Assembly (NCBI GenBank): GCA_021399445.1
Contig: JAJTUQ010000003.1
Location: 5,642,001-5,706,000, forward strand
DNA length: 64,000 nucleotides
Direction: 5' to 3'
From: Xylogone sp. PMI_703
Lineage: Eukaryota; Ascomycota; Leotiomycetes
Made by a program: the position numbers and the translations under genes. Shown in pieces: positions 1-64,000 of this stretch (position 1 is its first letter; every line of letters starts with the position of its first letter). The notes below the pieces were generated by a model. It saw nothing but the letters and a program-made list of their open reading frames with translations, ran no database searches and was not told the DNA's origin.

Positions 1-1367
1 ACTGATCCACTCACAGTTACTGGAGCTCCTCTTATTCTGGAATTTGATGAAATATCTCTACGTCCTTCAAATTCTCCACACGAGGAAAGTGTCGAATTTA
101 CACACAAATGAACAGTATCGTCCCTAGTATGGGACAGCATTTGACTACTTGTCAACTTCGGACTCTCAACTCCGCTGTGGTCATTAAATATAATGAATGG
201 GACAAATATGTGATTTGGTGATATCTTATTGTGGCTATTTGCTATATGTAGTGCCGGTGCATGTCTTTGACGGATAGATTTTGCGTTCATTCAATTGGGA
301 ACAGCCAAGTATTTAAGTCTAACTGTCAGAGCAAAAGGAGAACTCCAGTTGCCTGGCCGCTTATATTACCATATATCTGCGTTCCGACACCAATCTTCTC
401 ATTGACTTGACTTCTTTCTCTACATCGTTACAGCAAGACTATAAGTGTGTGCGTTTTACTCTTCCATTCAACAGTAACGATACCGAGTACTGTTATATAT
501 TTACAATTTTTAAGCTTGATAAGGCGTAATAGACATAATATCATGATCTACATACATACATACCAAATGGCATAATATTCCATTAATCCCAAAGCAAAGA
601 AAATTTGAGTGCAGTCTCCGAAGAAAATGGGTGTATGATACAGATAAAAAGAATAGCAGAACTTTTTTTTCACGTATAACGTGCATCCCGCGGATTATCG
701 GCCACTTTGGAAAGTAAGAACGGGATTTATTTCTGAATCCCACTCCTGCAGCTAGGCACCGGATAAATCACTTGCTGCAGACGCCCACTTTCTCGGTCTA
801 GTCGTTTACAGCACTGATTCTCTCGAAATAACCGACTAGCACTCAACCAGAGTTGAATCAGTCGATGCCCTCGGAACCTTGCCGATTAACCGTGTGGTCA
901 TTCAACTCGTGACACCTTTTCACTGGACGAAGTATACCGATTTGGCAGCTTTAAGTTTGTTGTCAGGGAAAACGTGGCGACACTCTACTGAGGATGCTCG
1001 ACCATGTCGGGGTGCCTATCGGAGATGTGCCGATGTGGGATTCACGGTACTTGTAGTACCCCGATTACTCTTCCTTGTCTACCCCAATATCTGTGAACTA
1101 GACCGCCAATGCGTCATTCTCTCCGCCCCCAGAGATGCAAAAAGTCTTGTCTTTAGCCCCGGGACCGGGGAGTGGGGCAGGAAATCACTGAGCATAGTAT
1201 ATTTACTAGCCATGGCCTTGGCTCTGGCTTTGGGTGTGGAGAACTTCCGTCACATCATATTTCATAAGGCTGAACCCGCAAGGCCACCCCGAATTGTATA
1301 CTCCTAAAAGCGTTATTATATAATACTCAGTACGAAGTGTTGAGGCTTGATTGAAAGGTTATAGATA
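1..1367. other. Intergenic, upstream of the oxygenase gene
   Basis: No convincing gene. The first 880 bases are AT-rich. An open frame at about 879-1307 (+) lacks an ATG at its first codon and resembles no family I know. GGTAC-TTGTA-GTACC near 1047-1061 is a perfect 5-bp inverted repeat. TATATAAT at 1317-1324 is a possible TATA element for the gene starting at 1368. Confidence 0.5.
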
Positions 1368-2499
1368 ATGGCTCCGAAAACATCGCATGATCAATACCCA
1401 CCTTTCGCAGAAGGTATCACCACAGCACCGTTAGTCTCAATCTCACTATCAAAGCTAGAAGAATATGATGCTGGCGAATCGCAGGCCTTCTTTAAGGCAT
1501 CAAAGGAGCTTGGCTTCTTCTACTTGAATATGGAGGGCTCGACTCTGGGCGAGAAGATTGTGTCTGGGGCAGAAGAGCTTCACCGCGTTCAACAGCAATT
1601 CCACGCGCTCCCTAATGAAGAAAAGGAGGAGTTTCTCAGACAGAAGCTTGATCCCTTTTTCGGATATCGTATTCTTCATGAGGGAAAGGATGAGAGTGGA
1701 GTGACAATACGAGATGAAAACTACAACGTCAGTTGAACCTACCAGACGTTTCATCGCTCTAGCTTCCTTTTCTCCCTCTTCAAGTCGCTGATGGAGTCTA
1801 TAGATGCGCAAAGATGACATCGTAGGCAACTGCAAGCCCCTTCCATGTCCAGATCTGATCACCAAGAACTGGAGCTTGTTGCAAGAGTATACCCGTAACT
1901 GTCGCGCCGCCATCGACCTCATGTTCGCTCACCTCGAAAAGAATCTTCACTTACCTCCCGATACCCTCGCCAACCTCCACCGCATCAACGAGCGCTCAGG
2001 CGACCATGTGCGGTTCAACAAGAAGGCACCAAGCACATACTCAGAGGAGAGAGCTAAAATGGGCGAGCACACTGACTTTGGATCGCTGACGATCCTGTTC
2101 AACTGGCTCGGTGGGCTACAAATCCGCCTTCCTGACTCGGGAGAATGGGTCTACGTACGGCCCGTCCCGGGCTCAGCTGTGGTCAACTTGGGAGACGCCT
2201 TGGTCAAGTTCACGGCGGGTCTACTGCGCTCTAATGTCCATCGCGTGGTGCCGCCGCTGCCCCCGCAGGACGGACTGGACCGATACAGTCTGGTGTATTT
2301 CTCACGACCTGAAGATGCGGTGGTGTTAAGACGACTCAAGGGCGGGTTAATTGATGCGCAACCGCCGACAGAGAGGGAGGAGGTGGAGATGACGAGTGAG
2401 GAGTGGATCCTGAGAAGGTCGGTGGGAGATTTAAGAGGGGTGTATACGCACAAAGGTGGATTGGAACTGCGACCTCCTTTGATTTCGGGGCAGGTGTGA
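1368..2499 (+). CDS. 2-oxoglutarate/Fe(II)-dependent oxygenase (isopenicillin N synthase-like)
   Basis: Two exons, 1368..1727 and 1804..2499, give 351 aa. The 76-bp intron has a GTCAGT donor, a CTGAT branch motif near 1788 and a TAG acceptor, phase 0. The protein has the DIOX_N region (about 20-130) followed by the double-stranded beta-helix. The facial triad is visible as HTD (His209, Asp211) and His266 in NVHRVV, and Arg280-x-Ser282 (RYS) would bind 2-oxoglutarate. The family performs oxidative hydroxylation, desaturation or ring closure on small molecules in the cytosol. The substrate cannot be deduced. No other biosynthetic gene is adjacent, so a secondary-metabolite role is not indicated by context. 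Length is normal for the family (about 320-370 aa). Confidence 0.9.
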
Positions 2500-3981
2500 A
2501 GATTGGTAGCTGTAGATTGTAGTAATGGTTGTAGCTGTCGTTCTTTCGACAATGGTGAAGAGAGAGTGAAAAGCGCATGTGCTCAGTTATCCCACGCGAC
2601 CATGGCCGTAATTAAGTGCTTCCACTAAGTAGCGTATCTCCCAATAAATGCGATGGATATGTCTCTAATCATTTGTCCACGAGCCCCTCCTGGGAGAGAT
2701 GAAACATCAGCTACCTGCCTATTCCATCAACTCTCCATGACCACGGCGGTCTTATCGGAGGTCTTTATCGGATATAATGTCCTTGTACTATTCCATCCCG
2801 GGATATAATAATTAGTACAGTACCTGCAATTACACAGAGTGAAGAGTAGAGCCAGTACAGTACCGTACGTGTCCTGATTGCCATCCCGATAACGCCAGAC
2901 GTTGCAACCTCAGCGGGCACCGACGGTTGTAGCCAAGGAAGCCAAGTCAACGTTGCAAGGATTGCGAGCATGGCGATTGGAAGAGTAACCAAAGCCCAGA
3001 GCAGTGGTCATTCGACGACCATTGGCGCCCTCTGGATTGCGCGTTGCGTGAGCTTAATTAATTTTCCTGGGTTGCATGCCGTTTTCGGTAATCGGGCCCC
3101 CCTTAGTATGGGATCGGACGAAAGGTACAATACTGGACTATTGGATGGAGTAGTGTATATCACACGTTCTCCTTTTGTGTGGGTAGTTCATGATGGTTAC
3201 GGGCGGGACGTTAGCAGTCCCGATTACGGCTAAACCGTAGAGATGCAGGTGGTTATTGATGCTGCTCTGATAGTGTACATTATTCCTAGGGCTTCGATAA
3301 TGTAGGATGACGCGCACAGCGCTGTGGTACGGTGGTACCGTGAAGAATGGGGCTTGATACAGGGGCAGGGGTGGCCAGCGGTGGCACCGTCCAGGCACGA
3401 GGGCTAAGGTTAGTGAGGTACCATACAGTGGAAGTACCGTGGAGGCACTTGTACAGTGGTAATTACCCTACGGCGCTTAACTAATTATTATTCCTCACCA
3501 TCCAGAAACACGCACACAGGGAGGCTCCTGGAAACGTCGCATCTGGACCACCCCAACGATGCTCGATTCCTAACTGTCTTCGGCTTCAATTACCGGCGCT
3601 GTGCTACACGTGCCCGGTGTCCATGTAACGTCTCCCTCGAAGCTCTTCATGTCCTATTCTCTGCAAGTGGCATTGTACAGGAACGAGAGTTTGCGAGTGT
3701 AGCGCTGTGATTTGGTGGTTTGACTGGACAAGTTCGAGATGAAGTCTCCTTCGATGGACCACCTAAATTTCTCAGGGGACGCAGAAGTATATATTCATCA
3801 TGTTGTGCTTCATTCTGGTGTTCTCCTTCCCCCTTTCCTCACCACGAGCAGAGTCTCCTTGCTATCACATTCCTTGAGATCCTTGACGGATCGTTCCTCT
3901 CCTTCCAGCCAGTTTTACCCCTTCTTGTACATACGTATTTTCACTTGCACATATTTATAAGGACCGATATCTGATCCAAAA
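2500..3981. other. Intergenic, 1.5 kb, with GTAC-rich motifs
   Basis: No gene supported. AGTACAGTACC occurs twice, at 2814-2824 and 2854-2864, exactly 40 bp apart, and related GTACC/GGTAC words recur near 3329-3346 and 3417-3460. Part of this must be the chitinase promoter; TATATAT at 3788-3794 is a possible TATA element. Several short open frames lack coding character. Confidence 0.4.
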
Positions 3982-5303
3982 ATGCATTTCTCCACCATCC
4001 TTACCGGGCTGGGCCTCTTGGCCGCTACAGCATCTGCAGCCCCCCGCGGCCTTGTGTCCCGTCAGGCCAGTGGCCAGAACGTCGTCTACTGGGGGCAGAA
4101 CGGCGGCGGCACCATCGAGAACAATGACTTGTCTTCATACTGCACGCCGACGTCTGGCATTGATATCATTGTCCTAGCTTTCCTGTACTCATTTGGGAAT
4201 GGTAATAACATCCCATCCGGCACCGTTGGCCAGTCATGTTTCATCAGCAACTCCGGTCAAGGGCAGAATTGTGACGCTCTAACTCAAGCAATTGCCAAAT
4301 GCCAGGCTGCGGGTGTCAAGATCATCCTCTCTCTCGGTGGTGCTTCTGGGTCTTACTCGCTACAATCACAGTCGCAGGCAGAGGCTATCGGCCAGTACGT
4401 CTGGGACGCATATGCCAACTCCGGCAACACCACGGTGCAGCGGCCCTTTGGCAACACCTTTGTCAATGGGTTTGACTTTGACATCGAGGTCAACTCGGGA
4501 AGCCAGTACTACCCATACATGATCTCCCAGATCCGCTCCAACTTTGCCTCGGATCCAGGACATACCTACTATATCACCGGCGCTCCCCAGTGTCCCATTC
4601 CGGAGCCTAACATGGGTGTCATTATCAGTAATGCTCAATTCGACTATCTCTGGGTGCAGTTCTATAACAACAACAACTACACCCATCCTTGCTCTCTAGG
4701 CTTCGACGGTAATGCACCCTTCAACTACGACCAGTGGGTATCAACTATTGCCGGCACTCCGTCTGCCAATGCCAAGCTCTTCATTGGTGTCCCTGCCGCA
4801 CCTCTTGCCGCGAATGGTGCTCCCAGCGGCGAGACATACTACATCACTCCTCAACAGCTTGCAACTCTAGTTAGTGAGTACAGGAGCAATCCCTCCTTTG
4901 GAGGAATTATGATGTGGAGCGCTGGATTCTCGGACACGAATGTAAACAATGGATGTAATTACGCCCAGGAGGCACACAGTATCTTGTTGACCGGCGCTCC
5001 CTGTGGTGGTGGACCTGTTCCTCCAACCAGCACTACTACTACGCGCGGTACCGCTACTCCTACATCGACTACCACGAGGACTACCTCCGCGACAGCCACT
5101 CCGACAGGTACAGTGCCTCAATGGGGACAGGTCAGTTCTCACTTTTTTGTCTTTTAAGCTTCCACATGTATCATGAAAAACAAGTTTAATACCATGTACT
5201 AACATATCCCTAGTGCGGAGGAGAAGGCTACACCGGCCCAACGACCTGCCAGTCCCCATACACATGTGTGTCCACATCCATCTGGTGGGCCCAATGTCAA
5301 TAA
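3982..5303 (+). CDS. Secreted class III chitinase, GH18 with C-terminal CBM1
   Basis: Exons 3982..5130 and 5214..5303 give 412 aa. Residues 1-19 are a signal peptide ending ASA, followed by a short propeptide with an Arg. The GH18 barrel covers about 32-335: the SLGG motif is at 117-120 and the catalytic DxxDxDxE-type motif appears as GFDFDIE with Asp165, Asp167 and the acid/base Glu169. A Ser/Thr-rich linker (about 340-380) leads to a fungal-type carbohydrate-binding module, most of it encoded by exon 2 (CGGEGYTG, four Cys in all, WW near the end). The enzyme hydrolyses chitin outside the cell, in nutrient scavenging, wall remodelling or competition. The intron (GTCAGT donor, perfect TACTAAC branch, TAG acceptor) lies at the linker/CBM boundary; if retained it adds VSSHFFVF and a stop, giving a module-free 391-aa enzyme. 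Confidence 0.93.
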
Positions 5304-6934
5304 GAAAAAACAGTTCTTTTATTCAAACTTCTACGCTCCTTTTTTATGAATCAATTATCTGACGGTCCCTTATTGAAGAAATGAAAGGAATTGGAATGGA
5401 ATTGCGATGTAGAAGAGCTGCTGACGTTTCATACGATTTGTGGTTACTTAATTACTTAACCCCGGAAAACTATGAGTCTATCTCTTCTTGTAGTTAAACT
5501 GCATTATAACATGACTTGAAATATAAATCTCGTATTATTCAAATCAAGTATGAGAATCTCTAGAAAGAAAGAAAGAACTACCTGATATTCATTCGCCCTC
5601 TGATCATGCACCTCTCTTTATGGTACCCTACCCTACAAGCCTATGTCCTTAAATTCCAGCATTTTCCCCCAATCACTATTATGCTCGGAAAAATCCATGA
5701 GATAAAAAGAACATACTTACTGCCCTCGTCAGCTAATTACTCTGAACTATTATTAAACTAGGTGACTGCTCTGCCCTCAGTCTCGAGTGTCAGAGCCCCC
5801 CGTAAGGTGGGTTGGTAGGAGATGAAATACGAGGCGGTTTAAAGTTTAGCTTGGGACGACTTACAGTGTTAAACCAAGAACAGCGATTTTCGAGGCAAAG
5901 TCCCAATTGAAGGGAAGAAGAGTAACTGCTTTTGTCAATTATCCTCAAGAATTGCCATCCCGCGAGAAATCGAGTTGCTGGGGCTTCTCCACGTCAGGAA
6001 GTTGCCCAAAAACCAGAGCATGGCTAAGTACCGATTGGCAGCGCCGAGGTTCCCACTGGGGTCGAATAAGGTTTGTCAGATATCAACAATTTTCTTGCGA
6101 CATGCAACAAAACTCGTGGCCACGAGCTGCTTTGTGCTGCTGGTTGGGCCGCTTGCCAGCAAGGCCGGATGACGTGTGGGTCGTGGAGAAGGGCAGCAGA
6201 GGCAGAGTTGCGGTGGCCACGCTGCGACCCGTTGGAGCCAGCAAAGGCCTCCTTCAATTTGATCGTGGTCGGTGTCGCCGATGAACTGATGTGTTGGCAG
6301 CGGTTCGTGCCCGAAGAGCCGGCAGCGTTGTGTCTGTTGCGAATTGGCTGGGCTGCAATCGCTGCCCTGGCATGCCCCTGAGCTAGAGCACGTTGGGATA
6401 GTGGTCAGCACCTGGTACGTTTTAATAACTTCTTTTGTTATGGCTCACAGACATCTAAAAGTAAAGCGGCTCCGATATTAATTGGCGTGTTAGCATAATA
6501 AATGAATATTATAGTTATCATATCTATTCCTCACTCATCATGGCAGAATAATAGATTAGATTTGTCTGTTGTATTGTACAGTGAATAACGTAACAAGATA
6601 GTATTCGAGAACGAGTTCTACAGCCTAAAATAAGCAACCCCAGAATCACGGCTCGCGGATGTCGATGGTCCATTACCTGCCGAAATAGGGCTTGGCCGGG
6701 GTAAAGAGCCCTTTCTTACGCTGACCGCATTTTAATTCAAGGTGGGATAAATTCGCATGACAGTACGTGTCGCGGATTATATCTAAGTGGAGCAATGGGA
6801 ATCAATAATAGGGAAGATAAGAATACTTCCTGCTAATTAGTAACTTATTAATTCGTGAAAAATATATCGTTGAGTTCTGTATTCATGTCTACACTGGCAA
6901 CCAGTAGATGCTAACAAGCTCTGTATCAACGCAA
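5304..6934. other. Intergenic with a GC-rich island
   Basis: Between the chitinase 3' end and the 3' end of the hydantoinase gene. About 5975-6390 is clearly richer in G and C than the flanks and is open in several frames on both strands at once, which is what high GC alone produces; none of the translations resembles a known family and no intron/exon structure is apparent. The remainder is AT-rich. Confidence 0.45.
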
Positions 6935-9900
6935 TCAATTTGCCTCAGCCTGCTGTGTCTGCCATGCGGCAATGCTGCCCATCGCCCTGGGAAAGTGTGC
7001 ATGTCCATTTGCACGAGACCTTCCATTGACTCCTCCGTTACTATTCGTCCCGGGAACACCCCATCCGCCTCCTCCGGGAGTGAATATGATACAGCGGTCT
7101 CCCGCCTGCATGCTAACCATGTTCTTAGGACCCATATTTATCCATCGTTCTTCGAATCCTTCACCGTCTTCCTTCTTTACCTTTCGAACCCAGTAGTTGA
7201 CACCTTTCCCTCCTGGATCTCCTCCTGCCATCCCATATGGAGCGATAGCTCGTCGTTCAGTTATGACGCTAAAGCGTAACGGACCGCGGCATTCCATATC
7301 GCGGATTGCCCCTTCACCTCCTTTATGGAAGCCCGCACCTCCACTATTAGAGCGAATGGAGAACTCACGCAGAATCACAGGATACCTTCGTTCTAGAGTT
7401 TCTGGATCCGTTATTCTGGTGTTGGTCATGTGTGTGTGAACTGCATCTGCGCCATTGGCATTCGACGTTGCACCTGAGCCTCCGCAGATAGTCTCCCCGA
7501 ATGCAAATGAGTGATCGGGCCCGCCAGCAGGATTAGCCACTTCTCCAAAAAACCCAAGACAGTTCATACAGCCTTGGGATCCGGCTGCTGCACCAAATGT
7601 CTTCAGGATGACATCGCAGACTCTCTGAGAAGTCTGCGTGTTTCCCGCACAGACTGCCGCCCCGGCGGAGGGATTGAGAAAGGAGCCTTTGGGAAGAATA
7701 ACCGTTATTGGAGCCAGACAACCTTGGTTCATTGGTATATCGACACCAATGAGAAGTCTGAGTGTGTATATGATAGCTGAGTAAGTGATTGATGGTGGCG
7801 CATTCATGTTGGAGTACATCTCGGGCGCCGTGCCAGTGAAATCGAAGATTGCCGAGCCGTTCTCCTTGATTGATATAGAGAGTTTCATTTCGGATCCATT
7901 ATCCATTTGATCCAAGGCTGAGAACTTTGGACCTCTTGTCTTGAGAGTGTCTTTGAGAAAGCGTCGTACTGCGATTTCGGCGTTCTCTTGAATCGCACTC
8001 ATATAGAGCTGGACGATGGGTTGGGAATATTCTTCCATCAATGCCTGAATTAAGACCATTCCTTTCTTATTCGCCGCAACCTGGGCTTTGAGATCGGAGA
8101 GGTTGTCATCAAGGCGTCGACTACCAACGCATCCTGGATAATTACCCGGCTCGAGGAAGATCTTCTTGATACCATCTTCGTCGAATTGCCCGTTTCGAAT
8201 TAGCAAGAATGATTTGATTGCAGCACCTTCTTGCCACAGCTCAGTCGAATTGGGCGGCATGGAAGTTCCACCCAGTCCTCCAATGTCTGTATGATGGCCT
8301 CTTGATGCAACATAAAAAGCGATCTCTTTCCCAGATGACTCAAACACTGGCGTTATGACGGTCACATCGGGAAGATGGGCTCCTCCGGCTTCTGGATGAT
8401 TCGAGACAAGTACATCTCCAGGAAGTAGTTTATCTTTTAAGAGATCATGTTGGTACTTAACCGCGTATCTAAACAAGTGTTAGAAGAGTAAAGAAAGTTT
8501 TTCAAAGTTGCTAATACGTACGACATAGATCCTAAGTGAACCGGTACATGAGGTGCATTGGCAACAAGGCCTGCATCGGGGCCAAAGATCGCACAAGAAA
8601 AATCAAGCCTCTCTTTAATATTAAGAGACATTGACGTCTTTTGCAAGATTCGGCCCATCTGCTCCGCGATGCTCATAAATCGATGCGCAAAGACAGAAAG
8701 TTGAATTGGATCCACCGTTGTTGATAGATTTAGAGCGTGTGAGACTCGCTGGATATCAATGACAACATGTGCTGATAATATTTTTGCTTCTGCCTCGGGA
8801 ACTACGAGAATACTTTGCGTATCATCTAGAATCATCGCAGGACCTTTTATTTTGGTTCCCGGAGTGAGATTCTTCAGGAGATACACTGGGGTGGGGACAG
8901 TGCCAATATTCTTGAAGTACGTCTTGATCTGCGAAACAATGTTATAAAAGCGTTATTTAAAGATGGAACTGCAACATACTGTTCGTTCAGCGGCTTTTGC
9001 TGGTGCTTCAGAAAAGTTCAATGTTTTCAGCTCTGAAGCTAGCTTATCAGCATCTGAATCGACTGACCCACTTCCACCGATGCCACGAACACGCACATCG
9101 TCGATAAGAATGGGGCGGCTATCTGGAAATATGAAGTTAAATTCCCGAAGATGTTGCTCCAGGAAAGCCTCTTTGAAATCTCCACCTTCAGGGCGTAAGA
9201 TCATCATGCCAGTCTCAGTACCTTGATATCGCATATTGAGATAATCTTCGTATACAATATCTTTAGGCTGGATCCCCTGTTCAACAAGAGATTTCCGGAC
9301 ATCAGACCGTAATATTTTGAGTCTTGATTCGATGTCAGCGATGGCAGAACCGGCGTATGTGACGTTAACTGGCTGTTGAGCTTCCTGTACGACATCTGCT
9401 AGAGCCATGCCTGAAAATACATTAGTATTAGATATAGTCTGAAGGAGTTAATAAATAACATACCGTATGCTGAAAGTATGCTAGAGTATTTATGGATGAT
9501 TGCGGTTGAGATTCCCAGCTTCGAGGCAATCTCACAGGCGTGTTGTCCTCCTGCACCTCCAAACACAGCGAGATTATGTTTCCCTAAAATCATCATCAGC
9601 ATCCCAGCTTAGAATATAAAGTATACCCGCGCATCACCTACCGATTTCGTAACCTTTGGCTTCTGTCAGAGCCCTGATTGGGCGGCACATAGCCTCATTA
9701 GCAACATCCAGGAAACCATATGCGACTTCCTCTGGTGTCATCGACTTGCCCGTCTCAGCATTGATTGTTTTAGTTAATTCAGCAAACTTTTCTTTGACAA
9801 CTCCAACATCTAGGGGCTCATTTTCATTTGGGCCAAAAATCTTCGGAAAGAAATCTGGCACTAAACGTCCGAGAAGGAGGTTGGCGTCAGTCACAGCTAG

Positions 9901-11168
9901 GGGACCGCCTTTACGGTAGCAAGCTGGGCCAGGATGTGACGAAGCACTTTCCGGTCCAACTGTCAGAAGACCATTCCTCCAAGCTAGAATTGAGCCGCCT
10001 CCGGCTGCTACGGTGTTGATATCGAGTTGTGGGCTCTGAATAGTCACGCCTGCAGTTGTTGTCTCGAAGACATGTTCGAAAACGCCTCCATAGCGAGAAA
10101 CATCCGTCGAAGTACCGCCCATATCAAAGCCCACAATAGGAACTTTAGTCTCAGAAATATACGATGTCCTTGAAAACCCCACAACTCCTCCGGCAGGGCC
10201 AGAAAGGATGCCTTTTAGACCTGAAAACCCTCTATGATCCACCAAGCCCCCGTCAGATTGCATGAAGTCAACATGTGCATCGTCTAGATGCCCGTCCTTA
10301 AAGCCTCCCACAAAGTCTTGTAGATATTTCTTGATTTCAGGAGTAAGGTACGCATCGGCAGAAGCTGAGCTTCCTCTTGGTACCATTTTTATCATATTTG
10401 CCGCTACCGAGGATGATAGAGAGATGTGAGAGAATCCTTCCTCAACTGCGAGTTGCCCAACGCGAGCTTCATGATCGGGAAAGATATAAGAGTGTGCAAA
10501 GCATATAGCTATGGTATCTACTCCTTGTTGACGCAGCTCCTTCAAAGCTGCTCGAACTGATTCTTCGTCAAGAGGTTTCAAGATTCGGATCATATCTCCG
10601 CTTGAACTCCGTACAAGAACTCCGGGAATTTCCTCAGATGGTCTATGAGTGCCGAATACATCTTCATCAAAGCATTCAACTGTGACTCGTTCGTCTATTT
10701 CCCTTACATCCGAATACAGCACTTCTGGCTTGACGATATCCAAATCAAATAGCCGTGGCCGACTTTGGTACCCAATTTTGAGTAGATCTCGTAAGCCTTT
10801 GGTAACCAAAAATGCATGCCTAGAGCCTTTTCTTTCCAAGAGTGCATTCGTAGCTACCGTTGTACCCATGCGGACGAATTCTAGGTCCTCCTTGGGTAGC
10901 GGAGTGCCCCGTGGAATTTCCTCCCCTCTGATGATAGAGAGAACGCGCCGTATACCTTCCGTAGGAGCATCGTCATAGTTCGAAGGATCAACCGATAGCA
11001 GCTTGAGTACGATATCTGGTCGGCCATCTTGACGAGCCCAGATATCTGTAAACGTACCCCCACGGTCTATAAGCTAGTCAGAGATGCACCTTCAAAATTC
11101 CCGTTACACATACCTATTGCTATCTTGACCCGTTTGCTGGGAACTACAGTATCAATCGCCATGTTCAT
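6935..11168 (-). CDS. Hydantoinase/5-oxoprolinase family enzyme (HyuA-HyuB fusion)
   Basis: Six exons on the minus strand: 11168..11114, 11066..9642, 9583..9464, 9410..8980, 8928..8522 and 8468..6935, total 1,323 aa. All five introns have GT-AG ends, and phases match through every junction. The N-terminus reads [15 protein letters not shown] across the first junction, the signature of the hydantoinase A N-terminal domain; [16 protein letters not shown] marks the ATP-binding actin-like fold; the C-terminal half (from about residue 790) is the HyuB domain ([34 protein letters not shown]). Fusion of both halves in one chain and the length match eukaryotic 5-oxoprolinase, which uses ATP to open 5-oxo-L-proline to glutamate in the cytosol. 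Fungi also carry paralogues with unknown cyclic amide substrates, so the exact substrate is open. The gene is divergent from a permease at 12208. Confidence 0.92.
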
Positions 11169-12207
11169 GGACTACAGTCTATCAAAAGTAAATACAAAGA
11201 ATTGAAGAGAAGCAGATATACGGTTTAATGCTATGGATACTTCCAAGTAACCTGCTCTTATACCTCGTGAGCCTCGTGAGAATTATGCAAGCCTATCCGA
11301 TGATCCGTACCAAATAATCAACTACCAATTGAAATGACAAGCTGTTCAATGCATGTGCCTACAGAGCCCCATAGAAGATGGATCTAAATGTCACATAAGC
11401 TGCTCTTTCGATTCTTTGACACATAGAAACAGATTGCTCCCGTCTTTCTGATATATGAAAGATGAGAAGGAAGGTCGATTCCATCTCCTCCACATTGAAG
11501 AACATGAGGGGCTAACAATACAGAAGTATAGTGTACAGACCCCATCATTGGCATTGCGATCCGATCCCCTCTTCCGCCGCCCCCAACCAGACCTTCGGTA
11601 TTGCTTGGGGGTGGGTGGACGGGTCAGGAAGGTCGTTACGACGAGCAGCCATCGGAAATATCCTTAGACGTCTGCTCTAGAGTCGCAGTAGCGTCGTAGA
11701 GCTCTGGGACTGTCTGTTCAAGCCCTCCACCTCAGCGTTGCCACTTCGGGCGGCGACAAGCCCAAAAGGGGCGTAGTGCAACATTGTCGTCGTAACGACC
11801 ATCCTCTTCAGTCACTAACCCTCTACCGGCGCCCCGGTTTACGCTTTGTTTCGACCATCTTCTTGGATATCATGGGGAAAGAGGCTGGTTCCAACACTCT
11901 GCTATGATTATTACTGTATGAGTGTTATCACTCCATGATTCTGGCTGGTTTCCCCTCTTTCCTTGACTACATGGCTCTCCGCGCTTGCGTTACATTTTCT
12001 CCTCGATAAGCCCCCTGTTGTTCTCGGGATCTCGCAGGCTAATCCGCGGAATATCAAAATCGATATGTCAAATCTAACATATCACTTCTTCAAACCTATA
12101 TAAGTCCCTCATTTCACCCTCTTAAGCAACTCATCCCTAACCTTATTATACAATCAAATTCATTCAAGAGAGACATTGTTGTGTCTATCCAAAATTCCAC
12201 AACTACG
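11169..12207. promoter_or_regulatory. Divergent intergenic promoter region
   Basis: About 1 kb without a supported gene between two divergent genes. TATATAAG at 12097-12104 lies about 104 bp upstream of the permease ATG. HGATAR-type words occur (TGATAA on the minus strand near 11934-11939, CGATAA near 12003-12008), as does CCGCGGAA near 12042-12049. These would suit GATA-factor nitrogen control and a zinc-cluster regulator, but short motifs arise by chance. Confidence 0.4.
11626..11805. promoter_or_regulatory. Paired palindromic sites in the hydantoinase/permease divergent promoter
   Basis: The 19-mer at 11626-11644 and the reverse complement of 11787-11805 agree at 18 of 19 positions. Each contains the 11-bp palindrome GTCGT-T-ACGAC (central base A in the second copy when read on the plus strand). 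They sit about 460-640 bp from the start of the minus-strand hydantoinase gene and about 400-580 bp from the plus-strand permease start. A dimeric regulator binding both copies is an inference. Confidence 0.55.
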
Positions 12208-13936
12208 ATGTCTGTTAATGAGAAGAGCATTGATGTGGACATTGAGCCTCGTGTCAGCCTCGGCGACAAAACAAGTGAGAGGATCTATGACCATGCAGCT
12301 AGATTTCTAGCCAACGTGGATGAGTATCCTCCGCTCTCTCCTGAAGCGGAGAAGAGGTTGCTCCGTAAAGTTGACTGGATAATGATCCCGGTGCTCTTTA
12401 TCACTGCAACGTTTGGTGCCGTTGATAAAGTAGCTCTAGGAACTGCAGCCATCTACGGCCTACAGACTGATGCGCATCTCCACGGCCAACAGTATTCCTG
12501 GTTGGGTTCTATTCTATCTCTCGGTGTATGCATAAATCCGCTCTTTGTCTACCCTAGCGTATCAAATTCTAATCATATAACTTTGTAGGCACTGTCGGGC
12601 ATGTTTCCTTCGTCGTACCTAATCCATAGACTACCTTCTGCCAAGTATCTATGCACCTGTAGTCTGGGCTGGTCTGCTATGGCTTTGCTTATGCCCGCCT
12701 GCAAAAATTGGAGTTCAATGATGGCAGTGAGGTTTTTCATGGGTTCGTGTGGCTTTGAATATCCTCGCTAGATCAAATTTGACACCTGAGATAGGCTGCT
12801 TTGAAGCGATCATCGTTCCTGGAATTTCACTCATCATTGCAGCTTTCTATAAAAAAGACGAACAACCGCCGCGAAATGCACTTGTCTTTGCTGCTGCTAG
12901 CTCGGTCATCAACGGATTTCTGTCTTGGGCCGTAGGCCATATCCATGCCAAGTTGGCTATCTGGCAGTATCTATACTTGATAATAGGCTCTATAACTTTT
13001 GCCTGGTCAATTCTTGTCTTCATCTGGCTGCCAGCCACTCCGATGGAAGCATTCTTTCTCACAAAAGAGGAGAAGTATCATATGATACGTCGTGTTGCAG
13101 ATAATAAAACCGGCATTGAGAATAAGGTCTGGAAATGGTATCAATTCAGAGAAGCTTTGATTGATCCGAAAACGTGGCTTCTTTTTTTCTTCAATGTAAG
13201 CTACGGCTTTAAATACTATATTACTGATAGAAGCTAACTATGCTTAGATTGCTATTAATATCCCTAATGGTGGCCTCACGACTTTCAATGGTATCATCAT
13301 CAAGAACCTTGGCTTTTCTAGTGTTGATGCGTCCCTCCTCGCTATGCCAACCGGAGTCATGTCTACAATAGCAGCCTTCGTTTTTTCATACGCAGGTGTA
13401 AAGTGGTCAAACCGTCGCTGTCTTGTTACCGTTGCAGCCTGCATTGTTCCAATTATTGGCACTATCGTGGTCTACTGTGTAGATCGTAAAAACGTAGCAG
13501 GGCAGATGGTCGGATTGTATCTTGTAAGTGCTTTGACCATCGTGATTTTCTGAACGCCTGACTAACATTCTCAAAGTTATATACCTACTTCGGTCCTTAC
13601 GTCGTCGGTATTGGTCTGGGTCAAGCGAACACGTCAGGTCACACCAAGAAGACCGTTGTGTTTGCTATTCTGTACATTGGATATGCTGTTGGTAACTTGA
13701 TTGGTCCTCAAACATTTCGTGCAAGTCAAGCGCCGGCTTACACTGGTGGGACTATTGCCATGATTGTATGCTATGCCGTCTGTGCTGCACTCATCTGTCT
13801 CTACTGGCTGTTTTGTGTCGTCCAAAATAGAAAGCGTGGAGGCGGTTTCTCACATGCTCGGAACAACCAGGAAGCAATTGAGGAGCTGCAGGACAAAACT
13901 GACTTTGAACAAGAGGGATTTCTGTACACCACATGA
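12208..13936 (+). CDS. MFS permease, allantoate/nicotinate (Dal5/TNA1-like, ACS) family
   Basis: Five exons: 12208..12525, 12589..12742, 12795..13195, 13248..13523 and 13577..13936, giving 502 aa. Introns are 51-63 bp with good branch motifs. The first ATG is at 12208; the frame is open upstream only with non-ATG codons. Hydrophilic N-terminus, KVDWIMIPVLFI at the first membrane segment, then about 12 predicted segments and a hydrophilic tail. Family members are proton symporters for organic anions such as allantoate, ureidosuccinate, nicotinate or cysteine at the plasma membrane. Typical Dal5-like features are the short first loop and the MGCFEAIIVPG segment in place of the usual FEAG. Divergence from the hydantoinase gene suggests that it imports the substrate of that enzyme (inference). 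Confidence 0.9.
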
Positions 13937-14992
13937 ATGGATGGTTCTAGATGCATGAAAGCAGGACATATTAAGGAATTTCACTCCTATATTGAGGGTA
14001 TATTGGTATTCTACTTTACGATGATATCGGGAAGAAAGTTCTAGTCGATTAATGCAGGATTTATAATTAGTTAATTCCAATACTTCAAAATGCTTATCCC
14101 ATGCTAACCTACTGCTTCTGTGCCCCAAAGATACCTTAGTTCTATCATTCTAAGGATACCACGTAGCTTTCAATACGATCCCACGCTAAAGGCCCAGGAC
14201 CATGGACATGGGACCCCATAAAAGCAATGATCTTTTACTGCTGCATGAGTAGATGTGCATTTGCCAAGCTCAGGGTGCACTAGTGGATAGGCATCATGTA
14301 GGCCTAGGATGTAGGGATGAGTACTGCTGTCATCGGTATAATAGCCCATCTTACATCGCCCATGCACCCACCTAATATATGGCATACTTGTCACAGCATA
14401 TTTATTATTTCCCTTGAGGGCTATGGTTCTTGTAGCTTGGTAGGATAGAAAAGGCTGGAAGCACTGCCCGGAGTTTTACCGGGTAAGGGAAATGCATTTG
14501 AACTTGAATAAAAAATACCAGTTGTTCAGTCCATCCTACTTCTAGTAACCCTCATAATGCCACGATTCTGTAGTAATCTTTTCTCGCGCCAGTTCCGTTT
14601 TAGTTTCCAGATGTGAGTAGTAGTTACACCTCAGATCGAGATTGTGGGACGTTCGTTGTATTCTCCCAAAGGTTTATACTAGAGTCAAACTTCAAACCAT
14701 AATTTCTAACCGTAGTGGACGAAGATTCTAAAACAAGATTACTCGTTATACAATAATTTAGTGCTTTCGTGTCTTATTTATATACTTGTTTTTTATAAGA
14801 AAATTCAATAGTTGCAAAGTATAATAACCTTATTAATGAATTTTCTTAATATGCTAGTAGAAATAAAGGATAACTATCCACCCCTTGTTGACAGCGAAAA
14901 TTCCACATCCATTCTAGTACCCACCAATTATCTCCGTGTTAGTCTCCTTACTGTCCTCGGATAAGCGAGAATCTTACATCAGAGAAGCTTTC
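13937..14992. other. Intergenic, AT-rich, contains a dispersed repeat copy
   Basis: Convergent 3' ends of the permease and the RTA1-like gene. Holds repeat copy A near 14578-14712; otherwise nothing beyond AT-rich sequence. Confidence 0.5.
14578..14712 (+). repeat. Dispersed repeat, copy A
   Basis: Matches copy B near 32203-32452 in the same orientation. Both begin CTCGYGCCAGTTCCGTTTTRG and continue through GTGAGTAGTAG, then ACACCTC and ATTGTGGG. Copy A lacks about 115 bp present in copy B between the two halves. Most differences in the first half are C/T or G/A transitions. I do not recognise the element. Confidence 0.65.
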
Positions 14993-16017
14993 TCAGTGTC
15001 CAACGTTTGAGATCTCACCATTTGGAAGCTCAAGTTCAATATTTGAATCTGCACTTTCCCGATCTATTATAGCTTTTTGCGCTTGCTCTGAAAAGTTTGA
15101 CGGATACCAGATGCCGAAAATAACCATCACTCCCGCCATCGGTACTGCATCAAATATATAAAGATAGACCTCGTGCAGTATGATTGTTCCCTCAAAGCCT
15201 TCAACGAACTCTACCACGCGCACAACTGATCTGATCATGATAAAGGCGCAAGTGATGTATAGCAGGTACAGAAACTTCTCCCAAGGCATAGAAGGGTTGC
15301 GGCATCGACTAGTTGGCGTAGTGCGCAATCGAAGATGAAAGAGTAGTGCTACGAAAATGAAGAAGCCGAAGATTATGATCTGAATCAATAGTCCTGCTAA
15401 CACGATATGGGAGCCTAGCTTTGCTTGTGATGCGTGACTGCTTGCCATCAGTCCACCACCTATACAAAGTCAGGAAAGTTCTATTACAGCTTCAATCTAG
15501 TTTCCATACATACCACCAAGCTGAACAAAAAAAGAAATCACATCGCTTGTCACGAAAACCTTTGTTAACCATCTTTTCTTAATCGGGCTGAGAGACTCGC
15601 CATCTACACTGACGATAATCCGACCCAGGATCATGTAGATGCTAGCCGCAAAGAGTGCTGGAGCAAGGAGCAGCAGAAGAGTTTGGATAACATAAGGAGC
15701 TAGAGTCGGATTTGGCGCTTGTTTGTTCGATGCTCCACGAGCTGCATACCCAACGAGTTCAACTACAAATCTTGATATTAGCAATTGCAGAACAAATGAT
15801 ATAAATATAGAAATAGTGTAAAGCAAAGAGAGTGCATACAAATTCCACCGATGACCAAGGGAATAAAGTACCAGGTCCTACGCTTGGCGACTAAGATCGA
15901 ATGCCAGATAGTCAATGCCCCGAATAGCACCGCCATAATACAAGCACCGGCAAAAGAAGGATCATAGTGATAGAATTTGAAGTGTCGCTCGTTGTCGGAG
16001 TCGGGTGAGGAAGACAT
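14993..16017 (-). CDS. RTA1-like seven-transmembrane protein
   Basis: Three exons: 16017..15840, 15762..15514 and 15459..14993, giving 297 aa. Splicing restores the family motifs across both junctions: GGIFELVGYAAR at the first and FVQLGGGGLMAS at the second. The N-terminus (FYHYDPSFAG) is followed by seven hydrophobic segments and a polar tail. RTA1 family proteins (RTA1, RTM1, RSB1, PUG1 in yeast) are plasma-membrane or ER proteins implicated in resistance to aminocholesterols or molasses toxins and in sphingoid base release; the mechanism is unsettled. A zinc-cluster regulator gene lies upstream in the same orientation, 570 bp away. Length matches the family (about 280-350 aa). Confidence 0.9.
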
Positions 16018-16586
16018 TTTGATAACAGTACTTGGTTGTTTTGGGAGGTTCGAAGTAATTATCTTGAATCTCACAAAAATAAACCAGAGGATCCCAATAT
16101 TGATAGTAGCACAGTGAGGATGATAGAACACCAGATAAGAGGGAGAAAGGGAGGAGTTCAGCCATATAAGTACTCCAACCTACTCCGTAGAAGCACCACC
16201 ACCAGACCGTGTTGAGCAGTATCAAACATCTCATAAACTAGATTGCACCACCCCATTATTTCAAACCCCTACTCCTAGTTAGCCTATGCGAGGAAAAAAT
16301 AAGCATAAAGAGCTTCTAAGTTGATGCCTAGGACAGAATACAACGACGTTCTATGGCTACAAGTTCTAGCGAGGCTGACTCGCAGCATGGCACTCATTGC
16401 GGTTAGGGCAGCCCGATTTATGACCCTCTACCCTCAGCGTATATTTCCAGTCATCAACAACTCTGAGACCGTGCTGGTGGCGCCTATATTTAAGCTTGCG
16501 TAATGCTATCATCGACGCAGGGCGTACAACATTAAATACGGGGATTAATTTCACAGTGCACTTCCCTACAGTCAAATCGGTGTAAT
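16018..16586. other. Intergenic between RTA1-like gene and regulator gene
   Basis: Upstream region of the RTA1-like gene and 3' flank of the regulator; no gene or distinct element seen. Confidence 0.4.
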
Positions 16587-18092
16587 TTAGTATCTTAAAT
16601 AATCAAAACAAGTCTCTAACTCGGCCTCCTCAACATCCGTATGACGTGGACTCCCTAATGGGCTCGCCATATCATTCATTTTCTCCAGAATCCATTCCTT
16701 CTGCTGCGCGTCCGGAACGAGATATGCGACCCGGAATGCAAAATCCATGGCCAAGCTTCCTACTGGCGCGCAGCTCTTGCTATACTCGTAGGACTGGCAT
16801 ATCTGCTTTGCCAGCATAAGATTCTCGAGCCGATAGGTAGGTGTCTTGGAATCAGAGAGTACGAGGAGCGCGGAGTTTAGCAGGAGCATCATTGCCGCAT
16901 AGGTACAGAGCAGATATACAGCGTTTTTACATGTATAGATGAGACTGGTTTCAAAGAATTCTCCTGAGGGACATGTGGTTGTGTGGAATAATTCGACATA
17001 CGCTGGCGCGCACCTCCACGTCTGGAGGTCGTGGCGGAGGGTAACAATTTGTTCATAAAGGAACGACTGCGCAAGTAAATCTTTCGTAGATACAGACCCA
17101 AGCTCTCGCAATATGCAGAGAATATTTGGGAGTCGCGAGAGGCGGGAAAACAAGGCGTTAAAAGGAGATTGGATACGTTGGCAAACCTTACGCCATAGCG
17201 GCGCATCTAGGAAACACCTTCGTCGATAGAGTATACATTCCACGACCTAACACGCATGAGCATGGAAAGATGGTTAGGGTAGCATGGATTAGGCCTACAA
17301 TTGCCCCTTGAAGAGTGTGAAGCATTCTATATGCAAAAGGCTCCATGAAATGGCGAGGACCGCTTGCCTCGATCAATCGAGCAGCTCCACCAGCATGCCG
17401 AATCGACGCACTGAAATCTGCGCAAAGTAGCTGCTACGCAAGCATCAGGGCTGAGTAAAGTTCTTATGAAGGGGCTGACGAACCTCGAACAAGCTAAGTA
17501 GCATCGCGGCACATAATGTCCCCGTGGTCCTCGCCCGCTTCGGGTCTGCAATGCAGAGCTGAAGCTCGACCAGAGCTCGACTATACTGTATGCGGCTCTG
17601 AACGAGTCTGCGGCTGTCCGGATTTAGCAATGTATCATGAGCCAAGCAAAGAGCTTTCATGGAGAGATCGCAGGCCAGACTTAGCCCCACGTGACGTGGT
17701 AATTCAGTCACGAAAGAACCCTTACTCAGCGAGGCCACACTCTTCGCTGCTGGGAGATCTGGCCGAAAGGTCTGGTAGAGCTCGAGTGAGAGACTCTCGG
17801 ACGGGGAAGTAGACAAGCTGGGAGGAAGGCTTTGCTCCAGAGATGGCTGTGGCGTACTGCGTTTCCTTGCGAATCTTGGGCCCTCATCGACGAACTTCAG
17901 TCGAGCGGGATAGCCGGGGCATGATAGGTTGCCATTCGTACATCGAAGGCATGCTGGCCTCCTCTCATCACACTTGGATAGTCAGTCAGTCAGTTAATCA
18001 GGGGAATATCCACAAAACTCCAGGCTCCGACGAACCTTGACTTTCCGTCGTCGGCACGTCTGGCAACCACGACTCAAAGGAATGCCAACCAT
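16587..18092 (-). CDS. Zn2Cys6 zinc-cluster transcription factor
   Basis: Four exons: 18092..18036, 17972..17484, 17433..17299 and 17246..16587, giving 446 aa. The zinc cluster is Cys10-x2-Cys13-x6-Cys20-x6-Cys27-x2-Cys30-x6-Cys37, with the first intron (63 bp, AAG acceptor after a run of CTGAC repeats) directly before Cys20. The rest resembles the fungal_trans_2 type regulatory domain: the IRHAGGAARLIEASGP segment is the usual H-x2-GA-x3-L-x4-GP motif. The other two introns are 50 and 52 bp and in frame. It would act in the nucleus on CGG-type sites. Target genes are unknown; the nearest candidates are the RTA1-like gene and the divergent YTP1-like gene. Confidence 0.88.
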
Positions 18093-18959
18093 CACAATGA
18101 CCGTAGGGAAGGCATGCAGTGGAGCCCAAGAATTTGTCACGTTATGAGAAGAGCACCTTTCTAGGACTTTATGAAGTTAGATTCAATTGTCTTTTACTTT
18201 TGCGTTAACAACTTTTTTTATCCCTGGTCGACCTGATGTGTCTAGAGGGACTAGGCGACATGATTGCCGACGTGAGTGTGTACCAACACCTCGAGTTAGG
18301 CTCCGAAAGAAACGGCCAATTAGATAAACGGGGTCCAATAAACTTCTTGCAGGGGACCTTAATGCGGTGAGTACACAGGAAGGTACGAATGCTTGGTACT
18401 GCCCGGGCCATCGTTGAGGAACAACATCAAAAAACCTGCCTTGAAATAAGTTCATCTATAGAGTTACGATACGCTGGTTAAGCAGAAATAGCCAAACTCA
18501 ATTTATCAGGTATCCTTCTTTTTTTTATCTTTCTGAGTTCAATAATAGACAATTTTATGTTAAACCCGAAATGGTAACTGCTCACGTGACCGCAACATAA
18601 CACCAATTGTGGTTAGCGCCATTTGCCAGGTACTTACGTACTTTACGTACCAGCTATTTTCGAGGCCAGGTAGCGGTGGTATGTGAATTCCGTATTGCCC
18701 AAAATCAGGTAAAGGCCGCCCTTGAAACAGAGAAGGATTCAGTGGAATTGGTGACGCGTCTAGATTGTCAGAGACAAGCAAATTGTTAAAGGGGGTTGGT
18801 TTTGTTTCTTGTATTTTTGTATATAAAAAAGGGGATGCCTCCGTGTAATGATATTTATTCTCCCATTGTCTGCAGTTTTATTTGTTATCAATAACTTCAT
18901 TGTGTTGTAGTCATTCTTTTATACCTTAGCAATTGTTTGGAATTCATAGTGCCAACAAG
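18093..18959. promoter_or_regulatory. Divergent intergenic region, regulator / YTP1-like gene
   Basis: No gene supported. TATATAAA at 18820-18827, 133 bp before the plus-strand ATG, is a candidate TATA element. A (GTCA)n-like run near 17981-17994 lies just inside the neighbouring gene's first intron. Confidence 0.4.
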
Positions 18960-20844
18960 ATGAGATGGCTTGCCCCTACATTGGCGGCAACCATCTCTCA
19001 AGCAATGCTTCTATCAGCGGCAGTTATCAACACAAGCTCGTCAGATGTCGCCAAGCCCGGCACTCTAGCGGAGAGTTATTTCAGAGAAGACACTACATCT
19101 AATCTCCTCTATACACATATTTTATTTATGCTCCTGAGCTGGGTTGGCGCTTTGCCAATTTGTCTGTCACAACTCATCTATCCTTATATGAGCCTGAAAG
19201 CTGACCTTTGTGGCAAGATATGATGCTTCATATCGCGGGTTCTAATCTGCAGTATCCTTTGCATATTGCTTTCTTGGGACTTCATTCTGTTGGGATGATT
19301 CTCTCCCAAGCATATCAATCCAAGACGCCGGATCTGTATCCCGGAAATTCTCATAGCAAACTTGGATGGGTATTAACGTTCTTGATATGGGCACAATTTA
19401 TAGTCGGGATTGTGCAGTCCTTTAGTAAGCGCAATAAACCTGATAGAGGACGTGATACAGGACACGAGCTTACACCATTTCTTTCGTCGGAAACCCAACC
19501 CGATCACCGTAACCAGAGCTCGTCGCCAAGTGAACTAGCCTCATACTCCTCACGATCAGGCCATCCAACAGAGGAATCACGCTCTGAAACATTATTCGAT
19601 GCTCACTTACCCTACAATTCAACCTTAGAACACACCTTCGATGAACCAATGTCACGGAATCGACATTGGCGGAGTGTCTCTCAGCTATATTTCTCTATCC
19701 GGCTTCTAGATATTGGCTGTGACTTTGTTCTTTATCTCTTTCCTATTCTTGGATTTGTTGCTATCTGTACTGGAATCGTTACCCTCACAGGAGTCTTTGT
19801 ACGTTATCGAGCCTTGCTGTCTATTAATCTTTTCTGAGTGAAAACAGCAAGACAATCACATTTTCAACGGCCTAGCACACTTTATAAAGGGCGGTGTTTT
19901 CTTTTGGCTCGGCATCTTTACTCTCAGTCGCTGGTCAGGCTGTTTCTCCACCCAGGGATGGGCCTGGAATTTGCCCCCAGGACCAAAACACTACTCCATC
20001 TCTATGGAAGCGATCGAGTGCTCTCTCCTCTTGATTTATGGGGTCACGAATGTCTTCCTAGAGCACTTGTCTGCCTGGGGGGAGACATGGTCCCCGATGG
20101 ATATCGAGCACGTTGCAATTTCATTGCTGTTTATCGGAGGTGGGCTCGTAAGTGAAACTAATTTAAGTAGTCAGGACTTTCTCTGATATAAAGACAGTGT
20201 GGACTGATGGTGGAATCAAAAATACTTCGTACCATCATCGTGCCCGATACTGGAGACATGCGCCTCCACGATGATAGCTTTTCGAAGTCCGTAGATGTTC
20301 AATCTCACGTCCCGATTAATCCCATACCTGCTATGACCATATTTCTGCTTGGATTCACTCTTTCAGGGCACCATCAGTCGAACATGGAATCTACTGTAAT
20401 GCATAATCAGGTATTTCCCACTCTCAGGGTCACTTTTATACATTGTTGATGAGATTAGGTTGGTAATCTTCTTGCCGGAGCCTCTGCGGCCCGCTGTATC
20501 ACCTACCTCTTCCTCCACATCTCCCCCTCCATGTCGGTGTATCCATCGCGACCGCCTTCTGAACTAATCTGCTCCTTTTCTCTGATGTGTGGAGGCATCA
20601 TGCTTATGGCGAGTGTATGTTTGCATTCTCAATATATTCTCTCGTGTTCAATTCTGACAGGGAGCCACAGAACAAAGATACAATTCAAGCGATGACTGAC
20701 AACCACGTCCCTGCTATCTCTGTGGCTATAGTAACCATGAGTGTGACTGCCGTGCTAATGGCGTGGATTATGTTTGCCATTAGCGTGAAGACGAGGGCTG
20801 TTGTGCGGGAGGAGAGACGGAAAAGTAAACCGTCACAGGCCTGA
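18960..20844 (+). CDS. YTP1-like multi-spanning membrane protein
   Basis: Six exons: 18960..19161, 19218..19798, 19848..20147, 20198..20410, 20459..20614 and 20671..20844, giving 541 aa. Correct acceptors were chosen by restoring conserved text: LPIYMMLHIAGS at the first junction, QDNHIFNGLAHFIKGG at the second, and MASNKDTIQAM at the last, where a nearer CAG at about 20660 would give an early stop. The protein has a signal-like N-terminus, a cytochrome-b561/DUF2427-like membrane region and the Ytp1 C-terminal region (FNGLAHFIKGGVFFWLG, MAWIMFAISVK). A polar Ser/His-rich loop occupies about residues 145-225. Yeast Ytp1 is an integral membrane protein of unknown function with similarity to mitochondrial electron transporters. 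Confidence 0.88.
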
Positions 20845-21906
20845 ATGTAACAAGCACTTACTTCTTGAATTCCTACAGTTATTGCTTCCACACTTTCGGC
20901 ATATGATTAAATTAGGTAGACTGGTTAGAAACATAGCATTAACTGGCGATCTAACTTGATTAACCCCTTTCAGGTGCAATATATACAGTATTATATGTAA
21001 GCTCCCACCATAAATGCCACCAATAGAAGCCAGTCAATACGGTCTCCTCCATAATTATATAAACTAGATAAAAATGAAACCAGAGATTTAGTTGATGAAT
21101 CGACTTGTAGAATCTCTGTTACGACCTTTCGATAATGCTTTTATGTTCTAGAACACTTTCAAGTCGCCATAATTATATCTTACTTGCACTTAAACTTACA
21201 CTCAAGCGACCGCATTGAAATAAAATATTAATTGCGAATATCAACACCCGATATATTCCGGTGAGTAGGTTAATTTGACCTGTTAGATAATTGACTGCAA
21301 GAGGTAAAGACGAATAGAAGCACTTTATGAATCATTTAGACCGGAATACACAACCATCCGATCCTGATCTGTGGTTTTACTTGCATAGAAACAAATGATA
21401 GAGCACCACAATATACGGATTTTGAAAACGAAGCTCTTTCTCGCCAGATAAAGTTTAATAAATCAGGAGATATATTTCTGGATCGGGCTGTAGCTCAATA
21501 ATATTTAAAACTGTGAAATGGCTAATCTAGATACAATACAGACCAATTACAGTTTCCTGATGATAGAAACATAATGTATTGTCTTAATGACCAACAACGG
21601 ACGAGAAACACCCATTACATCTCTTTGCTGTGACAATATTTAAGAGGCTATTCAAGGTATTCAGAGCAATACCAGGTATTAGCGCCTGAGCAAGAGTGGC
21701 ATGCTTACTAGCTGAATCTGATCATAAAAGAGAAGGAATTACTTGAAAATACCCCATTATTGACCGATCTTCCCCAAATCTACAAACATAGTCACGCCCT
21801 TGAACCCCACCAAATTCAATAATAAACCGGATTCCCCACTTGTGGACCATCTGTTTTGTTTTATGCCCTTTTTTAATCACATCAATCTCTCTAAACAAAT
21901 CATAAA
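20845..21906. other. Intergenic, about 1 kb, strongly AT-rich
   Basis: No open frame of note on either strand; long AT-rich stretches. Upstream region of the cyclase gene. Confidence 0.5.
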
Positions 21907-23038
21907 ATGGCGACTATCACACCAAAATTTGAGGAGCTCCCTCTCAACAAGGACGGCCCATTTGGTAACGCATGGGGACGATTCGGCAGTCGTGACCAAC
22001 TGGGGATGCTCAACCTCCTCACCCCAGAAAATACTACCGAAGCAGCGAAAGAGATCAAATCTGGCGTCCGTGTTTCATTGGATTGGCATCTTAGCAAACC
22101 ATCACATCCGTTCTATGGACGGCAGATTTTCTACCATCATATCCATAATAAGTCGCCGAGGACTGTGAACGACGATATCATTCTTTTCAACACCCAGTGT
22201 AGCACCCAGTGGGATGGATTCAGACACTTTGGTATTATATTATCATTTTGTATCATGTCGGATTGATGTTTAGCTGACGATGTGTTTAGGATACCAAGAA
22301 GCAAAGAGGTTTTACAATGGTATTAGCCAGAGTGATATCCAGAGCAGCGATGCTCTAGGAATAAACAGTGAGCCTCAACGCCTCTATAAAATAATGGAAA
22401 TATTAATATTTATCACCTCGTAGTCTGGGTCGAGAATGGTGGCATTGTTGGCCGTGGCATTCTCCTGGACTATGCCAGCTGGGCCGAAAAGGCAGGAATT
22501 AAAGTCGACCCTCTCACAAGGTATGGTATCCCAGTTGCACATTTGAAGCAACTCATGAACGATGAAAACATCAAAACACGCCCTGGAGATATTCTTTTCA
22601 TTCGTTCTGGATTTACCAAAGCCTACGAGGCGCTTACCTACACTGAGCAATCTGGGTCACCGCAGCTTAAGGAAGGCACCTTCATCGGCGTTGAATCCAC
22701 GTTGGAGATGGCTAGATGGATCTGGGAGAATCAATTTGCTGCCGTCGCTGGAGATATGCCTGGGTTTGAACAGAGCCCAATCTGGGACTCTGAGGTCCAA
22801 CTCCACCAGTGGCTTCTGGCGGGGTGGGGTTGCCCCATTGGCGAGATGTTTTATCTTGAGGACTTGGCAAAGGAGTGCAAGAGACTGGGAAGAAACACCT
22901 TTTTTATGAGTAGCATGCCACTAAAGGTGAGTTGCCTATAGTGATTTGAGAAAGCTGCTGGGAACTTGAAAGCTAATACAACTTGTCTAGGTTATTGGCG
23001 GCGTTGCAAGCCCGCCCAATGCAGTTGGTATTTTGTAA
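21907..23038 (+). CDS. Metal-dependent cyclase family hydrolase (kynurenine-formamidase fold)
   Basis: Four exons: 21907..22231, 22290..22367, 22424..22926 and 22991..23038, giving 317 aa. Introns of 58, 56 and 64 bp have typical signals. The Cyclase (PF04199-type) fold is recognised from FGSRDQLGMLNLLTPE near residue 25 and the metal-site region QCSTQWDGFRHFGYQE around 100-112, the fungal variant of the HxGTHxDxxxH motif, then GIVGRGILLDYASW and VAGDMPGFEQSP. Relatives hydrolyse amides or cyclic compounds; fungal members of this length are mostly of unknown substrate. The last exon codes only the conserved VIGGVASPPNAVGIL end. The neighbouring regulator, permease and small redox-type genes suggest a catabolic role (inference). 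Confidence 0.9.
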
Positions 23039-23984
23039 TAGATATATTTCTTTCTTTCCATGAGAATAACAAATTATTTCTTGCGCTAGAAACCACGTTC
23101 CGATGCCTTATCTTAAACTTCCTAGTAGGTATCTGATTCATCGATATTAGAACAGAGTTGAGTTGAGTCCTAAGTAGAATTAGCAATTTGCAGAAAATTT
23201 GTTCTGTAACTCGTATTCCCAGGGCACTACTTAAGACTCTCTATAATGGAGGGTTACTCTTTTTGACAATCCTTGCGAGACCTCAAATAGAACAGCATCA
23301 TATATAGTAGAGTTTCTTTTTCTTATCGTTCAACCCGGCGGTATTTACCGCTTCTACTATTGACCGTTTGACGATACATCGGGCCCATTTTCAGAAGTGA
23401 TATGCAAGAATGTTTTGCAGAAAGATTAGGTATACTTGCATAGTGTATTCCGCCTCAATAGTGATGTACTCTGCAAGCTGTTGCTCTCTTATCCTCGTCT
23501 CCAAGCATGGTGTGATTTCCATTTCCTGTCGGCCTTCGGGCAATCAAAATTATTCCCTCCCCAGGTTGCGCTGTCTATTGGTGCAATTACAGATGCATGC
23601 TCATCAACACCAACATTGATTGCATAATTCTTCACATAAGTGTTACAGAATCCTGTAAAAGCCGCTAGAACTGGCAACATCGCCGAGGTTGCGTGGTATT
23701 TTCCCTTCTTCCCCCGCGGAACCCGGGGCCTCATTCCGCGATTTCTGGCCAAGCCCAACAAAGTCAAGCAGCCCAAACAAATGCCCGATAGGCAAGGTTG
23801 ATCCCTTATCAATGCAGAAAAAGCCCACAATTAAGTGACCAGGCCCTCGGCTGCTCCAAACTCACGAAAACTAATTACTCAGAATATCCTGATCTCTCCA
23901 TATCAAAGTCTAAAGCCCCTCTGGTGAGGCCTCTCGGGAAGCTATTGAACCAGTCTTACATCAGGGAGGGACAGATACACTGCG
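23039..23984. other. Intergenic upstream of zinc-cluster gene
   Basis: No supported gene. A minus-strand open frame at 23489-23830 has no family resemblance that I can defend and no splice support. Confidence 0.4.
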
Positions 23985-25625
23985 ATGTCGCGTCGACATC
24001 GGGTCACCAACGGTGAGTCCAGGGGCCGCGCGGGCTGCTGGACTTGCAAAGAGAAGCACGTGCGATGCACCGGAGAGCAGCCATCTTGCGCGCGGTGCCA
24101 GAGACTCAAGCTGAGTTGCTCCTACGAGTTGAAGCTGCTCTGGCAGGAAGATGCTGTTCAGCGCGGCATCTGTCTCGGACGCGAGGGACGATGGTCGAAG
24201 CACGGCAAGGCTAAGAAGGAAAGCGTCAAGAACTGCTCGGATATCTTCTTTTTCTCTCCAAACGTTGAGCCGATATTTCTCAATACAACCTATCATTCTT
24301 TTAAGCGTCGTACGAATGATGATAATAGCGATGATCCCGTCGACTCCGAGACCGAGTCTCTGCCGGCAACGACTCCAAGATCTCCAATACCGTCGACCTT
24401 TGAACTTGCTTTCAGACCTCAGACTGATAAAGCTAAGCAAGCAAGTCTATCAATACATCCTTCTGCACCTTCATCTCTATCTCTTTCTTCTTTGCCTTTA
24501 ACTCTTCCCCCACGCGAAGCGTATCTGTTTAATTATTTTGTTTCGGCAATATGCCCTTCCTGTTCTCTTAGTCCCTCTCATAACCCCTACCTGTACTACA
24601 TCACCCCTATGAGTTTTTCGTATACACCACTTCGAAATGCCATTATCTCTGTCTCGGCAAACGAACTGAGGTTAACTAACGATCGTCGATTCGAGCGTGA
24701 AGCCTGGTGGTATAAATCCCAGGCTCTCAAGGGACTACGAACGAGTATCTCGTCTGGAGAGATTGGCTGGCCGTTCATTGCCACTATCTTGATGTTATGC
24801 TTCTATGACATCTCGGATGGTTGCAATGAATCCTGGATGACACATCTGCGAAGTGGAATGGGCGTTATGCACCAACTGGACTCCAATTTCACGGAGAGTC
24901 AGTCGCTTCGCAAGTTTTGCTTGATGTACTTCGCTGCTCATCACATAATGGGCCATACAACAACTGTTCTCAACGAAACTGATGGCCAGTACAGCTGGCT
25001 AGAAGATGATTGTATCGAGGAAATTGATCCTTTAATGGGCTGCTCGCGTGGGTTATTGGACATAATCAACCAGATATCGAGGGTTACTTCCGATATTACA
25101 GAAATACTCAGCAAACGCCCTCTTACGGGTCCCGAAATCGTTTCTTTTACCTCCACTCGTAATGAAATCGAACGCTCACTACACACAGTGCACCAGATAC
25201 CTCCTGTTGATTCAGATGGCAAGGTTTCGGACAGCACGTATCTCTCCCAAATCGCTGAAGTAAAAAGGATTACTGCCTTGCTCTATCTTCATGAGCGAAT
25301 CACTACCATCCTCCCACCAGCATCACGTTCATCAGCTGCTATAGCATCATACAAAGCCGGTCTAATAGACTCACTGATTGAGCAGATTACCCCGTTGAGG
25401 AACTCTCCAACGTTGCTGTGGCCGCTATTTGTGTTAGGCAACGCAAGTCCAGAGGATGAAGAGCATAGGCGGTTCGTGCTGGAACGACTCGATGCTATGA
25501 GAAGATCAAGAAACCTTGGGAGCATCAGGCTGGCGAGGCAGTTAATCGAAGATAAGTATCGCACGTGGGATTTGGAATTGGAAGGGGAGATGAGGCCAAA
25601 GGGCAAATGGATTAGCTTGGCATAG
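23985..25625 (+). CDS. Zn2Cys6 zinc-cluster transcription factor, intronless
   Basis: A single open frame of 546 aa. The zinc cluster is complete: Cys18-x2-Cys21-x6-Cys28-x6-Cys35-x2-Cys38-x6-Cys45. A basic stretch follows the cluster, then a Ser/Pro-rich linker (about 105-180) and a helical region that resembles the fungal_trans_2 (Pro1-type) regulatory domain, about 180-530. Unlike the two other zinc-cluster genes in this window, it has no intron inside the cluster. It lies between the cyclase gene (same strand, upstream) and a permease gene (opposite strand, downstream), which makes it a candidate local regulator of both. Confidence 0.9.
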   Translation: MSRRHRVTNGESRGRAGCWTCKEKHVRCTGEQPSCARCQRLKLSCSYELKLLWQEDAVQRGICLGREGRWSKHGKAKKESVKNCSDIFFFSPNVEPIFLNTTYHSFKRRTNDDNSDDPVDSETESLPATTPRSPIPSTFELAFRPQTDKAKQASLSIHPSAPSSLSLSSLPLTLPPREAYLFNYFVSAICPSCSLSPSHNPYLYYITPMSFSYTPLRNAIISVSANELRLTNDRRFEREAWWYKSQALKGLRTSISSGEIGWPFIATILMLCFYDISDGCNESWMTHLRSGMGVMHQLDSNFTESQSLRKFCLMYFAAHHIMGHTTTVLNETDGQYSWLEDDCIEEIDPLMGCSRGLLDIINQISRVTSDITEILSKRPLTGPEIVSFTSTRNEIERSLHTVHQIPPVDSDGKVSDSTYLSQIAEVKRITALLYLHERITTILPPASRSSAAIASYKAGLIDSLIEQITPLRNSPTLLWPLFVLGNASPEDEEHRRFVLERLDAMRRSRNLGSIRLARQLIEDKYRTWDLELEGEMRPKGKWISLA

Positions 25626-26075
25626 GAGGAAATAATTTTCTCTTTTTGTGTTTTCTTATTGATAATCTCCCTCTCTCTGGTTGTCAAGTATTCTGGTTAT
25701 CGGCTGTGACTTGGTTCCGGCTTGAAGGTATTGTAGGGGAGGATTTGGCTATGGTGTTGTCTCTGGATGGATACGTGGTGTTTTTGTATTTCAAAAGTTG
25801 AGGTTAAAAGAACTTTAAACGTTCAATATTCTAATCTGCTTACCGCTAAAGATTCCGCATGTATTCATTGCACTACTAGTGGCTACCAGAGTTAGAAGTA
25901 TAATCATCAACATTATCAAAGGGATGTTGCAGAGAATAAGACCACATGCTTTCAGGCTTCGTTGAAGGTACTTTTGAAGCTTTCAAACTGCCCTTTGCAT
26001 AATAGTTACATATCCTGACACTTGACACTTCGCGGTGTACAGCACAATACAGCGACATGCCATACATGAATTGAC
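25626..26075. other. Intergenic, convergent 3' ends
   Basis: AT-rich region between the zinc-cluster gene and the permease; no gene or distinct element seen. Confidence 0.45.
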
Positions 26076-27781
26076 CTAGTAGGTGTATCTGAAGCCCGGC
26101 TGGCCCTCGATGACAATTTCACCTCGGTCTGCACGCCTGTTTTGAACATAAAAGATTACAAAGTTCTTTGCAACAAGCACAAAGTATACTATCTACAAAT
26201 TTGTTAGCCAAGCTCTATAAATAAAGGAATTGTTTTATTTTAACCTACCTGGAACCCAATACAGATCCAGAGCCCTGAACGGTAGTTTGGTGCGTCCTTC
26301 GACTGGAAGACATTTCCAGAAATGATGCCACCGAAGGCACCACCCATGATCATACAGGCTATGGTGAGCGCTTTCTTGCTCTGCCCAACCATATTGTTGT
26401 GTTGATATGCCCACTGGGTAGGAATATTACCAGTGATACCCATGACACCAAGGAAGACTCCACCGTAACGGGCGTGAACGTTGGAGGCAAACCCGGCTAA
26501 GGAGACACCTACGATATACATCATCGTGTTGAAGATTAGAATTGGTCCTCTAAGTCTGAAGTAATCGGCTACATAAGAGCAGCCCATGATCCAGACCGCA
26601 GCTGCAGCGTAAGGTGGAAAGCTCAATAGCTGAGCTCTGCCGGTAGAGTAACCGAACCCGCCTTGCAAGATGGTTGGAAGAAAATAAGAAAATGCGTAGA
26701 CACCTGTGTTGTTAAGAAGGAGATAGAGAGAGAATTCCCAGAGTTTCCAATCTCTAATGTGTTGCATTGCACGGCTAAACGTGAGCTTGTCTTCGACAGC
26801 ATCACCACGGTCATGTTCAATACGAACTAGGACAATGGCTGCTTCTTCTGGTGTTAGAAACCCCGGCAGGCCAAGGGAGTTTTTGACACAAGCTTTTTCA
26901 GGAAAGTCAGCAACAATAAAGAAGACGCTTATTCCAACAGCTGTGCTGACGATGCCTTCCTATACCCAAACAGTTAGATGTATCTCGAGGCAAAAGTGTT
27001 ATGGTAATAAGTTACAATAATGAAGATCCAGCTCCACCCATTCAATCCACGGTCACCTGCCATCTGCTCAATTCCATATGCAAGAAGTCCGGCAAGGCCA
27101 CTAGACGCATTTCCAATCACATAAAACCCAGCAATCCGCACCTGGATCTCAAAGCGGGTATACCAAACTGATAGAAGGAACATGGCGGCAGGCACTAGAC
27201 CACCCTCAAGGAAGCCTAGCAAAGCACGACATAAGGCCAGCTCGCCCCATGTTTTGACAAAGCCTTGACAAATGGTGATTATGCCCCATATGGTACCGAT
27301 GGTCCCAAGCCATAACGCAGGACCAATTCTGCGGACGACAAATGCGGCCGGAATATCGACAAGACAGTAACCGACAAAGAAAATCATAGCAAGGACAGAG
27401 TAACGATTTCCAATCCCGGTGTTGAGATCATCTTTGAGCCCAGCAATATTTGCCTGGGTAATAGTCAGCGTGATGTAGTACAAGGAATTAACTGGATCGA
27501 TCACGCACATTGCCCAGGTTCGATCTGTCAATGAAGGCCCACATATAAAGGAGAGAGAGGATCGGAACGAGACGCATATCGACCTTGCGCATGATCTTTT
27601 TGACAGTCTCAGGATCGGCGTCCAGACGAGACTCCAACACATCCTTCACAGGCAAGTTATATTCCACCTGAAGCTCTCTTTCCCGTTGAAAAATACCACC
27701 TTCATCAACTGAGGCCGCCCTATTACGAGCATCCTCGACGAACTCTACACCTGTACTTTTGTCCTCGGTGTTAACAGACAT
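26076..27781 (-). CDS. MFS permease, allantoate/nicotinate (Dal5/TNA1-like, ACS) family
   Basis: Four exons: 27781..27509, 27453..27016, 26959..26249 and 26192..26076, giving 512 aa; all introns are phase 0. Joined text shows the family landmarks: KIMRKVDMRLVPILSLLYM and FIDRSNLGNANIAGLKDDL at the first segment and loop, ALLGFLEGGLVPAAMFLLS, YVIGNASSGLAGLLAYGI, and WSWIFIIEGIVSTAVG across the second junction. About 12 transmembrane segments. A plasma-membrane proton symporter for organic anions is expected; the substrate is unknown. It is a different subfamily from the permease at 12208 (FLEGG here, MGCFEA there). Neighbours are the cyclase, its putative regulator and the CMD-like gene. Confidence 0.92.
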
Positions 27782-29089
27782 ACCGAAGGAGGTTATGATA
27801 AACAACTCTGAGATGGAGGTGATGCAGGGTGAATGGAAGGCGAGTTACAGAAGCATATTGCCCAGGGCTTTAAAGGGCCTACGGATGAGCAGGGGACGGG
27901 AGTGATATTACCATACGTTATCCAGTGTGCCGGAAGTGACAGTGAACAATATTATGATTGATTACGTGTATATTACGTCCAGCATGAGGAGACTCATTGC
28001 CCGCATGTGAATGTATACTTCTAAACTACATTTGAAAATGCCTGCATGGGTGGAGATGGCGGAATGGCTCCCCCCGCGACACACAGACCGCGGAGACTAG
28101 CTTTCCTGTAGTACAATTGCTACGCTACAATCGTTTGGAAAGAAGGAAGTCTATCAATACTGGGCTCAAGGGGAAGACTTAAAGACGAATAACCGCGATT
28201 CTTTTGGAAGCTCCACAAAGCTAGCTTCCACGCTTCATACTCGTCTTTTGATTGCATCAAATATCCCTATTCAATAAGAGTACCTTCTCTTGAATGAAGT
28301 TACTTTTGTTGATATCCATAACTTAGGCGAATCATACGTACCAAATCTGGTAGTATTGTCCCTAGTAGCCTGCAAGTACCGTGTCATTTGAAATCAGCAC
28401 CAATTTCCGACCCCACAGAACGAGCCGCTGCTGGGCGTGAAGGGCCAAGCTTGCCAAGGTGCTGTTAGGAATACTACTTAACAAACGGCAGTTGTTTGTC
28501 AAGCTTCTGTAAGGAAGTTTTACGATTCAGTGGGTGTGTCCGTATCTCGATCGGATGAGCAGTTGCGAATGGCTTTCGATAATATATGGTTTTGGAATAT
28601 AATAAGATCCGAGTACATAATAATTGCAATTCATGAACACTACTTAGACCATTCTTTTGTCCTTCGCAATCACTCAGTTGGAGAAAGTTCGGACACACTT
28701 CTTCCTGGTACCCGGCAAGTAAGGCTCCGGCATCATACACAGCGGCAACATTCAGCCCGAGAATAAAAGGCCCAATTATAAGGAGTGACAGCCCCCGGTA
28801 GTTGCGGAATGTCACCTTTCTCTGATATTCAGGCTGTTTCATTAGATAGGTCAAGGTCATACAGGCATAATCCATCGCATTATAAGGAACACGGAGACTT
28901 ACAACCATCTCTCCAATTTTCCCCGCACTTAAGTAACATTCCGCCCCAAAGGACAATGTACAGTTGACCTCGTAGGTACAAAGCCAACAGTCAATAAATA
29001 CTGCTATATAAGTTATAAAAGTTAAATGTGAAGTGATAGTTCCGTAATCCCGCAAGTATCAATAAAATTGTTTCGAGACCATCGCCAGA
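27782..29089. other. Divergent intergenic, 1.3 kb
   Basis: Mostly without genes. It includes a weak minus-strand coding candidate at 28474-28970 described separately. Confidence 0.4.
28474..28970 (-). pseudogene. Possible membrane-protein fragment, unrecognised
   Basis: A long minus-strand open frame without a good initiator ATG. The part around 28640-28840 reads like a membrane protein (NYRGLSLLIIGPFILGLNV, then VYDAGALLAGYQEEVCPN). A GTAAGT donor near 28905 and an ACAG acceptor near 28834 could remove a stretch upstream. No family recognised; could be a decayed gene or chance. Confidence 0.25.
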
Positions 29090-29566
29090 ATGCAGACCAC
29101 AAGCGAATTATACGAGAAGGGCAAAGAGGTCCGCATCGCCGTGCTGGGAGAGGAACATGTTAAAAGGTCACTGGCTGCGAGACAAAGTGAATATGCTCAA
29201 CCACTGCAATTCTTCACCACCGAGTATGCATGGGGAAGAGTCTGGTCACGACCAGAGCTTGATCGTAGATCCCGTAGTCTGTGCAGTATGTACGACCTCC
29301 TTGTAGAGTATGATTGGGTTCTAACAGAGAGAATTCAAGATCTCGCATTCCTCACAGCACTTCACAGCTGGAATGAACTGGCAATTCATACCAAGGGAGC
29401 CATCCGCAATGGGCTTACTGAGGTGGAAATCAGGGAGGTGGTTCTTCAGGCAATGGTTTACTGCGGTGTTCCGGCTGGTGTGCAGGCATTGAAGATTACG
29501 GAAGCGGCGATAAATGAGATGATTGCTAACGGAGAACATGAGAGACAGTTAAAGGAGAAGGTATAA
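29090..29566 (+). CDS. Carboxymuconolactone-decarboxylase-like protein
   Basis: Exons 29090..29285 and 29340..29566 give 140 aa. The 54-bp intron (GTATGT donor, TTCTAAC branch, AAG acceptor) is a multiple of three and has no stop, so the unspliced frame is also open (158 aa). Splicing restores the family text RSLCNLAFLTALHSWNELAIH, which the retained version interrupts by 18 residues. The C-terminal half carries the conserved E-x3-H helix and GLTEVEIREVVLQAMVYCGV. The Cys pair of AhpD-type peroxidase members is absent, so decarboxylase-type chemistry on lactone or acid intermediates is more likely than peroxidase activity. Neighbours are a permease and a flavin-reductase-like gene. Confidence 0.88.
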   Translation: MQTTSELYEKGKEVRIAVLGEEHVKRSLAARQSEYAQPLQFFTTEYAWGRVWSRPELDRRSRSLCSMYDLLVEYDWVLTERIQDLAFLTALHSWNELAIHTKGAIRNGLTEVEIREVVLQAMVYCGVPAGVQALKITEAAINEMIANGEHERQLKEKV

Positions 29567-30921
29567 ATGGACCATGCTTGATTGTTAATTGTGCCCTGCC
29601 GGTGGTTTGCTATTCTAGGATACGTTGAATGAAAGGGGCTGGGGATAGATTAGACAAGTTCTTATATACATGGAAATCAGGAGAGAACTATGTGGATATA
29701 AGAGCGATTCGGTGCTCCGAGTCCTTACTCCCAGGATTAGATTAACGTTCATCCAAAATGAAACTGATTCACCAAAATAAGAGGGGGAAAAATTGGATGT
29801 TTTCCTAGTAACCTAAGTTCCTTAGTTTCCTTGCCACCAACAAGCAGCACATCTGGACTGTTCGTGTCTAAATACAGCACAATAACGAATCCACGAGCCA
29901 GAGCAACAATAGGAGAGCCTTCAATGAAGGACCCATGCTTACAGTTTCAGTCGATCTGGCAAAGGTATGCCTGTTTATGTCTCTGAAAAACCGATATGAA
30001 GTCCGCCATGACCATCGTTCGCTTCCTATTTCACTCTTACTCTACCCTACTCCAGTGCATCTGCAGAGATAGGATATTGCGTTCTGGTTGGATAGTTTGA
30101 TCACAGTGATTCGCGAAGGTAACTGCTGGCATAAGCAAAAGCAGCTAGCAGTTTACATAAGCAGATCAAGCCTCTTTATATGCTCTAATATTCGGATTCC
30201 GAAAATTCCTCATTGGATATCCGGTTTCGAGTGAAAATGCGATTCTGTGGCAATTCGCTTCGAGGCCAGTCTCCTGGTAAATTGGGTCTTCTGCTACAAC
30301 TTCAATGCTCTCTAAGCAGTTACAAAGCAAACTAACTTTAGCAACTCCATGAGAACCCAATAGATAGTCACCCTTGTGACTGCTATCCTTCATCTTGTTG
30401 ATTTGAGGCAGTAATCACGTAAACAGTATTGCTCTCGAATTGACCAATCAAGAATTTAGCGAATATTTCCGTCGGAGTCGTTGACGTGGTAATAGTACTG
30501 TAGTTTGGTATCGCAGTGGTCCATTGACGACGGCACTTTGGAATCAACTTGCTAAAATATGCCCTTTGATGCTTAAGTGAATGCGTAGCATGTTCTCGGG
30601 CTCCATCCACTTCCATATCTAGTTAATAGTCAACATTGCGCTGAAAGTGTGCCGTTTCAGTTGGTCGGAATATATTTCCATTTCGTCTCAACGCTACGGA
30701 AAAAGATTCGATCAAAGGAGAGAAACTTGATAGCTCAAAGGAAAATCGGAGGATACTGTAGCAATAATGATGACTTCATAAGATTGTAACACATATAAAT
30801 ACATCCAAGATCCAGTGTCACCAACGCTTCTCAACCTAAAATTTGTCTCATTGTCAAGAGAAACTGTTTCCAAATACAATACTCCCATTTACAATTCAAA
30901 GAACTGTACAATAAGAGCACA
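29567..30921. other. Intergenic, 1.35 kb
   Basis: No firmly supported gene; see the low-confidence minus-strand frames at 30166-30616. TATAAAT at 30794-30800 is about 122 bp before the next ATG. Confidence 0.4.
30166..30616 (-). other. Two overlapping minus-strand frames, possible small gene
   Basis: A frame from an ATG at 30616 (77 codons) overlaps by 11 bases a second frame with an ATG at 30393 (75 codons). Both have fairly ordinary residue composition. No intron signals join them; a frameshift could. No family recognised. Confidence 0.2.
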
Positions 30922-31650
30922 ATGCATCACACAATCTCACCAGCTATCCTATACTTTGGAACTCCTGTGGTCCTTGTCACGACCCAGAACGATGACGGAA
31001 CTCCGAATATCTCGCCAATATCATCAGCGTGGTGGCTTGGTCACCGTGCTGTCATAGGGCTGGATGCAAATTCTCAATGCACATATAATCTGACACGGCG
31101 TAGATACTGTGTCCTTAACCTCCCGAGTGATGAAATGGCCGATTCTATCAACCGCATCGCTCGGACAACCGGATCCAATCCTGTTCCACCGTGGAAAGCT
31201 AGCGTGGGATACGAACACGTAAAGGACAAATTTCAGCGGGCAGGGTTGACAGAGCAAGCCTCAGATCTGGTGCCTGTACCACGAATTAGGGAATGCCCTG
31301 TTCAAATGGAAGCTGAGATGATGGAAACACATGAGATGATGAAAGACCTCCCAGATAGGAAAGGTCTAGTATTCTCAATGGAGCTAAAGATCCTCAGAGT
31401 CCACATTGAGGATAATCTAAGATTGCCGGGTTACGCAAACCGGGTTGATGCTGATAAATGGAACCCTATGATTATGTGTTTTCAGGATTTTTACAGCAAG
31501 GGTCAAAAGAAACTAGCTGTTTCTAACCTGGCAAAGGTCACTGAGGGAAACTATAGAGCTCTTACGAGGAGCGATGTTGTCAAACAGGGTGCTGATACAG
31601 ATGCACTTGGTACAGATGCGGATGAGGAGCTAAACCGTGATGTTAATTAG
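30922..31650 (+). CDS. Flavin-reductase-like FMN-binding split-barrel protein
   Basis: A single frame of 242 aa from an ATG at 30922, with TATAAAT about 122 bp upstream. The N-terminal half has the flavin-reductase/split-barrel pattern: FGTPVVLVTTQNDDGTPN, SSAWWLGHRAVIGL, and YNLTRRRYCVLNLPSDEM, followed by DSINRIARTTG. Family members bind FMN and supply reduced flavin to monooxygenases or act as small reductases. A decayed flavin-monooxygenase fragment lies about 1 kb downstream. The C-terminal 40 residues are acidic and variable. Confidence 0.8.
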   Translation: MHHTISPAILYFGTPVVLVTTQNDDGTPNISPISSAWWLGHRAVIGLDANSQCTYNLTRRRYCVLNLPSDEMADSINRIARTTGSNPVPPWKASVGYEHVKDKFQRAGLTEQASDLVPVPRIRECPVQMEAEMMETHEMMKDLPDRKGLVFSMELKILRVHIEDNLRLPGYANRVDADKWNPMIMCFQDFYSKGQKKLAVSNLAKVTEGNYRALTRSDVVKQGADTDALGTDADEELNRDVN

Positions 31651-32202
31651 ATTTCCTGAGATACTCTTACTATTTAGAATTTAGAATGTTAGATATAGGA
31701 AGCTCCAATTCCAAAATAACCGTTTCTAAAGCAACTCAATCTAAACATTAATAACATTCACAGCCATTGGAAGTAGAAATAATCGCTTTTCTAGGCTCTT
31801 GACATATTTCTCATTTAAGCTCAGGAGATAGGAAACTTCGTGACCTATTCTATCCATATTTGATTGCCGGTGATAGCCGCTTGCTGTGTTTGTCTTATCA
31901 CCAGTGTGAAGATGGTGTCGAATAACATCCCATTACCTGAAGACATCCGTAATGTCGTCGTTCAGATCTATCGTAGAGATGAAGGCGTTGATGAAGGAAT
32001 CTCCAAAGTAGCTGGCGGTGGTACAAAACTTTATTAGAAATCGATACCCACAGGTCCTAAAATAGATTCAGAATCGTTTTCTATTGCAGGATTATATAAC
32101 AGCTCTAAAATGCCCTAAAAATTAGATTTATACTGTATACGGCAACTTCTTTCAATGGATACCTTCCGTCTATCTTTACATAAAATACTGCATTATTCTA
32201 CA

Positions 32203-32452
32203 GCAATTACTTCTCGTGCCAGTTCCGTTTTGGTTCCCAGAGGTGAGTAGTAGCGACTTTAGCCTGTGTCGAGGGTGAGCTGATCCTGAACAAACCTGAG
32301 CACACCTTGAGCACACCCGAGTAGATCCTGGGTAGAGCCGCCCACTATAGTACGGGTCCCATTTTGGCGCCCTACACCTCGGATGAAAATTGTGGGCGTT
32401 TCTTGTGTTCTCCTAAGATTCACGCCAAAGTCAACTTTGAATTATAACACGG
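32203..32452 (+). repeat. Dispersed repeat, copy B
   Basis: Related to copy A at about 14578-14712, in the same orientation, and longer by about 115 bp between the blocks ending GTGAGTAGTAG and starting ACACCTC. The extra part contains imperfect internal repetition (CTGAGCACAC, TTGAGCACAC, CCGAGTAG near 32298-32325). Confidence 0.65.
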
Positions 32453-32587
32453 TTGACTGAATCACCACTGGCTCGGAAACCATTAATCTTTAATCTTTAT
32501 GTAATTACTGAATTTTCAAGCGAGAAAACTTATCCATTTGCTCAAGGAAAATCTTACTATAAAGAACTATAAACCGTCTTAACTGCT

Positions 32588-32972
32588 TTATAAACAAATA
32601 TCTAGACACATATTTCCAGAGCACAGCATTTTCGGTATACCTTTGGCAGTGTGGAAAGTGAAATGGGCTTCAATCCAAGCGTATTCTCCATGTCGTGAGA
32701 TTCGTGCTGTATTCGATATGATGTTGAACTCTGTTGCATCTTTTATGGACACAGTCTTGTCTCAGGCCTTCGTGATACGGCCTCTGCTAAAAAGTTCGAA
32801 AATTTCCTGTCAAGGCAAAAGAGCCGCGCCATAAAGCATCCTCAACCAGGTCCTCTGGACGTATTATCGGTAGTTGATGGATTAACTCCTCCAGAATCTC
32901 GCGGGGCTGGATATCATCTGAGATTGTCGCCTTGGGCAACGCACCTGGTAATTTTGAGATGCTGAATTTCAT
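32588..32972 (-). pseudogene. Flavin-containing monooxygenase N-terminal fragment, decayed
   Basis: From an ATG at 32972 the frame reads KLPGALPKATISDDIQPRE, then EDLVEDALWRGSFALTGNF, and RTF before a TAG at 32789. Homology continues in another frame (SRGRITKA, then stop, then DKTVSIKDATEFNIISNTAR, HGEYAWIEAHFTFHTAKG) to about 32588. The lesions are one missing base at about 32788-32791 and a TGA at 32764-32762 where relatives have Trp. The text resembles the N-terminal domain preceding the FAD domain in fungal flavin monooxygenases; the catalytic remainder is absent. Confidence 0.6.
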
Positions 32973-33702
32973 TTCGTTCTAGTTAAGGAATGTCAAGAAA
33001 TAGCGTTTCCAAGTCCAATACGTTTGATATCTAGTTGTCGCTCATTTTCAAGCAATGCTAGATTAGACCGTTTTGTACAATAGAGCACAAACCAAAATAC
33101 CTTCATTACGCACTTTCGAAAACTCTTATGGCACAGCTAGTTCAATTTATTTTGCAAGTTGTAACTACTTACGACATCTGTACACTCTTAGCAATAGTTA
33201 TTCAGTCGCTCAAATCAAAAGTTACCCAAATCAGAGGTTATAACTATCGGCATTATCACCGTGAGAATTGAACAGGGAGAGCTCGCAAGTTCGCTTTCTA
33301 TTTCTATTGGATTGTTTATTCGGACAGACCGTGCATTTACGTACTGTCGTGCAACTTTGCCTTTCTAGGGCTGAACAACACCAGTCCACCGACTTCAGAC
33401 GCTTTCAACGTCATATTAATTTCTGGTGACAGGATCATATTTGACGTGAAGCCGTTCTATGAACCAATAGTCTACATCCCGTCATGTGACTGGGAATTAT
33501 CCTGTGCAGACCGGATCCATAATAATAACGGAACACTTATAGGAGCCCACCTCCCCTCTCTCGCATGCTCGTACAGTCGTATATTCGTTATCTCGCAATC
33601 TCGGAAGGACGAATTGCTTCTTAGCCTAAGAAATACCACTTAAGTCTGAAGTCGTGTAACTAAAGAGTCAAGTGGGTTCTGTGGATTCTTCCGAAAGATC
33701 CA

Positions 33703-34976
33703 ATGGTGACGAAGCCTGTCCTCAGAAAGTCCAGAACCGGATGCACCACATGCCGGGACCGTAAAGTAAAGGTCTGTTAACATCTGTTACAAGACATCAA
33801 CATTATTATTGATGCATTTGGACTTAGTGTGATGAAGTCCGGCCAATATGTGGAAACTGTACCAGGCGATACGTCAGCCCACAGCACTGCTCCTACACAA
33901 CAGGCCGACAGGCTAAGCAAAAAGGCAGATCAAGGAAACTGGGTCAGGAGCTGATACCTCAGTCATCACATTTGTCAATCCTTGGCCAGCAAATATCAAG
34001 TCTTTCCTCGTATCTATCAGGTAATCGCCATGCCAAGAGCGATAGACTATTGGAAATGCGACTCATACACCACTACACGACAGCTATCTGCCATTTGATG
34101 AATCATGGTGGAGATGAGCGGTTAGTTTATTTGTGGAGATGCGCAATCCCTGCCCTTGCGTCTCAGCATGAGGTTGTCTTGGACTCCATGCTGGCGATTG
34201 CAGCCATACATTTACATTCACAAGCTGTGGATGATTCTCGATTACCAATAACTATCCCGAAATACCTCGATCGGGTTCTTATCAATCACCGGCGTAATCT
34301 TTTAGAGCCAGATGGCGAAACAGCGGAGCCTATATTTCTTACATCAGCACTGCTCTCCAAAATTATGTGGTTGGTTTGCCACCTTTCAAGTCCCGATGAA
34401 AGCTACAAGCTTCCTCTAGCGGCTTATTATGTTATGCGAGGTGCAAATGCTGTATTTTCTCAGAGAAGGGATCTTCTCAAGGACTTAGGTTATATCTGGC
34501 TGGCAGATGAGGATCTGCTTCCAATTACTCAAGAGATCACGGTCAAACGACAATCCCAACTCGACGACATTGAAGAAGAAATGAGAAGTCTATTCATCTC
34601 ATTCAACGTCTCTAGTTTACCTTCCTTAGACCAGACAGCTTATCACGAAGCATCACGACATGTTTTGCAGCTATACAAGGCTTATTTTGGTGGAGTTAGC
34701 TCAGATCATCTTCAGCGACTCATCGTATTGACACCTCTTAAAGTGCACTTGACCTTTTTCACTCTGCTCGAGAGGAATGATGCTCTCGCCATGGCCCTAT
34801 TTGCCAGGGCTTTAGTCTTGTCATCAAAGGTAGGTGGCACATGGTGGCTTCGAGGCAGCGGTAAATACGAGGTGGTCGCGAAAGACTTGGTCGGGATGCA
34901 CACATTAATGCCGCCGCAATACGATTTTGCATTGGACTGGCCGCGGAAAGTACTCTCTGGGGAGATTGTTTTATAG
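33703..34976 (+). CDS. Zn2Cys6 zinc-cluster transcription factor
   Basis: Exons 33703..33771 and 33828..34976 give 405 aa. The intron (56 bp, GTCTGT donor, TAG acceptor) splits the zinc cluster directly before the third Cys. The cluster is Cys14-x2-Cys17-x6-Cys24-x6-Cys31-x2-Cys34-x9-Cys44; the last spacing is longer than the usual 6-8. The rest resembles the fungal_trans_2 region (LMNHGGDERLVYLWRCAIP, PALASQHEVVLDSMLAIAAI) found in sterol-uptake/UPC2-like regulators. It is convergent with a bZIP-type gene 190 bp away. Confidence 0.87.
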
Positions 34977-35168
34977 CTAGCCTGAGAATAGTTTTATGAA
35001 AGGCTGAGGGCAACAGCGTGGTTAAACCCAAACGCTTCATTGAGGATTATGTCAAAGCTCCACTGTTCAATACCAAGTTATTTTTCTATACACCGATATA
35101 GGTCTCATCATACATAAGCGCATATAACCATTGCTGAAAATCACAAATATCATAACAATCCTTTACAC

Positions 35169-36191
35169 CTAAATCTCAAACACCAAATCCTCCTCCCCCC
35201 TTCTTCGTCTCCAATAACTGGTCGCCTCCAAAAGATCACTACACCCCTTTAACGTCCAAGCCCACTTCCTAGCAAATTCCTCTGAGACTTCCCAGTTGCG
35301 CACATCCGACGGTTCTCCCCATACCAGCAATCCCGAAACCTCAGAGCAACCTTTTAACTCACCCCCGCATTTGATCATAGTTCCAATGGTGTCATTCCAT
35401 AGCTCCAAGTCGTCGAAATTATTATCTGCACGAAGCAGATTGTCGCGGACTGTTGAAGAGGGTAAGAGATCGATGTATGGATGATGCTGCTGATACACTT
35501 GTAGTTGCGTTGGCTGCAGGTTTGGTGGAAGGTTATTGTAGACAGGGGAGTATGATGGTGAACAGAAAGGTGAGAGGATCTCATCGCATATTAGATCTGG
35601 TTCTATACCAAGGCACAGCGTGTTGGAGACAAATGCGCGTACGACATTGTAGTACACCAAGGTGAGGAGGTGGTCTGCTGAGAGAGGACAGGGGTTCGAA
35701 GAAGGCTCCACAGGAGGTGTGGCTTCCAGATCTAGAAGTATCTGTTGGGTCGTGTGGTCAATGGGTAACCTGCGGAGAATTCGATGGGACATCCAGCTGC
35801 TGACTTGTGATTCGACATCTGGAGGACTCGTTACACTTTCTGGAAAACTTGCTTCACTGGCAGTTGCATCTGCTTGGCCGATGGGGTATTCCACAAGTAA
35901 GTAAGGAGCTTGGGTGAATGTTTTTGGCAAGACGGAGGGAGCTTCCAGAGACCGGTGTGATTGTAAAGCAGCCCGTTGCCCTACATAAAGCAATTCATAT
36001 GATCAGTCAATACGTCATTCAAGTAAGGAGTACTTTGGCATTTTACTGCGTGCTCTTTGGTTAAGTCGATTCTGTATCTTGCGTCTTGTGGTTATCTCTT
36101 TACGGCCACTCCAATCATCAACATGGACATAGATCCCAGATGGGCGCTTCGCCGGTAGTATAGATTTGGAGGAAAGCTTCGCCATATCCAT
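35169..36191 (-). CDS. bZIP-type transcription factor with DUF3425 domain
   Basis: Exons 36191..36047 and 35980..35169 give 318 aa; the 66-bp intron is GTAAAA...TAG, phase 1. Exon 1 ends in the basic region (RRKIQNRLNQRARRQR across the junction), the bZIP DNA-contact motif NxxxQxxxR in its fungal form. No clear leucine zipper follows, as is usual for DUF3425 proteins. The DUF3425-like domain fills about residues 190-318 (YIDLLPSSTVRDNLLRAD; WELSGEEFARKW-like helix near the end). A nuclear regulator is expected; the target is unknown. Confidence 0.85.
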
Positions 36192-36751
36192 TGCTTAGAG
36201 TGACTGTACTGCACCGTACCATATAACGCTAGTTAGACCTGCTGTAGATGGAAATGTAGGGAGCTGACTGCACATATGGATACTAGAGCTTATATTATAC
36301 CCCAACAATGGATGGTTGTAGTCTCTGCCGTCTATTTATCTCGGTCCCCTTTAGTCCCTGCATTACAGAGTCTCGCTAATGTCAGCTAGTTGCAGCATCC
36401 ACCTGCTAAGATCGACCGCCTTCCCGCTCTGGGTTTAGACCTTACATGTGCTGCTCATCTAATTGTCACGTCTTATTACCGGTAGGATCTTGAGCTATCA
36501 ATCTGATGGCCAGATTTTAGTTGAGGTTGTGAACCAATTGATTCAATAAGTAATCAATGGTATAATTATGTCCTCCCGCTCTTTTGAAACGACTTAGCTG
36601 CAAGCAACCTTCGCTGAAGCAACCCCCTCCTGACTTCTAATAAATATAACATACACGCAATTCTTAAAGCTAGGATATTCTGTTGTCCACTGTACCAAAG
36701 CATCCATAATTTGTCGCCCATAACCCGCAAATCGCTTCAATTTGCTGGTCA
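36192..36751. other. Intergenic
   Basis: Upstream of the bZIP gene and downstream of the choline kinase gene. Nothing distinct seen. Confidence 0.45.
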
Positions 36752-39447
36752 TTAATAGTCAAGCATCCTAATGCGTTCCAACAGGTCACAGGGTAACTCC
36801 TCCGGCTTTACAATGCCCATATGGACTACATCCCCCCAGAAAAACATGGCTCGATCTTGTGCGTAGGCTAGGTAGTCAAATTCATCCGCCTCCTCGGCGG
36901 TCTCAATCTCACCATCCGTCTGGTTATTGATCTGATCAGCGGCTGGATCACTTGCTCCACCGGAAAGAGGAATGGTAATTGGTGACGTAACAGTACTGGC
37001 AGTATCAGAGGCAATATCACTTTTGATATCTTCGAGATCCGGTACTTTGGCCTGCACAATTCCCCAAGCCACCCACTGTGCACTATTTGCAACTCTCCAG
37101 ATCCTCACCTCTTTCAGTAACTCCTCGACTTGTCTTTCGAGCTCCTTTTCACGCCTAGCTTCTTCTTCTGCGTAAGTATTGCCCGCTCCAAGAGCAAACC
37201 CAGACCCTGCACCGCCTGGAGTTCGCGAGTCCAACATGAACGCACTGATACTACCAGCAGGTGGAAGGGAAGAACTGCTATCAGAGGAGACGAGCTTCGG
37301 CGTGGAAGATGCGCGCGGGTTAAATTGCGGACGATGGTTAACGTAAGACCTAATGAATCGACGTTGTTCTTCGATATTGGGATAGAGTTCTGTGTTGCAA
37401 GCCCATGGACGGGCCGCATCATGATAGTTATAACACCATTCTGTGAAGTGATTTGCGAATTCTAAACCTGGAGTATTGGCGGATGCGTATTCGAAATCTA
37501 TGACCACAAGTTGCTTGTGGGTATTGGCAGGTAGGAGGAGAGGAGAAGGAGCCGCTCCTGGGACACGCTCGGGGACTATACGAAGAATATTGCCATATTG
37601 AGTCTATATATTGTTAGTGATAAGCAAACGATTCTGCTCAATCTGAAATCAAGCACCAGCTCCGAAAGTGACAAACGAGCAACGCAACATACATCATTGT
37701 GAGCAAATACCAATCTGTTCCGGATCTCCTCTTTCCCTCCATAGTATTTGTCTAACCACTTCCGATATCTTTCGACGGCGTGCCTAAATATGGGCCATGG
37801 AACACCACAAACGAATCCTCTTTTCATCCACAAATCGCTTTTGTTGGTGATCTCCTCTCCCTCGTGTGCTGCAATCTGCTTGTCGAGGTACTCAATAATC
37901 TCTTGGCACCGGTCAACCCATTTATCCCAATTGCGCCATACAAATGGACCGTCATCTTTCTCCTTCTCGAGCAGCTCAATTCCGTCATGCAACTCTCTCA
38001 TCCGCTTCGCAATCTGCTTACTTGTATCTGGCATCCGCAGTTCGGCACATGTAAGGGGTTGGGCATTGAAATATTCTTCAAATCGTCCATTCTTGAAAGT
38101 ACCTAGTAGTCTTGGCCCAATTTTCTTGCGTGCCAATCGACGGAGAACGCTGAGTTCGTTCTCTCGGTCAATGAGGTGCTCTACTTGAGGACCGTAGATA
38201 CGAAGAAGCAATTTTTGAGGTGGCTTATATGTTTTGGTTTGTACAGTGTGGCCAAGAGTAGAAGGCTCATCTACTGAAGACGATGGAGGGGGAGGAAGGG
38301 TTTGGGGTGGTGAAACCACATATACTGCATTGGTTAGTGCACCACTTAGCCTGACTACTTCAATATCTCCTCCCCTGTCCAAAGGGACTCTTCTCCAGCC
38401 CTTTAAGCGAAGAGTGTGTGCCAATCTCACAATCTCATTTTTGAAAGATAGCCACGCCTTTCTTTCCTTTTCAGCACGTTTACTGAGATTACTGGAGGAT
38501 AAAGAAGGGTCATCAGCGGCACCACCTGTGTATGCCAGCGTTTTGGAGTTGTCGAGCATGACGTCACAAGATGGAACGACCACATCTCCATCTTGGTATT
38601 CCGTATCCGAAGATGCGTACGCGCGAAGATTGCGACTGGACGAGTATCGGCGAGCCAGCCCTCCTGGAGTGTGAGAAGATCGTCGAGGGCCGAGAGATGG
38701 CGAGCTACCGGATTTTGGTTGTCCAAATGAAGGTTTATTATCTTCCAGAATCTTCTGCAACTTTTCTAGTGAAAGATCGCTAGCGCTTGAATTCTGTGAT
38801 GCTGTGCGTGTCCTTGAAGTCGAGAGTAGAGACTCTTCTGAAGGAAGACTTGGAATCACTTCCGTGGAGTTGCGTTTCTTTGCCTTTCGGGCGGCGCGCT
38901 TCGCCTTCTCGTTTTGTAGCCATTCTGTAACTTGCGCCAGAAGCTTATCCTGGGTATCTTGGTGGTTGTGGTGGTGATGACCGAAATAGCTATGATGATG
39001 TTTTTTGTCTTTGTGCGATGAGGTTCCTGGAGACTCGGATAATGGATCAAGGTCTTCAGTAGCACTTTGGCTCACGGATGAGAGCCTGGATGAGCTGTTA
39101 GACGGGGGAATAGACCGACCCGTCATCCTCTTACCAACACCTGCCGTGAATTGTTTTACTCGCGGACCGTCCTCCAGAGCAGGAGTGGGAAGAGGAGACA
39201 GAGTTTCCGGCTCCTCCAAGATTGAGACAACTACAGTAATATTAGCTTCGTTTTTCTCCTCTTATGCCTTTATTTCTTATTTGCTTTTTCGGCTCATGTC
39301 AAAATCCCCCACGAAGATGAGCACGTGGCGCTAGGTTTGGTGCCTACATTTTGCTGGCCCACTCTTAGGGCTTGCAGTCTCGTCTGTATCACTCCTTAAG
39401 GCCGGCCTGAGCGGCAATGATTGATCGCTTTCTGAAGGCGTCGGCAT
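36752..39447 (-). CDS. Choline kinase (choline/ethanolamine kinase family)
   Basis: Three exons: 39447..39348, 39230..37693 and 37603..36752, giving 829 aa. The start was placed in a separate first exon (33 codons from MPTPSESD) because the main frame has no ATG at its beginning and because GTAGGC/CTGTAG signals join it in phase. The catalytic core spans about 310-680: the Brenner-type loop HNDTQYGNIL (about 544-553) is formed across the second junction, and VIDFEYA (Asp582) binds the metal. It phosphorylates choline with ATP, the first step of the CDP-choline route to phosphatidylcholine. The long N-terminus is low-complexity, with two His runs near 111-121 and a Lys/Arg-rich helix, and probably matches the fungal Choline_kin_N region around 280-330. 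Longer than yeast Cki1 (582 aa). Confidence 0.93.
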
Positions 39448-40530
39448 CGTGGAGAAAGTTTTAAGAGGGGCTCTGTTCTTGGATCTGGTATGGCGAAGGT
39501 CGGCCTAATTGCATCTCGCGTTAGAATTGGATATGATTTCCAAACAAGTACCGAAGGACCCATTTCAGGAGTTGTAATAAAACAATAATAAGTAGAACTT
39601 TCTCCCTTGGTGATTGTGGAATGTTGATATGAAAACTCAACCTACCTCGGTCTAGATCCCTTGTGGATGCCAATCTCTTTTTGTCGGGTTGTAGCTTCGT
39701 CGTCTGAGTGGCTGAGAAACCCTTGACGTAACAGCAACACTAGATAGGCAGGAGATCTGGTGCAGAGTCGAGAGCGGGTAGATTGGTGCCGTGCTATCAA
39801 TCACCGGTTGCTGAGACGCAAGGAAGCTTCGATCAAGGCGAATCCTCGCGACCAAGAGGGGTAATAAGTCAATGTTGGAGGTCTTGGGCAAAGAAAAGTC
39901 GCACAGATTTATGATGGATCGTGGGGCACGAATCTTGTGATTGATTCCAAGGAAGGAAGGCGGTGAGCACGGGCCACGTGCTGCTTCTCTCATCCGCCAG
40001 ACGCTATCTTCTCTCTAGACACTTTTAAAATCCTGTAAGCTCCTGAAACAATCCAAGTACATTAATACATACATGGTTCTAGTGCTCTTTTGGGTCTGGG
40101 TGAGTCGAATAGACTTTTGATCATCAGCCATCTGACGTCAACTACAGCCACCGGGTACAATTTTGACTAGTGCTCTGTGCGCCGTGCGTATTGCTTAAAA
40201 GATCGTGTTTCATGTTCCGTAACCTCGGTGCCAAGCAAGACCAACAAGTCTACAAAACAGGGAACAGCGTGCAGGCTCATCTCACATGTGCTGTCTTACC
40301 CTCTCCGTACAGTCGACTTTAATGTACTGATAGAATGTTTGGGAGTGATCATATTCCTATTTAATGCACTCAAAATATCGAACTGTAATATACCGTCCGT
40401 AACAGACAGCTCCACATTATCATCGGGTATCTGCTAGCCCGCTCAATGGGACGTATAAAATGCTATCAGGGACGGATAGTCATGCTATCATGTCCCGAGG
40501 TTCTATAATACATGCCTTTGTGTACGGCTA
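39448..40530. other. Intergenic, choline kinase upstream region
   Basis: A minus-strand frame at 39652-39993 ends just before a GTAGGT donor at about 39645 and may be 5' untranslated leader of the choline kinase transcript. Its translation resembles no protein. Nothing else is supported. Confidence 0.35.
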
Positions 40531-41809
40531 TTATGCGGAGTTCTTAGCTCCATCCGCATCCTTGAACTTTACTTTTCCATCAGTCTCAACGCTTGCAACG
40601 TGGAATCCAGTGGGTGCCTGAGAAGCTTGCTTCACTTGTGAAGATACATCCGCCATTGGCTTGTTCGCTAGCGCCACAGCAGACTGCACAGCACCGGCTG
40701 GAGAATCAGCAATCTCGTTGACATCTCTGGATGTCAAGACGTCACTGATCCGGGAAGCCCTTGAGGACATCAGGATGGTCGTTGGTCCCTGGAACTGAAG
40801 GAAGAGCCTGTCTCCCCAAATCGTCCTTCTCGCGGACGTTCTCAAGTGAAACAGCAGGTTTGTCATCGCTCTCCATGTCGCGGTTTCTCTCATGACCCGG
40901 AAGAACTTGATGTTCAAGAGAAAGTGGCTTAGGCCTAGATCTGGAATCTGAAACCGCGGGCTCGATGACTTAAATCTGTACGGCTGTGGTTGCTTCTGTG
41001 AAATGGTATATGCAACGACATTTCCAGGATGAGCAACAAACTCTTCGCCTGGCTTCAGTCTAACTTCGTAGATCTGACCTGGTCCGGCCAAAGCGACAAG
41101 CCCCCTTCCAGTGATCTCCGTATTTCCCCAGTAAGCAAGGCTCATTTTTGCGTTGATGGTTGGAGTAACAGATAATGTGTGCCCGGTCCATGCTACCAAA
41201 GCCTTTCGTTGAGCCACCATCCAATCAACGGTCCCATCGAGATGTAACACAGTGAAGGAGGTAAATGGAGATTTTGTCGAGATCAACGCTGTTATGGGGC
41301 TTGTTGACGAGATTCTTTGATATAGAAAAGGAATGCCGAGAGGTGCGCGGCGGAACGGCTCGAGGATGGAAAGTGTCGATTGAGCCTAATCCAAGTATTA
41401 GTGGATGTCTCGCCATTGTCGTTTGAATATTGCTTTTGAACTGACATTTTCAGCCTTTCCGGTAGCTCCAACCAATGTTCCTCTCCTCGTATATAACCTC
41501 TGAGACGCCGACAAGGAAACTGATAACAGAGAATATGGTGCGCCTAAAACTTCGAACCTAGCGTCTAAGAACCGCACCATATTAGCAATTGACCTCAAGA
41601 AACGCAGAATTTTTGCAAATATGCGTACCTGGAGACTCTGCAGAGCCATCAATTGGGCTACCAAAGGGGTCGCCTCGGGTCAGAGGTGATTCGACTGTAG
41701 GAGTGGAGTTGATCTGAATACTCCGACAGCCATAGATCCGAGCATGACAAGGCCGAGGAAGCTGCCATCTGCTTCTAACAGCACCTTGCAGCGGCAATCG
41801 ACCGCGCAT
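40531..41809 (-). CDS. AIM24: Mitochondrial AIM24-like protein
   Basis: Three exons: 41809..41629, 41564..41446 and 41385..40531, giving 384 aa. The chosen ATG opens an Arg-rich presequence ([20 protein letters not shown]) typical of matrix import; an upstream in-frame stretch has non-mitochondrial character. Junctions restore [20 protein letters not shown] and [15 protein letters not shown]. The AIM24 domain follows, with [27 protein letters not shown], and [16 protein letters not shown]. In yeast Aim24 sits in the inner membrane and supports MICOS and respiratory function. The gene is divergent from ATM1, sharing about 450 bp. Confidence 0.92.
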
Positions 41810-42258
41810 AGTCGCTCCAGGTACTAAGTCGGAGGTAGGAATATAAAGCTCGCAGATTGGAATGTCGTCAACAGTGCCATTCCACCCCACAGGCTTTTTG
41901 CTTGGAGCCTCAGGCCTCCATAGCTGAGCTTCCGACAACAGAAACGCAACTTTGGGTGCGAATTACGTAGTCAAGCGAGCGCTGGTACTTTGCGCTTTGA
42001 AAGCACTACGCATATTTTTGACTGAGCTCAAGCTCCGAATCAAAACTTCTCAAACACACCACGCCATTGCAAATATTTTGTTGGATGAGCACCGGCCTTT
42101 CCAAGTCTGTATAATTACGGTTGTTCTTTCCCGCGCATGACACCAGACATTACTACTTGAACCTGATTCATAACCCCTCCAGGTTCATCTTTCCAGTCAG
42201 CCATGTGGAGCTTCATAATTGAGCTTTTACGGTGACAGTTGGCCAAATCTAAGTGAAG
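41810..42258. promoter_or_regulatory. Divergent promoter between AIM24 and ATM1
   Basis: 449 bp separate two start codons facing away from each other, both of mitochondrial genes. No TATA element is obvious. No other gene fits. Confidence 0.5.
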
Positions 42259-44473
42259 ATGATGCCACGAGGCTTGCAGCGAGCTTCCTGCCTAGCCGCA
42301 AGGGCTCCATTACGAGCATCTCAGCCATGGATAACGAGGCCAGGAGTCCGGATATTTGCAAGCTCCACGCGAGCCTTCAAAGATGCCCCTATGCAGACCA
42401 TGAGTGCTCATGCTCCATCTGAGGGACAAGTGAAAGCGACGGGCAAAACCCTAGAAAAGAAAGCGGAGCAGACAGTAAAAGCACCTTCAAAAATAACTGC
42501 GAAAGATCCACTAGCATTGGCCGACAAGACCAACCAAGAGCAGCGCAAAGCAGACTGGGCAATCATAAAGCAGATGGCAAAATACTTGTGGCCAAAAGAT
42601 GATATGGGGACCAAAGTACGAGTTGGTTTGTCAGTAGCTTTACTGGTTGGGGCCAAGCTACTGAATGTGCAAGTGCCGTTCTACTTCAAGAGTATAGTTG
42701 ATTCCATGAACGTCGATTTTGCTGCAATAGGAGGCACTGCTACTACAGTAGCGGGTTCAATGATATTAGCATATGGTCTGGCAAGAATTGGGTCCACAGT
42801 ATTCCAGGAATTGCGTAATGCTGTATTTGCCAGTGTTGCGCAGAAGGCTATTAGGAATGTCGCTCGTAGCGTTTTCGACCACCTGTTGAGGCTTGACCTG
42901 AATTTTCACCTAACAAAACAGACTGGTGGCCTTACCAGAGCTATTGATCGTGGTACAAAGGGTATTAGTTTCCTACTCACTTCCATGGTTTTCCATATCC
43001 TGCCAACAGCTTTGGAGATATCTATGGTATGTGGAATATTGACGTACCAATATGGGCTCAAGTTTGCTGCCATTACTGCACTTACTATGGTCGGTTATAC
43101 GGCGTTTACGATCTGGACAACAGCTTGGAGAACTAAGTTTAGAAGACAAGCCAACGCCGCAGATAACAAAGGTTCTACTGTCGCTGTTGATTCATTGATC
43201 AACTATGAAGCCGTCAAGTATTTCAACAATGAGAAATTTGAGGTCGGCAGATATGACAAAGCTCTACTGCAATACGAGAAATCGTCTATCAAGGTCGCTA
43301 CATCCCTTGCATTCCTGAATTCTGGGCAAAACCTGATATTCTCAAGCGCTCTCACGGCAATGATGTACCTTGCCGCAGAAGGGGTTGCAGCAGGGACATT
43401 GACAGTTGGAGATCTGGTTATGGTAAACCAATTGGTATTTCAACTTTCAGTACCACTGAATTTCCTGGGTTCCGTTTACCGAGAGCTTCGACAGTCGCTT
43501 CTTGATATGGAAACGCTGTTCAACCTACAAAAGGTCAACGTTGCCATTAAGGAAGCCCCTAATGCCAAACCTTTGGTACTCACTAAAGGTGGTGAGATTA
43601 AGTTCGAGAACGTGACCTTTGGATATCACCCTGACCGACCCATCCTAAAGAACTTAACCTTAACGATTCCAGCGGGACAAAAAATTGCTGTTGTAGGACC
43701 TAGCGGCTGTGGCAAATCAACGATCCTGAAACTACTCTTCCGATTCTACGACGTCCAAGAAGGAAGAATTCTCATCGATGACCAGGACATCCGAGAAGTT
43801 AACCTCGAATCATTAAGAAAGGCGATTGGAGTTGTCCCACAAGATACACCATTGTTCAATAACACTATCATGCATAATATTCAATACGGAGATATGTCAG
43901 CTTCTCAAGAGCGAGTGTTGGCAGCAGCAAAGAGGGCCAAAATCCATAATATCATTGAGACAATGCCAGATGGCTATAATACCATGGTTGGTGAGCGTGG
44001 CATGATGATCTCTGGAGGCGAAAAACAGCGTCTAGCTGTATCACGCTTGATCTTGAAAGACCCTCCTTTGCTATTCTTCGACGAGGCTACTTCCGCACTT
44101 GATACTCATACTGAACAAGCACTCATGCAAGAGATTGATAATATCCTGAAGGAGAAGAAGAGGACGAGTGTGTTTGTTGCTCACCGACTCCGGACTATCT
44201 ATGATAGTGATAGGATCATTGTACTGAAAGAGGGTCGCGTCGCTGAGAGTGGAACACATCGAGAGTTAATTGACACCGGCGGACTATATTCGGAACTGTG
44301 GAGTGGTAAGTTGTCAGCTATTTCAATCAGATAAATATGTTATTGACTTAGAATGTGTAGTGCAAGAGACGCTGTTCGACGAGAGTGGTGAAGAGCGTGA
44401 AATCGAGATCGACGATATTCCGGTTGATGAGCAGAAGGAGAATACAGCGCAGAATCAACAAAAAGCGCCTTAA
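42259..44473 (+). CDS. ATM1: Mitochondrial ABC exporter ATM1
   Basis: Exons 42259..44305 and 44361..44473 give 719 aa. The ATG at 42259 starts an Arg-rich presequence ([19 protein letters not shown]). The membrane domain (about 115-400, six segments) is followed by the nucleotide-binding domain: Walker [10 protein letters not shown] near 480-488, signature SGGEKQR near 585, Walker [13 protein letters not shown] near 604. Splicing gives the end [12 protein letters not shown] and an acidic tail. Atm1 of the inner membrane exports a glutathione-linked sulfur compound from the matrix for cytosolic iron-sulfur protein assembly. Close to the family length (yeast 690 aa). Confidence 0.95.
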
Positions 44474-44982
44474 TGAGGAACTACTGAAACTTAAGAGGCA
44501 AATAAGGGCCTTACCCAAGCCAAGTTATTTGATGAGATGGATGTGAGGTGATGGGGAGCATCGCTAATCAGGGACTTCCACCTTATCACTGTATCAAATA
44601 GGGCTACGCATGAGATCATGTACAGTGAGATATGTTCGAAGTTATACTCGCCAATCAACATAGTTGTGTATAAGTACAAAATACTCCAGCTTCACGAACG
44701 GCTTTTGGCATCCATTCATCGTAGATTCTATTTAACTTTCTCGGGTACAGTATATAAAGTGACAGTATATTACTCTATTTTCTGTCTCTCTAAATGTATC
44801 ATTTCATAATTTGATAGCTATTCTTGTGGAAGTCTTCTTCTCTTAGTATAATTGAAGGAAAGGAGAGCGAACGATGAATCAGATGCCCGCTCTCTTTCGT
44901 CTCGAATGCCTGTAACTACATAGCAGCTCTCTCAGTACGTATCGAATGGTATCTTTTGTATAATCTAACTGTTATCCCATAT
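44474..44982. other. Intergenic, convergent 3' ends
   Basis: AT-rich 3' flanks of ATM1 and the aspartyl protease gene; nothing else seen. Confidence 0.45.
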
Positions 44983-46712
44983 TCAAGACGTCTTCTCGAA
45001 CAATTTAGGTTTCCTCGCGACGCCTCCAGGTTTCGGCGAAGAGAGGGAGAAGAGAAACACATGTCGTGCGTGCTCGTCTTTCGAATCTTTTCTTTCTTCA
45101 TTCTTCTTGGCCTCTCCTGATACGGGCACCACGGTGTCTGATCCCCGTATCCTCTCTTTGGCGGGTTTCTCTCCACCATTACCTCCCTCTCCGTTTTCCT
45201 CTAGGCTACCGTCTTCAGTATAATTCCACATTAAACCCACTTCGCCCCTTACTAATGCTGTACCCCACACTGCTATTAGTACTCCTGGAACCAGATAAAG
45301 TAACGCAGGCTGAGCATGGTTATAGATGTTTAGCACTACGAGTGTGGCAATAATACCGACAAAGTATCCCACTAATGAAGCATTGAAATAAGTCTTCCTA
45401 AAGTGACCTCCTAAAGCGGCACGCGGTTTATCAGCATCTCTGACTTTTCGAGTCCAGAAGCGCTCTCCCCAGTTTCCAGTTGCTTCGATATATGGCGCTT
45501 TTACTACGGTCTGGTTGGATGGCAAAGTAACCGTATCTGACGTAGTTATAACTGAAGATTGCTGAGACTTCGTAGATTGTTTTCGAACGTAGTGAAGATA
45601 TAGATCAAATCGAAGAGCAAGCGCTATCATAATGCCAGGCAGGACAATATCTCCGAGACCGAGCATACTACCGCGTTTAGGACCAGGAAATACTAATTTA
45701 ATAGGAACATCAAGAGATGTAGCTACTGTCACCATAAGTGGGCTAATAATATTAGCGTACTGTTCAGTAGTGCAATGTTATGGGCAGCTCACGTATAGAA
45801 CACCATTGTAATGTCATAAACAAATAATCCAGAGAGCAGGAGAGATCCAGTCCAAAATGTCGTTGGAGAGAGAAGTTGAAGTGAGCCATATGCAAAACCA
45901 AAACCCATGAGATTTGTAAGCCACCAGTACTTTCCGCCGGTATTGTATATAATCATAGCTATGATGCCAAATATAAGGCCAAGTATGTCGTTCATCTTTA
46001 CCTTGTTTTTTGTCTTCAAAATACCGTGGATATAGCCCTGGAATATCCAGTTGTTTTTGAACAACGCTCTCAAGGACCATAGCCTCTGAGTGGCAGGCTT
46101 TGAAAGTTTAATATTTGATAAGAAACCAGGTAAAGGAGTAGGCTTATTCTCCAAGAACTTTCGGTGTAACTGAGTCGGTCCATGCCTTGCAACCTGTGTG
46201 AATTGTCGAGAGAGAATCTGGTCTACATAATAGACCTCATTACCCGATGCCCAGACTGACGGGAAGACAAATGTAGTCATAACATCAAGCGCATCGGCAA
46301 CAAGTTTTCCAACTCCAACGACGCCGAGAGCTGAGAAATACCAACCGAGGATCTTATTGAGAATAGCTGGATCCTTCAGCCATTTAATGATTAAATACAG
46401 ACTCCCCAACGTGATGCCGGCTAATATGGGAAACATGATTGCGTCAGATGGGCTGAGTCCCTCAACTACCGGTTCAACTTCGATCTCATCATCATCATCA
46501 TCAGGTACACCAGGCGGCTTCTCCGGTTTCGCTGCGGAAGGAGGGCGATGCAAAGCGGCATGTGCACCTATATATATTGGAAAGAAAGCCGCTAGAACCA
46601 GATGTGTATACATCTGTAGAGTCTCCCTTTCTTGATAGACTGTGCGACCCCATTGTTCGAGGGTGTCTCGAAGAGTACCATTGTTTTGGAATTGACTAAT
46701 GAAGGTATCCAT
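44983..46712 (-). CDS. Signal-peptide-peptidase-type intramembrane aspartyl protease
   Basis: Exons 46712..45793 and 45742..44983 give 559 aa. The 50-bp intron (GTGAGC...TTAG, branch GCTAAT) is phase 2 and falls just after the first active-site motif. The catalytic aspartates are in FVYD (Asp300) and GLGD (Asp338), and QPALLYLVP (452-456) is the conserved PAL motif. About nine transmembrane segments. An acidic run (DDDDDE) comes from a GAT repeat near 46487-46500. The family (yeast Ypf1) cleaves signal peptides and tail-anchored or misfolded membrane proteins inside the ER membrane. The C-terminal tail is long, charged and variable. Confidence 0.93.
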
Positions 46713-47526
46713 GTTCGAACATATGACAGATAATACCCGGACCCAGTCGACAGGAAGAAGAGGGAGGATGGCGTGATTCTGGAAAGTAAAATTAATAAGA
46801 GAACCAAAAGCGACCACTCTAATATTTAAAATCTTCTAAGTTTCTTCAAACGGAGTAAGGAGTGGAAGGATGAAGCCATACAGCACAGGTAATAGAGGAA
46901 AGAGACGAAATATGTGAAATGGAAGCTGTCCAAAGCAAGGATACTAAACGAGTATGGAGTGCGTCCGCTTAACGTAATTACCAGAGTTTGGACCAATTAG
47001 TGCAGTTGAATCTTGAATGTTGCACGTGACCAGTACCTACACAACTGTGATGATATTTCTTCGCGCCCACTGGCTCATGCCTGAAATCGACCGGTTGGTG
47101 GCTTCCTTTGATATGGGTACATGCTATGTTTAGGATAGATTATAACAAACGCGCCATTCATACGAAGATCTACAGGTCCTTCATCTCATAGTATAATAAT
47201 GCTAAAGTATAAAATTTCTTTGAAGTCTCGGGTGAAGCCTTGTAGCTTTTTGGCTCTTGACATTAATGCCAACTCAACATCAAATTCCTTAACTAAACAA
47301 TAGTTTTGCTTAAATCTGCTACTGATGATTAGCATCATAACACGTGAGTGAAGTACAGAAAAAAATATCAAAATGAACGTTCTATGTCACAGAATATGTC
47401 CATGGACATAGCACTACATCTGCGTTTATTGCGTGAGTAATGGATGGTGAAATGTTATCTCAATCCCAGCTTTCTAGAATCCTCAGAATATACTTACTTG
47501 GTAACTTCCACCGCATGTAGTGTTTT
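46713..47526. other. Intergenic
   Basis: No gene supported. Contains the protease promoter. A GTAAGT donor and a later CGCAG acceptor on the minus strand (about 47493 and 47419) could form another intron of a transcript covering the tRNA locus. Confidence 0.35.
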
Positions 47527-47527
47527 G

Positions 47528-47538
47528 AGTTTCGAACC
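47528..47538 (-). promoter_or_regulatory. Extragenic B-box match downstream of the tRNA terminator
   Basis: GGTTCGAAACT on the minus strand fits the TFIIIC B-box core GWTCRANNC. It lies just past the T9 run and about 200 bp from the A box, an arrangement like that of yeast U6 (SNR6). Whether it is used is inference. Confidence 0.4.
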
Positions 47539-47539
47539 C

Positions 47540-47548
47540 AAAAAAAAA
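47540..47548 (-). terminator. Pol III-type T9 terminator
   Basis: Nine consecutive T on the minus strand, starting 9 nt after the discriminator base of the tRNA. Confidence 0.65.
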
Positions 47549-47572
47549 TATGTTCATGGTCACTACGAGGGT

Positions 47573-47623
47573 CTGCTTCGATGTTAGAAGAGGAATAAGT
47601 GCAACATGAGCGTTGTAACATAC
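47573..47623 (-). other. Spliceosome-type intron B inside tRNA-Ile
   Basis: 51 bp inside the T loop (TTCG / ACC). Donor GTATGT, branch TTCTAACA, acceptor AGCAG. It interrupts the B box. No similarity to intron A beyond the splice signals. Confidence 0.75.
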
Positions 47624-47666
47624 CGAACTCGCGACCTTGGCGTAATCGTTTAGGATATTAGCACCA

Positions 47667-47719
47667 CTGATTGACAAGTTAGTATGTTTATTTGTGGGCT
47701 TCCTATAGGCAAGTCTTAC
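47667..47719 (-). other. Spliceosome-type intron A inside tRNA-Ile
   Basis: 53 bp between tRNA positions 26 and 27. Donor GTAAGA, branch TACTAAC 17 nt from the end, acceptor ATCAG. Size and signals match the protein-gene introns in this window. It is not at the 37/38 site used by tRNA splicing endonuclease. Confidence 0.75.
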
Positions 47720-47746
47720 CGCTCTAACCAACTGAGCTAAGCGACC

Positions 47747-48059
47747 GGTTTTTGTGGCAGTATTTAGATGAGATGATATGAGAGCAGATGATTTGTCAAC
47801 CGTTAATACTTCAGCTTTCACACAGTATAATGAGTTCCTGTACCTGACGGATTATCTAATTAGTAAAGCTATTGATCTATAGGTGAAGTGTATTGGAAGG
47901 CCTCGGTACATAAAGTAAGAGCCGGTGTTGCTCCCTACTAATAAAGGACAAAAGAGTTTTGGCCTCGATAGCACGACTAGAAAAAATTGCGAGAGGCATT
48001 TTCGTATTTCCCGAGTCCTCACACAAACTACCAGGTTTCTGAACTTCGCCATAGAAGCT
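47747..48059. other. Intergenic
   Basis: Upstream of the tRNA locus (minus strand) and of the 242-aa gene (plus strand); nothing else seen. Confidence 0.4.
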
Positions 48060-49048
48060 ATGGCATCGTACAGCGAAGCAACAATTGTATCCCTGATGAC
48101 TGAAATATACACTATCCTTCTAAAACTACGTTACATAGAGACCTCCGACATCATCTATCCGCCCACGGATGGTCATGTCCTAGATGAAGCTCTCTGCGCT
48201 TCCCTAAATCTTGCTCCAGCCGTTATATCTCTAATTCGGAAGCTCCCATGTCCCGTAGACGTAGAAACTGCTAGAACTTTCGACTTCCTGTTGGAAACAC
48301 GCACCATCGTCTACACCGATCGTAGAGATCTCTGGGCGTCACGCGATCCTGACCATTCGGGGACATTCGATGATTTAATCAGACCAGACTATCTACTCCC
48401 GTCGGATATTGCGTTGACGGTTGGGAGATTGTATGGTTTATCTTTGGTGCTAGATACAGATTCTAGTTCGTAATAGGTTCTACCTCCTCCTCTTCCTTTT
48501 CCTCAGAAAAAGGAATAATATCCATCTAGATTCACCTTTGATTTGTTCCAAAATCTATTTTGAAGGAAGAAAAATGCTAAATAATTATTATTATTACTAG
48601 ATACGATCAGAACCGTTACCGCTCATAAAGGACCGCCAACTGACCCAAGTGAAACTATAATTGAAAGACCGGAAGATCTCGATCATTATCGAAATTACCC
48701 TGCTGAGCCAGCGGACGAAGTACTTAGGGAGTATATTAATAAATTCAAAACATTAGAGTGGATTCCTGAACGTGAAGCTTATGCATTTTTGTAAGTACGA
48801 TCCTATCCTTTTTCTTTCTCATCCTACCATTGATACCTATTGTTTTTGTTCTAAAAATGTCGCTGAGAACTTCACCATTATGATCCGTTACTTATCTACC
48901 AACACAAACAAACAGGATGGAGAAAAGTATGAAGACATCAAAAGAATCCTTGTGGAAGAATTTGGCTGGCCCGTTTCGAGAAGATGAGTGGGCAAGAGAT
49001 CATGAAAGGATATGGTATGAGGTTGATCATCGGTTTCAACCAGTTTGA
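48060..49048 (+). CDS. Hypothetical protein, three exons
   Basis: Exons 48060..48465, 48601..48790 and 48916..49048 give 242 aa. Intron signals are good: GTTCGT...ACTAG (135 bp) and GTAAGT...ACAG (125 bp), longer than most introns here. I do not recognise the family. The N-terminus is helical (SLMTEIYTILLKLRYIE), the middle is charged with an ERPEDLDHYRNYPAEPADEV segment, and the C-terminal part has several Trp (SLWKNLAGPFREDEWARDHE). No signal peptide or membrane segment. Start at 48060 is the first ATG; the open frame upstream lacks one. Confidence 0.6.
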
Positions 49049-49990
49049 ATGGTTAGTTATTATGTTTGCAGATATTGAATGGAATAGCTCAAGGTTGCAA
49101 GTTTGTATCCTCCATATTTTGAAAAACTTGCCACCACTTAATCATAGTGACATTAGAAACCCAGTGTAAGCTAACTAAATGTAAAGATATTTCTTGTCAA
49201 TCGTAAACTGTGAAACCCAATAACTTAAACAGGCCCGTTCTCTAGTACCATTACGCAGAATCACTTAAATTATACGACGGTGGGTGTCACGGGTTTGTTA
49301 TTCCAAGAAACAGCTCTTCTTATCGTCAGGAAAAGATGTAACGGAAACAATCGCATGATTAGTGCATTGGTCCCTGCTAAGTTTTGGTAATGGTGTTATT
49401 ACTATAGAGAAGCTATAGTATTGTGCCTTTTTCGATCCTATAGCACCTACAGCATGTTCAGAATTATAGGAAATTAAGCCTCCATGGCTGTTCTAGAGAG
49501 CAGATAATTACCTAAAATGACTGGCCGTTAACGAATGAGTCACCTATAATACAGCATTAGAAGTAAGGAATACGAGTCGTAGCCGCCCACATTCCTTGGT
49601 GCAGGATTCAGAGCTACATCCTGATACAATTAGGATAGCTTATGCGAAGAATGAATATTGTAGCAAGGCTAGGCTAAAGCGCCCAATAGCTTGAGTAACT
49701 CAATTGTATACAGATCAGTATTTAAAGTAGTTTCAACAAGATTAAGAGAGGGCTAATATACGGGTATAAGATAAACAGTCTAGAACTATAACGTTCTTCG
49801 ATGGTTGCGGACAGTCGGATCCCGCGCGCCCGCTTATTATCATAGGGTCAATTCCGTTGGAGAACATGGGCGTGATACAATGGTATTTATCTACAGGCGA
49901 CTATTTTACTCAAAATGTTGACTCTAAGATTACTAACATTAAGGTATTGCTGAATCGATTTCCCGGGCTGCATTTTAGCGCTCTCCTAAA
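49049..49990. other. Intergenic, AT-rich
   Basis: About 940 bp with no supported gene or element; promoter of the Ldh2-like gene. Confidence 0.45.
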
Positions 49991-51028
49991 ATGGCAACTG
50001 CATCGAGCTGGAAGATGGTGCAGGAGAACAAGGTCCAGCTTTCTATCCCTGAAGCCCGAAAGCTCGCTCAATCTGCTCTGCTCGCGGTTGGCTACAACGA
50101 TGAAGATGCCGATACTATTAGTTATCATCTCATGGATGCTCAATTGAGAGGGTACGGTCCTACCGGTCTTGCCCGAGCAGTCACTATTGCCCAGCGCGTT
50201 GGGCAAAATCCAGTTGGTAAAGTGGATATGGTTATAACGCGGGAAACTGCTTCATCTGCGCAATTGGATGCCAAAGGTGCTATAGGTTATTTGTCTGCGT
50301 ATCATGCCACGGAACTAGCTATTAAGAAGGCCAAAGCTGGAGGAATAGGAATTGTTGGAGTGAGCGATACCTTCTATGCCGGAATGCTGTCGTATTACGC
50401 AGAGATGTGTACAAGGCAGGATCTGGTTGTCATGATAGCTGCCAGTGCCGGACCCTGGGTTGCACCGCATGGAAGCTATACACCTCGATTTGGAACCAAT
50501 CCCTTTTGTATGGCATTTCCGTCTAGAGGTGAGCAGCCCATCATTTGGGATATAGGGACGTCGAAGATCATCCACGCCCAGGTGAAACTTGCGCAGTTGA
50601 TGGGAGAGGAATTACCAGAGGACACGGCCTATGATGAGGAGGGTGCGATGACGAGGGATCCATTCAAAGCAATGCAGGGGGCAATGGCTGTCTGGGGAGG
50701 TCATAAGGGAAGTGGATTAGCAGTAGCAATTCAGTTGCTAGGTGCGCTTGCAGGTGCTCCAGCACATACAGGCGACATTGATGGTTGGGGATTACTTGTT
50801 ATTGCGATGGATCCTGAGATGTTCAGGCCGGTTGACGAGTTTAAGAAGGAGGTTGATAGTTATTCGCAAACGATTAGAAGTAGCAAACCACTTAAAGGGA
50901 ATGGGCCCATTAGAATGCCGTTTGATCGGAGCTGGGAAATCCGGGAGCAGACAAGGGAAAGCGGCTTCGTGGAGGTGGAAGCATCCGTTATGGATAGTCT
51001 AAATAAGCTTATTGCCGGAAATAAGTAA
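49991..51028 (+). CDS. Ldh2/malate dehydrogenase-like NAD(P)-dependent oxidoreductase
   Basis: A single frame of 345 aa. The Ldh_2 fold is recognised from DAQLRGYGPTGLARA near 50, SDTFYAGMLSYYAEM, ASAGPWVAPHGSYTPRFGTNP (about 155-175) and the glycine-rich GGHKGSGLAVAIQLLGALAG near 240. Members reduce or oxidise 2-oxo/2-hydroxy acids (L-malate, ureidoglycolate, 2,3-diketogulonate, delta-1-piperideine-2-carboxylate). The substrate is not evident. Neighbours are a beta-hydroxyacid dehydrogenase and a metallo-hydrolase, so a short acid-catabolic pathway is plausible. Length is normal for the family. Confidence 0.92.
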   Translation: MATASSWKMVQENKVQLSIPEARKLAQSALLAVGYNDEDADTISYHLMDAQLRGYGPTGLARAVTIAQRVGQNPVGKVDMVITRETASSAQLDAKGAIGYLSAYHATELAIKKAKAGGIGIVGVSDTFYAGMLSYYAEMCTRQDLVVMIAASAGPWVAPHGSYTPRFGTNPFCMAFPSRGEQPIIWDIGTSKIIHAQVKLAQLMGEELPEDTAYDEEGAMTRDPFKAMQGAMAVWGGHKGSGLAVAIQLLGALAGAPAHTGDIDGWGLLVIAMDPEMFRPVDEFKKEVDSYSQTIRSSKPLKGNGPIRMPFDRSWEIREQTRESGFVEVEASVMDSLNKLIAGNK

Positions 51029-51369
51029 ATCTGCTCTTTGGTCCAAGAAGTAATAGACTGGAGAGAGCTCTATATGTAAAAGATCAATTATTTCTCGCTG
51101 GCTTTGTGTAGGAAGAATTATGTTTCGATGTAAATGTTTTAAAGGCTAAAGGAAGTTAATAATAGACCAAATGGCCTATTAATCATCTTATTGCTAGATT
51201 CGAATCATTCTACTCTGCATGTTTTAGGTCCACAAATTTCACATATCGGAAAATTATCTATATTCTACGAGAAGGTCAATCGTCTCACAGTAGCCAGTCT
51301 AGTAAGAGCTATAAATTATATCTATTTCGTACGGATTATAATGTCAAATTGATTAAACTTTGGATATAT
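51029..51369. other. Intergenic, convergent 3' ends
   Basis: AT-rich 3' flanks; nothing else seen. Confidence 0.45.
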
Positions 51370-52430
51370 TTACTCAGGAAACTTGCTTCTCCAGTCTTCG
51401 TCTCCTCCAATATACCGATATATCACCTTGGAGTCTAATCCAGCACATCTAGGATCCTTTCCAGCCTCTACATACGTATTCCAGGTCTGCGGGCCAACAA
51501 ATAACTTTGCCCCAACTCTTTCGCAAGCATCAATTGTTAAACCAATATCCTTTTTCACATACTCAATCTTGAATCCAGGCTTGTACTGCCTTGAAGAAGG
51601 AGCCTCTGGGCTCAAACCGGGGACAGGATTTGCTCGCTCTTGGTTCCGATTGCAGCCTGTTGATACTGCAAGAATCTTTTGCAGAGTTCGTGGATCCATA
51701 CCTGACTTGATTGCAAAGTTGAACATTTCTGCATTCAGGAGGGTAATTGAGGAACTGAGGTAGTTATTACAGAACTTAGCCGTTAGGCCAAGAGATCTGC
51801 CTCCACATGTGAATATATTTCCACCCATAAGGGACATCAGTGCCTTTAGCGTTGGTAAGTTAGGATCTGTTTCCACAGAGCCAATCATGAATGTGATCGT
51901 TCCCCGCGCGGCACCTGCAGTTCCGCCAGAGACTGGCGCATCATAGAAAAATGTATTGGGATGGCGGGCCTTTGTTTGATCACCGACCTCAATTGAGGTT
52001 GCAGTATCGATAGTGCTGCTGTCGATGAGGATTTTGCCGTTCAGGTCGGCGGCAGAGAGTACGCCGGTTTCGGGAGTGAGGTAGACAGCACGAACGTGCT
52101 TGCCTTCAGGAACCATTGAAATGATCATATCCTACTCATTAATCTCGAATTAGCGGCTAGATTTACTTCAAAGATTAATTCTCTAGGGTATCAAAGGGTA
52201 TAACTCACGCTCCTTTCAGCCACCTCTCGCGAGTTGCCACAGGGGTCAAGCTTAGCCACAGCGCCCGATTCTTTCAAACCTCTCTCCATCGACCCTGGTA
52301 AGACATCATAGAAGTGCACGGTATATGTCTCAGGAAGTTTGCTCACAAGGTTAGAGAACATAGGAAGACCCATATTCCCCAAACCAATAAAGCCAAGATT
52401 CAAGGGTAATTGAACGTCAGAGGAACCCAT
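51370..52430 (-). CDS. 3-hydroxyisobutyrate dehydrogenase family protein
   Basis: Exons 52430..52209 and 52131..51370 give 327 aa; the 77-bp intron (GTGAGT...GTAG) is phase 0. The Rossmann motif is GLGNMG (16-21). The substrate-binding segment DAPVSGGTAGA (about 138-148) and the catalytic Lys193 in GLTAKFCNNYLSS are intact. The enzyme oxidises a 3-hydroxy acid such as 3-hydroxyisobutyrate (valine catabolism), tartronate semialdehyde or a relative with NAD(P). No mitochondrial presequence is seen, so a cytosolic enzyme other than the valine-pathway one is likely (inference). Confidence 0.92.
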
Positions 52431-52963
52431 ATCGAAACACTATTGCCGTGACTACGTTTGTGTCAGCAATAAAAGTCAGGGCGAAGTATTTCACAGTAGT
52501 AAAAACACGAGAAATATTAAATATGAGAACCCCTCGCAACGTTATTATTGTTGTTGCAACTCGTGACGTATTACTATCCGGGGAGCTGGGTATTCTGTGG
52601 CTTCGGACAATCAGGCTCCGTATAGCACTACAGCTGCGAATTGGGGTTCGGAGACTTGGGGTTTTCCAGATCCAGAGAGAGTATTAGATCCCTCCAACTA
52701 TCAGGCCCAACTACGGGTCTTCTTAGGCCGAGGCAGACCTCAGAATAAAGCAGGTGTCGGGGTCCTTAGAATTTGGCCTCATGCGTTTGCCTGGTCGTTA
52801 TGTAATGTACTACCACACCTTTTCTAAGATAGCTCTGTGATCTTACTATCTCTCCGAAACCTCCGGCAAGTCAATCGGTTTCAAATAGCTAGTAATACTT
52901 TTCAAAACCATAGGGCAGATTTGACAATACCAAGTAGAGCTCGACTATCTTAGCATTTTAGCT
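52431..52963. promoter_or_regulatory. Divergent intergenic region, HIBADH-like / MBL-fold genes
   Basis: Promoters of two divergent genes. A plus-strand frame at 52597-52827 starts with GTG, not ATG, and resembles nothing known. Confidence 0.4.
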
Positions 52964-53944
52964 ATGGCAGGCTTACAACGAACCGACGGCGACACCCCGC
53001 GCTTACCACCTCCTTCCCCTAATCAAGTTTATGTAAAAGTATCAGCATTAAATGGAGGGTTTGTTACCCTTCCTGAACGAAATTTCGTGACAGATGCGGA
53101 TCCGGAGAAGGGAACGACAGTACCCTCATTATGTTTCTTAATTGAGCACGTTACGCCAGGCGCAGCCAAGCCAGAACGAATTGTGTTCGATTTAGGAATC
53201 AAGAGAGACTTGACCAAATATATTCCAGCAACACGGAAACATATTACTGGACGACAACCTGTCTATTCTACGCCTGACGCAAGATCCAGTCTTTTAACCG
53301 GAGGGTTAGATCCCAAAAAGGATATTGACTATGTGATTCTAAGTCATGTTCATTGGGACCACATTGGCGAGCCATCAGACTATCCTAATTCCAAGTTTAT
53401 TGTCGGTTCAGGCACTCGATATATCCTTGAGAATGGGGCACCCAATTACCCACCTGATAGGATAATAGAGAAGGGCGTTCTACCAGAGGGTCGCACTATT
53501 GAGTTACCTCCCACACCGGGTTCTGACAGAGTATATATGGCCGCGGCGGAGAAAACGCAACATCAGTGGCAGTCCATCTCTGCACTTCCCAATGTCGTTG
53601 ATTATTTTGGTGACGGGAGCTTATGGATTGTGGATAGTCCAGGCCATATACACGGTCATGTAAACGCCCTACTTCGCGTTAGACCAGACAAATGGCTGTA
53701 CCTAGGCGGAGACTGTTGTCATGATCGACGGATTTTGACGGGCGAGAGAGGCATTGCAGAGTACGATGACGGACATGGAAAGATTAAAAGCGCACACAGC
53801 GAGTTGTCAAAAGCGAAGCAAACAATTCAGAACATCCAGAACCTCATTGCGGTGAATGGTGATATAGTTGAGTGGGTAGTTGCACATGACTGGAAATGGG
53901 CGACTGAGAATCAGCACCGGTTCTTGCCAGGTTCGATGTACTGA
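52964..53944 (+). CDS. Metallo-beta-lactamase-fold hydrolase (lactonase-like)
   Basis: A single frame of 326 aa. The metal motif HVHWDH is at 128-133 (His128, His130, Asp132, His133); further ligands are available in DSPGHIHGHV (His228-232), GGDCCHD (Asp250) and AHDWKW near 310. Fold and motif order resemble N-acyl-homoserine-lactonase-like fungal hydrolases. It probably opens a lactone or thioester in the cytosol; there is no signal peptide. It is divergent from the beta-hydroxyacid dehydrogenase gene and may act with it and the Ldh2-like enzyme. Confidence 0.9.
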   Translation: MAGLQRTDGDTPRLPPPSPNQVYVKVSALNGGFVTLPERNFVTDADPEKGTTVPSLCFLIEHVTPGAAKPERIVFDLGIKRDLTKYIPATRKHITGRQPVYSTPDARSSLLTGGLDPKKDIDYVILSHVHWDHIGEPSDYPNSKFIVGSGTRYILENGAPNYPPDRIIEKGVLPEGRTIELPPTPGSDRVYMAAAEKTQHQWQSISALPNVVDYFGDGSLWIVDSPGHIHGHVNALLRVRPDKWLYLGGDCCHDRRILTGERGIAEYDDGHGKIKSAHSELSKAKQTIQNIQNLIAVNGDIVEWVVAHDWKWATENQHRFLPGSMY

Positions 53945-54437
53945 TCAATCTCTTCATAGAATAACCAAATATAGAGTATTGAGCGTGAAAATGATGGTAT
54001 ATTTCTCGAATTAACGCAATATTGTTTTAGGACTCTTACAGAAGATGCCACCCGTGGGTCCTAAGTATGGCTGCTATCCAGTCGTTAAGCTTAACATCCC
54101 ACGGCAGACTCTCCTATACCAAGATGACTAAGCTTTGTTCATAGATGTAGCAGAAGGGGCCATCAATTGTACTTCTAAGCTCCCTAATTGACTTCACTCA
54201 TCCATTATATCCTAAGCCCATGGCTGCGTCTAAAGTTTCGTTACTGTAGGGCTCGGGGGGCTGCCATGTTAGTCAGGATCTTCAGAGATATTTCTCTTTG
54301 AAAGCCAGAATTTGAATAATTATACTTACTGTTTCTAATAATTAAAGTTTTCGCCGCCGCATAAGTACGAGTCGCAAGGTCTTTGCCTGATATACGGTCT
54401 AAATATGGTTGATCAAAGTGTGGTCGACATTCTCTCC
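53945..54437. other. Intergenic, convergent 3' ends
   Basis: Nothing beyond AT-rich 3' flanks seen. Confidence 0.45.
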
Positions 54438-55691
54438 CTAGCTTGGAGGTATTATAGAGACAGGCAACTCTCCCGAAAGGCTCATTTTCTCACTTGCCAC
54501 TTTCAAACTCAGTTGCCATCTAAGCAGGTGATTATGTCTGATGTTATAAGTGACAAAGCTGGGATACACTTGGTCTACGAATCTTGCTAGAGGTTTACCT
54601 CTAGTACTTGCGTGAAGAGGATTTAGAGACAGGCCCAGAAGGTCACCAACATCAAGGGCCTGGACATTTGAACCTGATGGAATTATTACAGGACCCTGAG
54701 CGATGCGGTTGAGATCTATTCCTCTGATCCCAAAATCGAATTTTTGTGTCGCATTTGCAGAGTGAGTGCTGAAGAGACCCTTGCAAATCACTGATGTAGA
54801 TGCCACGAGTTCTATTTCTAGGGAACTAAGCATAACATTCTGCGGAACATCCGCGATGATGCCGCTTGTCCGTTTGGGATCGGGTATGATGCGGATTTTG
54901 AATGGAATTGGAACAGGACTCTGCAGCTGAATCACCGCTGGGCAGCCTACCTGAATGGAGAAGGAGAATTGAGGGACTTTGGATGAGCCGAATAATTTCT
55001 GTGTCTTTTGGCGGAATGATAGCTCTGCATCTCCCATACCGGGGACGAGCCGTTGCGTTTTAATGATACCAGGATATGTGCGGCTTTTTAAATCAAAGTC
55101 CATAAGCGGGTAAGCAGTCGAAACTGGTCGTATGAAAATCGGAAGAGTTGCTATTGATGCGCTGGACTTGTTTTCTAGCCAGAGTTGCGCTTCAAGATGA
55201 TACTCGACATACCCGTGAAACTGATGTCCCCAGTTATGATTCTCGAATCCGAAGGAAAATGGCAGAAAGCTTGCCCCAATAGCCTCTTCAGTTAATGGCA
55301 GATAACTATTGTCTTGGTCGTTCTCTTCTCTTACAGAGCGAAAAGAGGGCCTCATCGGGATGGCCAGAGCGAAAGCCCATACCTGTGGATCACCGTTAGG
55401 TGGGATATGGACAGGACCGTCAAAGAGTTTCTGACATGTCTCGTTGGGACCAAAGAAATTGAAGCGTCCACGGTAATGATTTGTAGAAGACGCATTTCCT
55501 CTCCTTCGATGGACTATCATCTTCGTCTTTGCCCTTCCACGCAACCTAACAGTAACCCAAGCTCTAGGGCTAACTGTATGCACTTTTCGGACGACATTCC
55601 CGATGATAGTGTCTCCGGGGCCAAAGACTCTCTGGTCCTGGCTAAGTTGGATCGCGAGCTCTGGGCTGGCTAGGAGATCGGTTCGAGGCAT
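54438..55691 (-). CDS. Arrestin-fold domain protein
   Basis: 417 aa from the first ATG at 55691 (MPRTDLLASPELAIQLSQ). The frame is open another 165 bp upstream without an ATG, so a 5' exon cannot be excluded. The N-terminal part has the arrestin-like beta pattern: VFGPGDTIIGNVVRKV, then VTVRLRGRAKTKM, and HIPPNGDPQVWAFALAIPM. The C-terminal half is beta-rich (SFSIQVGCPAVIQLQSPVPI). Fungal arrestin-like proteins link membrane transporters or pH sensors to the ubiquitin ligase Rsp5; no PPxY motif is obvious here, so an adaptor role is uncertain. Confidence 0.78.
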   Translation of the reverse strand: MPRTDLLASPELAIQLSQDQRVFGPGDTIIGNVVRKVHTVSPRAWVTVRLRGRAKTKMIVHRRRGNASSTNHYRGRFNFFGPNETCQKLFDGPVHIPPNGDPQVWAFALAIPMRPSFRSVREENDQDNSYLPLTEEAIGASFLPFSFGFENHNWGHQFHGYVEYHLEAQLWLENKSSASIATLPIFIRPVSTAYPLMDFDLKSRTYPGIIKTQRLVPGMGDAELSFRQKTQKLFGSSKVPQFSFSIQVGCPAVIQLQSPVPIPFKIRIIPDPKRTSGIIADVPQNVMLSSLEIELVASTSVICKGLFSTHSANATQKFDFGIRGIDLNRIAQGPVIIPSGSNVQALDVGDLLGLSLNPLHASTRGKPLARFVDQVYPSFVTYNIRHNHLLRWQLSLKVASEKMSLSGELPVSIIPPS

Positions 55692-56892
55692 ATGGACTAT
55701 TAAATAGACGTCTAAAGAGCTCTTGGTTACGATAAACGAAGACGCGTACGCGATAGGCTCCTTCGATCTAGTCAATTCTTCCCAACCTAGGATTAGCAAG
55801 CCGTTTCTGCGATTGCCCACAGGCGAGGTTACGGTCTCTGTGATACTGAATGACAATTTCGAGATTGCTGGGTTCGTCTGTCTGCGGATTCACTTATAAC
55901 AACCAGACGGCTATGCCGGTTTAATGCTAGCTGTTGACATGAAACACGATAATGGAGCGATACTTAGGGCTTATATGCTTGGGTCCCTTCCTTTGATCAA
56001 TGCCGTAAAATCCTATGATTAGAGGGAGTGCATGCGCCTCATCCCAGCCACATTCTCCAGGAAGCCGATCGTGATCAGGTTCTTTACATGGTTTAGCTGA
56101 ACGAAGATCTCAAGCGCCACATTTCCAAAATGTGTGTCAAGTGAGAAACCGGTTCCTTGGTTCAGACGGAGGTGGCATTGATGGCTGCACAGCCATTCCA
56201 AATGCAGGGTTGATGCGCCGCTACAGGGACATCTACCAGTCTCCAGGTAAAAACAAGTATTCGCGGTGCTCGTCCAAAGCTGTACAATAAACTCTATTCT
56301 CTATCATGTAGCCAAGATTCTATGAGAATCGTAATGAGCGACTAATATACAGCGAATTCTGTATAGAGGTAGCTAGAAATAATATCCGGGTTTTAAAAAT
56401 CGACGGTCCACAGCCTCACTTTGGTTGCGCTCATGCTCAGTGCTAAATTTTAAGCTAGAGCAGTAAACTGCTCAAGCCCAACGTTTGAAATATTATGACT
56501 CTGTTGACATTTCGAATGAGCTTGCATATGGTACAGTTTGCAATATATACAGATAATAGAATAATTTAGGTTTTACTAGAGAAATTACTGCGCGGATTAT
56601 TGTCGCGGTATAGATAAAATTGTGATTAGTTAAAGAATTAGGGGTGACCTTAAATCAACCCAAGATTACGGACAACTAGTGTAAGTAGCATTCATGTATA
56701 TTCAACCAAGAACACGTATGTTGATACGAAGAATATGTCTGTGATCAGAACCTGAAGGGATAAGATAAGCCTCCGTTTTTACGTGCTTACTTTGCAATAG
56801 GCAGCAGTTGTCAGCAGCAAACACTAATTAGCTTGCACTCCCGGCTTTCAAGATACCTTGGTGCACGTTCATTTCATATCAGTATTTTCAAT
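55692..56892. promoter_or_regulatory. Divergent intergenic region, 1.2 kb
   Basis: Between the arrestin-fold gene (-) and the 212-aa gene (+). No supported gene. Confidence 0.4.
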
Positions 56893-57583
56893 ATGAACGA
56901 AGCACTATGCTCTATTCTCTCTGGAGAGGACGAATGGTGCTTTCATACAGAAGGAAGATACATTAAGTTCAACAGGGACGGTACTGGCGAGGTATGCAGG
57001 TCGTTGACCACATTCCCCAAGCTAATTATTGACTCCCTGAAAGTTATGGTGCCGACTCGAATTTGTGTATTTTATCGCCGTAGAGATTAAGTGGAAAAGT
57101 ATTAAGCCACCCGATCCCGTTAAACCACCTAGCCAGATTGTGGAGCCCTCCAACGCCGGGCAGAACAAAGGCCCAAAGCTTCTTGGGCAACTTGACCTCG
57201 AAATAACGCTCGTGAAACAGCTGCCACAATGGGCACGAGACTCTAATTTGTCAAAAAGTACTATTCTTAATGAGCTGAGTCTCACAGAGGATGCATTTCA
57301 GCCTAAACTATACACCATTAGAATCGAGAAAGGCAACTTCACGGAACCTTGTTATGTTGGATATCAAGGTTCATACAAGCCAAGGTTCGCACTTCGCATC
57401 GTGTTCGAAAAGTCACCATATCCTCCAAGAGCTGAATGGAAGAAGCCGGAGGGCGGTCCAGATGCAAATCAATTCTGGGACCACACTGAATTCGTTAGTC
57501 GGAGATCTCCGGAGCTAGATAAACAAGGGAGAGCCATGAATGATATACCTTCGGCAAGCTGGAACAGTTGCGCAATCTCATAA
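56893..57583 (+). CDS. Hypothetical protein, 212 aa
   Basis: Exons 56893..56991 and 57044..57583; the 52-bp intron has a GTATGC donor, a GCTAATT branch and an AAAG acceptor. Joined text reads KFNRDGTGELWCRLEFVYFI, a natural beta-strand continuation. The N-terminus (ILSGEDEWCFHTEGRYIKFN) and the middle (LDLEITLVKQLP; KLYTIRIEKGNF) look like a small beta-rich soluble domain. I believe similar unnamed proteins exist in other filamentous fungi but cannot name a domain. No signal peptide or membrane segment. Confidence 0.7.
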
Positions 57584-57990
57584 TTCTAGTCTATATATCT
57601 ATCTAGCCCGTTTGTAACTCATGGAGCTTTCTGCTTATTCCGCTACACCGAAACAGATTAAGGAATAGCTTCCTTGTAACCTGCGATATTTTCCATAGAG
57701 CTATTGGTATGGATACACATTAGCATATATTCACTCCATCTGTAGTGGTTGTTCTCCTATCCAACCGTATGGTTGACAAGGCAAATTAACTAAATAAGCT
57801 GATATTCACTTGGATATAGCAATTAATTCTTTCTATTTCGTGGAGATAAAAGTTTTGCGCTTTCTCTCTCAAGTGCTATAGTCTATATTGAAACATTGTA
57901 CTAAGACCTAAGGGAAGAAGTGAATCAGTTCTCGAGGTGAATCTAGCTCTGTAGACATCATTACATTAACTTTTTTCTTCCTGTCGTGTT
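57584..57990. other. Intergenic, AT-rich
   Basis: Nothing supported; borders the retroelement relic. Confidence 0.4.
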
Positions 57991-58197
57991 GTTAAGACCG
58001 ATATCTCTGAACCCACAGATGAGGATAGGAAAGCATTCAGGACACTCCAAAACATCTTGTCCAAGCCTACCTATCTAATCCATCCTAATCCTAACAGTCG
58101 ATTATGCATTGATCTTGAAGCTTCCAAAGAACACGGAGTAGCGAGTAAATCCTCTATACTTCTGATTAAACAGCTACGTCCCCTAACTGGGTCCTAG
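57991..58197 (+). mobile_element. Retrotransposon pol fragment (reverse transcriptase/RNase H edge), relic
   Basis: A frame reading EDRKAFRTLQNILSKPTYLI, then LCIDLEASKEHGVASK, ending at a TAG at 58195. The pattern F-x2-L-x3-L-x-P-x-L-x-H and xIDLDASKExG is typical of the RT/RNase H boundary in fungal LTR-retrotransposon polyproteins. Only about 65 codons remain; no LTRs seen. Confidence 0.55.
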
Positions 58198-58207
58198 AGA
58201 TTCGTAT

Positions 58208-58758
58208 CAAGTGATCTGGACTCTGCCCTTATTGTCTCCCACCCTGCAGGGAACCGCGAACCCGTCGACAGAAACAGCCAATAGTCCAACAAATGCCACG
58301 ATCCTAACACATAATATCCACACTGAATTTAGCAAGCTCAATCTTGCTCTGGAACCTACCGTAAGTATCTCTCTAGGTCTTGTATGCTATATACTTAACC
58401 CAGTCAGAGTACCGAGAACACATATAAGATACGTACATATCCACGCATGATCAGAGGGCTCCTGCGTGAGATACCAGCGGCTGACCAGTGGGGGGAGCGC
58501 ACTTTGGTATTGACGCAGCATTCAGAAGACGAAATGCCCCACCCGGCGTTACTAGGTACGCACGCTGCAGTTGCCAGGATTCTTCATGCTTCCGGCTAGG
58601 CGGAACGGATTGAGAGGATAATGGAAGATAACGAGGAGTTTGGGTGTTTAGCAGCGGATGGGAGTACCAATGTAGAACAGCTTCTGGCTGCGTCCTATCA
58701 TTCATCTCTGCCAAGATCACATCGTGGGCTACGGACCATATTTAATACATCATGCTAG
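58208..58758 (+). pseudogene. HNH-endonuclease-like gene fragment with an in-frame stop
   Basis: Two exon-like segments, about 58208..58360 and 58408..58758, joined by a 47-bp intron (GTAAGT...GTCAG). The first has NSPTNATILTHNIHTEFSKL, resembling the Asn/His part of fungal HNH proteins; the second has HPALLGTHAAVARILHASG, then a TAG at 58597-58599, then AERIERIMEDNEEFG and ADGS, as at the C-terminus of those proteins. No start codon or N-terminal domain is seen. Identification rests on motif memory. Confidence 0.45.
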
Positions 58759-59053
58759 TTAGGATTTGAAAGGTTATGTTCTATTACAGAAGGAAGCAAG
58801 ATGTGGCCGTATTGATGGACTGCAGAGAGAGCTGAGGCTGCATGAAGGAGCTATATACACAGGACAAATGGATAGGCTGGAGCTAGGGTCGCATGACCCT
58901 ACAACATGTTCATTCAATACCACACTACGCAGGCACACCTTGAAACTTCGTTAATCGTGTCGTTCTTATAAATATATAAAGATAAATCGTAAATGGGAAT
59001 GATTCATCAGTCTAATCTACATTCCTCCAAGTAAGGTACGCGACAATGTACTT

Positions 59054-62000
59054 TTAAAGTTGAAGTCGATATGTAGCAACTTCGAACGGTCTTAGGACAA
59101 TCTTTGCCTTGCCACCCTCAACTGGGATTTCTTCCAAGTCATCCTCGAGAACGTTTGTCTTCCAGATTTTCTTCACATCAAGCGTAGTTTCAATAGTGCC
59201 TTTACCCTTACCACCCAAACTTTCATAGATACGCAAAATCACACTCCTCCCCTTTCTCTTTGCGAATTCGCCCCTGCTAACGTCTTCGTCATCTTCGCCC
59301 CTCTTGATCGTTTCCAGGACCAACGAGGAGTCTCCACTGAGTTTGATAGGGTTCTCAAACGCGTATTCTTCAAGACTTTGGGGCATTTGAGCTAATCTTA
59401 ATGGATTATTGAAGTTGAATGCAGCTCGAACTGTGGTAGAGCTCAGACCACCTTGATGAGGGAGTATGGCCCAGCGAATGTGATGGCGACCCATATCCGC
59501 GCGTGCATCTGGAGCCTTTGGAGCACGGAGAAGAGATAGTCGCATGACATTGCCAACTGTAGCAAAACCATATTTGCTATCGTTCAAAATGGAAACACCA
59601 TAGCCATGTTCCGAAAGATCGGCAAATTTGTGGGAGCAGACTTCAAACTTAGCCATATCCCAACTGTATAAAGTTAGTAGTGATCATGCGCAATGTGGTA
59701 TCCAAGCTTACGATGTATTATAGTGTGTGGGGCGCTTGATAATTCCGAATTGAGTCTCATAAGATGCCTCAGTATTTCGAATGTCTACTGGGAATTCCAC
59801 CTTCAAGAATTTCATCGTCTCTCTCCATTCGACCTCACTTGACATCTCGACATAAGACTGCTGACCTTCAAAGGCGGCTGTGAGACTAATGTATGTCTTC
59901 ACCCAACTCTTATCGCTGATCTTAGTCTCAGTCACCACACTAACTCTATGTGCGTCGTTTTGAACAATCTTAGTTTGTCCGGAGGCCAACTCCTTGCGAG
60001 AGTCCAGATGGAATACTTCAACATCCCAAGCCTGCCAATACAGTGGCTTGTCATCAAATATGACCATCTGATTGGCCTTGCCACCATTTGGAACGACTTC
60101 TCTACCTGCCTTAATATCATAGAGTGAAGTAATGACACCGCCATCAACTTTCACCTTCAGCTGGTCGTTCTGCAAAAGGAAAACACCTGCGTCAATTTCT
60201 TTGACACTAACAGCTGGTGTTTCAGATATTTTGAATGTCCTGAGATTCAAGAGATGCCCATCTCCACAGGCAACAACCGGCTTGTCTTTCACCATCACAA
60301 TCTCCTTACGATGCCAAGGCAAGGTATTTAGTGCAACAACATTACCTGATGATGTGTCTGCAAGATCTTCAAGTCCAAGTGCTTTATAAGCGTCCTTTAG
60401 GACTTTCTCGCCCGTCTTGAACTGCTTCGCATATAACTAGAAGTGGGTTAGTGCTTTGACTTTTCGAACATATGACCATGAAATATTAAAATCTAACCTC
60501 ATCACTATCTCGATAACACATTTCGATAGAACTACCGGGGAGACAATCATGGAACTGGCACAACAGCGTTCCCTCCCATATGTCGTCGATATCCTCCTTG
60601 GGATATTGATATCCTGACTTCCCCTTCAGCGTAGCGAGAGTAGCAAAATATTCTATATCTCGAAGCAGGAATTCTGATTTCCTATTGTTGCGCTTGTTGT
60701 TTGCTTGACTGGTGTATGTACCGCGGTGTAACTCAAAGTACAGCTCACCATACCAAGTCACTAACTTTAATCCGTCCGAGACCTTCTTTTCGATTTTATC
60801 AAAGAAATCTTCAACCGAGTCACCGACATGAACTCGAGGGAGAAGACCAACAGTGTCACTCATACCACGGCATCTTCGAAGTTTCTCTAACATCATCCAA
60901 GTAGGTCCACCACCGCCATCACCCTTTCCAAAAGGAAGCAGCGAGGTATTATCTTGATCCATTGATTTATGTTGAGTGACCGATCTTTTCACATCTCCAA
61001 AGTTGGCTTCTGCGGTATAAGTTTCACATGGAGCCATGTGGCAGATGACCTGACTCCCGTCCAGAGCTACCCAGTTAAAAGTAGTATGGGGGAACTTATT
61101 AATATTGTTCCAGCTCAGCTTCTGTGTAAAAAACCGATCCATACCGGCTAGACGGCAAATCTGAGGAAGCTGACTAGAGTACCCGAATGTATCAGGTAGC
61201 CAAAATGTGCGGCATCTCTCCCCAAAGTTGCTTTCAAAAAATCGCTGCCCGTACACAAATTGTCGGATAAGCGATTCACCGGAAGGAAGATTGGTATCAT
61301 GCTCGACCCAACTTCCTCCAACGGGTTGGAAACTTCCTTTCTTTACCTTGTCCTTAACGCGGTTGAATACATATGGATAAAGCTGCTTTAACCATTTGTA
61401 TTGTTGAGCCTGCGAAACTGCAAACCGATGTTCGGGGTACCTGTCCATTAGGTCACACTGATTGGACCATGATCTTGCCACCTTTCTCTTCGTCTCTGCC
61501 CAGGGCCAAAGCCAGCACGTATCGATATGGCACTGGCCGACGGCATAGACAATATGTTCCTTGTCATTTTCATACACTTTCGAGGAGTTTATGTTCGCAC
61601 CCAGATATTCCTGGGCGATCTTGCGTCCCTTGATGATCGACTCTTGATTTCCAACCTCGAAAGCGTTGATAATGTCATTACACACCGTCAAAGCTTTATG
61701 CTGTTCCCAGGAGTCTGTGGGAAACTCTCGAGCTGCATCCCCGATAACCCAGATATCAATCCATAGTTGCCGTGCTTCGACATTCACTGCCACAATGTCG
61801 GCTTTGCTGAGCTGGAAGTATTTGTTTTCGTCTGGCGGCTGAATGCTGTCGCCCCCCGGTGCATTTCCAAACATGCCATTGCAAGCCATCTCGATGTAGA
61901 TTGTGTGCTCCTTACCATCCCTAAAGCTCTTTGGTAAGACCCATTCGATTCTATCGCCTCCCCCTGTCAATCCCTGTAGAGGGTTGCCATCCTCAGTCCA

Positions 62001-62462
62001 GACCATCCCTTCGTTGTTTGCATCCCAGTGCAGTTCTAGGAGATCCTTCTTAAGAAGTTCACTAGGGACTGTGAGCTGCACCTTGAACCAATGTGTCGTC
62101 CATGATGGGCCAAATGATTCGCCGACGTGTGTTGGTCTGAATTCGTGGCTTGTGGCTTCCTTGAATGTCGGTCGCGACTGACCTGGGGCGTCCCAAACGG
62201 AGAGCTTGACATGAGGCGCTCCTGAGACAACACCCTCGTACATCATACTAGTCGACGGTTAGCTAAAGCTCCAATATTGCAATTAAATGCCAATTAGGAT
62301 GCCTACGTACGCCCGCAAGTTCTGGCCCTCATACTGGCCACCGCTATAGAACTGAGCGATACGCTCTCGATAAATGGAGGAAATCAGCTGGCCGACCGGC
62401 CCTTCAGCGAGCTTTGGGTACGTAGTTTTAGGCTGAGCCATCTCGAAGGTCTGGCCGCCCAT
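59054..62462 (-). CDS. AMS1: Alpha-mannosidase, GH38 (vacuolar/cytosolic AMS1 type)
   Basis: Four exons: 62462..62311, 62247..60498, 60436..59712 and 59663..59054, giving 1,078 aa (yeast Ams1 is 1,083). GH38 landmarks: QCHIDTCWLWPWAETKRK with zinc ligands His291 and Asp293, WLPDTFGYSSQLPQICR with the nucleophile Asp403, and FHDCLPGSSIEMCYRDSDE before the third exon. Joins restore NLRAMMYEG, SDELYAKQFKTGE and YNTSWDMAKFEV. The enzyme removes alpha-mannose from free oligosaccharides in the cytosol and vacuole; no signal peptide is present, as for Ams1, which reaches the vacuole through selective autophagy. The usual Ala after HIDT is Cys here (HIDTCWLW). Confidence 0.95.
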
Positions 62463-62946
62463 AGCTGACACTGTTGGAGAGGAATTGAAATGATTGCAGC
62501 GTTGTTGTTGTGGAAAGAGAGAAAGGTGGTTGGGAGGCGGTTAAAGATGCGGAGGTGTGCACAAGCATGGGGCAGCTCGGTGTCAGCTGTTCCAGGTACG
62601 GAAGCTACCTGCCGCGTTGTGCCTTACGGCTGCCAAGTCTGGGGAAGCAACAACGTTAGGTAATAGAGGGGCCGCACCACCACATTCCTGGGCAAGGCAC
62701 ACCGCCGCCTCCTTCCGGCCTCCAAGCTCTTTCTCCAGAGTCTACAACATTGTACGGAATACGTCAGTAACAAATTGTTATTCATTCATAATTGCTATGA
62801 TATTTTTATTTCACCCCCTAGATGCTATTACTTTGCGGTTTCCTTTGCATCCTGTAGGTAATGAAGCCGCAACATAAAATGATCTATGCACTTTGAAGCT
62901 CATCAGCTGAAGTCAAGGTCTAATTTCTTTTGATTTCTATAGGTCT
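62463..62946. other. Intergenic, AMS1 promoter and HTS1 3' flank
   Basis: 484 bp with no supported gene. Confidence 0.5.
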
Positions 62947-64000
62947 TTAGATGGTCTGCAGCAGTTTCTTGACCTCTTCTACCAAATCCTCCTTGGTTAC
63001 CAACGAGCCCTCCTTATCGGGGTGTCCTTCAGGTAGTCCGAGGATCTTCAGCCTGACTTTGCCCGATGCCAGCTCGTCTTCACCAAGAATCACTGCAAGC
63101 GGGACGCCTCCAGCCTCAGCCGTCTTGAACTGTTGAGGTAGCTTTGGTTTGACTTTGGCGGCAAACTCGGCTTTGATGCCCGCATTCCATAGCTGAGTAG
63201 CTATAGACATTCGCTCCAAAAGGAAACCGTTGAATGTCTTTCCCCCAAACGCCATAATATATACATCAACTTCGCTTGGTCGCGTAGCAAACTTGCTGTC
63301 CTTCTCCATTCGTGCTTTCATGATCGCAAAAATTCGATCGACTCCAAAGGATACACCAACACACGGGATCTGACGTTTCGGTGCAAACATATTTACCAGG
63401 TTGTCGTAACGCCCGCCAGCTGCAATGCTACCGACTCCAACCGCAGGGTCATCTGATCGGTCTTCATCATCTCCCTTCTTCTTGGGTTTGTTGCGTGGTT
63501 TATCAACAGCAGCTCCGGCGGAAAGTGGGTTGACAACTTCGAAGATCAACCCAGAATAATAATCAAGGCCCCGAGCAAGGGACATACAAAATGATACCTT
63601 GTGTGTTACCTCGAGTGCGTCTAAGTAGTTGAAAAGAAGATCTAGATCGTCGAGACCTTGCTTCACGTCCGCATTCGCACTCAGTTGCGCATCGGACCGC
63701 AGAGTTTCCACGAGCTCTCGACCACCTTCAAATTTTACATACTCGCCAATCTTGTCGGCAACTTCAGATGCGAGGCCCTTCTCCTCCATCTCAGCTTTGA
63801 CTTCACTCCATGGCGACTAGATTCGCACTGTTAGTCTCGTGGAATGGTGTAGACATATTCGCAGAATCGTACCTTATCTAGTTTATCAACTGCAGAGCTG
63901 ATGGATCGTATCTTATCAGCAGGAACACCGGCTACTGTGAAGAGACCGTCAAGAATTTTTCGGTGATTTATCTTGATTGTGATATCCTGGTGAATTCCAA
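62947..64000 (-). CDS. HTS1: Histidyl-tRNA synthetase, C-terminal part (cut by window end)
   Basis: The last exon 63816..62947 (289 codons plus stop) and part of the previous one (64000..63873), joined by a 57-bp intron of phase 0 (GTACGA, GACTAAC branch, CTAG). The 5' part lies beyond the window. Visible class II features are [17 protein letters not shown] and [10 protein letters not shown] (HisRS-specific histidine-binding loops), motif 3 [11 protein letters not shown], then the HGTP anticodon-binding domain from [10 protein letters not shown] to the end. A Lys/Asp-rich insertion ([14 protein letters not shown]) between the two histidine loops is usual in fungal enzymes. In fungi a single gene generally provides both cytosolic and mitochondrial enzyme. 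Confidence 0.95.

Follow-up and report, generated by a model that had tools for sequence, protein, structure and literature searches.

A tRNA-Ile(AAU) gene of Xylogone sp. PMI_703 carries two spliceosomal-type introns and belongs to a genome-wide class of similarly interrupted tRNA genes

The window analyzed here, a 64-kb stretch of the Xylogone sp. PMI_703 genome (contig JAJTUQ010000003.1), contains on its minus strand a tRNA-Ile(AAU) gene, designated L001, that is interrupted at three places. Elsewhere in the window, a 693-aa reading frame at 42253-44334 matches a protein of this leotiomycete with 100% identity across 98% of the frame. The parts of the gene and its downstream flank are listed below, with coordinates counted from the first nucleotide of the window.

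47557..47746, minus strand: tRNA-Ile(AAU) gene L001, running from G1 (47746) to the discriminator A (47557)
47720..47746, minus strand: exon 1, 27 nt, tRNA positions 1–26 (5′ strand of the acceptor stem and D arm), identical in the paralogs L002, L004 and L044
47728-47739, minus strand: A box TAGCTCAGTTGG, inside exon 1
47667..47719, minus strand: intron A, spliceosomal-type, 53 nt, at 26/27, GTAAGA ... CTAAC ... CAG; L044 is intron-free at this site
47656..47666, minus strand: exon 2, 11 nt, positions 27–37, including the anticodon AAU
47644..47655, minus strand: canonical tRNA intron of the endonuclease type, 12 nt, at 37/38; 37/38 introns are also present in L002–L004 and L044
47624..47643, minus strand: exon 3, 20 nt, positions 38–57 (3′ strand of the anticodon stem, variable loop, 5′ strand of the T stem and T54–G57)
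47573..47623, minus strand: intron B, spliceosomal-type, 51 nt, in the T loop at 57/58, GTATGT ... CTAAC ... CAG; L002, L003 and L044 are intron-free at this site
47557..47572, minus strand: exon 4, 16 nt, positions 58–73 (remainder of the T arm, 3′ strand of the acceptor stem and discriminator A)
47540..47548, minus strand: nine-T run, a Pol III-type terminator, 8 nt past the gene end
47529..47537, minus strand: B-box-like motif GTTCGAAAC just beyond the terminator, recognized post hoc

Removal of the 53-nt, 12-nt and 51-nt introns left a 74-mer that ARAGORN called as tRNA-Ile(aat), thereby confirming to the base an earlier sequence-only reading, according to which a cloverleaf remains after excision of two GT..CAG insertions and a 12-nt intron. 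The lengths, GT donors, branch motifs and CAG acceptors that it had described were also found, both insertions having the form GT..CTAAC..CAG, with the CTAAC placed 12 nt (intron A) and 11 nt (intron B) from the intron end. The same reading had proposed a comparison of the spliced and unspliced forms. The unspliced gene received no ARAGORN call and no Rfam match even at E values up to 10; in the whole 64-kb window ARAGORN found no tRNA and Rfam nothing at the gathering score. In an energy-only fold of the spliced 74-mer, the acceptor, D and anticodon stems formed and the T stem was shifted, and the fold of the unspliced precursor had a z score of −1.27.

Four other tRNA-Ile(AAU) genes were counted in the genome, as the sequence-only reading had suggested should be done. 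Three of them (L002, L003 and L004) were identified by DNA similarity, and each has the 26/27 intron; it is the only spliceosomal-type intron of L002 and L003, and is accompanied in L004 by an intron in the T loop. The fifth member of the family, L044, came from the Rfam tRNA search, and its sole intron is the canonical one at 37/38. Both junctions thus occur filled and empty within one gene family, which argues against misassembly and against chance.

The assembly (50.1 Mb in 25 contigs) was then surveyed for further tRNA genes by two main routes. A genome-wide Rfam tRNA search, in which 63 of 1,824 first-look candidates were scored, gave 57 matches, 55 of them above the cut-off, among which many isoacceptors were absent; 50 of the matches (L005–L054) were read, L073 was read later, and six were left out. 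The second search used a pattern that combined a T arm with a downstream T-run, and 40 places picked by eye from the resulting lists (L056–L095) were read. By eye, 18 of these loci had GT-AG introns, 14 did not, three were Arg-like without an AG, two (L094 and L095) were Glu-like, and three (L080, L090 and L091) showed no tRNA. When the four interrupted Ile genes and L101 were included, and the poorly parsed L047 was counted as lacking an intron, at least 22 of the 87 tRNA genes read were found to carry GT-AG introns, 27 in number. The interrupted gene of the sequence-only reading is therefore one of a class that extends genome-wide, which goes beyond what that reading had claimed.

The interrupted genes encode tRNAs for Ile (4 genes), Phe (3), Pro(AGG) (3), Pro(UGG) (1), Arg(ACG) (1), Leu(UAA) (2), Leu(AAG) (4), Leu(CAA) (3) and elongator Met (1). 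Five of them (L001, L004, L069, L077 and L086) contain two GT-AG introns apiece, and a canonical 37/38 intron is additionally present in 19 of the 22. By hand numbering, the 27 introns occupy 11 positions (14/15, 16/17, 18/19, 19/20, 21/22, 26/27, 30/31, 31/32, 32/33, the variable arm and 57/58), which span the D loop and its edge, the D/anticodon junction, the anticodon stem and loop, the variable arm and the T loop. A pattern search for further T-loop introns gave five matches, namely two Ile genes and three others, against 13 in the reversed control.

Several loci of the survey were ambiguous. The three Arg(ACG)-like loci (L061, L062 and L083) have TG or CG where an AG acceptor is expected and are probably decayed copies; the donor and branch motif are still present in L061 and L062. 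In L094 and L095, the anticodon stem or the 5′ half fails to close, and these are either further interrupted genes or pseudogenes. L056 (G000:C1:1340831-1341311) has no intron; this 74-nt tRNA, whose anticodon is CAU, is unusual in sequence and has a weak T stem. No tRNA gene for Asp, Gly(GCC), Trp, Val(AAC), Ser(GCU) or Arg(UCU) was recognized among the places read; these genes may contain further introns, may lack a T-run or may lie outside those places. A search with Asp, Gly and Glu anticodon arms gave 11 matches (eight in the reversed control), and the six that were read included no tRNA.

The exons were read off the cloverleaf by eye, and the script that delimited the introns accepted only those with GT and AG at their ends; these ends are therefore not independent evidence, except at 11 introns for which a paralog lacks the intron. 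The junctions of these 11 were fixed by comparison with Ile L044, L002 and L003, Phe L082, Met L019 and L043, and Pro(UGG) L101, and each allows one to three equivalent placements, one of which is GT-AG. For the other 16, the junction was fixed by the cloverleaf alone, with one to six placements. The features that the script did not impose are G at +5, the branch motif and length. All 27 introns have G at +5, versus 21% of 1,524 control GT..AG stretches, and 26 have YTAAY 8–18 nt before the end, versus 3.8% of the controls; both features together occurred in 1.0% of the control stretches. When intron interiors were shuffled, YTAAY was found in a mean of 3.1 and a maximum of 11 of the 27. Lengths fall between 49 and 64 nt, with a median of 54 nt. 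A chance origin of the insertions was rejected on the basis of the paralogs and these signal statistics.

The sequence-only reading had also held that the insertions resemble the mRNA introns around them. For comparison, we used 17 introns that were predicted to join ORFs of the window, taken from 48 candidates and picked partly on splice signals. Their length (48–77 nt) and donors (G at +5 in 15 of 17) bore out the resemblance, which did not extend to the strict branch motif: at the right distance, YTAAY was present in only 9 of the 17 and the looser YTRAY in 15, so that the branch signals of the tRNA introns are, if anything, stronger. Taken together, the sequence strongly supports the assignment of these insertions as spliceosomal-type introns, whose splicing we infer.

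Two other origins for the insertions were considered. The tRNA endonuclease acts on bulge-helix-bulge (BHB) motifs, and tandem and ectopic BHB introns are reported in tRNA genes of Cyanidioschyzon merolae and archaea, together with some nucleomorph tRNA introns that have no defined BHB (PMC3978253). Canonical 37/38 introns are moreover common in the Xylogone genome, and the insertions could on these grounds be extra endonuclease introns at non-canonical sites, as in C. merolae or Crenarchaeota. A strict BHB intron was rejected, since the 4-bp central helix (intron nt 2–5 with exon nt 2–5) is possible in only one of the 27 introns and none of the 27 lies at 37/38. Nor would GT..YTAAY..AG signals and a narrow range of 49–64 nt be expected of endonuclease introns, and 0 of 50 canonical tRNA introns have GT-AG ends. 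We regard an endonuclease origin of these insertions as extremely improbable. Mobile introns of the introner type were a further candidate that was rejected: a query with all 27 introns gave 24 matches, all in the 22 genes themselves, in a search shallow enough to miss L061 and L062, whose introns are related. When the exon–intron junction was scanned against viral and bacterial collections, 8 viral stretches and at least 120 stretches of the bacterial collection matched, with no fungal title among the matches listed; those listed for the bacterial collection (80 loci) were mostly from Paenibacillus. These matches are presumably ordinary bacterial tRNA.

We next considered whether the interrupted genes encode functional products. 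ARAGORN assigned the expected anticodon to all 22 spliced sequences. The spliced products of all three Pro(AGG) genes, all four Leu(AAG) genes and three of the four Ile genes are 100% identical within each group. Introns at the same site are 58–77% alike, versus a mean of 62% and a maximum of 75% for unrelated introns aligned likewise, and the flanks of paralogous interrupted genes have diverged as well. The divergence of same-site introns is almost to background and is incomplete, three pairs (L002/L003, L058/L059 and L069/L077) being still related with z scores above 4.5. Identical spliced products combined with diverged introns and flanks suggest that selection sees the spliced RNA.

These data bear on the alternative that uninterrupted copies supply the tRNAs, the interrupted ones being silent copies or pseudogenes. 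A joint query of nine spliced sequences against the genome found uninterrupted copies for Ile (L044), Phe (L082), Met (L019 and L043) and Pro(UGG) (L101), which is in keeping with that alternative, as is the decayed appearance of some Arg copies. The same search, which was not exhaustive, found no uninterrupted copy for five isoacceptors, Pro(AGG), Leu(AAG), Leu(CAA), Leu(UAA) and Arg(ACG), and this, together with the selection on spliced products suggested by the identical paralogs, makes it very unlikely that the genes are dispensable relics. Seven of the 22 interrupted genes (L001, L003, L004, L069, L074, L077 and L087) went undetected in the joint search; most of these have short exons, and an uninterrupted form would be easier to find. 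Since L074 and L087, which are diverged Leu(CAA) genes, were among those missed, a diverged uninterrupted copy could escape too. A search for the Pro(AGG) anticodon arm in uninterrupted form, in which up to two mismatches were tolerated, gave four matches (five in the reversed control), of which the two exact ones were the interrupted L058 and L059 and the other two had two mismatches each. By the usual inosine reading, tRNAs with anticodons AGG and AAG decode CCU/CCC and CUU/CUC, respectively. If the survey holds, decoding of these codons would depend on removal of the introns.

The sequence-only reading had left two options: a tRNA precursor may be a substrate of the spliceosome, or introns may have landed in a tRNA gene that is now transcribed by Pol II. 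The latter, with real spliceosomal introns removed co-transcriptionally as usual, draws on the normal coupling of spliceosomal splicing to Pol II and on damage to internal promoter elements: the B box is interrupted after position 57 in L001, where the A box and the T-run are present, and likewise in L004, and the A box is broken by the intron in L086 and L078, that is, by 2 of the 10 introns in or beside the D loop. The T-loop intron, by damaging the B box, should weaken Pol III transcription. Against this, a run of at least six Ts starts 2–21 nt past every one of the 22 interrupted genes, a count that is biased for 18 of them because the T-run was part of the search pattern, and that stands free of this bias for the four Ile genes. 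Among 50 tRNA genes found without the T-run pattern, 44 have T5 within 40 nt. The genomic A box is intact for 8 of the 10 introns in or beside the D loop; in five of these eight the donor G replaces an exon G, and in three the intron follows GG. In addition, the U6 gene, which is transcribed by Pol III in other organisms, contains the same kind of intron in this genome. We therefore consider transcription of the interrupted genes by Pol II to be unlikely, and the first option, in which a tRNA precursor is the substrate of the spliceosome, is favored.

A possible substitute for the split B box lies beyond the terminator. Of 84 tRNA genes (the 87 read, with L056, L073 and L092 left out), two have the motif TTCGAAAC in the first 120 nt past the gene, and these are exactly L001 and L004, the pair with T-loop introns. 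With the wider B-box pattern GTTCGANNC, matches were found downstream of L001 and L051 and were absent after L004. This motif is a candidate extragenic B box that was noticed post hoc, and its presence in both genes could reflect shared ancestry of the flanks. In the U6 gene of budding yeast, the B box lies downstream, which the B-box-like motif of L001 recalls.

The U6 snRNA genes of Xylogone were inspected by eye. The best-scoring U6 gene (L131, G000:C20:2705914, 73 bits) is interrupted before GAAACGATACAG by a GTAGGT..CTAAC..TTAG insertion. Another U6 gene (L132, G000:C21:3523655), which at 41 bits is just under the cut-off, apparently contains three insertions that begin with GT and end with AG. 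A further U6 copy, L133, seems to be decayed. In other work, splicing of U6 is reportedly impaired in pre-mRNA splicing mutants.

These observations can be set beside known systems. The U6 gene of Schizosaccharomyces pombe is described as containing an mRNA-type intron (PMC10484740), and so shares with the tRNA genes described here an mRNA-type intron in a non-coding Pol III RNA. Unlike in fungal U6, the introns here reside in tRNAs, which serve six amino acids, and a second, unrelated type of intron is also present in 19 of the 22 precursors. The U6 intron is thought to stem from reverse splicing near catalytic nucleotides, which provides no explanation for the tRNA introns. In lichen ascomycetes, the rDNA contains spliceosomal introns, and yeast removed a 57-bp one set in its own rDNA (PMC8527467); the likeness lies in short spliceosomal introns within RNA not made by Pol II, and the difference is that the host there is a Pol I rRNA and not a tRNA. 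Introns of the spliceosomal type are thus already known from non-coding RNAs that are not made by Pol II. Introns removed by the endonuclease in yeast, C. merolae and archaea likewise lie inside tRNA genes, some at non-canonical positions (PMC3978253). Those introns are mostly BHB-dependent, whereas the introns described here are marked by sequences at the splice sites and branch point, and a strict BHB helix is lacking in all but one of the 27. A current review describes tRNA introns as removed without the spliceosome (PMC13149111). In a literature search that extended to few subscription papers and no preprints, and hence is weak evidence, spliceosomal introns in tRNA genes were not found reported. 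Action of the spliceosome on a Pol III precursor has a precedent in U6; for a tRNA precursor, none was found.

As a whole, this information makes it highly probable that L001 is a functional nuclear tRNA-Ile(AAU) gene belonging to a genome-wide class, in which U2-type spliceosomal introns are present in addition to the canonical 37/38 intron and Pol III precursors would undergo spliceosomal splicing before the tRNA endonuclease acts on them. In the model suggested by the sequence, Pol III would transcribe L001 from the A box to the T-run, and TFIIIC, speculatively, may use either the remnant of the split B box or the B-box-like motif past the terminator. The nuclear spliceosome would then remove introns A and B as lariats by means of the GT, CTAAC and CAG signals, a step that we infer from the splice signals, the intron-free paralogs and the conserved spliced product. 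The interrupted arms would fold only after splicing and, in the proposed order, end trimming, export and cleavage of the 37/38 intron by the endonuclease would follow. For some isoacceptors, this spliceosomal route may be the sole supply. We lean, with less assurance, towards the view that the spliceosome is an obligatory tRNA-maturation enzyme in this lineage, needed for decoding of Pro CCU/CCC and Leu CUU/CUC, with the Leu(AAG) tRNAs and that of one Pro(AGG) gene spliced again by the tRNA endonuclease, and with the B-box-like element past the terminator possibly taking over where the B box is split.

The mRNA splicing machine would, on this model, also have to process tRNA in this fungus. 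With about one quarter of the tRNA genes read (22 of 87) carrying spliceosomal-type introns, the spliceosome would work routinely on short, structured Pol III transcripts, and translation capacity would be tied to splicing; how Pol III genes come to acquire introns would then also have to be asked. Interrupted genes of this sort readily escape annotation or receive a wrong name, and further examples may have gone unnoticed in other fungi. When the 22 raw genes were submitted to ARAGORN with introns allowed, 10 received no call, 10 were given a wrong anticodon and 2 the right one. The genome-wide Rfam search, with its 63 scored candidates, returned none of the 22; in a direct Rfam scan of the four interrupted Ile genes, L001 and L004 were missed, and L002 and L003 were detected.
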